IMG/VR virus record: IMGVR_UViG_3300047334_000107
Coordinates: 1-40,117 of that record
DNA length: 40,117 nt
Origin: a virus
Strand: one strand, 5' to 3'
Every line of letters starts with the position of its first letter. The first letter of the stretch is position 1. Shown in pieces: positions 1 through 40,117 of this stretch. The notes under the pieces were generated by a model, which was given only the letters and a program-made list of their open reading frames with translations, did no database searches and was not told the origin of the DNA. Made by a program: the position numbers and the translations under genes.

Positions 1-198
1 CCACAGAACAGAACAGAACAGAACAGAACAGATACAGAAGGAGTTATTAAAGAAATAACTCCTAAGCGCGGGCGCACGAAAAATGCAAAACCTGAAATAT
101 CCTTGGCCGATCTAACCGCCGACGCCATTGCAGACTGGTTGGCAAAAAAGCGCGGTGAAGGCCGTTACCTTCAGCATGACGAGCATTTCATTTTGGAG
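1..198. repeat. Left copy of 198-bp terminal direct repeat
   Basis: Bases 1-198 match 39920-40117 base for base except at one position (G at 71, T at 39990). Because the reading frame leaving the right end continues exactly at the left end, this is either the overlap of a circular assembly or a true terminal redundancy. Unit length without the overlap is 39919 bases. The mismatch changes one codon of the replication protein (Gly versus Val). Confidence 0.95.
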
Positions 199-396
199 TA
201 TTTCAAGAACTATTGCATATCGAAGGGTAAAAAATATAACGATTACACAGCCGCTTACCGAAACGCATTTGAGTGGGAATCTTGCCAGCCTAACAAACAA
301 AATAAAGGAAAATCAAGTGGGTTCCACCATCCAACCAAAGACGACAGAGCAAAAGCCGCCGTCATGCGGGCCGCAGAGCGCCTTGGCTTTGCGTGA
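1..396 (+). CDS. Replication initiator-like protein, C-terminal part (continues from right end of window)
   Basis: The frame is open from base 1 to a TGA at 394-396 and is the direct continuation of the gene that begins at 39521. Joined across the circular junction the product is 264 residues. This half encodes a polar linker (PQNRTEQNR, made by the ACAGA DNA repeat), then a basic stretch and a helical C-terminal domain (DWLAKKRGEGRYLQHDEHFI, then an aromatic/basic tail). Phage initiators of the lambda O or DnaD-like type have an N-terminal winged-helix DNA-binding part, a linker encoded by the origin, and a C-terminal part that contacts the helicase loader; this layout is the same. An internal TTG at 103 is unlikely to be the true start. 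Assignment rests on architecture and position, not on a diagnostic motif. Confidence 0.7.
   Translation, partial: PQNRTEQNRTDTEGVIKEITPKRGRTKNAKPEISLADLTADAIADWLAKKRGEGRYLQHDEHFILEYFKNYCISKGKKYNDYTAAYRNAFEWESCQPNKQNKGKSSGFHHPTKDDRAKAAVMRAAERLGFA
39..63. repeat. 10-bp perfect inverted repeat inside the replication gene
   Basis: Arms AGGAGTTATT (39-48) and AATAACTCCT (54-63) are perfect reverse complements around a 5-base AT-rich loop. It follows directly on a run of ACAGA pentamers (about 3-31). The second copy in the window is at 39958-39982. Treated as part of the candidate replication origin. Confidence 0.7.
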
Positions 397-1000
397 TGAT
401 AAGGATGGCAGAAAGCAACTTTCCGTTGAGGTTTATAAACGATTCCATGCCATGAAAACCTATGGAAAAGAGCCGGAATCTCTTGATAGCATTATTGAAA
501 TATTCACCACTGACTTAGAGAATTATCCGATTGAAAAAATAATGAAGGCCATAAAAACTCATTCGCAACGAAGTCAGGAATTTCCAACCGTATCTGATTT
601 GGTTGGATTGATTAAGCGCAATGGAAAACAGCCTCTTACAAAGGAAATATACATTTCAATCAGTAAAATGGATGCGGAGTATAGAACATCATCTGATTGG
701 GCCTATATGCGAGAATATGAAGCACAAAATCAGGAGGATGATTGGGGATCGGACTTTATTGATAAAAAATCCTCTCAAGAAAAAGCGGATGATATTATGG
801 ATTTGAAGATTAAAAACCATGATTTGACAGAAGAAAATAAACGCCTTGCAAAGCTTTTGCGTGAAAGCCAATTATCCAATGGGATAGAAATGCCCATCTC
901 CTCGCAAGATGACAAGATACTGAAAACAATTGATATGATGCGTAATTCAGGAGCGCCTGAAAACGATATTCAAGAATTTATAAAAGCAACAGCAGCATGA
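317..1000 (+). CDS. Putative replicative helicase loader
   Basis: Start chosen at GTG 317, which has AAAGGA seven bases upstream; it overlaps the initiator gene by 80 bases in another frame. TTG 389 or ATG 452 are alternatives, and the first about 25 residues are not clearly protein-like. From about residue 36 the product is helical (VEVYKRFHAMKTYGKEPESL, then a segment ending PTVSDLVGLIKR), resembling the N-terminal part of phage G40P/DnaC-type loader proteins, followed by a coiled coil near residues 160-190. No Walker A motif is visible, so it is not an AAA loader. It sits immediately after the initiator, where phages usually carry the loader. Function is inferred from position and general resemblance only. 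Confidence 0.5.
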   Translation: MGSTIQPKTTEQKPPSCGPQSALALRDDKDGRKQLSVEVYKRFHAMKTYGKEPESLDSIIEIFTTDLENYPIEKIMKAIKTHSQRSQEFPTVSDLVGLIKRNGKQPLTKEIYISISKMDAEYRTSSDWAYMREYEAQNQEDDWGSDFIDKKSSQEKADDIMDLKIKNHDLTEENKRLAKLLRESQLSNGIEMPISSQDDKILKTIDMMRNSGAPENDIQEFIKATAA

Positions 1001-1395
1001 GCAAAAACACCAACACCTACGAAGCCCGTGAAACAACAGGATTGCGCAAATCGTCTTTCCGTGCGAGTATGAAAATGAAATGCTTTTACGGAACGTGCGA
1101 TGAAAGAAAGCTTTCACTGATGTTTGAAAAAATGGTTTATCCGAATGATAAAAATATGCCATCTGCGTGGTTTTTTTATCATCCTTTTTCGGAGAATTTA
1201 ACAATAAACGGCGAAATAATACCTTTTGGAAGATTTATCAGCCTTTCTAACCTTGTAAAAATGTCTAGAAAAATAAATGAACCGATAGCCAGATTCATTG
1301 ATAATAGGGATTGTTATATTTATTGGAAAGCACATGCGCGAAAGATGAAATATCAACACCTGTTGGATTCACGAAAGGCAGAAGAAGAATGTTAA
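997..1395 (+). CDS. Hypothetical protein, 132 aa
   Basis: The ATG overlaps the previous stop in an ATGA junction, so it is translationally coupled to the putative loader. The product is basic in its first 30 residues and then mixed, with aromatic clusters (SAWFFYHPFSEN, CYIYWKAHARKMKYQH). No recognised domain. It overlaps the next gene by 7 bases. Position between replication and packaging genes suggests a DNA-metabolism or regulatory role, but this is a guess. Confidence 0.7.
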   Translation: MSKNTNTYEARETTGLRKSSFRASMKMKCFYGTCDERKLSLMFEKMVYPNDKNMPSAWFFYHPFSENLTINGEIIPFGRFISLSNLVKMSRKINEPIARFIDNRDCYIYWKAHARKMKYQHLLDSRKAEEEC

Positions 1396-1910
1396 ACGCC
1401 GAAGGCCATGATGAAAGCCAGTACCTGCCCAAAGGCCTACCGGCAGTGAATGCATACCGCGCACAGCATGGGAAAGTTATCTGGGAGGGAGACTCCATAA
1501 AATCGCTGGAATGGCTCCCAGATGCGTTTTTCGGAGGCAATGAGAAGGAAGAGGGATATTTGCGTACCTGCAATGCATTCTTCTGCTACCTGGTTCAATT
1601 CAAGCGCACTTGCGGAACATGTGACATACGCGGAAGGTTATTTGATGAACTGGCCACAGGCATTTCCTTTGAGCTTGATATGTTCAAGCAAATACGTGAC
1701 CGCTTGCCAAAAAATGAACTTGCAACCCTTGTGTGGTTTGTATGGAACGATTACAACCGAGGAAACATGAATCTTGCAAGTTATCTATTAGGAACCATCA
1801 AGCATGCGTTAGAGCATACTAAAAATATCATTGACGATTGTAAGAAAATAGTAGAAACTGCATCCCAGACCTCACCACAACTGCGTCTTGAAAATGGCGA
1901 GACCAACTAA
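1389..1910 (+). CDS. Hypothetical protein, 173 aa
   Basis: Start chosen at ATG 1389, preceded by a purine-rich AAGG/AGAAG stretch; the frame is open further upstream but overlaps the preceding gene. Four cysteines lie in the middle (two in CNAFFCYLVQFKRTCGTC), which might bind metal, followed by a helical C-terminal half. Unknown family. It overlaps the small terminase start by 17 bases, as in a tight operon. Confidence 0.7.
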   Translation: MLNAEGHDESQYLPKGLPAVNAYRAQHGKVIWEGDSIKSLEWLPDAFFGGNEKEEGYLRTCNAFFCYLVQFKRTCGTCDIRGRLFDELATGISFELDMFKQIRDRLPKNELATLVWFVWNDYNRGNMNLASYLLGTIKHALEHTKNIIDDCKKIVETASQTSPQLRLENGETN

Positions 1911-2286
1911 AATGACTCCTGAAACAATAGCTAAACTTGAAGAAGCATTTCTTTTAGGGTGTGGGGATGTAGAGGCCTGTCTTTTCGCAAACATAACAAA
2001 AACAACCCTTTACAATTACCAATTGAATAACCCTGAGTTTGTTGACCGAAAAGAACAACTTAAGGAAAACCCTATATTCTTGGCCCGACGCAGCGTTATT
2101 ACAGCCATGACATCGGATGGTGATTTAGCCCTGAAATTCCTTGAGCGCCGCAAGAAGGATGAGTTTTGCCCTAGGACGGATGTTAACGTAGGCGGACAGA
2201 AGGACAATCCTTTGCGGGCGATACTGGAAAGCATAAATGGCACAACCGCAGACCTACCAAGAGCTGACGAAATGCCTGACGAATAG
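1894..2286 (+). CDS. terS: Terminase small subunit-like DNA-packaging protein
   Basis: Small terminase subunits recognise the packaging site and load the large subunit. The 130-residue product starts MARPTKMTPETIAKLEEAFLL and contains a helix-turn-helix (about residues 8-50: VEACLFANITKTTLYNYQ), then a helical middle (SVITAMTSDGDLALKFLERR) and an acidic tail, the usual arrangement for small terminases built on a homeodomain-like HTH. It directly precedes and overlaps terL by 50 bases. ATG 1894 is preferred over TTG 1888 because it begins the conserved MARPT segment. Identification is by HTH, size and synteny. Confidence 0.8.
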   Translation: MARPTKMTPETIAKLEEAFLLGCGDVEACLFANITKTTLYNYQLNNPEFVDRKEQLKENPIFLARRSVITAMTSDGDLALKFLERRKKDEFCPRTDVNVGGQKDNPLRAILESINGTTADLPRADEMPDE

Positions 2287-3766
2287 ATGGTGGAGGCTGA
2301 ACAACCTTTATTACATCAAGAACAAGCAGGGCAAGAAGATACTCTTTAATCTCAATTGGGCGCAGAAGAACTTCTACAAGAGCCTGCATTACTTCAATGT
2401 AATCCTGAAGGCCCGACAATTGGGTTTCACCACGTTCATCATGATATACTTCCTTGATTGCTGCCTGTTCAACAGCAACCAGGCGGCGGGTGTGATAGCG
2501 CATACGAAGGATGACGCTCAAGACCTTTTCGATAATAAAGTGAAATTCGCTTATGATAATCTGCCGGAAGCGGTAAGGGAGCAATGCAAAGCGGATACCG
2601 ATACCGCCAAGAAACTGGTGTTTACTAATGGGTCAAGCTTCACGGTAGGTACATCCTTGCGTTCAGGAACCTACCAGAAGCTGCTTGTATCAGAGTTTGG
2701 TAAGATTAGCGCCAAATACCCGGCCAAGGCCATAGAGATTAAAACCGGTGCTTTAAACACCGTTGAAGCCGGACAGCAGATATTCATCGAGTCCACGGCT
2801 GAAGGCAAGAGCGGAGAATTCTTTGAACTGGTGGAACAGGCCCGCAAGCTCAAGGAACAAGGTAAACAGCTTACGATGCTGGAGCCTAGGTTTCACTTCT
2901 ACGCATGGTTTGATAACCCTGAATACCGTCTTACTGACGAAGATACGATAAATACGTCCATTCCGCAGCGTATGGCTGATTACTTAGTAGCGTTCCCACT
3001 GGATGCCAATCAACGCGCCTGGTATTCCGCAAAGGCCAAGGTTATGGGCGATGAGATGAAACGAGAGTATCCCTCAACCCCTGAAGAGGCTTTTGAAGGC
3101 AGCTTAGAGGGTGCATTCTACTCTCAGGAAATGCAGGAAGTGCGTAAGTCCGGTGGCATATGTCGTTTACCTTATGACCGTAGCTACCCTGTAACTACAT
3201 TCTGGGATCTGGGCGAATCGCGCGACCAGTTCTCGATATGGTTTTACCAGTTCGTGAGTAACCAGCATCGTTTTATAGACTACCACGAATCAAGCGGGCA
3301 GGGATGGAACTTCTACGCCAAGCTATTAAACGATAAGAATTATTCTTATAAGATGCACTATCTCCCCCATGATGGCAATAAGCGTAAGGTGGGACTGGAA
3401 GTCTATACGGGCAAGGAGCTTGCCGAACAGGTGGGCATCAAGCCTATCGAGATAATACCCGTCACAAAGAGCGTTTACGACGATATCCGCAACTACTGCA
3501 AGCCTTTGCTTCCTCAGTGCATGTTCGACGAAGAGAAATGCGCCTTGGGCATCACTCGAATGGATAACTACCGCAGAAGGTGGGATGAAATAAACGGCAT
3601 GTGGCTGAATGATGCGAAACACGACGAAGCAAGCCATGGTGCCGATGGGTTCAGGACAGCAGCAGTAGCGCTTAAGAACCATCAGCCGCCTAAGAAGATG
3701 CCACCAGTCATTACCGGCTGGCCTGCATCGAATAACAGCAGCTCATCCGCATGGATGGCAGGCTGA
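2237..3766 (+). CDS. terL: Terminase large subunit (packaging ATPase and nuclease)
   Basis: 509 residues, normal for phage large terminases. The N-terminal ATPase has an adenine-motif glutamine (WAQKNFY, about 43), a Walker A-like loop KARQLGFTT at about 58-66 (the variant common in terminases) and a Walker B/acidic segment LLVSEFGKIS near 150. The C-terminal RNase H-fold nuclease has WDLGESRDQFSIWFYQ near 325, whose aspartates bind metal, and a last acidic motif HDEASHGADGFR near 475. It translocates DNA into the prohead through the portal and cuts the concatemer. In P22-type phages packaging is headful, consistent with the circular map. The 50-base overlap with terS is the only good start; no later in-frame ATG leaves the ATPase intact. 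Confidence 0.95.
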   Translation: MAQPQTYQELTKCLTNRWWRLNNLYYIKNKQGKKILFNLNWAQKNFYKSLHYFNVILKARQLGFTTFIMIYFLDCCLFNSNQAAGVIAHTKDDAQDLFDNKVKFAYDNLPEAVREQCKADTDTAKKLVFTNGSSFTVGTSLRSGTYQKLLVSEFGKISAKYPAKAIEIKTGALNTVEAGQQIFIESTAEGKSGEFFELVEQARKLKEQGKQLTMLEPRFHFYAWFDNPEYRLTDEDTINTSIPQRMADYLVAFPLDANQRAWYSAKAKVMGDEMKREYPSTPEEAFEGSLEGAFYSQEMQEVRKSGGICRLPYDRSYPVTTFWDLGESRDQFSIWFYQFVSNQHRFIDYHESSGQGWNFYAKLLNDKNYSYKMHYLPHDGNKRKVGLEVYTGKELAEQVGIKPIEIIPVTKSVYDDIRNYCKPLLPQCMFDEEKCALGITRMDNYRRRWDEINGMWLNDAKHDEASHGADGFRTAAVALKNHQPPKKMPPVITGWPASNNSSSSAWMAG

Positions 3767-3788
3767 ACAACCAATAGTTACATACCTT

Positions 3789-3831
3789 GCGGTGAGGATT
3801 CGCATTTAATGGCTTAAATGCTCACTGCCGC
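3789..3831. other. Long hairpin between terminase and portal
   Basis: CATTTAA and TTAAATG pair around a TGGC loop (3803-3820), extended outward by TGAG/CTCA and GCGG/CCGC with short bulges. There is no T-run, so a simple intrinsic terminator is unlikely. It is the only sizeable gap (107 bases, 3767-3873) in the head operon, so it may be an RNA processing or translation-control element. Role unknown. Confidence 0.5.
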
Positions 3832-3873
3832 CTTATAGGGCAAATTACAACATATTCAATCATAAGATGTATA

Positions 3874-6039
3874 ATGTCTCTCATAGGAACCGGCAACCCG
3901 ATAGGACGTCCGTCCGATTCAGGACGCGAGCGCGGCAAGGATAACGATGTTCTCACCACCATGCGCCAAAGGCTGGATCATGTCATATCGGTGGATGCTG
4001 ACAATCGCGACAGTTACGTTAAATGCACCAAGATAAGCACGTCTAATAACCAGTGGGATGAAGAGGTCAAGAAGCGCAGAGGCTCCAACCGCCCCGCTTT
4101 AACGTTCAACCTGCTCAATCCCATCGTTAAGAACATCGTCGGGGATTACCGTCAGAACAAGCTTGCTATCAAGGTCATACCTTCGGGGGGGCCTTCGACG
4201 GAGGAAATAGCCGATATCTGGGCGGGAATCATCCGCAATATCGAGGTCGAAAGCAACGCGGGGCTTGCTTATACGAACGCCCTTGAATGCGCTGCACGTG
4301 GTGGATTCGGATATTTTCGCATTCTTACGGAATACGAGGCAGATGATGCGTTTAATCAGAAGCTTATCATCCAGCCCATAGCCAATCCTCTCACGGTCTA
4401 TTACGATCCTTCGGCAAGACTCATTACCAGAGAAGACGCGCAATATTGCCTTGTCACTGAAATGATCGGACGCGAAGAGTTTAAATCCCAATATCCCGAA
4501 GCGGAAGCGGAAGGATGGGATATAGTGGATATGGATTCCGATAATGACGCAGAATGGGCAAATGAAGACGATATAAGGCTGTGTGAGTATTTTACCAAAC
4601 AATTAGTGCCTGCCCGTCTCGTCGCCTTTGACAACGGTTCTACCGTTCAGATTGAGAATGATGAAGAAGTTGCATCTTTGGAATCCATCGGATGGAAACC
4701 CATTAAAGAACGCAAGGCCAATCGCATCAACATCAAATGGCGCAAGTGCAACGGTTCTCACATTCTCGAAGAGAGGATGCTAAAGACAAAATACATCCCC
4801 ATCGTTCCGGTCTTGGGCGAAGAGGTGAATATCGAAGGCAAATCATGCCTGAGAGGTGCGGTGTATTACTCCGTGGATGCGCAACATAATTATAATTACG
4901 AACGCTCCGCAGCCGTAGAACGTTCCGCCCTTTCTGCCAAAGCCCCTTGGATGGTGACGCAGAAAATGATCGAATTGTACCGCGATCAGTGGGACAACGC
5001 CAATACGATGCCCCAGCCTTATTTGCTTTACCGTCCCGATCAGGAAATGCCACAGGGGCCTCAGCGCATTGAGCCGCCGTCTCCTTCGATGGCGGATTCC
5101 AATAACGCTCAGGCGGCGGCGCAGGATGTACAGAGAACTTCCGGCGTGTTTGATGCCCAGCTTGGTGAGAAATCCAATGTAATTTCCGGGGTGGGTTTAA
5201 GCGAGCAGCAGTCCCAAGGAGCCACTTCTACTTTCTTGTTTGTCGATAACCTCCGTACCTCGATTGAATATGCCGGTCGTATTATCATTGATTGGGGCCC
5301 TTCGATTTATGACCGCGAGAGGGTTGTAAGAACTATCGGCCTTGAGGGCGATAGCTCGATGCAAACCATCAATCAGCAACAGCCTAACCTGATGATGGGC
5401 GTGACGGAAGTCTTAAACGACATCACTGTGGGTAAGTATGACGTTGTAGTAGAGACTGGCCCGTCCTTTGCATCCCGTCGCCGCGAAGCGGTGGATGGCA
5501 TGATGAAATTTGTTCAAGCGCTTCCACAGCAAGGAGCGCTCATTGCCGATCTGATTGCCAAGAACTCCGATTGGCCCGGTGCGGATGAATGCGCGGAAAG
5601 GCTTAAGAATGCTTTGCCGCTGTCTATCACAACCGATAAGGACTCCCCTGAAGGCCAACAGGCCGCACAACAGGCGCAGCAGCAGGCGCAACAGCAACAG
5701 GCCATGCAGCAGCAGATGCTTCAGATGCACATTCAGGCCGAACAAGGGAAAAACCAAGCCTCTATAGTGAAATCCCAGGCCGAACAGGTAAAAGCTCAGG
5801 CGAGCGTGAAGATTGCCCAGATAGACGAACAGAAAGCCGGAATGGATATGGCTGTGGAACGTCAAAGGGCGGCATCCGAAGCCCATCGTACAGCCATGGA
5901 TTTGCATAAGGCTAAAGTAGAAACGGTGATGGATGTCCACAAAGGGGCATTGGATATGGCGAAAACCAAACTGGATATGCAGCATTCCGCTGAAACGCAT
6001 AAACAAAATATGAACAAACCAAAGGGCGAAAATGGCTGA
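3874..6039 (+). CDS. Portal protein, P22 gp1 type
   Basis: The portal forms the dodecameric channel at one capsid vertex through which DNA enters and leaves. At 721 residues it is the size of the P22 portal (725). The body has the typical opening (DVLTTMRQRLDHVISVDADN, then NRPALTFNLLNPIVKNIVGDYR) and ends in a long Q- and A-rich helical tail (about 588-715), matching the alpha-helical barrel that P22 gp1 extends into the virion. It follows terL and precedes scaffold and coat, the P22 order. No strong Shine-Dalgarno site is visible before ATG 3874. A TATAAT spanning the start codon (3870-3875) is probably chance. Confidence 0.93.
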   Translation: MSLIGTGNPIGRPSDSGRERGKDNDVLTTMRQRLDHVISVDADNRDSYVKCTKISTSNNQWDEEVKKRRGSNRPALTFNLLNPIVKNIVGDYRQNKLAIKVIPSGGPSTEEIADIWAGIIRNIEVESNAGLAYTNALECAARGGFGYFRILTEYEADDAFNQKLIIQPIANPLTVYYDPSARLITREDAQYCLVTEMIGREEFKSQYPEAEAEGWDIVDMDSDNDAEWANEDDIRLCEYFTKQLVPARLVAFDNGSTVQIENDEEVASLESIGWKPIKERKANRINIKWRKCNGSHILEERMLKTKYIPIVPVLGEEVNIEGKSCLRGAVYYSVDAQHNYNYERSAAVERSALSAKAPWMVTQKMIELYRDQWDNANTMPQPYLLYRPDQEMPQGPQRIEPPSPSMADSNNAQAAAQDVQRTSGVFDAQLGEKSNVISGVGLSEQQSQGATSTFLFVDNLRTSIEYAGRIIIDWGPSIYDRERVVRTIGLEGDSSMQTINQQQPNLMMGVTEVLNDITVGKYDVVVETGPSFASRRREAVDGMMKFVQALPQQGALIADLIAKNSDWPGADECAERLKNALPLSITTDKDSPEGQQAAQQAQQQAQQQQAMQQQMLQMHIQAEQGKNQASIVKSQAEQVKAQASVKIAQIDEQKAGMDMAVERQRAASEAHRTAMDLHKAKVETVMDVHKGALDMAKTKLDMQHSAETHKQNMNKPKGENG

Positions 6040-6391
6040 GAAACATATCAATTTTATACCTGGTGAGACCGTTCCGCTTAATGCGGGAACGACGTCCTCT
6101 TCCGTCGCATTCGTATTGCCCGGTTCGTGGTCATCGCGGGATGTAATGGTGACGAATGCAGGTAGTAACGTTGCATTTGTGTCGTTTTACAGCGCCACGG
6201 TAACTGCCACCGCTACATTACCCGTGGCGGCAGCCGTATCAACTGCTGCCACGGATAACTGCATTCCCGTTCTGGGAGGTAAGACGATAATCCTATGTAA
6301 GAATAAACAAACGCCCGATTGCACCCAGTGCGCAGCTATCACCGCAACAGGAACCAGCCAACTCTATTTTACCGCGGGACTTGGCAATTAA
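6032..6391 (+). CDS. Hypothetical structural protein, 119 aa
   Basis: ATG 6032 overlaps the portal stop by 8 bases. The product is Thr/Ala/Val-rich and predicted beta-stranded (SSVAFVLPGSWSSRDVMVTN and following), resembling small Ig-like or jelly-roll virion proteins. It lies between portal and scaffold, where related phages insert accessory capsid genes. The similar 113-residue product at 9040 has the same style. No specific family recognised. Confidence 0.75.
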   Translation: MAEKHINFIPGETVPLNAGTTSSSVAFVLPGSWSSRDVMVTNAGSNVAFVSFYSATVTATATLPVAAAVSTAATDNCIPVLGGKTIILCKNKQTPDCTQCAAITATGTSQLYFTAGLGN

Positions 6392-6416
6392 ACGTTAACA
6401 TTAAAGGAGTTACATC

Positions 6417-6581
6417 ATGAAAAAAGATAAAATACCCGCACCGGCATCACAGGCGATGGAAAAACCATCCGGCGAGATGAAATCCGGCCCTATGAGCAAG
6501 AGCGCCGGCAAGATGGAAGGCGGGGATAAAATGCCCCATGAGAAATTCAACGACGTCATGGCAAGTAAGTTAGGTTGCTAA
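6417..6581 (+). CDS. Small Lys/Met/Gly-rich protein, 54 aa
   Basis: Starts at ATG 6417 with a clear AAAGGAG site eight bases upstream; too short for ordinary ORF cut-offs. The product (MKKDKIPAPASQAMEKPSGE onward) is hydrophilic and repeats the pattern GEMKSGPMSK / GKMEGGDKM, so it is likely disordered. Position between portal and scaffold suggests a small head component or assembly helper; no function can be read from it. Confidence 0.7.
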   Translation: MKKDKIPAPASQAMEKPSGEMKSGPMSKSAGKMEGGDKMPHEKFNDVMASKLGC

Positions 6582-6582
6582 C

Positions 6583-7410
6583 ATGACAGAGTTCAATCCG
6601 ATGGATATTCATGTGGAAACCAACGAAGGCCCGATTAAGGGCGTAGAGATGGTGAGTACGGAGTCCACAATTCCAGATGAGCCGGAGTCTAAGGCAGAAG
6701 TTAAACCGGAAGCGCTGGAGCCTAAGGAGGCGGAAAAGCCCAATACGGAAACAAAACCTGATGTTAAGCTGGAGCCCACGGAAGAAGAAAAGAACATCCA
6801 GGCCCGCGAACGTCTTGCAGAGCGCATTCGCCAGACCGCGCAAAGCCAGCAGCCGCAGCAGCCGCAGCCCGCAGGGGATGCGCCCAAGATTGAGAATTTC
6901 TCCACTTTGGAGGAGTTTCTCGATGCTCGTGATAAATGGGCTTCTAAGAAAGGTGTAGAGAATTACACCGCTCAGCAAACACAAGAGTCTAATCAACGCC
7001 GCCAGCGTGAGATGCAAGCGGCGATTGAAGCCAAGGCAAACCTTACGCGAGTAAAGTATCCTGACTTCAATTCCACGATCCAGCCTTACGCCGGATTCAT
7101 GGACGCCATTCCGGCGTTAAGTGCTTATATAAACGAATCAGACATGGGTATGGAAGTCGCTTATAACCTCGCCAAGAATCCGGCGCTGTTAGAGGAAATC
7201 TCGCGCATGTCACCCTTTGCCGCCGGTCGGCAACTTCTTAAGCTGGAGGAAAAGCTCAAAGCCCCCCCAGTAGCATTATCCAATGCGCCGGAACCCATCA
7301 AACCCGTCGGCTCGCGTGAAACCGTTAAGCCGCGTTTATCCCAGATGAGCGACGGCGATTTTATACGCGAGCGCAACCGTCAGGAACTCGCATCCAAGCG
7401 ATTAAATTAA
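6583..7410 (+). CDS. Capsid scaffolding protein (P22 gp8 role)
   Basis: 275 residues, highly charged. The acidic N-terminal third (PIKGVEMVSTESTIPDEPES, then repeated EPKEAEKP/EPTEEEK) leads to a helical middle (AQSQQPQQPQPAGDAPKIEN) and a basic helical C-terminus (REAVK/LSQMSDGDFIRERNRQEL). In P22 the scaffold's basic C-terminal helix-turn-helix binds coat. Immediate position before the P22-fold coat gene and this charge distribution support the call. Sequence identity to known scaffolds cannot be judged here; scaffolds diverge fast. Confidence 0.85.
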   Translation: MTEFNPMDIHVETNEGPIKGVEMVSTESTIPDEPESKAEVKPEALEPKEAEKPNTETKPDVKLEPTEEEKNIQARERLAERIRQTAQSQQPQQPQPAGDAPKIENFSTLEEFLDARDKWASKKGVENYTAQQTQESNQRRQREMQAAIEAKANLTRVKYPDFNSTIQPYAGFMDAIPALSAYINESDMGMEVAYNLAKNPALLEEISRMSPFAAGRQLLKLEEKLKAPPVALSNAPEPIKPVGSRETVKPRLSQMSDGDFIRERNRQELASKRLN

Positions 7411-7425
7411 ATAAGGAATTAAACG

Positions 7426-8670
7426 ATGTCCAATCAAGAACTTGTCAACTCACTGGTTGCAAAGGAGAGCCTGCGCATCCTGAGCAATGAACTTGTGTTT
7501 ACCAACAAAATCAATCGTGTATACGAAGACAAATACAATCTGTTTATCGAAGACCATAAAATCGGCGCCACCATCAACATTCCTCTTCCGATGCGTTCCG
7601 GTATTCGTAACGGCTGGACGATGTCAACGCAGAATGTGATTGAAACTTCGATTCCCCTCACGATCAACACCATTAAGGGTGATGATATCGCCTTCCCCGA
7701 AAGCGATCTGGCCCTTTTGGTTCCCGATCCTGAGAAAAACATGCCTGCGTGGTCTAAACGATTCCTTAAACCCCGCGTAACCCGTCTGGCAAACGCGGTG
7801 GATGCTGATTTATTCGGAAGGGCCATTATCGCAACCGCTAATCTGGTAGGAACTCCCGGAACTGTGCCTCAGACATTCTCCGTCATTGGAGACGCCATGC
7901 AGAAGCTTGATGAGCAGCTCGCGCCTCAGGATGACCGTATCGTCATCATGACACCTGCCATGCGTAATAAAATGGCAGACGGTCTGAAAGGAACCTATGT
8001 TCAAGAAGTATCTAAAAAAGCTTTGCTTCGTGGATTTATCTCTGAACTGGCCGACATGGAATTTTACATGTCCCAGAACGTACCCACGCAGACCGTAGGC
8101 GCTCAGGGAGGCACTCCTTTGGTAAACGGCGCTTCTCAGACCGGTTCCAGCCTTATCACGAACGGTTGGACGGCATCGACGCAGGTGCTCAATCAGGGTG
8201 ATATCTTCACCGTTGCGGGCGTTTATGTTGCAAACTACGTGACGGGTGTCACCACGCAGTCCCTTGCTCAGTTCCTCGTGACGGCAAACGTCACTTCGGA
8301 CGGTTCGGGCAATGCAACGATTCCCTTTACCCTTGGGTTGGGTGGTTACGGCGGCATCATCACTTCCGGCCCCACTCAGTCGGTGAGTAATTCTCCGGCA
8401 TCGGGTTCTGCGATTACCGTTGTGGGCAATGCTTCTTCGACGTATGCGCAGAATCTCGCTTTCCAAAAGGATGCTTTCACGGTGGCATTTGCCAAGTTAA
8501 GCCTGCCCAAAGAACAGGGGGTGAAAGCCGCTCAGGCATCATACGACGGATTTACCATGCGTTATATGCGCGGGTATGACATCGTGAATGCCCAGCAACT
8601 TGACCGTCTGGACGTGTATTACGGCTTTACCGGACTGTACACGCAGCACGCCTGCCGTATCACTCAGTAG
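7426..8670 (+). CDS. Major capsid protein, P22 coat family
   Basis: 414 residues (P22 coat is 430). It starts MSNQELVNSLVAKESLRILS and continues with a segment on the pattern GATINIPLPMRSGIRNGWTM and LTINTIKGDDIAFPESDLAL, typical of the P22 coat family (HK97 fold with an inserted I-domain). The middle segment (about 250-345) rich in Thr, Ser and Gly would be the inserted domain. It ends with DGFTMRYMRGYDIVNAQQLD, also characteristic: coat proteins of this family end with a Y-D-(I/V)-xx-xx-xxxRxD stretch. GGAATT precedes the ATG. Directly after scaffold. Confidence 0.93.
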   Translation: MSNQELVNSLVAKESLRILSNELVFTNKINRVYEDKYNLFIEDHKIGATINIPLPMRSGIRNGWTMSTQNVIETSIPLTINTIKGDDIAFPESDLALLVPDPEKNMPAWSKRFLKPRVTRLANAVDADLFGRAIIATANLVGTPGTVPQTFSVIGDAMQKLDEQLAPQDDRIVIMTPAMRNKMADGLKGTYVQEVSKKALLRGFISELADMEFYMSQNVPTQTVGAQGGTPLVNGASQTGSSLITNGWTASTQVLNQGDIFTVAGVYVANYVTGVTTQSLAQFLVTANVTSDGSGNATIPFTLGLGGYGGIITSGPTQSVSNSPASGSAITVVGNASSTYAQNLAFQKDAFTVAFAKLSLPKEQGVKAAQASYDGFTMRYMRGYDIVNAQQLDRLDVYYGFTGLYTQHACRITQ

Positions 8671-8680
8671 GAGAATTCCC

Positions 8681-9040
8681 ATGAATGAACTTTTAATGTT
8701 TAATCCCGAAACGCTTCATCAGCAATATATCACTCCCAATAAGAACGATATCGACAAGCTGAAAGAACGGGGTTGGGTGGAAAACCCCAAACTGGTGGAT
8801 ATGTATCATCCGTCTCTTTCCAAGCATGTGATGATTCCCGTTCAGGATGTCAAAATGTGGGAGATGAAGGGGTATTTTGCCGAACCGACGATGATTTACC
8901 ACCCTACGGAAGCCACTAAAATGGTTTCCTCGGCGGACGCCAAGAAGGCTATCCAGAATGGTTGGTATCTGTCGCCAGCGCATTTTCCAGGCAACTCCGA
9001 AGGAAAGATTAAAACCCTAACCCTTAAGGAGGCCAGTTAA
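8681..9040 (+). CDS. Hypothetical head-completion or structural protein, 119 aa
   Basis: ATG 8681 follows AGGAGA by seven bases; the longer upstream frame overlaps the coat gene and is not used. The product has two repeats of a short motif: LKERGWVENPKLVDMYHPSL and AIQNGWYLSPAHFP, separated by MWEMKGYFAEPTMIYHPTEA, so it probably consists of small repeated turn-helix units that each carry a GW/GY-F step. The position after coat is where P22-like phages keep gp4 helpers, but no homology is recognised. Confidence 0.75.
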   Translation: MNELLMFNPETLHQQYITPNKNDIDKLKERGWVENPKLVDMYHPSLSKHVMIPVQDVKMWEMKGYFAEPTMIYHPTEATKMVSSADAKKAIQNGWYLSPAHFPGNSEGKIKTLTLKEAS

Positions 9041-9381
9041 TGTCAGGCAGTGGAATACCTTTTTATGGCATTTGCTTTACGCAAGTGACCATATCTCCGG
9101 GTGCGATTTCTGCCAATAGTTCGCAGGACGTGACGGTTACGATGCCCGGCCTTGCTGCGTCCGATGTCATTCTGTCAGTAAGCTATCTTACGCTTGCGGC
9201 AGGTGTTGATATTGGTAACGCACGGGCTACGGCTGCTAATACCATGAAAGTCACTTTTCAGAACAGCACCGCAAGCCCGGTTACGCCAGCAACGGCAACA
9301 TATACCGTATGCGTTGCGCGTCCCGAAAATACGCTTGGTGGGCCTGATGCCCTCTCCGGCGGATCAGTCATTTTTAAATAA
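9040..9381 (+). CDS. Hypothetical beta-rich structural protein, 113 aa
   Basis: The ATG shares one base with the previous stop (TAATG) and has AAGGAGG upstream. Product is Ala/Thr/Val-rich with alternating beta pattern (SANSSQDVTVTMPGLAASDV; STASPVTPATATYTVCVARP), similar in style to the 119-residue product at 6032. Probably a virion surface or decoration component. Unknown family. Confidence 0.7.
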   Translation: MSGSGIPFYGICFTQVTISPGAISANSSQDVTVTMPGLAASDVILSVSYLTLAAGVDIGNARATAANTMKVTFQNSTASPVTPATATYTVCVARPENTLGGPDALSGGSVIFK

Positions 9382-9392
9382 GGAGAATAACT

Positions 9393-9899
9393 ATGCCTAT
9401 CGCAACAGGCACCCAAATGGGTGCAGACTATAACAACCTCGGCCCTGACGGCATACAGAATGCCGGTGCGGCCCTGACGCTTACCAACGACTATTCCAAT
9501 AAGGTTATTAATCTGAACAATGCCGCAGGTTCCATCATCACCCTCCCTCCGGCAACGGGAAGTGGTGTGATGTATAAATTCCTTCAGACCTATGCCGCAC
9601 CCTCTTCGCCGCACATCATCAAGGTTTCTGCCAACGCATTGTCACTTGGTGCCGCGGGTGATCAGATGATAGGTATTATTACCACGGTGGACAGCGCTAC
9701 CGTCACAGGGTATGTGGCGGCGAACTCTGCAACGCAGTCCACCAACTCCGACACTATTACCCTGAGCGCTACGACTTCAGGCGGTTTGAATGTCGGCACA
9801 TGGATTGACGTGCAGGATGTTTTGCCCAACACCTGGAGTGTACGAGGCCTGACCTCTTCGTCGGGCACGGCAATTTCCCCGTTTTCCGCTTCTGTCTAG
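9393..9899 (+). CDS. Hypothetical beta-rich structural protein, 168 aa
   Basis: AAGGAG lies nine bases before ATG 9393. The product is Thr/Ser/Ala/Gly-rich with the pattern NLNNAAGSIITLPPATGSG followed by more beta segments, a layout common in phage tail-fibre tips and decoration domains. Its stop TAG abuts the GTG of the gp4-like gene (TAGTG). The 147-residue product at 12118 carries a similar beta domain. Likely a virion accessory protein. Confidence 0.7.
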   Translation: MPIATGTQMGADYNNLGPDGIQNAGAALTLTNDYSNKVINLNNAAGSIITLPPATGSGVMYKFLQTYAAPSSPHIIKVSANALSLGAAGDQMIGIITTVDSATVTGYVAANSATQSTNSDTITLSATTSGGLNVGTWIDVQDVLPNTWSVRGLTSSSGTAISPFSASV

Positions 9900-10612
9900 T
9901 GACTGCCATTTACGCCAATGATATTATCTCCGGGGCGCTGCGTCTTTGCACGTCAGTTACACCCGGAGAATCCATTGAGCCTACAGAAGCCGGTGATGCG
10001 CTGATTGTGCTTAACAGACTGCTTGCTGCCTTCTCAATGGAATGGGGTCTTATCAATGTCGTCACACCCGAAGCCTTTCCTCTTAGCACCCTGACTTCCT
10101 ATACAATAGGTATAGGGGGGAGTTTCAACACTGTCAGGCCGGACACGATATTCAATGCATGGGTATATGATACGATTGCCTTGATACGGTATCCCATCAG
10201 GATGCTTGCGGATAATCAATATAACGCCATTCCGCTTAATACGATACAGTCAATCCCCAAGGCGATTTACTACGATCCGCAGTTTCCCCTTGGCATTATT
10301 TATGTTTACCCCGTCGCCAGTTATTCAAATTACATTCTGAATATCGAGTCTTATAAGCCGATAATGCAATTTCCCGCTCTCACCACGGCGATGAACCTGC
10401 CGGGGGAATATTTTGAAACGTTAGTCCTTTTGCTCGTTGATGAACTGGCACCGGAATATGGTTTTGAGATTCCCCAAAGGCTTGTGCAAAAAATAGACAA
10501 TGCCCGCACAATGATGAAAGCGCGAAATTTCAAACGCTCGGTTGCGTCATTTGATGCGGGAATACAGGGTCAAAACAGAGGCGGAACGATATTGGACGGC
10601 TTCATTTCATAA
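9899..10612 (+). CDS. Head-to-tail adaptor, P22 gp4-like
   Basis: P22 gp4 binds the portal ring and starts tail assembly, sealing packaged DNA. This 237-residue product begins TAIYANDIISGALRLCTSV and continues EPTEAGDALIVLNRLLAAFS, the typical opening helices of this family (transcribed as ...A..LI..ALRL.G....GE.....E..DAL..LN.ML..W). It starts at GTG 9899 overlapping the previous stop by one base; no good ribosome site is seen, so coupling is likely. It is longer than P22 gp4 (166) because of the middle beta region. It is directly followed by the gp10-like gene, as in P22. Confidence 0.85.
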   Translation: MTAIYANDIISGALRLCTSVTPGESIEPTEAGDALIVLNRLLAAFSMEWGLINVVTPEAFPLSTLTSYTIGIGGSFNTVRPDTIFNAWVYDTIALIRYPIRMLADNQYNAIPLNTIQSIPKAIYYDPQFPLGIIYVYPVASYSNYILNIESYKPIMQFPALTTAMNLPGEYFETLVLLLVDELAPEYGFEIPQRLVQKIDNARTMMKARNFKRSVASFDAGIQGQNRGGTILDGFIS

Positions 10613-10621
10613 GGAGGATAC

Positions 10622-12121
10622 ATGCCCGCTATCCCCTTTTGTGGGCAGACCTATTCCGATAAAACCCTGAATGCAAATGCCCAGCGTTCAATAAACTGGT
10701 ATCCATTTTTATCGCCGACGGAGCAGAATCCCAAACGCATTGTCATGTATCCCACGCCGGATTTCTATCTTGCGCGTATTCCGGCATCAGGGACAGGCAC
10801 TATTAGGGGGATGCTCAGTATCAATAATAACCTGTATTTTGTCGCAGGAAACAAGTTTTACCAGTTCACCCCAACTTCACCCACTGCGCCGCTGTTGACA
10901 CAAGGAACTCTTACAAGCCTTGGAACGCTTAATACCGCATCGGGCAACTGCTCCATTGTCACCAATACCGTTCAGATCATCATAAGCGACGGTGTTTCCG
11001 GGTATGTCTATAATATTTCTTCGTCGGCGTTTACGACTATAGCGACGACAGGCGCATTCCCAACTACGGGCGTGACGAATTTCACTTATCAGGATGGATT
11101 TGTCATTGCTGCTAATAATGCATCAAAGACCGTCATTATTTCCAATGCGCTTGATGGCACAACGTGGAATGCATTATCTATCGACAATATTTATTCTTTT
11201 CCCGATAACATTGTCGCGGTGTTTTCCGACGGTTTGCAGCTTTATGTATTCGGCCCTAAGTTTACCGAAGTGCAATATGATGCAGGAACGTTCCCCTACC
11301 CCTTCGCAAGGGTGCAAGGAGTACTTATCAAAGCAGGTCTCGCCGCCGCGCAATCCATCTGTCTGGTGGGCAATACGATCATGTTTCTCGCCTCAGACAT
11401 CGCAGGCAAAGCATATGTCGCGGCATTGAACGGATACTCAACAGAACCCTTGTCAACCGCTCCCATCAATGAGCAGTTTGAACGGTACTCTAAAGTATCG
11501 GATGCCTTCGGCTATACTTACAGGGAAGGTGATAACCAGTTTTACATAATAACCTTCCCCACCGCAGGGGTAACATGGGCTTTTGATATCCGATCCAAGA
11601 TGTGGCATGAAAGAGCCTATCTCGGAGGGGTTGATCTACCTACTTATTACGTGACGTGGAACGGCCAGCATGTGGTTTCAGACGCATCAGGGAATCTCTA
11701 TATCATGTCGCAGGATTATCCTTCCACAGGCGATGCTTTTTTAAGCGTGACCATACCCTCTCCGCGTGTGAGAACCTGCCAGCATCTTATGAACGACGGT
11801 AATACTATTTTCATGAATGAACTGCATGTGGATATGGAAACAGGCCTTGTAAACGCCAATATGACCTCTTCCGGCCTTGCCATTGCCAATTACTCAGGCA
11901 ACAGCCCTGCCATGGCGACATTGGAAATATCCCGCGATGGTGGGCATAAATGGTATAACGTCGGGGAACGCAGCATGGGGCTTATGGGGCAATATTTAAA
12001 ACGCTTAGTCTGGCGCAAGCTCGGAAGATTCCGCACCTATGCAACTTTCCGTCTAACCGTTACCGATCCGGTGCGTTGTTATATCATCGGAGCCTATGCG
12101 AAAGTGACGGGGGGGAAATGA
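10622..12121 (+). CDS. Tail hub / packaged-DNA stabilisation protein, P22 gp10-like
   Basis: 499 residues (P22 gp10 is 472). It begins MPAIPFCGQTYSDKTLNANA then QRSINWYPF, the signature opening of the gp10 family (PxxG..Y...S...N.Q..INxY), and is rich in beta strands with repeated short blades (FTYQDGFVIAANNASKTVII; GLQLYVFGPKFTEVQYDAG), in keeping with a propeller-like fold. gp10 attaches to gp4 and anchors tailspikes. AAGGAGG precedes the ATG. Confidence 0.9.
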   Translation: MPAIPFCGQTYSDKTLNANAQRSINWYPFLSPTEQNPKRIVMYPTPDFYLARIPASGTGTIRGMLSINNNLYFVAGNKFYQFTPTSPTAPLLTQGTLTSLGTLNTASGNCSIVTNTVQIIISDGVSGYVYNISSSAFTTIATTGAFPTTGVTNFTYQDGFVIAANNASKTVIISNALDGTTWNALSIDNIYSFPDNIVAVFSDGLQLYVFGPKFTEVQYDAGTFPYPFARVQGVLIKAGLAAAQSICLVGNTIMFLASDIAGKAYVAALNGYSTEPLSTAPINEQFERYSKVSDAFGYTYREGDNQFYIITFPTAGVTWAFDIRSKMWHERAYLGGVDLPTYYVTWNGQHVVSDASGNLYIMSQDYPSTGDAFLSVTIPSPRVRTCQHLMNDGNTIFMNELHVDMETGLVNANMTSSGLAIANYSGNSPAMATLEISRDGGHKWYNVGERSMGLMGQYLKRLVWRKLGRFRTYATFRLTVTDPVRCYIIGAYAKVTGGK

Positions 12122-12561
12122 GCAATCTCCTACAGCCGCTTGCCCAAACTTTTAAGCTTGTAGATTCAATGGGTTACTATACAGCCGAGTTTAAACGCTG
12201 GCTGGACGGTATCTTGAATCGTACCGGAGGAGTGACGGGCGGCATTTATGGAAAATTAGCCGTTGCCGGTGGTGGGATACAATGGGACTTGAACGCCGCG
12301 CCCATAGCCTATGTGACTCTCACGGCTTCGGGCCTTACGATAAACGCCATAAATTTGACTGCGGGTAATCTGTATCCCTACCGGCTTCAGTTGATTCAGG
12401 ATGCGACGGGATCAAGAACGGTTACATGGCCTTCCTATTTTAAGTTCGCGGGTGGCACGAAGCCGGTTTTATCTACGGGCGCGGGCGATCTGGATGAGCT
12501 TTGGTTCAGTTCCGACGGCACAAATCTGTATGCGGTAACAGGTTCGGGGAATCTCAGGTGA
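12118..12561 (+). CDS. Tail accessory protein with fibre-type beta domain, 147 aa
   Basis: ATG 12118 overlaps the gp10 stop (ATGA). The N-terminal 40 residues are helical (LAQTFKLVDSMGYYTAEFKR) and the rest is a beta domain (TASGLTINAINLTAGNLYPY, then DELWFSSDGTNLYAVTGSGN) like those ending many tail fibres. It occupies the slot of the P22 tail needle (gp26), but is shorter and lacks a long trimeric coiled coil. It may be a needle substitute or a virion decoration. Medium confidence. Confidence 0.65.
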   Translation: MSNLLQPLAQTFKLVDSMGYYTAEFKRWLDGILNRTGGVTGGIYGKLAVAGGGIQWDLNAAPIAYVTLTASGLTINAINLTAGNLYPYRLQLIQDATGSRTVTWPSYFKFAGGTKPVLSTGAGDLDELWFSSDGTNLYAVTGSGNLR

Positions 12562-12965
12562 AGCCATTTTTTGTTCAGCGCCATCAGTTGACGGAAATAT
12601 GGCACAAAGTCGAGCCGTTTATCTCCGCTGCTTGTGCTTATAACAATCACCGCTATCAGGCGATGGATTACTTAAAAGACCTGATTGAAGGCAGCCGCCA
12701 GCTTTGGCTTGTGATGGACGCAGAGGTTATCAAGGGCATAGTTGCTACCCGCATTGCACATTATCCGCTCAAGAAGTGCTGCGTCATTGATATGTGTACA
12801 GGCGATGCTCTTTCAGAGTGGATTCACATGACCGCATTGGTTGAGGAATGGGGTAAGCAGAATGGTTGCCAACAAATGTTGCTATTTGCCCGCCCTGGTA
12901 TGGAACGGGCATTGAAACCGCAGAATTACACAAAAACGCATGTTGTTTTGGAAAAGGATTTATAA
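12558..12965 (+). CDS. GNAT-like acetyltransferase fold protein, 135 aa
   Basis: Start at GTG 12558, overlapping the previous stop (GTGA); the ORF could be read from ATG 12501 but that part overlaps the upstream gene. The product has the strand-helix order of a GNAT fold: SRQLWLVMDAEVIKGIVATR (beta hairpin), CCVIDMCTGD (strand), WIHMTALVEEWGKQNGCQQM (helix), ARPGMERALKPQNYTKTHVV (last helix and strand). The usual Q/RxxGxG/A loop is not evident. Genes of this kind recur in the tail region of P22-like phages and may modify a virion or host protein. Function not established. Confidence 0.6.
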   Translation: MKPFFVQRHQLTEIWHKVEPFISAACAYNNHRYQAMDYLKDLIEGSRQLWLVMDAEVIKGIVATRIAHYPLKKCCVIDMCTGDALSEWIHMTALVEEWGKQNGCQQMLLFARPGMERALKPQNYTKTHVVLEKDL

Positions 12966-14407
12966 TGGGCGACGTTCTCCAACCTGTTGAAAATTTCGTA
13001 AAGGGGGCATTAGGAGATCAAGGCTGGAATGGTTTTAGAAATAGCCTTGAAACCGGCGGCAGCCTTGTGGGAAACTATCTTCTTCCAGGCAGTTCATTGC
13101 TTAGCGATCAGCTTGTAAGCAAGGGGTCTCAAGGTCAATTAGGCTCAACTATAGGCGAGCTTGCACAAGCTGGTACAGGATTGGCGGGCGCAGGAGTCGG
13201 ATCGTCGTTTACGGGCATTCCCTCTGCCGCTGATGTAGGCGCAGGTTATACCAATGCTGCCAATGGAGTTGGGGGTCTGTTCGGTGATTCAACTCTCGGC
13301 TCGGATATAAGCGGCTCTTTATCAAATCTTGGAACTGGCCTTGGCTTTGGTTCGTCACCGTCGGCGTCAGGAGTAGATGCGGGTACTTCAAGCGATGCTT
13401 TCGCCCCGTCCACCCAAGCATCGGGAGCGGCAGGAACGACAGGATCGGGTATCTTATCCAGTAGCGGCAATGCCGGACTCGGAGGAGGCACAAGCGGCGG
13501 GTTTTCATCCCTTAGTCCCGTTGGCGACAATACCAATAGTGGATTTTTCACTCCTGATTTAAACGGCAATCCCACGGCAGGAGGCGGTAATTTCGGAGGA
13601 ATAGGCGCAACACAGTCAAATGGTGGCCTTTTGTCTCAATTAGGACAAGCAACGGGTTTGTCGTCCAACACACCGCAAGGCTCATACAATTTTGATATAA
13701 ACGGCAATCCTGTAGGCAATTCTGCTTTACCGGCGGCTCAATCCGTTCAATCGGGCATTACAGACGGCATTACACAAGGAGGAAACGTGGGTAGTACATC
13801 AAATGTTTTAAGCAGCCTGAATGGCAATAATATGCTCAATGGGTCTCTTCGTGCGGGCCTTTCCTCACTGTTCAACCAGAATCCTTACGGGAATTTCGGG
13901 CAGGTAGCCAATACGCTTAATCAACAGGGCGCGGCCTATAATCCTTATGTCCAAGGAGGTTCGCAGGCACAGGGGGCTTTAAACAGCCTGTATGGCTTGA
14001 ACGGCAACGGCGCTCAGGCGGCGGCGCAAGCCAACTGGCAGAATACCCCCGGTTATCAGTTTCAATTACAGCAGGGAACCGGAGCGCTGCAAAACAGCGC
14101 GGCTGCGGCAGGAGGATTGCTCAACGGCAATACCGGAGAAGCATTACAGCAGTATGGGCAAGGTTTGGCAAATACAGCGTATCAGCAGTATCTCGGCAAC
14201 CTGCAAAATCAGGTTGGCACTGGGCAGAATGCCCTTGGAGCACAGTCCAACCTATATGGGCAGGCGTCTATCGCAAATCAGGCACCGGGCATGTACAAGG
14301 CCCAAAATGCCAATAGCGGCATAGGGGGATTGCTTGGTTCTTTGTTTCCTACCGTAAGTAATAATCAAAACGGCTCTAATTATTCCGGCCTTCTTTCCTA
14401 CTTATAA
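12965..14407 (+). CDS. Ejection-type internal virion protein, Gly/Ser/Asn-rich, 480 aa
   Basis: The ATG overlaps the preceding stop (TAATG); the open frame upstream is not used. Low-complexity Gly/Ser/Asn/Ala dominates (DGIVNGGQ-type runs), with a C-terminal helical, Gln-rich part (ANWQNTPGYQFQLQQGTGAL). In P22 three proteins (gp7, gp20, gp16) are stored inside the head and ejected before DNA; here three consecutive genes of similar kind occupy the same position after gp10. The C-terminal segment YGxxL.N.AYQQYLGNLQNQ is widespread in such phage genes. Likely the gp7 counterpart. Confidence 0.7.
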   Translation: MGDVLQPVENFVKGALGDQGWNGFRNSLETGGSLVGNYLLPGSSLLSDQLVSKGSQGQLGSTIGELAQAGTGLAGAGVGSSFTGIPSAADVGAGYTNAANGVGGLFGDSTLGSDISGSLSNLGTGLGFGSSPSASGVDAGTSSDAFAPSTQASGAAGTTGSGILSSSGNAGLGGGTSGGFSSLSPVGDNTNSGFFTPDLNGNPTAGGGNFGGIGATQSNGGLLSQLGQATGLSSNTPQGSYNFDINGNPVGNSALPAAQSVQSGITDGITQGGNVGSTSNVLSSLNGNNMLNGSLRAGLSSLFNQNPYGNFGQVANTLNQQGAAYNPYVQGGSQAQGALNSLYGLNGNGAQAAAQANWQNTPGYQFQLQQGTGALQNSAAAAGGLLNGNTGEALQQYGQGLANTAYQQYLGNLQNQVGTGQNALGAQSNLYGQASIANQAPGMYKAQNANSGIGGLLGSLFPTVSNNQNGSNYSGLLSYL

Positions 14408-14415
14408 GGTGAATC

Positions 14416-15657
14416 ATGGGACTGATTAATGCTTTAAGCGGCCTTGCTGGACAAGTCACGCAAACCCCTAATGCCGTCCAGAATGCCCAGACGACGAATA
14501 ATCAAAATATCGGCAATCAGCAGACGATAGCGCAAACGGGTTTGCAGCAAGCGGCAACGGCCAGTCAGCAAAACGATCTGTTTCAAAAGCAGAATGCGCT
14601 TAAAATAAACATGCTCGCAGGGTTGAACCGCTTGCCTCCTGATCAGTTCGGTCAAGCACGGGATAATATCGTTTCAGTGATAAACCGCCTCCCCGGTGGG
14701 ATGCAGATAGACCCGAATATTGACCAGACGCAGATTAACGCCCTTGTCAATCAACAGATTCCCGCCTCTTCCCAGCCTGAGTATCAAATGGCGCAGGCGA
14801 AGGCTCAGTTTTACAACAATCTGGTGAATGGAGGCCAAGGAGGAACTCAGCCCCAAAGTGCCCAGCAAGGCGGTTCTTTTGGCGGATTGGGCATGTCTCC
14901 TAATCAACAGGCTGGTCTTGCGATATTTGACCCGGCAGGTTCACAAGCTTTAACGGCACAGCAGAAATTGCAATATGAAAGCCCTGAAGGACAAGAGAAA
15001 ATAGCTGAAAGTAAAAAGCAGGGCGAAACCATTGCGGAAGCCAATAAGGGTGTTGCCGGGATTGATTCACGACTGCAAAACGCCATCAACATTCTTGATG
15101 ATCAGATAAATTTAGCTCCCAAGACATTTTCAGGAAAGTTGGGTGAATATCAGTTAGAAATCGAGAGAAATGCTGCAAATCTTGGCATGCATCCGCAAGG
15201 CCCCATTGACCAGCAGAAATTCGAGCAGAATAACGCCAACCTGTTTACTCAGGAACTTCCTGCAATTCTTTCCAGCATTCCCGGTGCAAGGTTGGATATT
15301 CCTTTGGTGAATGCCATCAAAAAGGCAAGCAGCATAGATGAATTTGGCACACCGGAAGAGAAAATAGCCGCAGCGCAAAATCTTAAGGGTTTGCTCCTTA
15401 AATACCAGCAAAATACGCATAGCTATGCCGCAAATGTCGGAGGAGGAACAACGCCCATCCCATCATTTAGCGATAAAAACCCTCCACAGGCGCAGGGGGC
15501 GGCTGCACAAGCGCAAAGCAGAATTGGAACGCAACCCGTTACGCCTCAGCTTAAAGCGGGCAGTACCATTTATAAAGGACATATTTATTTGGGAGGCGAT
15601 CCATCCAACCCCACTTCTTGGAAATCTGTTTCGGGAGGGGCTAGTGGACAGTACTAG
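14416..15657 (+). CDS. Ejection-type internal virion protein, Gln/Asn-rich, 413 aa
   Basis: Starts nine bases after the previous stop with AAGG upstream. Residues 1-60 are Gln/Asn/Ala-rich (TQTPNAVQNAQTTNNQNIGN) and probably coiled, followed by helices (KIAESKKQGETIAEANKGV; IDSRLQNAINILDDQI) and a Pro/Gln tail that ends with a short domain (LKAGSTIYKGHIYLGGDPSN). Second of three ejection-type genes, hence probably the gp20 counterpart. The next gene starts inside its last codons. Confidence 0.7.
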   Translation: MGLINALSGLAGQVTQTPNAVQNAQTTNNQNIGNQQTIAQTGLQQAATASQQNDLFQKQNALKINMLAGLNRLPPDQFGQARDNIVSVINRLPGGMQIDPNIDQTQINALVNQQIPASSQPEYQMAQAKAQFYNNLVNGGQGGTQPQSAQQGGSFGGLGMSPNQQAGLAIFDPAGSQALTAQQKLQYESPEGQEKIAESKKQGETIAEANKGVAGIDSRLQNAINILDDQINLAPKTFSGKLGEYQLEIERNAANLGMHPQGPIDQQKFEQNNANLFTQELPAILSSIPGARLDIPLVNAIKKASSIDEFGTPEEKIAAAQNLKGLLLKYQQNTHSYAANVGGGTTPIPSFSDKNPPQAQGAAAQAQSRIGTQPVTPQLKAGSTIYKGHIYLGGDPSNPTSWKSVSGGASGQY

Positions 15658-17659
15658 CTCGCCGTGGGCGGATTTTCCGCAAACGCCCCCTTCCAATACT
15701 ACACCATCCGGCGGCAATCCGTGGGATGACTTTAAACCGTCCGATCCAGGAATGTTTAATACCGTTTCGGATAATGCCGTACAAGGAGCGACTTTCGGCC
15801 TTGGCAATCGTGCCGAAGCAGGACTTGCTGCTTTAGCCTTAACTGCTATGAATGATAAGGGGCTTTCCCAGAATTATCGGGATGCGCGTAATGTTGAGCA
15901 GGGGAATCTTAAAACGGAAATGCAAGACAGTCCCGTTACATCCGTCCTGTCAAATCTTGCAGGAGGACTAGCAACAGGTGGTCTGGCGTCAGGAACAAAA
16001 GCGGGAGCCGTTGTTGCGGATAGCCTTAGCAATGGCGGTCTTGCAGCGCGCGCCCTTAAAGGTGCTGGTTTGGGTTCCCTTACCGGTGCGGTATATGGGG
16101 CAGGGACAGCCGATGACGGCCAAGCGCTCCAAGGTGCGCAATCGGGTGCAGTTAGTGGTGCTCTTATTGGTGGTGCATTTCCTGTGGCTGGTGCTGCATT
16201 ATCCGATGTAGCCAATACTGCTTTAAACGCCGGAAAAGGGATATTGGCACGCTCACCGCAAGCCGTACAAAATGCCGCTCAGTCTATGCTCGGAGCAGGA
16301 GGGGATTTATACAACAAAATGCGCCAAGTGGGCGCAACGTTTAATCCGCAAGCGGCATCGCGTTTGATTTCCGATATTAAATCTTCCCTCGCATCTCAGG
16401 ATTTTCTGCCAAGCCTGAATCCCAAAACACTAGGGATTATAAACGATTTGGACAATATCGTCGCTCAGGCAGGAACCAATGGCAACTTACAGTTAAGTAC
16501 CTTAGACCAGATTCGCAGGCAATTAGGCAGAATCGGGCCTACTGAAGATGGGGTATCGGCTGGTAAAATTAAAAACGTTATTGACGATTTTGTAAATAAT
16601 GCAGGCCAGGCGGATTTATCCAATGGGTCAACCGATGCTATAGACCTCTTAAATCAAGGCCGTAAACAATATCAGCAGGCATCAAAGTTTCAGGATGTTG
16701 CCGATGTACTCACAAATGCGGACGGCGATGCCAATAAAATAAAGTCCGGCCTAACGCGGTTCATGAACAATGACGCCAATACGCGCGGGTGGAGTCCTGA
16801 AGAACTGTCCGCCCTAAAGGATGCGGCTAGTGGCACTATTACAGAAAAGCTGCTTAAAATGGGCGGTAAATTCGGATTTGATTTAGGCCATTCCACTACC
16901 ATGGGAAATACGGTTGCGCCCCTTATCGGCGGTGAAATAGGCGGTATAGGCGTTCCTATTGCAGGAACGGCGGCTAGAATAGTCCAAACTCTTTCCGCTA
17001 AGGGCAAAGCGGAAACACTGCTTAAAACTCTCGAAGGCAGGCCCACATCTTTATTGCCCCAGCTACCCAATGCTGCGCCTGCTCTTAGCGGTGCAGCTGT
17101 GGCCGCAAGCAGGCAATTTCAAGGTGCGCCTAATACCTCGCAGATTGCACCTCAGACGGTAATGCAGCCTGCGCAGCCGATGGACTATAGTTTTCAGACA
17201 TCACAACCCGCTTTTCCCGACGTTTCTTCTTTCGTCAAGCCGGAATCCGGCGGCAATCCCAATGCTAAAAACCCCAACAGTAGCGCCTCCGGCCTTTACC
17301 AGTTCACCAATAAAACATGGGCGTATATGGTGAGTAAATACGGGCAGCAGACGGGAATTAAGCTGAGCGATAAAAACGATCCGCAGTCTCAGGCCGTTAT
17401 GGCGAGAATGTACGCAAATGACAACGTGAAGGCGCTCAATCAAAGCCTTGGCAGGCAACCCAATATTGGCGAACTCTATATAGCGCATGTTTTAGGTGCG
17501 AACGGTGCGGCTAAACTCATCAATGCCAACCCCAATCGGCAGGCGGTGACGATGTTTCCTACCAAGGTAGTGGATGCGAACAGGTCTATTTTCTTCAATG
17601 GAAAAACCCCCCGCACATCCGGCGAAGTGTATAAACTGCTTTCACAGAAAGTTTCTTAA
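15644..17659 (+). CDS. Ejection protein with C-terminal lytic transglycosylase, gp16-like
   Basis: Start at GTG 15644, three bases after a GGAGGGG site; an upstream extension of the frame is antisense-like overlap. Opens VDSTSSPWADFPQTPP, then a glycine-rich membrane-active-looking middle (GLGNRAEAGLAALALTAMN; GAGLGSLTGAVYGAGTADDG), as in proteins that form the translocation channel across the cell envelope. The C-terminal domain (about 525-671) is lysozyme-like: catalytic Glu534 in KPESGGNPNAKNPNSSASGL, then YQFTNKTWAYMV and a segment ending HVLGANGAAKLINANP. It would cut peptidoglycan locally during DNA entry. 671 residues, about the size of P22 gp16 (609). Confidence 0.85.
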   Translation: MDSTSSPWADFPQTPPSNTTPSGGNPWDDFKPSDPGMFNTVSDNAVQGATFGLGNRAEAGLAALALTAMNDKGLSQNYRDARNVEQGNLKTEMQDSPVTSVLSNLAGGLATGGLASGTKAGAVVADSLSNGGLAARALKGAGLGSLTGAVYGAGTADDGQALQGAQSGAVSGALIGGAFPVAGAALSDVANTALNAGKGILARSPQAVQNAAQSMLGAGGDLYNKMRQVGATFNPQAASRLISDIKSSLASQDFLPSLNPKTLGIINDLDNIVAQAGTNGNLQLSTLDQIRRQLGRIGPTEDGVSAGKIKNVIDDFVNNAGQADLSNGSTDAIDLLNQGRKQYQQASKFQDVADVLTNADGDANKIKSGLTRFMNNDANTRGWSPEELSALKDAASGTITEKLLKMGGKFGFDLGHSTTMGNTVAPLIGGEIGGIGVPIAGTAARIVQTLSAKGKAETLLKTLEGRPTSLLPQLPNAAPALSGAAVAASRQFQGAPNTSQIAPQTVMQPAQPMDYSFQTSQPAFPDVSSFVKPESGGNPNAKNPNSSASGLYQFTNKTWAYMVSKYGQQTGIKLSDKNDPQSQAVMARMYANDNVKALNQSLGRQPNIGELYIAHVLGANGAAKLINANPNRQAVTMFPTKVVDANRSIFFNGKTPRTSGEVYKLLSQKVS

Positions 17660-19138
17660 ATGGCGATAGGAATCAGCCCGCAGACTACCGGTTTTAATGC
17701 CGGTCAAGTTGCGGCGAATGGATCATTGCAGGCTTATCAGAGCGGCACTACCACGCCCGTTACCCTATATCAGGATGCTGCGTTGACGATTCCCGTGAGT
17801 AATCCAGTCACTCTTGATGTGAACGGCTGCGCATACTTTTATATCGGCTCAGCCTACAATCTCAAATACCAAATTTACAGCGCCGCAGGGTCTTTATTGC
17901 AGACGATAGACCCGGTATACCCATTCACGGCGATACCCGGTGGCGGGGCGGATTTAAGCGCTTACACGGTGAAGGCTACAGGTGCGACGACAGCCCGCGT
18001 ATTGGCGAATTACTTCGGAGAGGCGGCGAACGTTAAAAACTTCGGTGCGACTGGTAATGGATCAACGGACGACACGGCAGCGGTTCAGGCGGCGGCAAGT
18101 TCTCTGGGAGTTACCGGGGGAATGGTGTTTTTCCCACCTGGTTATTATAATATTTCCTCAACTATAAATTCCGTAATAACCCAAGGAAATGTAAAATATC
18201 AAGGATACGGCAACAGCTCCATACTTTACCAGAATACCCATAATGTTGATTTTATCAATATTGCAGGAGGAAATGCGGAAATTGATGATTTGCAGTTTCA
18301 GGCAGCTGCTTACGGTTCTACCCCGCATTACGCGATTGTTGCTTCCGGTTCCGGGATTATAATCAATAAAGTTCTTGGGACGAATATTTCCAGCGGCATC
18401 AACTTTTCCGGCGTGACGTTGACGGGAAGCCATATCACCCTTCAAGGTCTTAAGCCTGCCAGTGGCTCAGGAATGCAAATAACAAATCCCGCTGCTACCG
18501 TTCTTTTAGACAAGCTTATCTTTGGCAATGCCGCAGGCAACAATGCATTTGCAGGAATTTATGTTACGGGTTGCGCAAGCCTTCAGATTGTCAATAGCCA
18601 GCTCTTCAAAATGGGCACGTGCCTTTATTTGAATCCCGCAGCAAGCACGGCGGTTAATCAGATTTGGTGCACTAACGCCTTTTTCGACACTTCTACATGT
18701 GGGGTTTTTGCACAAGCTACCGCATCGGGAAGTTCGATTAACGGTTTAAAGCTCACGCAATGCTGGAATAACGGACATTCCACGTCCGGAGTGCGCTTGA
18801 ATGGCACCGTGAACGGCACAACAATCATGGGTGGAACGGCCAGCAGCAACTCTGTATCGGGCATTACCTTGGAAACCACGGGCGTGGCTGGAACGAGCAT
18901 TCAGGGTGCTGCCATTCAGGGCAATACTGGAAACGGCATACAGGTTGCCGCCGCAGTATCCTATTTCCAAATTCAAAATAATACCATTAACAGCAATGGC
19001 AGCTATGGCGTAATTGTCGCTGCAGGCGCAAGCAATGAATATATTGTTGCGTTTAATCAGGTAAACAGCAACACAACCGGATCGGTGTCGGATGGCGGGA
19101 CTGGCGGCAATAAGATAGTGAGCAATAATTTAACATAG
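17660..19138 (+). CDS. Tailspike with head-binding domain and pectate-lyase-type beta-helix
   Basis: ATG 17660 abuts the previous stop. Residues 1-110 form an N-terminal virion-binding part (GFNAGQVAANGSLQAYQSGT, TTPVTLYQDAALTIPVSNPV), common in podovirus spikes. Residues about 120-170 carry the pectate-lyase-superfamily start (AANVKNFGATGNGSTDDTAA then FFPPGYYNIS), and the rest is a right-handed parallel beta-helix with Asn/Gly turns (TGNGIQVAAAVSYFQIQNN). Spikes of this type bind and often cleave host surface polysaccharide, so this gene probably sets host range. Active-site residues cannot be assigned from sequence alone. Confidence 0.88.
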   Translation: MAIGISPQTTGFNAGQVAANGSLQAYQSGTTTPVTLYQDAALTIPVSNPVTLDVNGCAYFYIGSAYNLKYQIYSAAGSLLQTIDPVYPFTAIPGGGADLSAYTVKATGATTARVLANYFGEAANVKNFGATGNGSTDDTAAVQAAASSLGVTGGMVFFPPGYYNISSTINSVITQGNVKYQGYGNSSILYQNTHNVDFINIAGGNAEIDDLQFQAAAYGSTPHYAIVASGSGIIINKVLGTNISSGINFSGVTLTGSHITLQGLKPASGSGMQITNPAATVLLDKLIFGNAAGNNAFAGIYVTGCASLQIVNSQLFKMGTCLYLNPAASTAVNQIWCTNAFFDTSTCGVFAQATASGSSINGLKLTQCWNNGHSTSGVRLNGTVNGTTIMGGTASSNSVSGITLETTGVAGTSIQGAAIQGNTGNGIQVAAAVSYFQIQNNTINSNGSYGVIVAAGASNEYIVAFNQVNSNTTGSVSDGGTGGNKIVSNNLT

Positions 19139-19147
19139 TAAAACATC

Positions 19148-19255
19148 ATGGGACTTAAAGCAGTAGCGGGTGGCGGGGGTAGTGGTTCAACCAGCGGTGC
19201 AACCCCCGCAGCAATCGCCAATGGCGGCAATACCTATTCAGTTATAGTGTGGTAG
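19148..19255 (+). CDS. Small Gly/Ala-rich peptide, 35 aa
   Basis: ATG 19148 to TAG 19255 encodes MGLKAVAGGGGSGSTSGATP and then a short hydrophobic end (YSVIVW). It fits the gap between tailspike and the next gene. No clear ribosome site, so translation is uncertain; small Gly-rich ORFs with a YSVIVW-like end do occur next to tail fibres in related phages as far as I recall. Confidence 0.4.
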   Translation: MGLKAVAGGGGSGSTSGATPAAIANGGNTYSVIVW

Positions 19256-19264
19256 GATGGTGAT

Positions 19265-19789
19265 ATGACGCCCCCTAAAGACACCGCCCTTACCGCAACG
19301 CTCGCCCGCCATGATAAGGCGATTATCGAACTCCAGCGCGTACAAGCTGAACAGTCGCAACAATACGGGGCGATGAACGATAAGATGATTCGTGTGGAAA
19401 CGAAACTCGACGCTTACCAGACGCAGGCCAGCCAGAACAACGACGCGCAGATTAAGTCCATTGCCGAACAAAATGAACGCATGGTGAAAATGGAAAACAG
19501 CATCATTACAAAAATGGAAGACATGCACCGCAAAATGGAAGAACATACGAATAGTTCTTTTAATGAATTACAAGCTACGCAAGATAAAATGACCCAATGG
19601 CTGGGGCTGGATGCAGACGAACCGAAAACGGAAGCGAAAAGCCTGCGCCTCGACCTCGATTTTCTGCGCGATTCCCGGCTGGGCAGGGAGTGGTTTCGCC
19701 GAGCTGTAGACACGGCAGTCGTCGGGCTGGTGCTTACGGGGATAGGGTCTATCCTCTGGCTGGGGTTTAAGGCGGGAGTGCATCAATGA
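19265..19789 (+). CDS. Coiled-coil protein with C-terminal membrane anchor, possible holin-type lysis protein
   Basis: 174 residues. Residues about 15-115 form a long charged coiled coil (RHDKAIIELQRVQAEQSQQY; KMEDMHRKMEEHTNSSFNEL), and residues about 150-170 are one hydrophobic helix (AVVGLVLTGIGSILWLGF), so the protein would sit on the cytoplasmic membrane with a cytoplasmic rod. It overlaps the lysozyme start by four bases (ATGA), the typical place for a holin or lysis regulator. Single-helix, coil-bearing holin candidates exist, but the call is positional. Confidence 0.7.
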   Translation: MTPPKDTALTATLARHDKAIIELQRVQAEQSQQYGAMNDKMIRVETKLDAYQTQASQNNDAQIKSIAEQNERMVKMENSIITKMEDMHRKMEEHTNSSFNELQATQDKMTQWLGLDADEPKTEAKSLRLDLDFLRDSRLGREWFRRAVDTAVVGLVLTGIGSILWLGFKAGVHQ

Positions 19790-20238
19790 TTTCAGCGCAC
19801 GACTTTATAAAAACTTGGGAAGGCGAAAAGCTTGTCGTCTATAAAGATATTGCTGGCAATCTTTCGGTTGGAATCGGTCATAAAATAACACCCAAAGATG
19901 GTCTCACAGAAGGCCAGACGATAACACAGGAACAGTCCGATCAATTCTTTGATAAGGACTATGCAAATGCGACAAATGCTATTTACGGCCTCTGCGATTA
20001 CGACCTTTCTGAAGAACAGTCCCTTGCACTGGCCTCTCTTGTGTTTAACATTGGCATTTCTGCTTTTTCTTCTTCTACCCTGTTACGATGCCTCAATGCC
20101 GACAAATTCGACGAAGCCGCAGATCATTTCCTCGATTGGGACAAAGCCCATGTGAACGGAGTGCTTACCGTAGTTCCCGGCCTCTTAAAAAGGAGGGAAG
20201 CCGAGCGGGATTTGTTCCTGAGCGACGATGGAGTGTGA
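19786..20238 (+). CDS. Endolysin, GH24 T4-type lysozyme
   Basis: 150 residues. It hydrolyses the MurNAc-GlcNAc bond. Catalytic Glu12 (in KTWEGEKLVVYKD) and Asp21 are present, with the third position Ser27 (NLSVGIGH) where T4 has Thr26; spacing E-9-D-6-S equals that of T4. Helical C-terminal lobe ends RREAERDLFLS. There is no signal peptide or N-terminal membrane helix, so a holin is needed for export. It overlaps the upstream coiled-coil gene and the downstream zinc-type gene. Confidence 0.93.
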   Translation: MISAHDFIKTWEGEKLVVYKDIAGNLSVGIGHKITPKDGLTEGQTITQEQSDQFFDKDYANATNAIYGLCDYDLSEEQSLALASLVFNIGISAFSSSTLLRCLNADKFDEAADHFLDWDKAHVNGVLTVVPGLLKRREAERDLFLSDDGV

Positions 20239-20383
20239 ATACTGCAAGAAAATAATGTTCGACAAACCTAGCGAAAGCGAAGAAAATATCGTGGAAGATT
20301 ATATTATCAGGCATTCGCAATTCCCTCTTAAGGCATGGTGCAGCGAGTCTTGTTTTAGACGATCCAATTCAACTAAAGGATAA
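20228..20383 (+). CDS. Small four-cysteine protein, 51 aa, possible zinc-binding
   Basis: ATG 20228 lies inside the last codons of the lysozyme gene (11-base overlap). The product has CEYC at residues 3-6 and C38-x3-C42 near the end (KAWCSESCF), a spacing compatible with one zinc site. Unknown family. Short ORF missed by common cut-offs but well supported by position and coding character. Confidence 0.65.
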   Translation: MECEYCKKIMFDKPSESEENIVEDYIIRHSQFPLKAWCSESCFRRSNSTKG

Positions 20384-20387
20384 TTCA

Positions 20388-20640
20388 TATGAAATACCAA
20401 GCAAATCCTGTGATTGTGGATGCATATAAAATTGTAAGTGTGAGCGATAGCCTTAATGAAGATGTTACCACAGACGAAAGGTCTAGTTTTAACGTGGCTA
20501 CCGATGATGGAGAGAACCGCCATGCAAATTTCGATATGTGCGCCCGCTATATCCCGCAAGTCGGAGACTATTGGGTTGTTCAATCCGATGGATATGAATA
20601 TCTGAATCCCAAAGATGTTTTTGAACGCAAATATTCACCT
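20388..20640. repeat. Inverted duplicate, copy 1 (253 bp)
   Basis: The sequence from the base before the ATG through codon 84 of the gene at 20389 is the exact reverse complement of 24383-24635; I found no mismatch line by line. Copies lie 3.7 kb apart in opposite orientation. Confidence 0.95.
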
Positions 20641-20664
20641 ATTAATATTGAAGAAGCCGCTTAA
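20389..20664 (+). CDS. Duplicated small protein, copy 1, 91 aa
   Basis: Begins MKYQANPVIVDAYKIVSVSD and contains YIPQVGDYWVVQSDGYEYLN followed by PKDVFERKYSP; this resembles small phage proteins with a PGDYIV.q.dG..y....d.F...Y pattern (a compact beta domain, function unknown). First 84 residues are identical to the minus-strand copy at 24362; the last seven (INIEEAA) differ. AAAGGA lies upstream. Located in the lysis operon. Confidence 0.8.
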   Translation: MKYQANPVIVDAYKIVSVSDSLNEDVTTDERSSFNVATDDGENRHANFDMCARYIPQVGDYWVVQSDGYEYLNPKDVFERKYSPINIEEAA

Positions 20665-20687
20665 CAATTTATAAAAGGAGCCTGAAT

Positions 20688-21068
20688 ATGACGAATGTTA
20701 TCTCTACTTGGTGGCATAAACTTCTCGGACAGGTGGAAGCAACAGAAGCGGTTGTGGAACCTGAAATTGAAGCATGGGCGAAGAATTTCCTGTCCGGCAT
20801 TACTCCTGTCATCAAGGAAGCCGCAACGGATGCCGTTCTAGCCGCTGTAAGCGTACCGGGGAGCGGCGCAGTCAAGGCAGCCGCAGCATTGGCCTCGGCA
20901 ACTGGCGTACTCGTTGCTAAAGGCGTCCCTATCGTGGAAAATGATTTAAAGGCTGCTATTCAGATCGCATATCAGGCTTTGCCTTCGACCGTGACGAACA
21001 ACACCGCTGCCGCCGCAGTTGAAACCAGCGCCGAAAACGAAGTTACGGCATTGGCTGCGAAGGTATAA
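20688..21068 (+). CDS. Hypothetical Ala-rich helical protein, 126 aa
   Basis: AAAGGAG precedes ATG 20688. The N-terminal half starts MTNVISTWWHKLLGQVEATE; the middle is Ala/Val-rich (AVKAAAALASATGVLVAKGV) with moderate hydrophobicity, giving amphipathic helices rather than a clear membrane span. It lies in the lysis region before two lipoprotein-type peptides, so a lysis-associated membrane-binding role is possible. Unknown family. Confidence 0.7.
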   Translation: MTNVISTWWHKLLGQVEATEAVVEPEIEAWAKNFLSGITPVIKEAATDAVLAAVSVPGSGAVKAAAALASATGVLVAKGVPIVENDLKAAIQIAYQALPSTVTNNTAAAAVETSAENEVTALAAKV

Positions 21069-21169
21069 TGCGCGTCATGCTCATACTCATGATGCTATCT
21101 GGTTGCACTCCTTGTATGCGTGAGAACATCATGCGCGGGGATTGCAACTGGATCGAAAACGGGGGCTGA
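21068..21169 (+). CDS. Tiny lipoprotein, 33 aa
   Basis: ATG 21068 overlaps the previous stop (TAATG). The peptide begins MRVMLILMMLSGCTPCMREN: a short hydrophobic signal and a lipobox LSGC, so it would be an acylated 20-residue lipopeptide. Its place upstream of the spanin pair suggests an additional envelope lysis factor or spare outer-membrane spanin; that is inference. Confidence 0.55.
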   Translation: MRVMLILMMLSGCTPCMRENIMRGDCNWIENGG

Positions 21170-21170
21170 T

Positions 21171-21452
21171 ATGGCCGAGATTCACACCTTAGGCGATAAC
21201 ATACCTGTGACTGATGAACCCTGCGCCCCTGTAGTCAAATTATTGGAAGAGTTGCTGTCGGCGGCAAAAGCGGGAGAAATTATCGGCATTGGTGTGGCTG
21301 CTGTTGAGCCTATGCATCGAATAGCGGATTGCTTTGAATGCGGAAGAGCATCAAGCGGCGATATGATGACTGCTGTTCATAGCCTGCATACTCGATTTAC
21401 AATGCATTGGCATAACAATGTTGCCCTTATTACGCCGAAGGAATCAAGCTAA
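21171..21452 (+). CDS. Hypothetical protein, 93 aa
   Basis: ATG 21171 directly follows the lipopeptide stop; the frame opens earlier but overlaps it. Sequence reads MAEIHTLGDNIPVTDEPCAP, then a helix (VVKLLEELLSAAKAGEIIGI) and a small beta part (TRFTMHWHNNVALI). Resembles small phage proteins of unknown function that regulate or accompany lysis genes. TAATG coupling to the next gene. Confidence 0.65.
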   Translation: MAEIHTLGDNIPVTDEPCAPVVKLLEELLSAAKAGEIIGIGVAAVEPMHRIADCFECGRASSGDMMTAVHSLHTRFTMHWHNNVALITPKESS

Positions 21453-21613
21453 TGCTTGAAACCATATTGATATGGATTCTGCGCCTGTTCGGCTATGACA
21501 TCGTGAAAACAGTGCATACGCACGAACAGGCTAAGAAAGAACAGTCTGCGGCGGATAGCGCGAACCTTACGCGGCCTGAATTGGAAAACGACCTAGAGAA
21601 AGCAAATTTGTGA
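21452..21613 (+). CDS. Inner-membrane spanin-like peptide, 53 aa
   Basis: ATG 21452 overlaps the preceding stop. Residues 4-18 are a hydrophobic helix (TILIWILRLFGYDIV) and the rest is a charged helix (HTHEQAKKEQSAADSANLTR), the membrane-plus-periplasmic-helix plan of an i-spanin. It overlaps the downstream Rz1-like lipoprotein by four bases (GTGA), as i-/o-spanin genes usually do. Much shorter than lambda Rz (153), so its span would depend on the partner. Alternative: a small holin. Confidence 0.6.
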   Translation: MLETILIWILRLFGYDIVKTVHTHEQAKKEQSAADSANLTRPELENDLEKANL

Positions 21614-21822
21614 AATGTCTTGGCATGATTATTTCCATGATGATGTTGAGCGCCTGCGTGAGCGGATCGCAGATTCCCGCATGTCCCAAGGTAAAGACGT
21701 GGACACGGCAAGAGCAATCCCAAATCCTGAGCGAGGAAAAGAAGCTCCCCTCGGATTCCATACTGATTCCCGTCATATCTGATTATAAGCACCTGCGCGA
21801 CGAAGCGCGGGCATGTGATTGA
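21610..21822 (+). CDS. Outer-membrane spanin-like lipoprotein (Rz1-like)
   Basis: GTG 21610 overlaps the i-spanin-like stop. N-terminal signal ends in the lipobox LSAC (MKCLGMIISMMMLSACVSGS). The mature part includes PACPKVKTWTRQEQSQILSE and ISDYKHLRDEARACD, closely following the pattern of o-spanins in which a CP...Y...EQ segment and a I-DY-xxLRD-xARAC end are conserved. It would join outer and inner membranes with its partner and fuse them in the last step of lysis. Confidence 0.8.
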   Translation: MKCLGMIISMMMLSACVSGSQIPACPKVKTWTRQEQSQILSEEKKLPSDSILIPVISDYKHLRDEARACD

Positions 21823-21941
21823 CATATAGCCGGTTTATCTTTTTCCAGTTATAACTTGCCGCGTCATCATTCCAACATGGCATATATATGCATTTCAAAC
21901 CGAACAAATCCCCCTCAAATCGTCAAATAATGGAGATACTC

Positions 21942-22373
21942 ATGACTTTAGCAACCGACCTCGCCGCAATCAAAACCGCCCTTGGCATTGGCGCTAATGG
22001 TAGCACTAACCCACCCACCAGCGACACTGCTGCATTGGCCCAGATTCAGGCAGGCATCAACCAGATTCTCGCTGGTTCCAGCGCTGTTTCCTCTGGTACG
22101 ATTACTTCCAGCACCGCACCCACCATCACCTCTATCTCGCCCACTTCCGGCTCTATTGCAGGCGGCACGTCCGTTACTGTGACGGGTACGGGTTTCACCG
22201 GTGCAACCGGCGTAAATGTCGGCACTATTGCAGGGACGAACCTTGTCGTTTCCGGCGATACGTCCCTCACGTTCACCACCAGCGCACAGGCTGCCGGTTC
22301 TTATGACGTTACGGTGGTCACGCCCAATGGCACCTCTGCGACCAGCGCAGCGGATATGCTGACCCTTTCGTAA
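21942..22373 (+). CDS. Protein with Ig-like IPT/TIG domain, 143 aa
   Basis: Start at ATG 21942 with TGGAG six bases upstream, rather than ATG 21888. Residues 1-50 are helical (LATDLAAIKTALGIGANGST, ALAQIQAGINQILAG), 50-65 Ser/Thr linker, and about 65-143 an IPT/TIG fold: PTITSISPTSGSIAGGTSVT then VTGTGFTGATGVNVG and ASYDVTVVTPNGTSAT. Ig-like domains on phage virions bind cell-surface sugars or decorate capsids. It is outside the structural block, after lysis genes, like a late accessory gene. Codon 1 helix may anchor it to the head. Confidence 0.8.
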   Translation: MTLATDLAAIKTALGIGANGSTNPPTSDTAALAQIQAGINQILAGSSAVSSGTITSSTAPTITSISPTSGSIAGGTSVTVTGTGFTGATGVNVGTIAGTNLVVSGDTSLTFTTSAQAAGSYDVTVVTPNGTSATSAADMLTLS

Positions 22374-22397
22374 AACCAACCCCTAAGGAGAATTACC

Positions 22398-22499
22398 ATG
22401 TCGAACAACAACCCAAACCAGCCTACCAATCAGCCGACTCCGAAACCCACGCAGGCTCCGGTGAATAACCCTAAGCCCGGTCACGGTGTAAACGCTTAA
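22398..22499 (+). CDS. Small Pro/Asn/Gln-rich peptide, 33 aa
   Basis: Clear AAGGAG site seven bases before ATG 22398. Product MSNNNPNQPTNQPTPKPTQA and then PVNNPKPGHGVNA is disordered. Lies just after the IPT gene, so may be a virion-associated tail peptide. Unknown function. Confidence 0.6.
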   Translation: MSNNNPNQPTNQPTPKPTQAPVNNPKPGHGVNA

Positions 22500-22507
22500 T
22501 GTTACCA

Positions 22508-22532
22508 GCGGGGCGCTATAATGGCGTCCCGC
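22508..22532 (+). terminator. Strong hairpin, possible end of late operon
   Basis: GCGGGGCGC (22508-22516) pairs with GCGTCCCGC (22524-22532) over nine pairs with one G-U, around loop TATAATG. No T-run follows, so it would be a weak or factor-aided terminator, or an mRNA 3' stabiliser. Confidence 0.45.
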
Positions 22533-22537
22533 AACTA

Positions 22538-22566
22538 TTGACTTATTGAGCCTTACAAGATAAGAA
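22538..22566 (+). promoter_or_regulatory. Possible promoter for the DUF3309-like gene
   Basis: TTGACT (22538-22543) with 17-base spacing to TAAGAA (22561-22566). The -10 match is poor. It would drive the small membrane gene at 22733 with a leader of about 160 bases (22567-22732), in which I see no further gene. Confidence 0.3.
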
Positions 22567-22732
22567 TGAGGCAGCGTTTTGGACTCTTCAATAGATGCTT
22601 GCTGGCCGCTTTGCTTCTATTATGTATCTCATCTAAGACGTCGCCAAATAAGCCCTGCCTCTAACCAGTAACGCCTACAACCATAAGGCGGTTGGTATTC
22701 TGTTGGTTTCTAACTAACGAAAAAGGGATAAA

Positions 22733-22891
22733 ATGAATATACTTGTGTTACTGCTTATTATTCTGTTCGTTTTCGGTGGGGGCGGATACTACGCGCATGG
22801 TGCCGGAATAAACATGGGCTACTACGGCGGCGGTTCGCTAGTCAGCCTTATCCTGCTTCTGGTGATTCTCAGGGTGTTTGGGTTCATCTAA
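22733..22891 (+). CDS. Two-helix membrane peptide, DUF3309-like, 52 aa
   Basis: AAAGGG lies six bases before ATG 22733. The product has a first hydrophobic helix (NILVLLLIILFVFGGGG), a Gly/Tyr turn (GINMGYYGGGS) and a second helix (LVSLILLLVILRVFGFI). This is the plan of the DUF3309 family, in which a GYxPSGG turn separates two membrane helices. In a phage a two-helix peptide is also a plausible holin or antiholin, and no other clear holin is seen. Unknown for DUF3309 proteins generally. Confidence 0.7.
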   Translation: MNILVLLLIILFVFGGGGYYAHGAGINMGYYGGGSLVSLILLLVILRVFGFI

Positions 22892-23018
22892 CCTCGTATA
22901 CTGCGTACACTCTTCTTGCCGTGGAGGATATGGCCTTCATGCAGGGTTAAGTCCATTGTACTTGGGTGGCGGCGGAGGATTGCTGTTACTGGTTGTTATT
23001 ATCTGTTTGGTGCTGTAG
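22878..23018 (+). pseudogene. Possible remnant of a second DUF3309-like gene
   Basis: In one frame the DNA reads GGYGLHAGLSPLYLGGGGGL followed by LLLVVIICLVL and a TAG at 23016-23018, which looks like the turn and second helix of a DUF3309-like peptide. There is no good start: upstream is the 31-bp direct repeat, with only a TTG at 22878. The end overlaps the minus-strand gene at 22986. Best seen as a fragment cut at the repeat. Confidence 0.35.
22894..22924. repeat. 31-bp direct repeat, copy 1
   Basis: Starts TCGTATACTGCGTACACTCT and is repeated exactly at 23209-23239, 315 bp away. Copy 2 encodes the C-terminus of the minus-strand gene ending at 23195; copy 1 lies between convergent genes. 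Confidence 0.9.
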
Positions 23019-23198
23019 GCTTTCCTTCGCAATATGCGCGGCGATCACCGCCTCTGCCCGATTAAACTTTATCTGAGTGTCAATGCGCAGCGTTTCATAA
23101 GCTATGCGCATTTCGTTAGTGGCCACATTCATATACTGACTTGCCAGCATAGTACTGAGTGCATCTGCTTTGGCTTTAATAGCTTCATCTAGGGTCAT
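22986..23198 (-). CDS. Hypothetical helical protein, 70 aa
   Basis: Last gene of the minus-strand operon. Start at ATG 23198 with a strong AAGGAGG site; ATGA overlap with the upstream gene. Begins MTLDEAIKAKADALSTMLAS and is helical, with VATNEMRIAYETLRIDTQIK. Unknown function. The longer open frame to 23372 is antisense to neighbouring code and not used. Confidence 0.7.
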   Translation of the reverse strand: MTLDEAIKAKADALSTMLASQYMNVATNEMRIAYETLRIDTQIKFNRAEAVIAAHIAKESLQHQTDNNNQ

Positions 23199-23425
23199 TT
23201 TGCCTCCTTCGTATACTGCGTACACTCTTCTTGCCGTGGGAGTGTGGGTTTCACCACAACGGATTGAGTGCATTGCCATTCTTTTCTTGGGATTACATGG
23301 TAATATGCAATGTCCTTGCCCATTCTTACGAGAAATTGAAAAATTATCCCAATACAAAATGCAACCCACCAACCCTTCATACGCTTTGTTTCTACCGCTG
23401 CTCTTAACGCCTTCTCATTCACCAT
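23195..23425 (-). CDS. Membrane protein, 76 aa
   Basis: Start at ATG 23425 with AAGGAGG six bases before; overlaps the upstream gene by 11 bases. One hydrophobic helix at about residues 18-33 (WWVAFCIGIIFQFLVRMG), then a soluble part ending TLPRQEECTQYTKEAK encoded by the 31-bp repeat. Unknown family. Confidence 0.7.
   Translation of the reverse strand: MVNEKALRAAVETKRMKGWWVAFCIGIIFQFLVRMGKDIAYYHVIPRKEWQCTQSVVVKPTLPRQEECTQYTKEAK
23209..23239. repeat. 31-bp direct repeat, copy 2
   Basis: Exact match to 22894-22924; codes for the C-terminal part of the membrane protein at 23195 on the minus strand. Confidence 0.9.
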
Positions 23426-23636
23426 CACCGGCCTCCTTCCTTATTATCTCCTGCGTCCGATGCAGTCCATCCGCGCCACGCTTTGAATGCACAATTTTTA
23501 CCTTATCGAATGTTTTGAGCATTTTTTGTGCAAATTTAATTGCTCTGCGTTTGGAACAAAACATGCGGTAATTAAAAGATGATCCTTTTTTCACCGTAAA
23601 AATTCCCTCACCGTGAACATTATAAGTTGGTTTCAT
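23415..23636 (-). CDS. Hypothetical basic protein, 73 aa
   Basis: ATG 23636 has GGAGG upstream and lies within the last codons of the Lar-like gene. Sequence MKPTYNVHGEGIFTVKKGSS then many Lys/Arg (RRAIKFAQKMLKTFDKVKIV) suggests nucleic-acid contact. No family recognised. Confidence 0.65.
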   Translation of the reverse strand: MKPTYNVHGEGIFTVKKGSSFNYRMFCSKRRAIKFAQKMLKTFDKVKIVHSKRGADGLHRTQEIIRKEAGDGE

Positions 23637-24093
23637 TGCTGGCCTCCTTCAGGGCTTGGGTTGCTATTACAATCGGTTTGGGGTGTAGATTTTCAATATC
23701 TACATGCAATCTAGTTAGATATTCAATTTGTGCCTTCAGCGCAGCGTGTTCCTGTTCATGCCGTTCCCGCATTAAGCGAATAGCCATTTGGTAGCGGTTT
23801 TGCTCCAGCTCCACATATTCTCGCGCTTCCTCCACCTCCCGCAGCGCTTCCTCGCAGAGGGCGAGGAGGGCGGATTCACGAATGCGGGTGTTCCAAAATT
23901 CTATGCATTCTATTTTTCCGCTAATGTCAGTTTCAGAAGTGCATACGCCACAATCATTACAAATTGCCCAAAATGCATCATATCCATTTTCGCATATGTG
24001 AATATCAGATGAACCACAAAACGGACACGGCAACAACCCATTCTCATCTTTTTCTTTCAGCACCCGCAGGCGCTCGGTGAGGGAGTCGGTCAT
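23620..24093 (-). CDS. Restriction alleviation protein, Lar family, with C-terminal coiled coil
   Basis: Start at ATG 24093 in an ATGA overlap; upstream open frame ignored. Residues about 18-75 match the Lar-type zinc domain: LLPCPFCGSSDIHICE, a central AICNDCGVC and a closing IECIEFWNTR (pattern PCPFCG...C..CG......A...WN.R). Lar of Rac prophage modulates type I restriction-modification. Residues 75-157 add a helical coil (EEAREYVELEQNRYQMAIRL), longer than Lar (64 aa); many phages carry such Lar-domain fusions. Function in this phage is inferred from the family. Confidence 0.82.
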   Translation of the reverse strand: MTDSLTERLRVLKEKDENGLLPCPFCGSSDIHICENGYDAFWAICNDCGVCTSETDISGKIECIEFWNTRIRESALLALCEEALREVEEAREYVELEQNRYQMAIRLMRERHEQEHAALKAQIEYLTRLHVDIENLHPKPIVIATQALKEASNETNL

Positions 24094-24362
24094 TGTTTTT
24101 CTCCTGCAAGATGGCATACCATTTGCGCCGAGCGCGGGTCGTCTGGTCTTCCAGCAGCAGTAATAGCCATGCTGGAACCACAAGAAGAACATCGCAATAT
24201 AAAATACCCACATTCTGGCGCAGGATAAGGCAAATCCACTATGCACCCAAACCCACTGGGAGTGCGTAGATGCTTCCCTTCTGGGTATTCTGGATTGCTA
24301 GGGCACCGTGCCTTACCGCGACCACTTGCCTTAAACTCTATGCTGTGCGCTGCGGTTTCCAT
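24090..24362 (-). CDS. Hypothetical cysteine-containing protein, 90 aa
   Basis: ATG 24362 overlaps the upstream stop (TAATG). Contains CGYFILRCSSCGSS (a C-x6-C-x2-C group) and an N-terminal basic part (FKASGRGKARCPSNPEYPEG), so it may bind zinc. Precedes the Lar-like gene with ATGA coupling. Unknown family. Confidence 0.65.
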   Translation of the reverse strand: METAAHSIEFKASGRGKARCPSNPEYPEGKHLRTPSGFGCIVDLPYPAPECGYFILRCSSCGSSMAITAAGRPDDPRSAQMVCHLAGEKQ

Positions 24363-24634
24363 TACTTGGCCTGCTGCAATGCAGGTGAATATTTGCGTTC
24401 AAAAACATCTTTGGGATTCAGATATTCATATCCATCGGATTGAACAACCCAATAGTCTCCGACTTGCGGGATATAGCGGGCGCACATATCGAAATTTGCA
24501 TGGCGGTTCTCTCCATCATCGGTAGCCACGTTAAAACTAGACCTTTCGTCTGTGGTAACATCTTCATTAAGGCTATCGCTCACACTTACAATTTTATATG
24601 CATCCACAATCACAGGATTTGCTTGGTATTTCAT
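24362..24634 (-). CDS. Duplicated small protein, copy 2, 90 aa
   Basis: First 84 residues are identical to the product at 20389; the end differs (ALQQAK). AAGGAG lies eight bases before the ATG. Copy sits in an unrelated operon and orientation, and DNA identity is complete over the shared stretch, so duplication or gene conversion is recent. Confidence 0.8.
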   Translation of the reverse strand: MKYQANPVIVDAYKIVSVSDSLNEDVTTDERSSFNVATDDGENRHANFDMCARYIPQVGDYWVVQSDGYEYLNPKDVFERKYSPALQQAK

Positions 24635-24635
24635 A
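24383..24635. repeat. Inverted duplicate, copy 2 (253 bp)
   Basis: Exact reverse complement of 20388-20640. The flanks on both sides differ, which marks the copy boundaries at the base before the start codon and at codon 84. Confidence 0.95.
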
Positions 24636-24668
24636 GTCGTTCTCCTTGGTTAGTTGTGAAAATCCTTG

Positions 24669-24935
24669 TCATACGCACGGCTCCTTGCTGGTGATGATTT
24701 CGTAAGCATCCCATGAACAACCAAATATTTTCTGTATTTCAGTGGATGATGAGCCATAATCCATTTTTCCACCGCTTATTAGGCGACATTTATTAAGCGC
24801 ATCCTTCGCCACTTCCAACCGCCGCGCCTGCTCTGCGATGATGCGCGTAATAGATGTTTGATCTTGAATAGATAATTTCAATGCGAGATCAAGCCACGGC
24901 TTCACGGCATCTTCAAGGGAGAGTTTATAGGTCAT
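24669..24935 (-). CDS. Hypothetical protein, 88 aa
   Basis: ATG 24935 overlaps the upstream stop (ATGA). Helical: YKLSLEDAVKPWLDLALKLS, then ITRIIAEQARRLEVAKDALN. The end (SAYEIITSKEPCV region) is unremarkable. Unknown function. Confidence 0.65.
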   Translation of the reverse strand: MTYKLSLEDAVKPWLDLALKLSIQDQTSITRIIAEQARRLEVAKDALNKCRLISGGKMDYGSSSTEIQKIFGCSWDAYEIITSKEPCV

Positions 24936-25084
24936 GCTTCGCTCCAATCAAACTTTTGTTTCAGTTCTTTGATAGCCGCTTCTTCCGTGGCACCATAGCC
25001 ATAGCGTCCAGCGTCTTCGCCTTCCTTTAAAAGCGCATCACAAGTCCCAAGCAAATAATCTTCTTCCGTGTTAGTATTACTCAT
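24932..25084 (-). CDS. Small acidic protein, 50 aa
   Basis: ATG 25084 overlaps the upstream stop (ATGA); the open frame to 25240 is antisense-like. Product MSNTNTEEDYLLGTCDALLK then YGYGATEEAAIKELKQKFDW. Resembles small phage proteins with an E-AI-EL pattern; no function known. Confidence 0.6.
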   Translation of the reverse strand: MSNTNTEEDYLLGTCDALLKEGEDAGRYGYGATEEAAIKELKQKFDWSEA

Positions 25085-25236
25085 TTGCACCTTCCCTTCT
25101 GCGTGATTTTGATTGCGCCATATAAGAACACCCCGCCAAGCAATACAGACGTTACCAGGCCCATTGCAAAGCGCTCGACGTGCTGGGCGCGGGTGGCGGG
25201 TTCGTGGGCTTCTATGATTTCGCGGGGTGTGGTCAT
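25081..25236 (-). CDS. Single-helix membrane peptide, 51 aa
   Basis: ATG 25236, overlap ATGA at both ends. Residues 1-22 are polar (MTTPREIIEAHEPATRAQHV), 23-42 hydrophobic (FAMGLVTSVLLGGVFLYG), end basic. Too short for most ORF callers but exactly spliced into the overlap chain, so real. Unknown function. Confidence 0.65.
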   Translation of the reverse strand: MTTPREIIEAHEPATRAQHVERFAMGLVTSVLLGGVFLYGAIKITQKGRCK

Positions 25237-25547
25237 ACAATCACCTCCACGCGCTTCTTAGGGTCTGGGTGCTTAGGGGTGATGCGGATATGAATCGTTT
25301 GCAGGTCATCGCCATGCAGCACGTCTTGTGTATGTGCCAAGATATCGCCTGTATGGGTTAGATATACATAACCCTCAAAACTCTCCGGCTCGACAGGCCA
25401 TTCGCCAACGATATTGTCTCCATCAGTCCATTCCGGCACATTCCCACGCGAACAATTATGTCCGTACCATTTGCCGCCGTGATGGTAGATTAAATTCCAT
25501 TTTTCTTCGGAATACGTTCTATAAAACCCCGGTTTTGTGATTTTCAT
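25233..25547 (-). CDS. Hypothetical protein, 104 aa
   Basis: ATG 25547 in an ATGA overlap. Reads MKITKPGFYRTYSEEKWNLI, aromatic N-terminal half (HHGGKWYGHNCSRGNVPEWT) and GYVYLTHTGDILAHTQDV, suggesting a small beta domain. No family recognised. Confidence 0.65.
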   Translation of the reverse strand: MKITKPGFYRTYSEEKWNLIYHHGGKWYGHNCSRGNVPEWTDGDNIVGEWPVEPESFEGYVYLTHTGDILAHTQDVLHGDDLQTIHIRITPKHPDPKKRVEVIV

Positions 25548-25702
25548 TGCTTGGATTCCTTAATAAAAATAGGCGGCTTAGTATTCCTTATAATAACTTG
25601 AGCTAAAGCAGATTCCATTTCGCTTGACTTGCACCACGAGGCAGCCATCAAAAGCGCTGTAACTTTTTCAATTTCCGATAAAGGCATTGTTTCCCAACTC
25701 AT
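25544..25702 (-). CDS. Hypothetical protein, 52 aa
   Basis: ATG 25702 immediately follows the stop of the upstream membrane peptide (TAAATG). Product MSWETMPLSEIEKVTALLMA is helical and ends TKPPIFIKESKQ. ATGA coupling to the next gene. Unknown function. Confidence 0.6.
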   Translation of the reverse strand: MSWETMPLSEIEKVTALLMAASWCKSSEMESALAQVIIRNTKPPIFIKESKQ

Positions 25703-25837
25703 TTAACGGCACTCCTTCAGTACAATGTGGGCCTTGGCGGCTTCCGCACATGCCAAATCATGATGAGTAGGCATGGTAATAAGAAAGACGCACCACATGA
25801 CGAATACAAATAATATTGTTATGCCACCCTTTCCCAT
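25703..25837 (-). CDS. Single-helix membrane or secreted peptide, 44 aa
   Basis: ATG 25837 shares a base with the upstream stop (TGATG). Residues 5-22 form a hydrophobic helix (GITILFVFVMWCVFLITM); the rest is a short tail with two cysteines. Could be a signal anchor. Unknown function. Confidence 0.6.
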   Translation of the reverse strand: MGKGGITILFVFVMWCVFLITMPTHHDLACAEAAKAHIVLKECR

Positions 25838-26223
25838 CACAATGCCCCTTTTGCTATTTCCCTTATTACATTATAGATGCGCCGAGCCTCATCCACACTG
25901 CGTATTTCGGCGGTGTGGTATTGGTAGCAAATGGCCTTTGAAACTCGCGCATATAGCTGCCCGCGCTTGAGTTGTCCGCTCTGCCATAATGGATCAAGTA
26001 TCTTATGAATATGTTGTCGCGCGGCCTTGATTTCCTTGTTTGGGATGTTGCCTAGCGGCTTTGTGCGGTCGCTCGTTTTATGATGGCATCCCACGTAATT
26101 CTTGCAGGCGTCGCATTTCCAAAATGGCAACTCGCCAAGGTCGGGTCGGTGGGGATAGATCTCCACCCCGTCCGTCAATCGCGCATCGACATCGTTTTGA
26201 CATTGAACGCAGTAGATTTTCAT
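25837..26223 (-). CDS. DUF3268-type zinc-finger protein, 128 aa
   Basis: ATG 26223 in an ATGA overlap. Two CxxC groups (CVQCQNDVDARL; WKCDACKNYVGCH) plus conserved LPFWKCD, PLGNIPNKEIKAARQHIHKI and DPLW (residues about 55-80) match the DUF3268 pattern (zinc ribbon, YVGCH, PLG.LA, R..AH..FDPLW). Common in phages and prophages, function unknown, probably DNA- or protein-binding. Confidence 0.8.
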   Translation of the reverse strand: MKIYCVQCQNDVDARLTDGVEIYPHRPDLGELPFWKCDACKNYVGCHHKTSDRTKPLGNIPNKEIKAARQHIHKILDPLWQSGQLKRGQLYARVSKAICYQYHTAEIRSVDEARRIYNVIREIAKGAL

Positions 26224-26450
26224 GCCCTCTTCCCCTCTACCGCCTGCAACAGCGCAATGCGGGTGAATATTCTGCCGATATGGCTGAAAAATGTTTCGGT
26301 TTTCCCCTCGAAGTGCTTATCATAAGCAGTGATAATTTCCTCTACTCGCTCAGGATTCACTTCCGCATCCACCAGCGCAATAACCGCCGAACTCGTGCAG
26401 TTATGCTTCACCAGGTTGCGGATTTTCTGAAGTTCATGGTCTATGGTCAT
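26220..26450 (-). CDS. Hypothetical helical protein, 76 aa
   Basis: ATG 26450 lies five bases after the upstream stop with AAGG before it. MTIDHELQKIRNLVKHNCTS, then VNPERVEEIITAYDKHFEGK; all-helical. Unknown function. Confidence 0.65.
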   Translation of the reverse strand: MTIDHELQKIRNLVKHNCTSSAVIALVDAEVNPERVEEIITAYDKHFEGKTETFFSHIGRIFTRIALLQAVEGKRA

Positions 26451-26454
26451 GGCC

Positions 26455-26628
26455 TTACAACCTTATTAAATCTTGTTCTTTAGCAAAGCATTCAATGTTA
26501 TGGTCAATTTTTACACTCCATCCATTATCGCCAAATGGAACTTTCATAGTATCTAGTAAAGTGCCATATTCGCCTGCACATGGGTGATTAGAAGATTGCT
26601 TTATTATTACCTTATCGCCACTTTTCAT
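26455..26628 (-). CDS. Small SH3/KOW-like protein, 57 aa
   Basis: ATG 26628 overlaps the upstream stop (ATGA). MKSGDKVIIKQSSNHPCAGE then YGTLLD and WSVKIDH follows the pattern GD.V.I......G..G.V......V.... of small SH3/KOW barrels; might bind RNA or protein. Below common length limits. Confidence 0.6.
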   Translation of the reverse strand: MKSGDKVIIKQSSNHPCAGEYGTLLDTMKVPFGDNGWSVKIDHNIECFAKEQDLIRL

Positions 26629-26777
26629 TTTTCCCGTTCCTTTGCTTCAATATATTTCAGTTGTGCATTTGCATGGGCTTGCGCCAATGTCTGTATTTTG
26701 TTCTTGTCGTTTCCAGCCTTCACCAGTTCAGCATAGGTTTTCTCTACGCGCTGTTTGGCTAGGTCTAGAGGTGTCAT
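26625..26777 (-). CDS. Small helical protein, 50 aa
   Basis: ATG 26777 in an ATGA overlap. MTPLDLAKQRVEKTYAELVK and AQAHANAQLKYIEAKEREK form one amphipathic, coiled-coil-like helix. Longer open frame to 26972 is antisense-like. Unknown function. Confidence 0.6.
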   Translation of the reverse strand: MTPLDLAKQRVEKTYAELVKAGNDKNKIQTLAQAHANAQLKYIEAKEREK

Positions 26778-26944
26778 TTTCCCACCTGCTTGACTTCGTA
26801 CCAAGCCCATAGAACTGCGGTTAAAACAAATGTTGTTGGAATGGTCATAAGAGGAAGCCCCAAATACAGACCGAAGATTGCCCAGCCGTAGAATACCAGT
26901 AGGCAGATTGCGCCGCCGATCATGTGCGATATGAGGAAAGTCAT
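26774..26944 (-). CDS. Two-helix membrane protein, 56 aa
   Basis: ATG 26944, ATGA overlaps on both sides. Two hydrophobic helices: MIGGAICLLVFYGWAIFGLY and TIPTTFVLTAVLWAWYEV. Short cytoplasmic or periplasmic tails. Unknown; small polytopic phage proteins may modulate host membranes. Confidence 0.65.
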   Translation of the reverse strand: MTFLISHMIGGAICLLVFYGWAIFGLYLGLPLMTIPTTFVLTAVLWAWYEVKQVGK

Positions 26945-27117
26945 GCGTCCTCCAGATAAAGAAGCGGATCATTTAAAAGAATGTGCTTGGCGTTAGCCAG
27001 AAGCCCGCGATATTTTTCTGCCTTATTCGATTGCTCAATGATGCGGATTAGGTCGTCAGTGATGATTTCCAGTTTATCTATGCGGTCACATAGTTTTTTC
27101 AGTTGTTCCTCGCTCAT
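26941..27117 (-). CDS. Hypothetical helical protein, 58 aa
   Basis: ATG 27117 with GGGGCGA upstream; ATGA overlap with the next gene. MSEEQLKKLCDRIDKLEIIT, then DDLIRIIEQSNKAEKYRGLL; charged coiled coil. Unknown. Confidence 0.65.
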   Translation of the reverse strand: MSEEQLKKLCDRIDKLEIITDDLIRIIEQSNKAEKYRGLLANAKHILLNDPLLYLEDA

Positions 27118-27133
27118 GGATTCGCCCCTACAG

Positions 27134-27214
27134 TCATAAAGGTTTCACGTAAATATATTTGAAAAAGATAAAATAGATGGATAGGAAGATAATACCTAAG
27201 ATGGTGCGGATCAT
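27134..27214 (-). CDS. Tiny membrane peptide, 26 aa
   Basis: ATG 27214 overlaps the upstream stop (ATGA). MIRTILGIIFLSIYFIFFKY plus IYVKPL is one hydrophobic helix with basic ends. Very short, but it fits exactly in the chain of overlaps, and there is a 16-base gap to the next gene. Confidence 0.5.
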   Translation of the reverse strand: MIRTILGIIFLSIYFIFFKYIYVKPL

Positions 27215-27588
27215 TGTTCTTCCTCATTCGCATTAAAAGTTTCGTGATATTGCCGCTCAAGTCTAGGCCAAAGCCAATCCGTGCCGCCGTCAAGGAATCT
27301 CGGCATCCAGTACTCGTGTGCCCATAGGCTTGTACCGTCATGCCAGCACTTACCACCAATAAGCCAGCAATCATTATGCTGTGCCTCGCGTCCTTCATAA
27401 AAATTGGGACAACTACGATAATGTGCTTCCAATCCTAGGGACTGAAAAATGCTTTTTTCACTCCATGATATTTTCAGGTTTTCTTCACTCACCGTGAAAT
27501 GGAAGTGAATGCCTCCCTTTTCGCCAACTACGGCAAAATGAAAGTGTCCGTGTCGCATGTGAACGACTCTCTTCAGTTCCTCAGTCAT
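27211..27588 (-). CDS. Hypothetical protein, 125 aa
   Basis: Start ATG 27588 shares one base with the upstream stop (TGATG); the frame to 27645 overlaps the upstream gene. N-terminal part is histidine-rich (HMRHGHFHFAVVGEKGGIHF then HFTV), followed by aromatic segments (SCPNFYEGREAQHNDCWLIG; HEYWMPRFLDGGTDWLW). His-rich part may bind metal. Family unknown. Confidence 0.65.
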   Translation of the reverse strand: MTEELKRVVHMRHGHFHFAVVGEKGGIHFHFTVSEENLKISWSEKSIFQSLGLEAHYRSCPNFYEGREAQHNDCWLIGGKCWHDGTSLWAHEYWMPRFLDGGTDWLWPRLERQYHETFNANEEEQ

Positions 27589-27695
27589 CACAACCCCAAC
27601 ATCAAACACCCGAAGATACACAGCCCCAACCATGACAGGATGCACTCCATCCGATTGGATTCGATTAGCTCAATGGCTCGCTCTAGAGTTTTCAT
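27588..27695 (-). CDS. Small membrane peptide, 35 aa
   Basis: ATG 27695 in an ATGA overlap with the Ala-repeat gene and TGATG with the next. MKTLERAIELIESNRMECIL then SWLGLCIFGCLMLGL: polar helix followed by a membrane helix. Not listed by usual ORF length limits. Confidence 0.55.
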   Translation of the reverse strand: MKTLERAIELIESNRMECILSWLGLCIFGCLMLGL

Positions 27696-28504
27696 GCTGC
27701 CTCAGTCAGATCAAGCCATTCACAACCATTGGCATTCATAGATATGAGAATCTGCACAACTTCTTCAGCAAACCACGCTAGGCGCTCATCACGGATTTTA
27801 GCCGCACACGCCGCATACGCCGCCGCATTCGCCGCATTCGCCGCCGCATTCGCCGCCGCATTCGCCGCATACGCCGCCGCCTTCGCCGCCTTCGCCGCAC
27901 ACGCCGCACACGCCGCATTCGCCGCATCCGCCGCATTCGCCGCCGCATTCGCCGCATACGCCGCATTCGCCGCATTCGCCGCCGCATTCGCCGCCGCATT
28001 CGCCGCACACGCCGCATACGCCGTATGCGCCGCATTCGCCGCATCCGCCGCATTCGCCGCCTTTTTATCTCCATTCAATTCACACTGGACGGCAGCTTTT
28101 TCCAAAACTTCTTTATGAGCGGCATCAGGATGAATAGATGCGGCAGAGCGTAAAGCCGCAGGCACAACCTTGCGGATCACCAAATCATTAACGCGTTTTA
28201 TAAATTCCAGATCGTCAATATTTCCTGCCGTGCCAAGTTGCGCTATAGCGAGGCGGCGCATTCCCTTTGCGCGGGATTCTTTTGACGACCAATCGGAATC
28301 ATTGAGGCGAATCTTAAGCGCTCGCACTGCCCCACTTACACAAGGCGGATTATCCCCATGTGGCAAGCCCATGGCAAAGCACACCGCTGCTTCGATGCAC
28401 ATCTCGCCGGGTTTCTGATTGCCCAACCCTGAACTTAGCCCCTTGTCAACGATTTCTAGCACTTTTGCGGCAAGCTTGCGGTCAATTTCAACTTCTTTTT
28501 TCAT
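27692..28504 (-). CDS. Ala-rich tandem-repeat protein, 270 aa
   Basis: ATG 28504 overlaps the previous stop (TGATG) with GGGGA upstream. Residues 1-150 form a globular part (AAVCFAMGLPHGDNPPCVSG, then AVRALKIRLNDSDWSSKESR). Residues about 150-235 are Ala-only with one different residue every three to five positions (ADAANAAHTAYAACAANAAA), and the end (LAWFAEEVVQILISMNANGC) is ordinary. The repeat would make a long Ala helix or a solenoid. Phage proteins with AAYAAAYAA-type repeats and an N-terminal GLPHGDN.SCV segment are known as families of unknown function; some are compared to immunity or antitoxin-like proteins. Confidence 0.8.
   Translation of the reverse strand: MKKEVEIDRKLAAKVLEIVDKGLSSGLGNQKPGEMCIEAAVCFAMGLPHGDNPPCVSGAVRALKIRLNDSDWSSKESRAKGMRRLAIAQLGTAGNIDDLEFIKRVNDLVIRKVVPAALRSAASIHPDAAHKEVLEKAAVQCELNGDKKAANAADAANAAHTAYAACAANAAANAAANAANAAYAANAAANAADAANAACAACAAKAAKAAAYAANAAANAAANAANAAAYAACAAKIRDERLAWFAEEVVQILISMNANGCEWLDLTEAA
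27800..28062. repeat. Imperfect tandem repeat of GCCGCATTC units
   Basis: About 260 bp of 9-base units of the type GCCGCATTC with variants (ACAC, ATAC, TTC, ATCC) and extra GCC triplets. On the minus strand it encodes the Ala repeat. Because most codons are GCN in several frames, it also leaves open antisense frames that are shadows. Unit number may vary by slippage. Confidence 0.95.
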
Positions 28505-28632
28505 CACAAATCCCCATTGCGTTTAAATATTTCGATAATCTCATCCAGCTTGCGTGAATCTTCCTTGGCATCTAAAAGCATTTGGTCAAGAATGGCCTGA
28601 AGTTTGGCTATTTCTGCCTTGAGTTCTTCCAT
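28504..28632 (-). CDS. Small coiled-coil protein, 42 aa
   Basis: ATG 28632 comes one base after the upstream stop, with GGAAG eight bases before. MEELKAEIAKLQAILDQMLL and AKEDSRKLDEIIEIFKRNGD give one amphipathic heptad helix. Longer frame to 28719 overlaps the upstream gene. Confidence 0.6.
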   Translation of the reverse strand: MEELKAEIAKLQAILDQMLLDAKEDSRKLDEIIEIFKRNGDL

Positions 28633-28633
28633 A

Positions 28634-28891
28634 TTAATAACTTCCATTGTCTCTGACATATTTTGCGTAATTCGCCCGATTCTCCGCCTGCACCACGTCA
28701 AGAGCAACCATGGCTTCATCGTAAAACAGATCGCCTAATGTCTCCTGTATGCGGGCCAGACACAGCTCCCGCTCTTCCTGTGAAGGATTGAACGGGCAGA
28801 ATGTACGATCTAGTAAACCCTTCATCCATGTTTCGGTTATGGTATGCTTGGCCTTGTTCAGGTAGTCCAGCTTGTCTTGTGCGTCCATCAT
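28634..28891 (-). CDS. Hypothetical helical protein, 85 aa, first gene of minus operon
   Basis: ATG 28891 with AGGAG eight bases upstream, and a minus-strand promoter 45 bases further. MMDAQDKLDYLNKAKHTITE, PFNPSQEERELCLARIQETL. Unknown. First of 24 genes reading left. Confidence 0.7.
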   Translation of the reverse strand: MMDAQDKLDYLNKAKHTITETWMKGLLDRTFCPFNPSQEERELCLARIQETLGDLFYDEAMVALDVVQAENRANYAKYVRDNGSY

Positions 28892-28923
28892 CTGCGTTGC
28901 TCCTGTGTGATTTCGATTAGCTG

Positions 28924-28952
28924 TTGACAAGAGAAAGCATACAGCATATTGT
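28924..28952 (+). promoter_or_regulatory. Sigma-70-type promoter for plus-strand operon
   Basis: TTGACA (28924-28929), 17 bases, TATTGT (28947-28952). Perfect -35 and good spacing. It overlaps the minus-strand promoter on the other face, so the two operons are likely switched against each other by the RHH protein encoded immediately downstream. Confidence 0.7.
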
Positions 28953-28963
28953 TATGTGGTCAA
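28936..28963 (-). promoter_or_regulatory. Divergent promoter for minus-strand operon
   Basis: On the minus strand TTGACC (28963-28958), 16 bases, TATGCT (28941-28936). It lies within the plus-strand promoter, so RNA polymerase cannot occupy both at once. Confidence 0.6.
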
Positions 28964-28982
28964 GAGGAAAAAACATAAAAAT

Positions 28983-29147
28983 ATGAAACATATGAAAAAC
29001 AAAGATAAAGAGCGCTTTACAGTGTCACTTGATACTGATATTGCAAAACAGGTACGAGAAATTGCTGCTGAAGAAGATAGGCTTCCAGCTAATATGATAG
29101 CCATTTTAGCCAAGCGAGCAATTATGGAGAAAAAGAATACCCCGTAA
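28983..29147 (+). CDS. Ribbon-helix-helix (Arc/CopG-like) DNA-binding protein, 54 aa
   Basis: Start at ATG 28983 (or 28992); a GTG at 28956 would lie at the transcription start and is rejected. After a basic start the core is ERFTVSLDTDIAKQVREIAA (beta strand then helix A) and EEDRLPANMIAILAKRAIM (turn, helix B), the standard RHH fold that binds DNA as dimers. Divergent to a 24-gene operon with overlapping promoters, so a likely transcriptional switch, comparable in role to P22 Arc. Confidence 0.75.
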   Translation: MKHMKNKDKERFTVSLDTDIAKQVREIAAEEDRLPANMIAILAKRAIMEKKNTP

Positions 29148-29193
29148 GGGGTTAAGACTGCGTTGCCTGAGCAAATAACAGACCTGCCAAGCA
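29141..29193 (+). other. Two small hairpins in the gap after the RHH gene
   Basis: ACCCC and GGGGT pair around GTAA (about 29140-29153), and CCTGC/GCAGG pair around CAA (29183-29195). Short, without T-run; may slow polymerase or limit translation of the next gene. The gap 29148-29217 has nothing else. Confidence 0.3.
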
Positions 29194-29217
29194 GGCGAAT
29201 ATAAACTAAGGGGTTAT

Positions 29218-29358
29218 ATGTACATCCGAGTCGTCTCACTGGAATCGCTATTCCTGGACTTCGATAAGCAGATCGCCCAGATGCGCAAGCAGATAGTGCT
29301 GTTGCACGCATCGCACAAGCGGTTATATGACCATGTATACAGGAAGGATAGCGAGTGA
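29218..29358 (+). CDS. Small helical protein, 46 aa
   Basis: ATG 29218 follows AAGGGG by six bases. MYIRVVSLESLFLDFDKQIA, then QMRKQIVLLHASHKRLYDHV is one basic coiled helix. Stop overlaps the GTG of the Dcm-like gene (GTGA), so the two are coupled. Might be a partner or regulator; unknown. Confidence 0.6.
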   Translation: MYIRVVSLESLFLDFDKQIAQMRKQIVLLHASHKRLYDHVYRKDSE

Positions 29359-29936
29359 AACTCCGTGTCTTAATCGGTTGTGAGGAATCAGGTGTTGGTC
29401 GGGATGCGTTTCTCGCGCTCGGGCATGACGCCTGGAGTAATGATCTGATACCGGCCCGTAACGGCGGGCCGCATTTACAGATGGATGTGTTTGAAGCGAT
29501 TCTTAGGCATGGGCCATGGGATATTATCATTCTGCATCCAGACTGTACTGAAATGTCTCTTTCCGGTAATCGCCGTTACGGGTATGGAACGCCGGGAGAG
29601 AATGCAAGGCTCTTGCGGTTGGCTTGGACTAAACTGTTATGGGGAACGGCTAAACAAAATTGCAGGATAGGCTGCGCTATCGAAAACCCCACAAGCGTTT
29701 TATGGAGTTGGATAGGCAAGCCGCAGTATATCCAGCCTTGGCAGTTCGGCCACCCGGAAACCAAAAAGACCGGCATACTGACACATAGATTGCCGCCACT
29801 GAAGCCTACCAATATCGTTGAAGGCCGCGAGCAGCGTATCTGGAAAATGGCTCCTTCACCGACACGCAAGCGCGACAGGTCGGAGTCATACCCCGGAATC
29901 ATGAAAGCAATGGCTGAGCAATGGGGTAATACATGA
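29355..29936 (+). CDS. Phage C5-cytosine methyltransferase-like protein, 193 aa
   Basis: Starts at GTG 29355 (overlap). MKLRVLIGCEESGVGRDAFL is the SAM-binding strand-turn-helix, followed by LGHDAWSNDL (second strand with acidic end), DIIILHPDCTEMSLSGN (motif IV region) and AIENPTSVLW (motif VI, ENP for ENV). The cysteine nucleophile position is Cys64 but the usual PPCT is PDCT. C-terminal QPWQFGHPETKKTGI and PTNIVEGREQRIWKM are typical of this compact phage family, annotated as DNA methylase, which lacks the normal target-recognition domain. Might modify cytosine in DNA or nucleotides; activity not proven. Confidence 0.75.
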   Translation: MKLRVLIGCEESGVGRDAFLALGHDAWSNDLIPARNGGPHLQMDVFEAILRHGPWDIIILHPDCTEMSLSGNRRYGYGTPGENARLLRLAWTKLLWGTAKQNCRIGCAIENPTSVLWSWIGKPQYIQPWQFGHPETKKTGILTHRLPPLKPTNIVEGREQRIWKMAPSPTRKRDRSESYPGIMKAMAEQWGNT

Positions 29937-30052
29937 TCCTCTTGGCCCTCACCATGTACATCACCAGCATAAGCATGTTTGCATGGCTATCCGGTCTGGA
30001 CTATGGGCAAGGGCATCCGCTTAGGGATAAAAGGGGAAGGTTTGTAAGGTGA
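29933..30052 (+). CDS. Small membrane peptide, 39 aa
   Basis: ATG 29933 overlaps the Dcm-like stop (ATGA). MILLALTMYITSISMFAWLS is a hydrophobic helix; the end is basic (HPLRDKRGRFVR). GTGA overlap with the next gene. Unknown. Confidence 0.5.
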   Translation: MILLALTMYITSISMFAWLSGLDYGQGHPLRDKRGRFVR

Positions 30053-30231
30053 ACAGAGAAACATGGAAATATTTTCACCGATTGCAACGTTGCACCATGC
30101 GAGCAATGCAGGAAGGTTTTGAAAGGCGTATGTGCGATATGGCTATATACGGCACAGCCTTTTATACGCCAGAAGAGCAAGAAAAAGATATGGAAATGGT
30201 GGTAAAGTTAATGGCGGGGTTGAGGCCATGA
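30049..30231 (+). CDS. Hypothetical protein, 60 aa
   Basis: GTG 30049 overlap (GTGA). MNRETWKYFHRLQRCTMRAM then MCDMAIYGTAFYTPEEQEKD; helical. Unknown function. ATGA coupling to the next gene. Confidence 0.55.
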   Translation: MNRETWKYFHRLQRCTMRAMQEGFERRMCDMAIYGTAFYTPEEQEKDMEMVVKLMAGLRP

Positions 30232-30380
30232 CAGAGCAGCAGTATTTTTCCGCTCCGTTCTGGGCAGACAGGTTCCATTTCTGTGCAATACGTGCATACG
30301 TTGAAGCTATGGCGGAAGGTAGGAATATGGATAGCGGATACGTGCGGAAATTGGCGTATCGGTATTATGAGGAAAACTAA
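30228..30380 (+). CDS. Hypothetical protein, 50 aa
   Basis: ATG 30228 (ATGA overlap); frame upstream to 30132 overlaps another gene. MTEQQYFSAPFWADRFHFCA, then AMAEGRNMDSGYVRKLAYRY. Unknown. Confidence 0.55.
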   Translation: MTEQQYFSAPFWADRFHFCAIRAYVEAMAEGRNMDSGYVRKLAYRYYEEN

Positions 30381-30407
30381 CGTAACGATCAACCAAGGAG
30401 ACTGACA

Positions 30408-32576
30408 TTGGATGCCAGCTATAACGGTTTTATCAAGGCGAAAAATTCCCGTTGCAAATGGGATGGGATCGGAAACGTAACATTATCAGACTGCCTTTTC
30501 GATTATCAAAAAGCAATAACTTCATGGGCTTTACGCAAAGGCAGGGCGGCAATATTTGCCGATTGCGGATTAGGTAAAACGCTCATGCAATTGGAGTGGG
30601 CGCGGCAAGTAAATGCAAGCACTGGAAAGCCTGCGCTTATTATTGCGCCATTATCCGTATGTGATCAGACAAAGGAAGAGGCGGATAAATTTGGTATTCC
30701 GCTGGAATGCTTTAATATCGCCAATTATGAAAAGCTTCATACGATAAATGCCGCTGATTACTCCGGTGTGGTGCTGGATGAATCCAGCATTATAAAGTCC
30801 TTTACAGGAAAAATCCGTAATCAACTGATCAATATGTTTAAAGACACTCCCTATCGTTTGGCCTGTACTGCTACTCCTAGCCCAAATGATTATATGGAAT
30901 TAGGCAACCATGCGGAGTTTTTGGGCATCACATCCTATACGGAAATGCTCGCCACGTATTTTATACATGATGGCGGTGAAACATCTAAATGGCGCTTAAA
31001 AGGCCACGGCCAGCGCAAATTCTGGGAATGGCTTTGCACATGGGCGGTATTTATTCGCAAGCCTTCGGACATTGGCTTTGAAGGCGAGGACTTTGAACTT
31101 CCGCCTTTGATCCAGCATAATCACTGCATACCCGATCATGACGTTAAAAGCGACACATTGATTCCTATGGCAGTTGCCGGGCTATCGGAGCGCATCGGCT
31201 TGAGGCGTGATACGATAGAAATCAGAATGCAGAAGGTGGCAGAACTCGCCAGCACAATGGAAGGTCAAGTTTTGATATGGTGTGACCTCAATGACGAAGC
31301 GGCCATGCTTTCCAAAATGATACCAGATGCTGTTAATGTGCAAGGCAGTGACGCGCCGGAATACAAATCCAAAACGGCGTTAGAATTTGCTCATGGTAAA
31401 ATAAAAACACTTATAAGCAAGGCCGATATTTTGGGTTACGGCATGAATTTCCAATCATCGCATAATATGATTTTTGCCAGTATGAATGATTCTTATGAAT
31501 CGCTTTATCAATGCATCCGGAGGCAATGGCGTTACGGACAAACGCAACCTGTAAACGTGCATTTTGTTTATACGGAACGCCAGCAAACTATTATTGAAAA
31601 TCTCGCTCGTAAACATGAACGAATGGAGACAATGGCTATGCAGATGATTGAAACTACAAATAAATTGATTTGTGCAGAATTGAGCGGTGGCAAGACCGAC
31701 ACAGCACCCATTGAGGAAAAGGAAATTAAAGGCGATGGATTCCATATAACGCTTGGCGATTGCGTTTCGGGAGTAGCTTCATTACTGGATAATTCTATTG
31801 ATTTTACTATTTATAGTCCCCCATTTGCCAGTTTGTACACATATTCCAATAGTCCGAATGATATGGGAAATTGCACAAGCGACGAAGATTTTACAAAGCA
31901 TTTTTCCTATCTCGCAAAAGACCTTTTCCGTGTGACGCGCCCCGGACGGCTTATGTCATTTCATTGCATGAACTTGCCTAGTACAATACAGCGAGATGGG
32001 TTTATCGGCATCAAGGACTTTCGCGGCGATCTGATACGTTTGTTTCAGGATATTGGGTTTATATTTCATAGCGAAGTAGTGATATGGAAAGACCCGGTAA
32101 CGGCGATGCAGCGCACTAAAGCATTAGGGTTGCTACACAAGCAGATTAAGAAAGATTCATGCATGAGCAGGCAGGGCATTCCCGACTATCTTGTAACGAT
32201 GCGTAAACCCGGCGTGAATACCAAGCCAAACACGCACACCAATGAAACGTTTCCGGTGGATTTGTGGCAGAATTACGCAAGTCCCGTTTGGATGGATATT
32301 AACCCATCCGATACGCTACAATTCCGCGAAGCGCGGGAATCTGATGATGAACGTCATATTTGCCCATTACAGCTACAAGTCATTGAACGTGCTATAAAAC
32401 TTTGGAGCGCAGAAGGCGATACCGTGCTATCGCCATTCATGGGCATCGGATCGGAAGGATATATGGCGCTTAAAATGAATCGGAAGTTTCGTGGATTTGA
32501 GCTGAAAAAGTCCTACTTTGAATTGGCTGCAAGGAATCTTGAGACGGCAAACAGTCAACTTTCATTAGCAGTATGA
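30408..32576 (+). CDS. SNF2-family helicase fused to N4/N6-type DNA methyltransferase, 722 aa
   Basis: Start is TTG 30408, fixed by an AAGGAG site seven bases upstream. Residues 30-440 form a helicase superfamily 2 motor: Q motif DYQKAI (32-37), Walker A ADCGLGKT (51-58), DESS box (124-127), motif III ACTATPSPND (152-161), and near 345-385 motifs V/VI (ILGYGMNFQSSHNMIF; YQCIRRQWRYGQTQPV with arginine fingers). Residues about 440-722 are a beta-class amino-methyltransferase: SPPF catalytic motif IV at 470-473, target region between, and the SAM motif I with SPFMGIGSEG at 675-684 and FELKKSYFELAARNL. Order IV then I is typical of beta-type DNA methyltransferases. It would scan DNA by ATP hydrolysis and methylate cytosine N4 or adenine N6. 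No nuclease domain is seen, so self-protection or host-modification rather than restriction is likely. Confidence 0.85.
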   Translation: MDASYNGFIKAKNSRCKWDGIGNVTLSDCLFDYQKAITSWALRKGRAAIFADCGLGKTLMQLEWARQVNASTGKPALIIAPLSVCDQTKEEADKFGIPLECFNIANYEKLHTINAADYSGVVLDESSIIKSFTGKIRNQLINMFKDTPYRLACTATPSPNDYMELGNHAEFLGITSYTEMLATYFIHDGGETSKWRLKGHGQRKFWEWLCTWAVFIRKPSDIGFEGEDFELPPLIQHNHCIPDHDVKSDTLIPMAVAGLSERIGLRRDTIEIRMQKVAELASTMEGQVLIWCDLNDEAAMLSKMIPDAVNVQGSDAPEYKSKTALEFAHGKIKTLISKADILGYGMNFQSSHNMIFASMNDSYESLYQCIRRQWRYGQTQPVNVHFVYTERQQTIIENLARKHERMETMAMQMIETTNKLICAELSGGKTDTAPIEEKEIKGDGFHITLGDCVSGVASLLDNSIDFTIYSPPFASLYTYSNSPNDMGNCTSDEDFTKHFSYLAKDLFRVTRPGRLMSFHCMNLPSTIQRDGFIGIKDFRGDLIRLFQDIGFIFHSEVVIWKDPVTAMQRTKALGLLHKQIKKDSCMSRQGIPDYLVTMRKPGVNTKPNTHTNETFPVDLWQNYASPVWMDINPSDTLQFREARESDDERHICPLQLQVIERAIKLWSAEGDTVLSPFMGIGSEGYMALKMNRKFRGFELKKSYFELAARNLETANSQLSLAV

Positions 32577-32851
32577 AAACCTTGGAAATCCCCACCAGCG
32601 CCAAGGAAGCCGTTGCACAAGGCCGTACCTATTTCATGGCAAGCAGGAAATGCCCCATACATCATACACGGGCGCATTGGGCAGGAAACGGGGCTTGCAT
32701 GGCTTGCAGGGATATTAATGGCGAACCCTACATGATCAGGCCAATGTATGAGAATATATCTAAACCGCGCAAGCCGCTGTATGAGGATGCTTCTCCGACT
32801 CCTCTATTCCAAGAAAATCATGCTTCGCCAGTATTTTCCTTGCTTCAATAA
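32573..32851 (+). CDS. Small zinc-type protein, 92 aa
   Basis: ATG 32573 overlaps the methyltransferase stop (ATGA). Residues 20-46 (RTYFMASRKCPIHHTRAHWA then GNGACMACRDINGEPYMI) hold C-x-H-H...C-x2-C, a possible zinc site. The last 31 residues overlap a convergent minus-strand gene by 92 bases and may be read-through rather than real. Confidence 0.6.
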   Translation: MKTLEIPTSAKEAVAQGRTYFMASRKCPIHHTRAHWAGNGACMACRDINGEPYMIRPMYENISKPRKPLYEDASPTPLFQENHASPVFSLLQ

Positions 32852-33074
32852 CCTCCTCAACATCAGCGGTATTGGCAAAGTCCAAATTCTCAGCGACACA
32901 CTGCTCAATGTATATTTGAGCAAGCTCCTTGAACCTATCAGAGATATAGCGGAAGCCGTCCACGACCAAGACGTAAAAACGAACAGCCTTAGCGGTGGCG
33001 TCATTCATCAATTCGATGTACTGACCGGTGTAAGCATAACTTTCACCATCACAATCAATAGAGACTGTAGTCAT
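32760..33074 (-). CDS. Hypothetical protein, 104 aa
   Basis: ATG 33074 with AAAGGAGGG upstream, one base after the previous stop. MTTVSIDCDGESYAYTGQYI, YVLVVDGFRYISDRFKELAQ; small alpha/beta. Its C-terminal third is antisense to the plus gene at 32573. Unknown function. Confidence 0.65.
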   Translation of the reverse strand: MTTVSIDCDGESYAYTGQYIELMNDATAKAVRFYVLVVDGFRYISDRFKELAQIYIEQCVAENLDFANTADVEEVIEARKILAKHDFLGIEESEKHPHTAACAV

Positions 33075-33075
33075 T

Positions 33076-33354
33076 TTATCGCCCTCCTTTCGTCGGCTTA
33101 GTAACCGTATCAACAATTACAGAGGTTTTCATACCATATATCGGCTTCCCATCTTGACCAATGCCATGATACTGAACGCCTACAATAATTGGCCTTATTC
33201 TAAGAATAGTCCCATCCTTTAACTCGCATTCACTCCATTTTTCATCCGTGCGGACAACCTCAACAGGCGTACCTTCATTTGGATCAAGGAGTTTTGGAAT
33301 AGCAGCAGATCCAACTCCTTTTTTACTCTTTCTTACATCGCTCATTTTAGTCAT
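33076..33354 (-). CDS. Hypothetical protein, 92 aa
   Basis: Start at ATG 33354 (8-base overlap with upstream gene); ATG 33345 is an alternative. Basic start (MTKMSDVRKSKKGVGSAAIP) then beta-rich KWSECELKDGTILRIRPIIV and GMKTSVIVDTVTKP. Pattern common in small phage proteins of unknown function. Confidence 0.6.
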   Translation of the reverse strand: MTKMSDVRKSKKGVGSAAIPKLLDPNEGTPVEVVRTDEKWSECELKDGTILRIRPIIVGVQYHGIGQDGKPIYGMKTSVIVDTVTKPTKGGR

Positions 33355-33574
33355 TTTTATTCCATCTTTCTTTTGCTGCCTTTTGGGCAATATCCGATCT
33401 CTGTTCTTTCGTTAGCTTTTCCGCCCGCGCCTTTGCGCCAGCTTTTCCGCTTCGTGTCTTACCTGATTTTGGTTTCAAAGATTCATCGATTTCACCTGTA
33501 GCTAGACGTGCTGACATCATAGCACAGCCTATCAAGTCTGCTGGTCTATGCTCGCCGCGCGGGCCTACTGGCAT
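33347..33574 (-). CDS. Small basic DNA-binding-like protein, 75 aa
   Basis: ATG 33574, GGGG five bases upstream, under the minus-strand promoter. MPVGPRGEHRPADLIGCAMM (the PRGE.RPAD.IG segment recurs in many phage and plasmid proteins), then Lys/Arg-rich KSGKTRSGKAGAKARAEKLT and EQRSDIAQKAAKERW. The C-terminal A.KLT.EQRS.IA.KAA..RW pattern is widespread in small DNA-associated proteins. Possible chromatin-like or regulator role. Confidence 0.6.
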   Translation of the reverse strand: MPVGPRGEHRPADLIGCAMMSARLATGEIDESLKPKSGKTRSGKAGAKARAEKLTKEQRSDIAQKAAKERWNKND

Positions 33575-33591
33575 CGAACCCCGTTAAAAGT

Positions 33592-33688
33592 GATAAGTGT
33601 GTTAAATCTGACAAGTGTGATAAAGGTATCAGAACACACAAGCAAATGTCAAATTTTTTCTTGACAATAACCATAAAAGTTGTATGTA
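33592..33688. promoter_or_regulatory. Divergent promoters with two 15-bp operator-like repeats
   Basis: Minus strand: TTGACA (33653-33648), 17 bases, GATACC (33630-33625), reading toward 33574. Plus strand: TTGACA (33661-33666), 16 bases, TATGTA (33683-33688). Direct repeats GATAAGTGTGTTAAA (33592-33606) and GACAAGTGTGATAAA (33610-33624) lie 18 bp apart, just at the minus transcription start, as operators would. Likely a second regulatory switch. Confidence 0.55.
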
Positions 33689-34234
33689 GCAGCTTCAAAG
33701 TGAATTAAATGCTTGATATTAATAGTCAGGCTCCCTTTAGGCAAAATCCCCAAATTCAAACTGAGACACTACCGTTACTCCGTAATTCTTGACAAGAAGT
33801 GGCCTGAGCGGTTAAACTCAGGCCACGGCCACAGCGAGTTGTTGCTCCTGTGATCCACGCTCAGTAAGTTAGACGGACTTCTGAACGGTTATCGGATTCT
33901 AGCGTATTCGCCAGAAAATCTCCATAATTTCTATTCCGTCCTTGATGCGCTTTATGCGTCGTTGCTCTCGATTGGGGCGCGTCAGGACTGGCAACAATGG
34001 TGGTAAGGCCAACGGAGCGAGTCGTAAGGGGTATCTCCGACCTAGACGTGATGCTACGTGAAAACCCCAAGCCTGTTGCGAGCACTCTGTTGGCAGGCGG
34101 CCTAAGCGATGGGTGGCTCCGAAGATGCCATACGTCCCGGCCAATTGACTTCACCCAACCCGCAAGGAATGGGCTAGGGAGTCTTTTGGCCTTTCGCTCC
34201 GGATTCACCAAAGATGCTATACAGGGGAATATAG
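33689..34234. other. Structured intergenic region before GIY-YIG gene, no convincing gene
   Basis: About 545 bases. A perfect 10-bp stem GTGGCCTGAG (33799-33808) / CTCAGGCCAC (33817-33826) is followed by several possible nested helices between 33990 and 34180 (AGGCC/GGCCT, GGGGT/ACCCC, GCCTG/CAGGC, CGGAG/CTCCG). A TTGACA lies at 33789. An open frame 33997-34245 (82 aa) has no ribosome site and no protein-like character. The region may be a structured RNA or intron-like leader of the nuclease gene; I could not find the core elements of a group I intron. Confidence 0.4.
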
Positions 34235-34630
34235 ATGATAAGTAACACACTGTCACGGAAAGCTTGGAGAAGAAAGAAACGCAAGCTTGATAAGAAGTTT
34301 TGTTTGGTTTACGCACTTCAGGACTCGCAAGGGAATATCCGGTATATTGGACAAACACGCTTGCTTCTAAGGGATAGGCTGAAATGGTTTTATAAGGCAA
34401 TTGGCCGGAAGAAGCGCGCGAATCAGCGCATGTCTCCTGTTGAGAAATGGATAGATCATCTTTTGATGTATGAAATTTACCCACAGATGATTCTGCTGGA
34501 TGGAAATGCCACATGGGATGTTTCGGAGATTCTTTGGATTGAGCGCTACCGTGTAAAGGGCGCTCAGCTATTGAATGTGCTGCGCGGGGGAAATGACACA
34601 TTGCGGGCAATCCAGAGAGAGGATAAGTAG
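34235..34630 (+). CDS. GIY-YIG-type endonuclease-like protein, 131 aa
   Basis: Basic N-terminus (MISNTLSRKAWRRKKRKLDK) followed by FCLVYALQDSQGNIRYIGQT, the VYAL...RYIG form of the GIY-YIG motif, then an Arg (LLLRDRLKWF) in the place of the catalytic arginine, and a Glu-bearing later segment (SEILWIERYRVKGA). GIY-YIG proteins are homing endonucleases or repair nucleases. A free-standing homing-type gene is suggested by its isolated position, opposite strand to neighbours, and structured leader. Confidence 0.7.
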   Translation: MISNTLSRKAWRRKKRKLDKKFCLVYALQDSQGNIRYIGQTRLLLRDRLKWFYKAIGRKKRANQRMSPVEKWIDHLLMYEIYPQMILLDGNATWDVSEILWIERYRVKGAQLLNVLRGGNDTLRAIQREDK

Positions 34631-34633
34631 CCA

Positions 34634-35065
34634 TCATGAGTACATCCCCTCATTCGGTATCGGCACAATAACCCCAAAATCAGCAGCCCATGCCCTGATA
34701 GCCGTAATGAAATCCTCCCACTCGCCTGTAGTCAGCTTGGAACTGCTCCCTATCGTATACCACTGCGACCCATCAGGTAGGGCAATGCGCTTTTCCATCT
34801 TCCCCACACGGGACTTGAGGTACGTATGCACTTCTTCCGAGTCGGCAAAGGTTCCGGCCTTTTCAAACATGCTCCGGATGATGGGGATTACTACTCCGAA
34901 ATAAAACCTGTTTTGAGATAGGCTGCGGCGCTTCTTGACCTCAGACAGTGCAATCCTCACCCTTTTGCCTTCCATGCGTTCCAAAGCCTTCTTTATGGCT
35001 TCCCTAGAGGCACCATCCAGACGGCATCCGGTGACGAGGCTTTGCACTATCAGCTCATCACGCAT
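34634..35065 (-). CDS. NinB-like recombination protein, 143 aa
   Basis: ATG 35065 overlaps the upstream stop by eight bases. Family pattern visible: GKRVRIALSEVKKRRSLSQN, RFYFGVVIPIIRSMFEKAGT, EEVHTYLKSRVGK and the end SSSKLTTGEWEDFITAIRAW. NinB (Orf of lambda) binds single-stranded DNA and helps phage recombination, replacing RecFOR. Lambda NinB is 146 residues. Grouped with exonuclease and recombinase genes. Confidence 0.85.
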   Translation of the reverse strand: MRDELIVQSLVTGCRLDGASREAIKKALERMEGKRVRIALSEVKKRRSLSQNRFYFGVVIPIIRSMFEKAGTFADSEEVHTYLKSRVGKMEKRIALPDGSQWYTIGSSSKLTTGEWEDFITAIRAWAADFGVIVPIPNEGMYS

Positions 35066-35666
35066 ATTTTGATTTCCACAGGTCATAATAGCGCTGTTTC
35101 GCTTCGGGGTCGTTTTCCAGGTATCCGGTGAACTGGCGGATCATGTCTTGAATCTCACCTTTAATGCCTGCATGGTTGTAATAGTCCTCCCGCCAAACGG
35201 AACGCTCATCGCTCACAAGATAACTGAATTTCGGCATCTTTGAGCAATAAAGGTAAATTCTATGCTGTGCGGATTTCTGGTATTTGCCGATATCGTAAGA
35301 CTTTGTACGTTTTATATCGTAAATCGTGTCACGCTTGATAACGTCCATCCGGCCATAGAGCAGGAAACCATCCAATTCAGCCTTGACGGTCTGTTGCCAT
35401 AAACCCCCTTTGACGATATCGCCTATCTCCCTCACGCATAGATTATCATTCTCAGCGCCCCTACAATACGCGGCAATGGCATCTTCAAAATCAATGCCTA
35501 GCTGCATGGCTTCAGAGCGTTCAAATGGTTCTTTGCCCAACATAGCGAGAAATTCAGCCCGCGCCTGCGCTTCCTTTTCGTCGGCAGTAACGGCTTCGCT
35601 GTCCTCTGGATCAAGGGAAACGTAATATTGCCAACTATTCAGAAGGGTAGGAGACACAAGATACAT
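35058..35666 (-). CDS. PD-(D/E)XK exonuclease, 202 aa
   Basis: ATG 35666 abuts the upstream stop. N-terminal helices YLVSPTLLNSWQYYVS and MQLGIDFEDAIAAYC (RecB-type S-x-L..W; E in the helix), then GRMDVIKRDTIYDIKRTKSY with Asp, then DIK as the D-x(n)-(D/E)xK core, and a Q-x3-Y helix (KSAQHRIYLYC). This is the layout of phage recombination exonucleases and Cas4/RecB nucleases. It would resect 5' ends to make single-stranded DNA for the recombinase encoded next to it. Confidence 0.8.
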   Translation of the reverse strand: MYLVSPTLLNSWQYYVSLDPEDSEAVTADEKEAQARAEFLAMLGKEPFERSEAMQLGIDFEDAIAAYCRGAENDNLCVREIGDIVKGGLWQQTVKAELDGFLLYGRMDVIKRDTIYDIKRTKSYDIGKYQKSAQHRIYLYCSKMPKFSYLVSDERSVWREDYYNHAGIKGEIQDMIRQFTGYLENDPEAKQRYYDLWKSKYA

Positions 35667-36641
35667 TTAGGCTACCTTTTCAAAGAGCTTCCGTTTCGGC
35701 GCGTCGATCGCCTGAGTCAATGCATCCGAAGAGACAAAGGTCTTTTTCACTTTATCGAATGTGACGCCTATTTCCGCAATGCGTTCATTGAGCAGATGTT
35801 TTTCCAACATGGCTGAATCCCATATTACCTGCTTTTTGCCCATTTCTGAATAATACGAGTTCACCTGTTCAGCGTTTTCAAGCGCTTTGATAGAAGCGTC
35901 AATCAGCGAAACGAGGGATGCGTAGCTATCAGCCATCGCCGCCTGGTCAACGGAACGGTTTTGCATCAAAGCCACTATTTCCTTGGCGATAAAGGTATTG
36001 CCCTTTGCAGTCGAAGGGATTTCCATACCCTGAGGCAAATCAAGGGAGTTTTTGGCATAAAACTTGTCTGTGGGATTGAAGTTAATGACACGCTTATTGC
36101 CTATCATTTCCAGATATCCCATGAAATCCAGCTCCTTCACGATGTCCTTGCGGGCGGAGCCGGAGCAATCGGGGCGCTTAATCGTTTCATCGCCGCTTTT
36201 CTCTTCGCTTTCGTGGGCGACAAAAAGGATAGACTTGTTCTTTGTCGCCAGAAGCTTCAGGAGAGCGTGAAAGGTTGTCTTTACCTCTCCCCACCCCTTC
36301 ATGGTCATTTGCCCGTCACCCTGCCGCGCTTTGGGGTTTTTCTTGGCGCAATAATCACAGATGCGGTCTATGAGTTTCCCCAGAGTGTCACATACAATCG
36401 TATCGAAGCCGTCAATCTCATCGGATTGAAGCAAGGTCAAAACCTCATCATAGGTTTCCACCTGAAGGGACGTAACGCGAAACTGCGGCTGGACGCGGTG
36501 CATTCCCTTATCAAAGTCGATGCATACGGGATTAGGCGCAGATAATGCAAGTGTCGTTTTTCCACTACCGGGCTGCCCGTAAATCAATCCCTTGAATGTG
36601 GAGTTTTGCGTAAGCTCGGACGGCTTCTTGAGTAATGACAT
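35667..36641 (-). CDS. Sak4/AAA_24-type ATP-binding recombinase, 324 aa
   Basis: Start at ATG 36641 with GAAAGG upstream (36668 lacks one). Walker A GQPGSGKT at 22-29 following TFKGLIYG, then Walker B-type GFDTIVCDTLGKLIDR (about 75-90), a switch region (KSILFVAHESEEKSGDET) and a helical C-terminal part. Matches phage AAA_24 proteins, many of which are Sak4-type RecA-like annealing proteins acting with single-strand binding protein. Neighbouring exonuclease and NinB-like genes form a recombination module. Confidence 0.8.
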   Translation of the reverse strand: MSLLKKPSELTQNSTFKGLIYGQPGSGKTTLALSAPNPVCIDFDKGMHRVQPQFRVTSLQVETYDEVLTLLQSDEIDGFDTIVCDTLGKLIDRICDYCAKKNPKARQGDGQMTMKGWGEVKTTFHALLKLLATKNKSILFVAHESEEKSGDETIKRPDCSGSARKDIVKELDFMGYLEMIGNKRVINFNPTDKFYAKNSLDLPQGMEIPSTAKGNTFIAKEIVALMQNRSVDQAAMADSYASLVSLIDASIKALENAEQVNSYYSEMGKKQVIWDSAMLEKHLLNERIAEIGVTFDKVKKTFVSSDALTQAIDAPKRKLFEKVA

Positions 36642-36682
36642 ATGAGACCTTTCAATGTTGACTTTCATCAGTCTAGTGAATA

Positions 36683-36711
36683 TTGTGAAAGGCGCAAGTA
36701 AATATTATAAA
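36683..36711 (+). promoter_or_regulatory. Promoter for RHH-DUF1064 operon
   Basis: TTGTGA (36683-36688), 17 bases, TATAAA (36706-36711), giving a start about six bases before ATG 36725, so the leader is very short. On the other strand possible sites for the recombination genes overlap here. Confidence 0.6.
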
Positions 36712-36724
36712 ATAATGTCGCCTT

Positions 36725-36883
36725 ATGAATAAGCAAACAAACTCAACCGATAAGCTAAAGACGTTTAGCTTCACTTTAACGGAAGAGGCGCACACATACC
36801 TGAAGCGAGAAGCTCAGAAGCATACCAGGGGAAACCGGAGCATGTGGCTTGACCAACTGTTGAGGAAACTGGCCGATGGGTAA
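36725..36883 (+). CDS. Ribbon-helix-helix protein, 52 aa
   Basis: ATG 36725, no strong ribosome site and a near-leaderless transcript. KLKTFSFTLTEEAHTYLKRE (strand, helix A) and AQKHTRGNRSMWLDQLLRKL (turn, helix B) follow the RHH plan. Overlaps the next gene by eight bases. Likely local repressor; divergent to the Sak4 operon. Confidence 0.7.
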   Translation: MNKQTNSTDKLKTFSFTLTEEAHTYLKREAQKHTRGNRSMWLDQLLRKLADG

Positions 36884-37256
36884 GGCATCATGGCATCGCC
36901 AGTTTAAACGTTCTCCCAAGGCATCGCGTACTGATGTTGACGGAAAAGTCATGGCGAGTAAATCCGAGTTTCAGCGCTGGCAGGACTTGCAATTATTGGA
37001 AAAAGCCGGAGAAGTACGTTCATTGCGCAAGCAAGTGCCATTCGAGCTTAAGCTTGCCAATGGCAGGGCGATTTTCACGCCCAAGGGAAGAGTGGCGCGC
37101 TACGTCGCAGACTTCGTTTATGAACAAAAAACCGGCAGGGGATGGGAGCCGGTAGTGGAAGATTCCAAGGGCTTTTATAGCCGAGATTCTCAATTCCGCA
37201 TATCCGTATTTGAAGCCATTTATGGCATCAAGGTTTATATCAGTGGCCAAAAGTAA
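36876..37256 (+). CDS. DUF1064 nuclease-like protein, 126 aa
   Basis: ATG 36876. Family pattern: SKSEFQRWQDLQLLEKAGEV, RKQVPFEL, YVADFVYEQKTG, then EPVVEDSKGF and FRISVFEAIYGIKV. DUF1064 proteins resemble Vsr/PD-(D/E)XK endonucleases: Glu in SEF, Asp in YVADF and the (V)EDSKG E/D-x-K core. Often in phage recombination or replication regions, likely a Holliday-type or resolvase-like nuclease. About normal family length. Confidence 0.85.
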   Translation: MGKASWHRQFKRSPKASRTDVDGKVMASKSEFQRWQDLQLLEKAGEVRSLRKQVPFELKLANGRAIFTPKGRVARYVADFVYEQKTGRGWEPVVEDSKGFYSRDSQFRISVFEAIYGIKVYISGQK

Positions 37257-37563
37257 TTACACAGCAAAGCGGGATCGTGAATTTCTCGCGTGGATAAGGA
37301 CACTCCCCTCATGCCTATCGGGTGAAAGCCCATGCGTAGCAGCTCACGTAAGGCGTGTGAGCGAAGGTGCCGGCATGGGTATAAAGCCTAGGCTATTCTC
37401 GGTGCCAATGACAGACATTGAGCACAGATACCTGCATCAACATGGTGAGTATGCGGCTTATTTCTATTTTTATCCATTGCCCGGTCATTACGACCTTCAG
37501 GGAGTGAAAGACTGGTTTTCCGAGCAGGCGCTTAAGTATCGGGAAATGTTTTTGGCACGATAA
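37243..37563 (+). CDS. HNH-like nuclease-type protein, 106 aa
   Basis: GTG 37243 with AAGG nine bases upstream; overlaps DUF1064 gene by 14 bases. YTAKRDREFLAWIRTLPSCL, then CVAAHVRRVSEGAGMGIKPR, FSVPMTDIEHRYLHQHGEYA. The AH.R....G.GMG.KP....P.....H..LHQ.GE pattern is that of the DUF968/Ref/YbcO-like HNH nucleases in phages; the zinc-binding CxxC pair is missing. Probably a recombination or nicking endonuclease. Convergent with the TA-like genes by a 32-base overlap. Confidence 0.7.
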   Translation: MAKSNYTAKRDREFLAWIRTLPSCLSGESPCVAAHVRRVSEGAGMGIKPRLFSVPMTDIEHRYLHQHGEYAAYFYFYPLPGHYDLQGVKDWFSEQALKYREMFLAR

Positions 37564-37915
37564 GCCTGTCAAGGGCGCGTTTCAGATACTCCGGCGGCTT
37601 GTGGATGCCTCTTTCCCAATCCTCGACGTTCCTGCGGGATATCTGCAACAAATCGGCAAGCTTTACCTGTGATAGCTTATGCTTTTTACGGAAGGATCGC
37701 AGATGCTCCGGCCAGTCCTTTACCGGAATGCTGGCGCTGGCGATGGTATAGAAGCCCGCAATTGCCTCACCCTGCACGGCGACGAAGCAGCTTGTCACCC
37801 GCCTCTTTATATCCTGTGTTACCTGTTCGCGGAAATAACGATCAAGCGCCGGTTCGCCGCAAGCGAAGGCGCGGCGGTCGTGCCGCTTTTCCAAAGCTTC
37901 CAGTTTGAATGTCAC
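37532..37915 (-). CDS. Chimera: N-terminal TacT-type GNAT toxin fragment fused to XRE-like HTH, 127 aa
   Basis: ATG 37915 in an ATGA overlap with the antitoxin gene. Residues 1-63 are the first half of a TacT-like toxin: KLEALEKRHDRRAFACGEPA, LDRYFREQV, RRVTSCFVAVQGEAIAGFYT. Family members (about 160 aa) continue with the acetyl-CoA loop QxxGxG/A, which is absent. From about 69 the product is an HTH: EHLRSFRKKHKLSQVKLADL, LQISRRNVEDWERGIHKPPE, YLKRALDRL. The frame is uninterrupted with no stop remnant. Without the acetyl-CoA site, acetyltransferase activity is unlikely; it might act as an antitoxin-binding DNA-binding regulator. GC content changes near the join, as expected for a recombination fusion. 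Confidence 0.8.
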   Translation of the reverse strand: MTFKLEALEKRHDRRAFACGEPALDRYFREQVTQDIKRRVTSCFVAVQGEAIAGFYTIASASIPVKDWPEHLRSFRKKHKLSQVKLADLLQISRRNVEDWERGIHKPPEYLKRALDRLIVPKTFPDT

Positions 37916-38196
37916 GAATTATCGACGCGCTGGCGATAACGTTCAGCCGCCCGTACAAGCGCCGGTGATGGCGGCGGAGGGCTGAGCAGCAGATCGGCCA
38001 CGCGGCGCTGATCTTCCGCTGACAGCCGTAGTATATCGGTTTCCTCTATCGTCTTACGCGCCGCTTCACTGGCTGCCGTTACGACGAAATCAGTTATCGA
38101 ACGTCCCTGTATAGCGGCGGCGCGCTTTAGTATCGCGTAGGCATCGGCAGGCATACGCGCCTCTAAACGGGCAGTGTCGGAATGTTGCATGGTCAT
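37912..38196 (-). CDS. DUF1778 (TacA-type) antitoxin, 94 aa
   Basis: ATG 38196 or 38190; the frame upstream to 38238 runs through the promoter and is rejected. DTARLEARMPADAYAILKRA, AAIQGRSITDFVVTAASEAA, RKTIEETDILRLS form the RHH DNA-binding domain of DUF1778 antitoxins. The end (SPPPPSPALVRAAERYRQRV) is the Pro-rich toxin-binding tail. DNA is more GC-rich than in neighbours, suggesting acquisition. It normally represses its own promoter together with the GNAT toxin; here the partner is a chimera. Confidence 0.88.
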   Translation of the reverse strand: MTMQHSDTARLEARMPADAYAILKRAAAIQGRSITDFVVTAASEAARKTIEETDILRLSAEDQRRVADLLLSPPPPSPALVRAAERYRQRVDNS

Positions 38197-38202
38197 AAGA
38201 TA

Positions 38203-38231
38203 AATATACGGCAATTTGCCGTAATAATCAA
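38203..38231 (-). promoter_or_regulatory. Autoregulated promoter with 17-bp palindromic operator, near-leaderless
   Basis: On the minus strand TTGATT (38231-38226), 17 bases, TATATT (38208-38203), then six bases to ATG 38196. The palindrome TACGGCAATTTGCCGTA (38207-38223) fills the spacer and touches the -10, which is typical of an RHH antitoxin operator. The message would start at or just before the start codon. Confidence 0.75.
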
Positions 38232-38238
38232 GTCGCAC

Positions 38239-38352
38239 TTTGACTTACTTCCGACTTCATTACTTCATTATTCATAACACAATGTTTCATAATGATAATT
38301 AATTAAGTCACTCAGTTATACAAAAAATACTTAATTACTTAATTAATTATTA
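38239..38352. other. AT-rich region with TTAATTA repeats
   Basis: About 115 bases of very AT-rich DNA between the antitoxin promoter and the replication operon, with short repeats (TTCATTA, TTAATTAA, ACTTAATT three times). No gene. May help origin opening or curve DNA. Confidence 0.5.
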
Positions 38353-38398
38353 TTGTTAAATATGTTGCGCTGTGTATCCTACATAGTAACGGCGTTAC
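38353..38398 (+). promoter_or_regulatory. Promoter and palindrome upstream of replication operon
   Basis: TTGTTA (38353-38358), 16 bases, TATCCT (38375-38380), then the odd palindrome GTAACGGCGTTAC (38386-38398) at the expected transcription start. The same GTAACG half-site recurs five times in the replication gene (39684-39919), so one protein may bind both. Confidence 0.5.
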
Positions 38399-38439
38399 AT
38401 AAAGATAAAGCGTCAGAAACCAGATTAGGAGCATAACCA

Positions 38440-38658
38440 ATGTCAACAGATGAGCAAAGAAAGCGCCCAGAATGGGACAGAATTATCAGGGAGCCGGAGG
38501 AGAAGAAATTATCAGGTGTTTCCCGTGTTACTCGCTACCGTTGGGAACGTGAGGGGCAGTGGCCTAAATCAGTGCGGCTAGGGGCAAATTCAAAAGGACA
38601 TTGGCTTTCTGAAATTATGGCGGCGCTCGAAGCGCGGAGTGCCGATCATGCAGCATAA
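38440..38658 (+). CDS. AlpA-like HTH regulator, 72 aa
   Basis: TAGGAG is ten bases before ATG 38440. EEKKLSGVSRVTRYRWEREG, then WPKSVRLGANSKGHWLSEI follows the AlpA/MerR-type pattern (LSGVSR.T.YR....G.FP..V.LG....GW...EI). AlpA proteins activate excision or other phage genes; here it heads the replication operon, so it could regulate it. Confidence 0.78.
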   Translation: MSTDEQRKRPEWDRIIREPEEKKLSGVSRVTRYRWEREGQWPKSVRLGANSKGHWLSEIMAALEARSADHAA

Positions 38659-39376
38659 CCCCGAAAAAGCAACCGCCCGACAGGAGGTCAACCAGTGGGC
38701 GGCTAAGAAAAAAGTGCAAGCTAATAATAACAATATTCAATTCATTGCACAACAGGCACTTTCGTGCTGTGCTAATATTTTATCGCATTGGCTGCCTGGC
38801 GGAAAAAACAGTGGTGGCGAGTATGTCGTGCGGAATCCTACCCGCCCGGATCATGATGCCGGAAGTTTCAAGATCAATACAAAATCGGGGAAATGGTCAG
38901 ATTTCGCCACAGGCGATAAAGGCGGCGATCTTGTTGCATTGGTCGCCTTTGTGGATGGCATTGGCCAATATGATGCAGCAAAAAAACTCGCTACTTTCAT
39001 GGGTATTGAAAATAACGGTGTTCTCAGTGTTCCAAGTGTTCCAAAAGCGCCAAAACCTGAGAATATAAGGGATAACAAGGATAAGAAGCCAGAGGCGGCA
39101 GCGTGTTCCGATGGTGTGGCAGGTGTTCCAAAAGTTGAATGGCTGGCAGTTATGCCAATTCCACCCGATGCGCCAGCCGCGCCTACTCACCATCCAAAAC
39201 AAGGAAAGCCAACGGCAACATGGACATATCACGATGCGGATGGGCAGCGGATATTTTATGTCTATCGGTTTGATCCACCAAGTAAGAAAAAAGATTTTCG
39301 CCCCCTGAGCTATTGCCGGAATACTAAAACGGGAAAATGCGAATGGTGCTGGCAACGGGTAAAATGCCCCTTGTGA
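38648..39376 (+). CDS. Primase N-terminal-like protein, truncated, 242 aa
   Basis: ATG 38648 (GTG 38639 lacks room for a ribosome site); overlaps the AlpA-like gene by 11 bases. CCANILSHWLPGGKNSGGEY and the run YVVRNPTRPDHDAGSFKINT, GKWSDFATGDKGGDLVALVA, AAKKLATFMGI match the CHC2-like N-terminal part of phage primase-helicases. The end is WTYHDADGQRIFYVYRFDPP and PLSYCRNTKTGKCEWCWQRV, where full-length members continue into a TOPRIM (P..LYGL..L....VLVVEGEKAA) and helicase; here the frame stops. So the protein lacks the catalytic part. Confidence 0.75.
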   Translation: MQHNPEKATARQEVNQWAAKKKVQANNNNIQFIAQQALSCCANILSHWLPGGKNSGGEYVVRNPTRPDHDAGSFKINTKSGKWSDFATGDKGGDLVALVAFVDGIGQYDAAKKLATFMGIENNGVLSVPSVPKAPKPENIRDNKDKKPEAAACSDGVAGVPKVEWLAVMPIPPDAPAAPTHHPKQGKPTATWTYHDADGQRIFYVYRFDPPSKKKDFRPLSYCRNTKTGKCEWCWQRVKCPL

Positions 39377-39442
39377 AAAATAATTGCAGCTTTCCCGATA
39401 ATATGTATAAATAAACCATCAATTCGCCTGACTGCGGATGAT

Positions 39443-39507
39443 GGAGGGGGCAGGTGGCCGCCTGTAGTGCTTGCAACGACGCCTCCCCGTCAGCAAGCCT
39501 CCCCTCC
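39443..39507 (+). ncRNA. Structured RNA element upstream of replication initiator
   Basis: Outer stem GGAGGGG (39443-39449) with CCCCTCC (39501-39507), enclosing hairpin CAGGT/GCCTG (39451-39455, 39460-39464, loop GGCC) and a second, longer stem GCTTGC/GCAAGC (39469-39474, 39493-39498) extended by GACG/CGTC with loop CCTCCC. The loop and closing strand are complementary to the ribosome site GGGAG at 39515-39519 before ATG 39521. It may be a leader that controls initiator translation. No gene lies in 39377-39520. Confidence 0.55.
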
Positions 39508-39520
39508 AACAATTGGGAGT

Positions 39521-40117
39521 ATGGAGGCACTTAATGAAATGCATAATAGCAACCCATTTTTGCATGGGGAATATGTGACCCACCAATGGTTTCGCATGTA
39601 CGCTGAATTTTTATCTGATCCAAAAGTACAGATGATGAGCGAAGCACTGCAGCGCCGCCTTATCATGTTGTTTTGCGCAAGATGTAACGGGGATGAAACG
39701 TTACAAGATGAAGAAGTAACATTTTTATTGCGTATAGATGCGCAAGAATGGCTCGCCACTAAAGCCGAATTTATCAAAAGAGGATTTATAGATAGCCACA
39801 ATAAACTTATCAATTGGGATAAGCGCCAATATCGCTCTGATTCAAGCTCAGAGAGGGTTAGAAAGCATCGAGAAGCAAAGAAACACATAGATGTAACGAC
39901 ATGTAACGTTTCAGTAACGCCACAGAACAGAACAGAACAGAACAGAACAGATACAGAAGGAGTTATTAAAGAAATAACTCCTAAGCGCGTGCGCACGAAA
40001 AATGCAAAACCTGAAATATCCTTGGCCGATCTAACCGCCGACGCCATTGCAGACTGGTTGGCAAAAAAGCGCGGTGAAGGCCGTTACCTTCAGCATGACG
40101 AGCATTTCATTTTGGAG
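39521..40117 (+). CDS. Replication initiator-like protein, N-terminal part (continues at left end)
   Basis: ATG 39521 follows GGGAG. Residues 1-100: MEALNEMHNSNPFLHGEYVT, then HQWFRMYAEFLSDPKVQMMS, LQRRLIMLFCARCNGDETLQ, VTFLLRIDAQEWLATKAEFI, GFIDSHNKLINWDKRQYRSD is a winged-helix domain like that of lambda O/DnaD-type phage initiators. It continues as SSERVRKHREAKKH (basic linker) and the Asn/Gln/Thr-rich origin-encoded part, and without break at base 1-396 (264 aa total). It should bind the iterons inside its own gene and recruit the loader. Confidence 0.8.
   Translation, partial: MEALNEMHNSNPFLHGEYVTHQWFRMYAEFLSDPKVQMMSEALQRRLIMLFCARCNGDETLQDEEVTFLLRIDAQEWLATKAEFIKRGFIDSHNKLINWDKRQYRSDSSSERVRKHREAKKHIDVTTCNVSVTPQNRTEQNRTDTEGVIKEITPKRVRTKNAKPEISLADLTADAIADWLAKKRGEGRYLQHDEHFILE
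39684..39985. other. Candidate replication origin inside the initiator gene
   Basis: Five GTAACG half-sites (39684, 39699 inverted, 39893, 39903, 39914), an ACAGA pentamer run (about 39922-39950), an AT-rich stretch and the 10-bp inverted repeat (39958-39967/39973-39982). Lambda's origin lies inside gene O with iterons, AT-rich part and an inverted repeat in the same kind of order. Function inferred from the arrangement. Confidence 0.6.
39920..40117. repeat. Right copy of 198-bp terminal direct repeat
   Basis: Matches 1-198 except T at 39990 versus G at 71. See the left copy. Confidence 0.95.

Follow-up and report, generated by a model that had tools for sequence, protein, structure and literature searches.

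A phage gene joining the N-terminal half of a TacT/AtaT-type GNAT toxin to an XRE-type HTH, next to an intact TacA-type antitoxin: probably a regulator or a decaying remnant

Introduction

The closest described systems to the locus analyzed here are the GNAT-RHH modules TacAT, AtaRT and KacAT. In AtaRT and KacAT, the antitoxin has only weak affinity for the operator when alone, and repression is tuned by the toxin (reviewed in PMC10135005). Single substitutions of the catalytic tyrosine abolish the toxicity of TacT2 and TacT3 (PMC5959882). A passage of PMC9431474, citing Grabe et al., describes toxin helix alpha4 as an auxiliary antitoxin interface that confers specificity.

The phage locus resembles TacAT, AtaRT and KacAT in the order of its genes with the DUF1778 RHH antitoxin first, in the 4-nt overlap, in the family operator and in the toxin lobe from beta1 to beta3. 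However, an HTH stands in place of the toxin from beta4 on, including the acetyl-CoA loop and the catalytic tyrosine. A possible partner-binding N-terminal part followed by a C-terminal XRE HTH is also found in antitoxins of the MqsA/HigA2 type. The HTH half scored against the HTHs of the MqsA family and HigA-2, but these matches were generic and below the family cut-offs (26.3 bits against a cut-off of 61.8 for the MqsA family). In contrast to those antitoxins, the N-terminal part here is a piece of a toxin, and an RHH antitoxin is encoded by its own gene alongside. The GNAT-Xre modules such as PacTA (PMC9561280) likewise combine GNAT and XRE components at one locus. PacTA consists of two proteins, a whole GNAT toxin and an Xre antitoxin, whereas here half a GNAT and the HTH form one chain and the antitoxin is of the RHH type. 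The fusion is a real, so far unique, reshuffled toxin-antitoxin pair and is probably either a gene regulator or a decaying remnant.

Results

Genome context

The window, the whole stretch of DNA that was analyzed, is a viral record of 40,117 bp. Its ends share a direct terminal overlap of 198 bp (1-198 and 39920-40117) with one mismatch. Although classed as linear, the record probably represents an almost complete genome that is circular or terminally redundant. The portal and coat were of the P22 type, and the terminase shared about 45% identity with terminases from several proteobacterial phages. No integrase-like ORF was noticed among the ORFs searched. The AlpA-like and replication genes are divergent from the tacA/fusion operon, across an AT-rich gap.

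Several other features were observed in the window. A perfect 253-bp inverted repeat (20388-20640 and 24383-24635) flanks about 3.7 kb, and each copy contains most of the same small ORF. The arrangement may reflect either an invertible segment or an error of assembly. A 722-aa ORF (30408-32576) unites a SNF2/helicase part with an N6/N4 DNA methylase part, and the middle of a 271-aa ORF (27692-28507) is a long Ala/Asn-rich near-repeat (AANAANAAYAANAA...).

An assembly chimera, in which a tacAT contig was joined to a phage HTH gene, would leave a singleton, as the fusion is, and the inverted repeat elsewhere in the contig is a feature able to mislead assemblers. However, phage genes flank the locus on both sides, the frame is undamaged at the join, and the overlap of the contig ends fits a nearly complete genome. 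We regard a chimera as very improbable.

The toxin half

The fusion gene (37532..37915, minus strand) starts with GTG and encodes 127 aa of TacT/AtaT-type GNAT N-terminal half plus XRE HTH, in a single open frame of 127 codons without a stop from 37915 to 37532. Its first 4 nt (GTGA) overlap the end of tacA with its stop codon, and the same overlap was present in most of the intact plasmid tacAT operons examined. Residues 1-69 (37709..37915, minus strand) form the GNAT N-terminal lobe (beta1-alpha1-beta2-beta3), as identified by profile, conserved positions and fold match. Residues 2-74 aligned to columns 3-76 of a TacT-type profile (i-E 3.5e-28); a second profile, covering the N-half of the toxin, matched as well (1.2e-37). 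The TacT-type match stops at column 76, short of the acetyl-CoA loop and catalytic tyrosine of a complete GNAT toxin. A profile search detected no remnant of the toxin C-terminal half in any frame across the whole window.

The structural elements were mapped on a full-length viral relative, L014, which was modelled at pLDDT 92 and gave TM-scores of about 0.9 against AtaT, TacT3 and KacT. Its elements are beta1 (7-10), alpha1 (25-40), beta2 (45-50), beta3 (55-68), a short helix (74-77), beta4 (85-96), the helix after the acetyl-CoA loop (105-119), beta5, alpha4 (134-142; a label assigned in this analysis) and beta6. The break in the fusion comes after beta3, and beta4, the acetyl-CoA loop and the region of the catalytic tyrosine are gone. 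The short helix after beta3 has either given way to the first HTH helix or merged with it ('WPEHLRSFRKK').

The AF2 model of the fusion was weak overall (pLDDT 57). Its confident part was the toxin lobe, while the HTH half, for which there were no aligned relatives, was poorly modelled. The model was set aside as support for the whole protein and supports the toxin lobe only. Its fold match to TacT/AtaT/KacT spans about 65 residues, and the best 36 PDB matches were all GNAT toxins of this group.

As the catalytic tyrosine and the acetyl-CoA-binding elements are absent, the fusion should be non-toxic. Judged from its sequence, it cannot be an acetyltransferase, and the truncation predicts that it lacks the growth arrest by aminoacyl-tRNA acetylation that TacA neutralises. 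The initial annotation had described a dead toxin ending before the acetyl-CoA loop, and the loss of everything from beta4 on, including the active-site half, agrees with both statements.

The toxin half retained 16 of the 18 positions at which at least 85% of relatives agree. The other two carry Y-to-F and L-to-I substitutions that also occur in intact toxins. The mean identity of the toxin half to full toxins was 0.53, within the range of 0.45-0.59 found among the full toxins themselves. The toxin half thus appears free of visible decay, and these values imply that it is either recent or maintained.

The HTH half and the join

The XRE-type HTH occupies residues 70-117 (37565..37708, minus strand), with E-values of 2e-7 for HTH_3 and 2e-6 for HTH_31. 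HTH_3 matched residues 72-114 over positions 1-44 of 55 of the profile, with 31.4 bits against a Pfam cut-off of 23. The fusion therefore carries the complete HTH_3 domain of an XRE-type DNA-binding protein. No ATG, GTG or TTG occurs in frame between residues 48 and 88, so an HTH protein translated from a standard start must include toxin sequence.

The toxin half extends to about residue 69-73, which puts the join at about 37697-37709. The range of 37690-37740 suggested before contains the join, in its lower part. A 'DxPEHLR' stretch at the join fits both parents (compare 'DLPEHLRKK' in relative L007), which accounts for its seamless look. A GNAT N-terminus in frame with a complete HTH beside a DUF1778 antitoxin, with no stop or frame remnant between the halves, had been read from the DNA before. 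All of this was recovered here, as a single open frame with profile matches to both halves.

A foreign toxin part (57-58% GC) joined to a native HTH (50% GC) was considered and dropped, as third-position GC gave no support. Some plasmid toxins seemed to align with 92% of the fusion at 40% identity, but this was an artefact of an alignment running by chance into the HTH.

The state of the gene bears on the view that it is a neutral remnant. This holds that illegitimate recombination destroyed the toxin of an acquired tacAT and left an HTH in frame by accident, so that only TacA, or nothing, still works and the fused protein has no role. A random join is in frame with a probability of about 1 in 3, and the intact frame is thus weak evidence of function. 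Inactivation is a usual fate of captured toxins. The good preservation of both halves and of TacA, with no stop or frameshift, speaks against a remnant, but a recent event would look alike. We consider neutral decay a serious, if tentative, explanation, nearly as likely as a regulator.

The TacA-type antitoxin and its operator

The antitoxin (DUF1778, RHH; 37912..38196, minus strand) is intact, with 94 aa, or 92 aa from the ATG at 38190, and matched TacA1 with an E-value of 3e-24. Among ten aligned relatives, nine were 44-60% identical to it and the Deinococcus one 32%. The protein is a full-length RHH DUF1778 antitoxin whose C-terminal tail aligned to those of the relatives. A start at GTG 38238 was rejected in favour of ATG 38196 or 38190; it would place the operator within the gene.

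The palindrome TACGGCAAATTGCCGTA lies at 38207..38223 and was also found, within about 110 nt upstream, for 29 of 37 related tacA genes, which lie on plasmids of Proteobacteria, Acidobacteria and Deinococcus and on viral contigs; many of these loci are near-identical viral contigs and the 29 are hence not independent, while the plasmid cases alone cover several phyla. A match allowed at most three mismatches at 14 specified positions. At the phage locus the sequence is exactly that of the family and represents a putative autoregulatory operator. No second good copy occurs within the window. The antitoxin had earlier been called intact with its operator kept, and both points held. A promoter-like site, TTGATT-17-TATATT (38203..38231, minus strand; a consensus match only), overlaps the operator. 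Only 6 nt separate the end of the predicted tacA -10 hexamer from the ATG (38196-38208), and this short distance suggests that the tacA mRNA may be leaderless or nearly so.

When IMG/VR was scanned with the operator pattern, 2 of 82 sites adjoined a tacA; most hits were chance palindromes, and the scan was uninformative on fusions. No operator for the HTH was identified. Inverted repeats occur in the AT-rich gap, but AT-rich sequence yields many of them.

The intact TacA with its neutralising tail also allows an anti-addiction or anti-defence role, in which TacA would neutralise a host TacT/AtaT and the fusion would stabilise TacA or titrate host TacA. The operator has the same sequence as in host and plasmid modules, which makes cross-talk on DNA plausible, and one non-cognate GNAT-RHH case, the neutralisation of KacT2 by KacA3, is published as a precedent (PMC9431474). 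However, mostly no cross-interaction was reported among GNAT-RHH modules (PMC9431474), and the fusion has lost alpha4, the contact to which a passage of that paper attributes specificity. In addition, a decoy that titrates TacA would release the host toxin. Such a pair is therefore unlikely.

Relatives of the fusion

Pattern-based and single-sequence scans of phages, plasmids, IMG/VR and GTDB contigs, which may have missed near relatives of the window, turned up no relative with both halves. The profile search of IMG/VR was restricted to two peptide patterns, and the genome search was one single-sequence GTDB scan. The 28 viral relatives recovered with a toxin N-lobe profile were all full-length GNATs, and none had an HTH. 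In 72,556 plasmids, the best-scoring matches examined were full-length toxins behind DUF1778 genes, and in 50,697 phages the sole match was a weak one to the HTH. The GTDB scan gave one weak match in Fibrella, to the toxin half alone. Single-sequence IMG/VR searches with the fusion, the HTH half, TacA, the AAA_24 protein and the replication protein returned no relatives. A terminase-profile search for sister phages gave 80 loci, the closest (L051) with 57% identity, and a homologue of the fusion locus was present in none of them.

The initial annotation had counted a fusion that occurs nowhere else and is not expressed as evidence against its reading, and the searches run returned no second copy, which is the first half of that pair. 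Uniqueness among all relatives retrieved is what a neutral remnant would give. The fusion had no homologue in these searches and so offers no evidence of long-term selection.

Discussion

The reading we favour, with a probability of roughly 45%, is that the tacAT cassette of a P22-like phage was recombined into a TacA-linked DNA-binding autoregulator. Recombination would have swapped the C-terminal half of the toxin, from beta4, for an XRE HTH. TacA would still repress its own promoter at TACGGCAAATTGCCGTA, and the fusion would be translated from the tacA mRNA by coupling. The toxin lobe may contribute to self-association or to contact with TacA. The HTH may bind DNA at the operator or close to it, or else in the AT-rich stretch between the operon and the divergent AlpA/replication genes. 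Together the two proteins would act as a non-toxic autoregulator, possibly also of the divergent early genes. The fusion may retain the affinity-modulating role of the toxin, with the HTH supplying a further contact to DNA. Because the toxin tunes repression in AtaRT and KacAT (PMC10135005), a dead toxin half tethered to DNA has a plausible use.

This autoregulator is favoured by the intact frame, by strong E-values for both halves and by an undecayed toxin half. The 4-nt overlap shared with intact operons and a full-length TacA with its tail argue in the same direction, as do the family operator across a promoter-like site and the divergent orientation to the AlpA/replication genes. The loss of alpha4 disfavours tight binding of TacA by the fusion. 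It is doubtful that the two proteins form a joint repressor in which the toxin N-lobe docks TacA and the RHH and HTH read a composite operator of the early genes.

The initial annotation had proposed either a dead toxin that binds its antitoxin and DNA or a decoy against host TacAT systems. Death by truncation, the HTH in frame, the intact TacA and the kept operator all stood, and a dead toxin that binds DNA is plausible from the sequence. The decoy was weakened by the loss of alpha4, the antitoxin-specificity contact, and is less likely.

If the fusion is functional, a toxin-antitoxin pair could be converted to a pure regulator by putting a DNA-binding domain in place of the toxin's catalytic half, and the fusion would be a natural protein that separates the co-repressor role of a toxin from its toxicity. 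If it is not functional, the locus would be a clear case of a captured module that lost its toxin and kept its antitoxin and operator.
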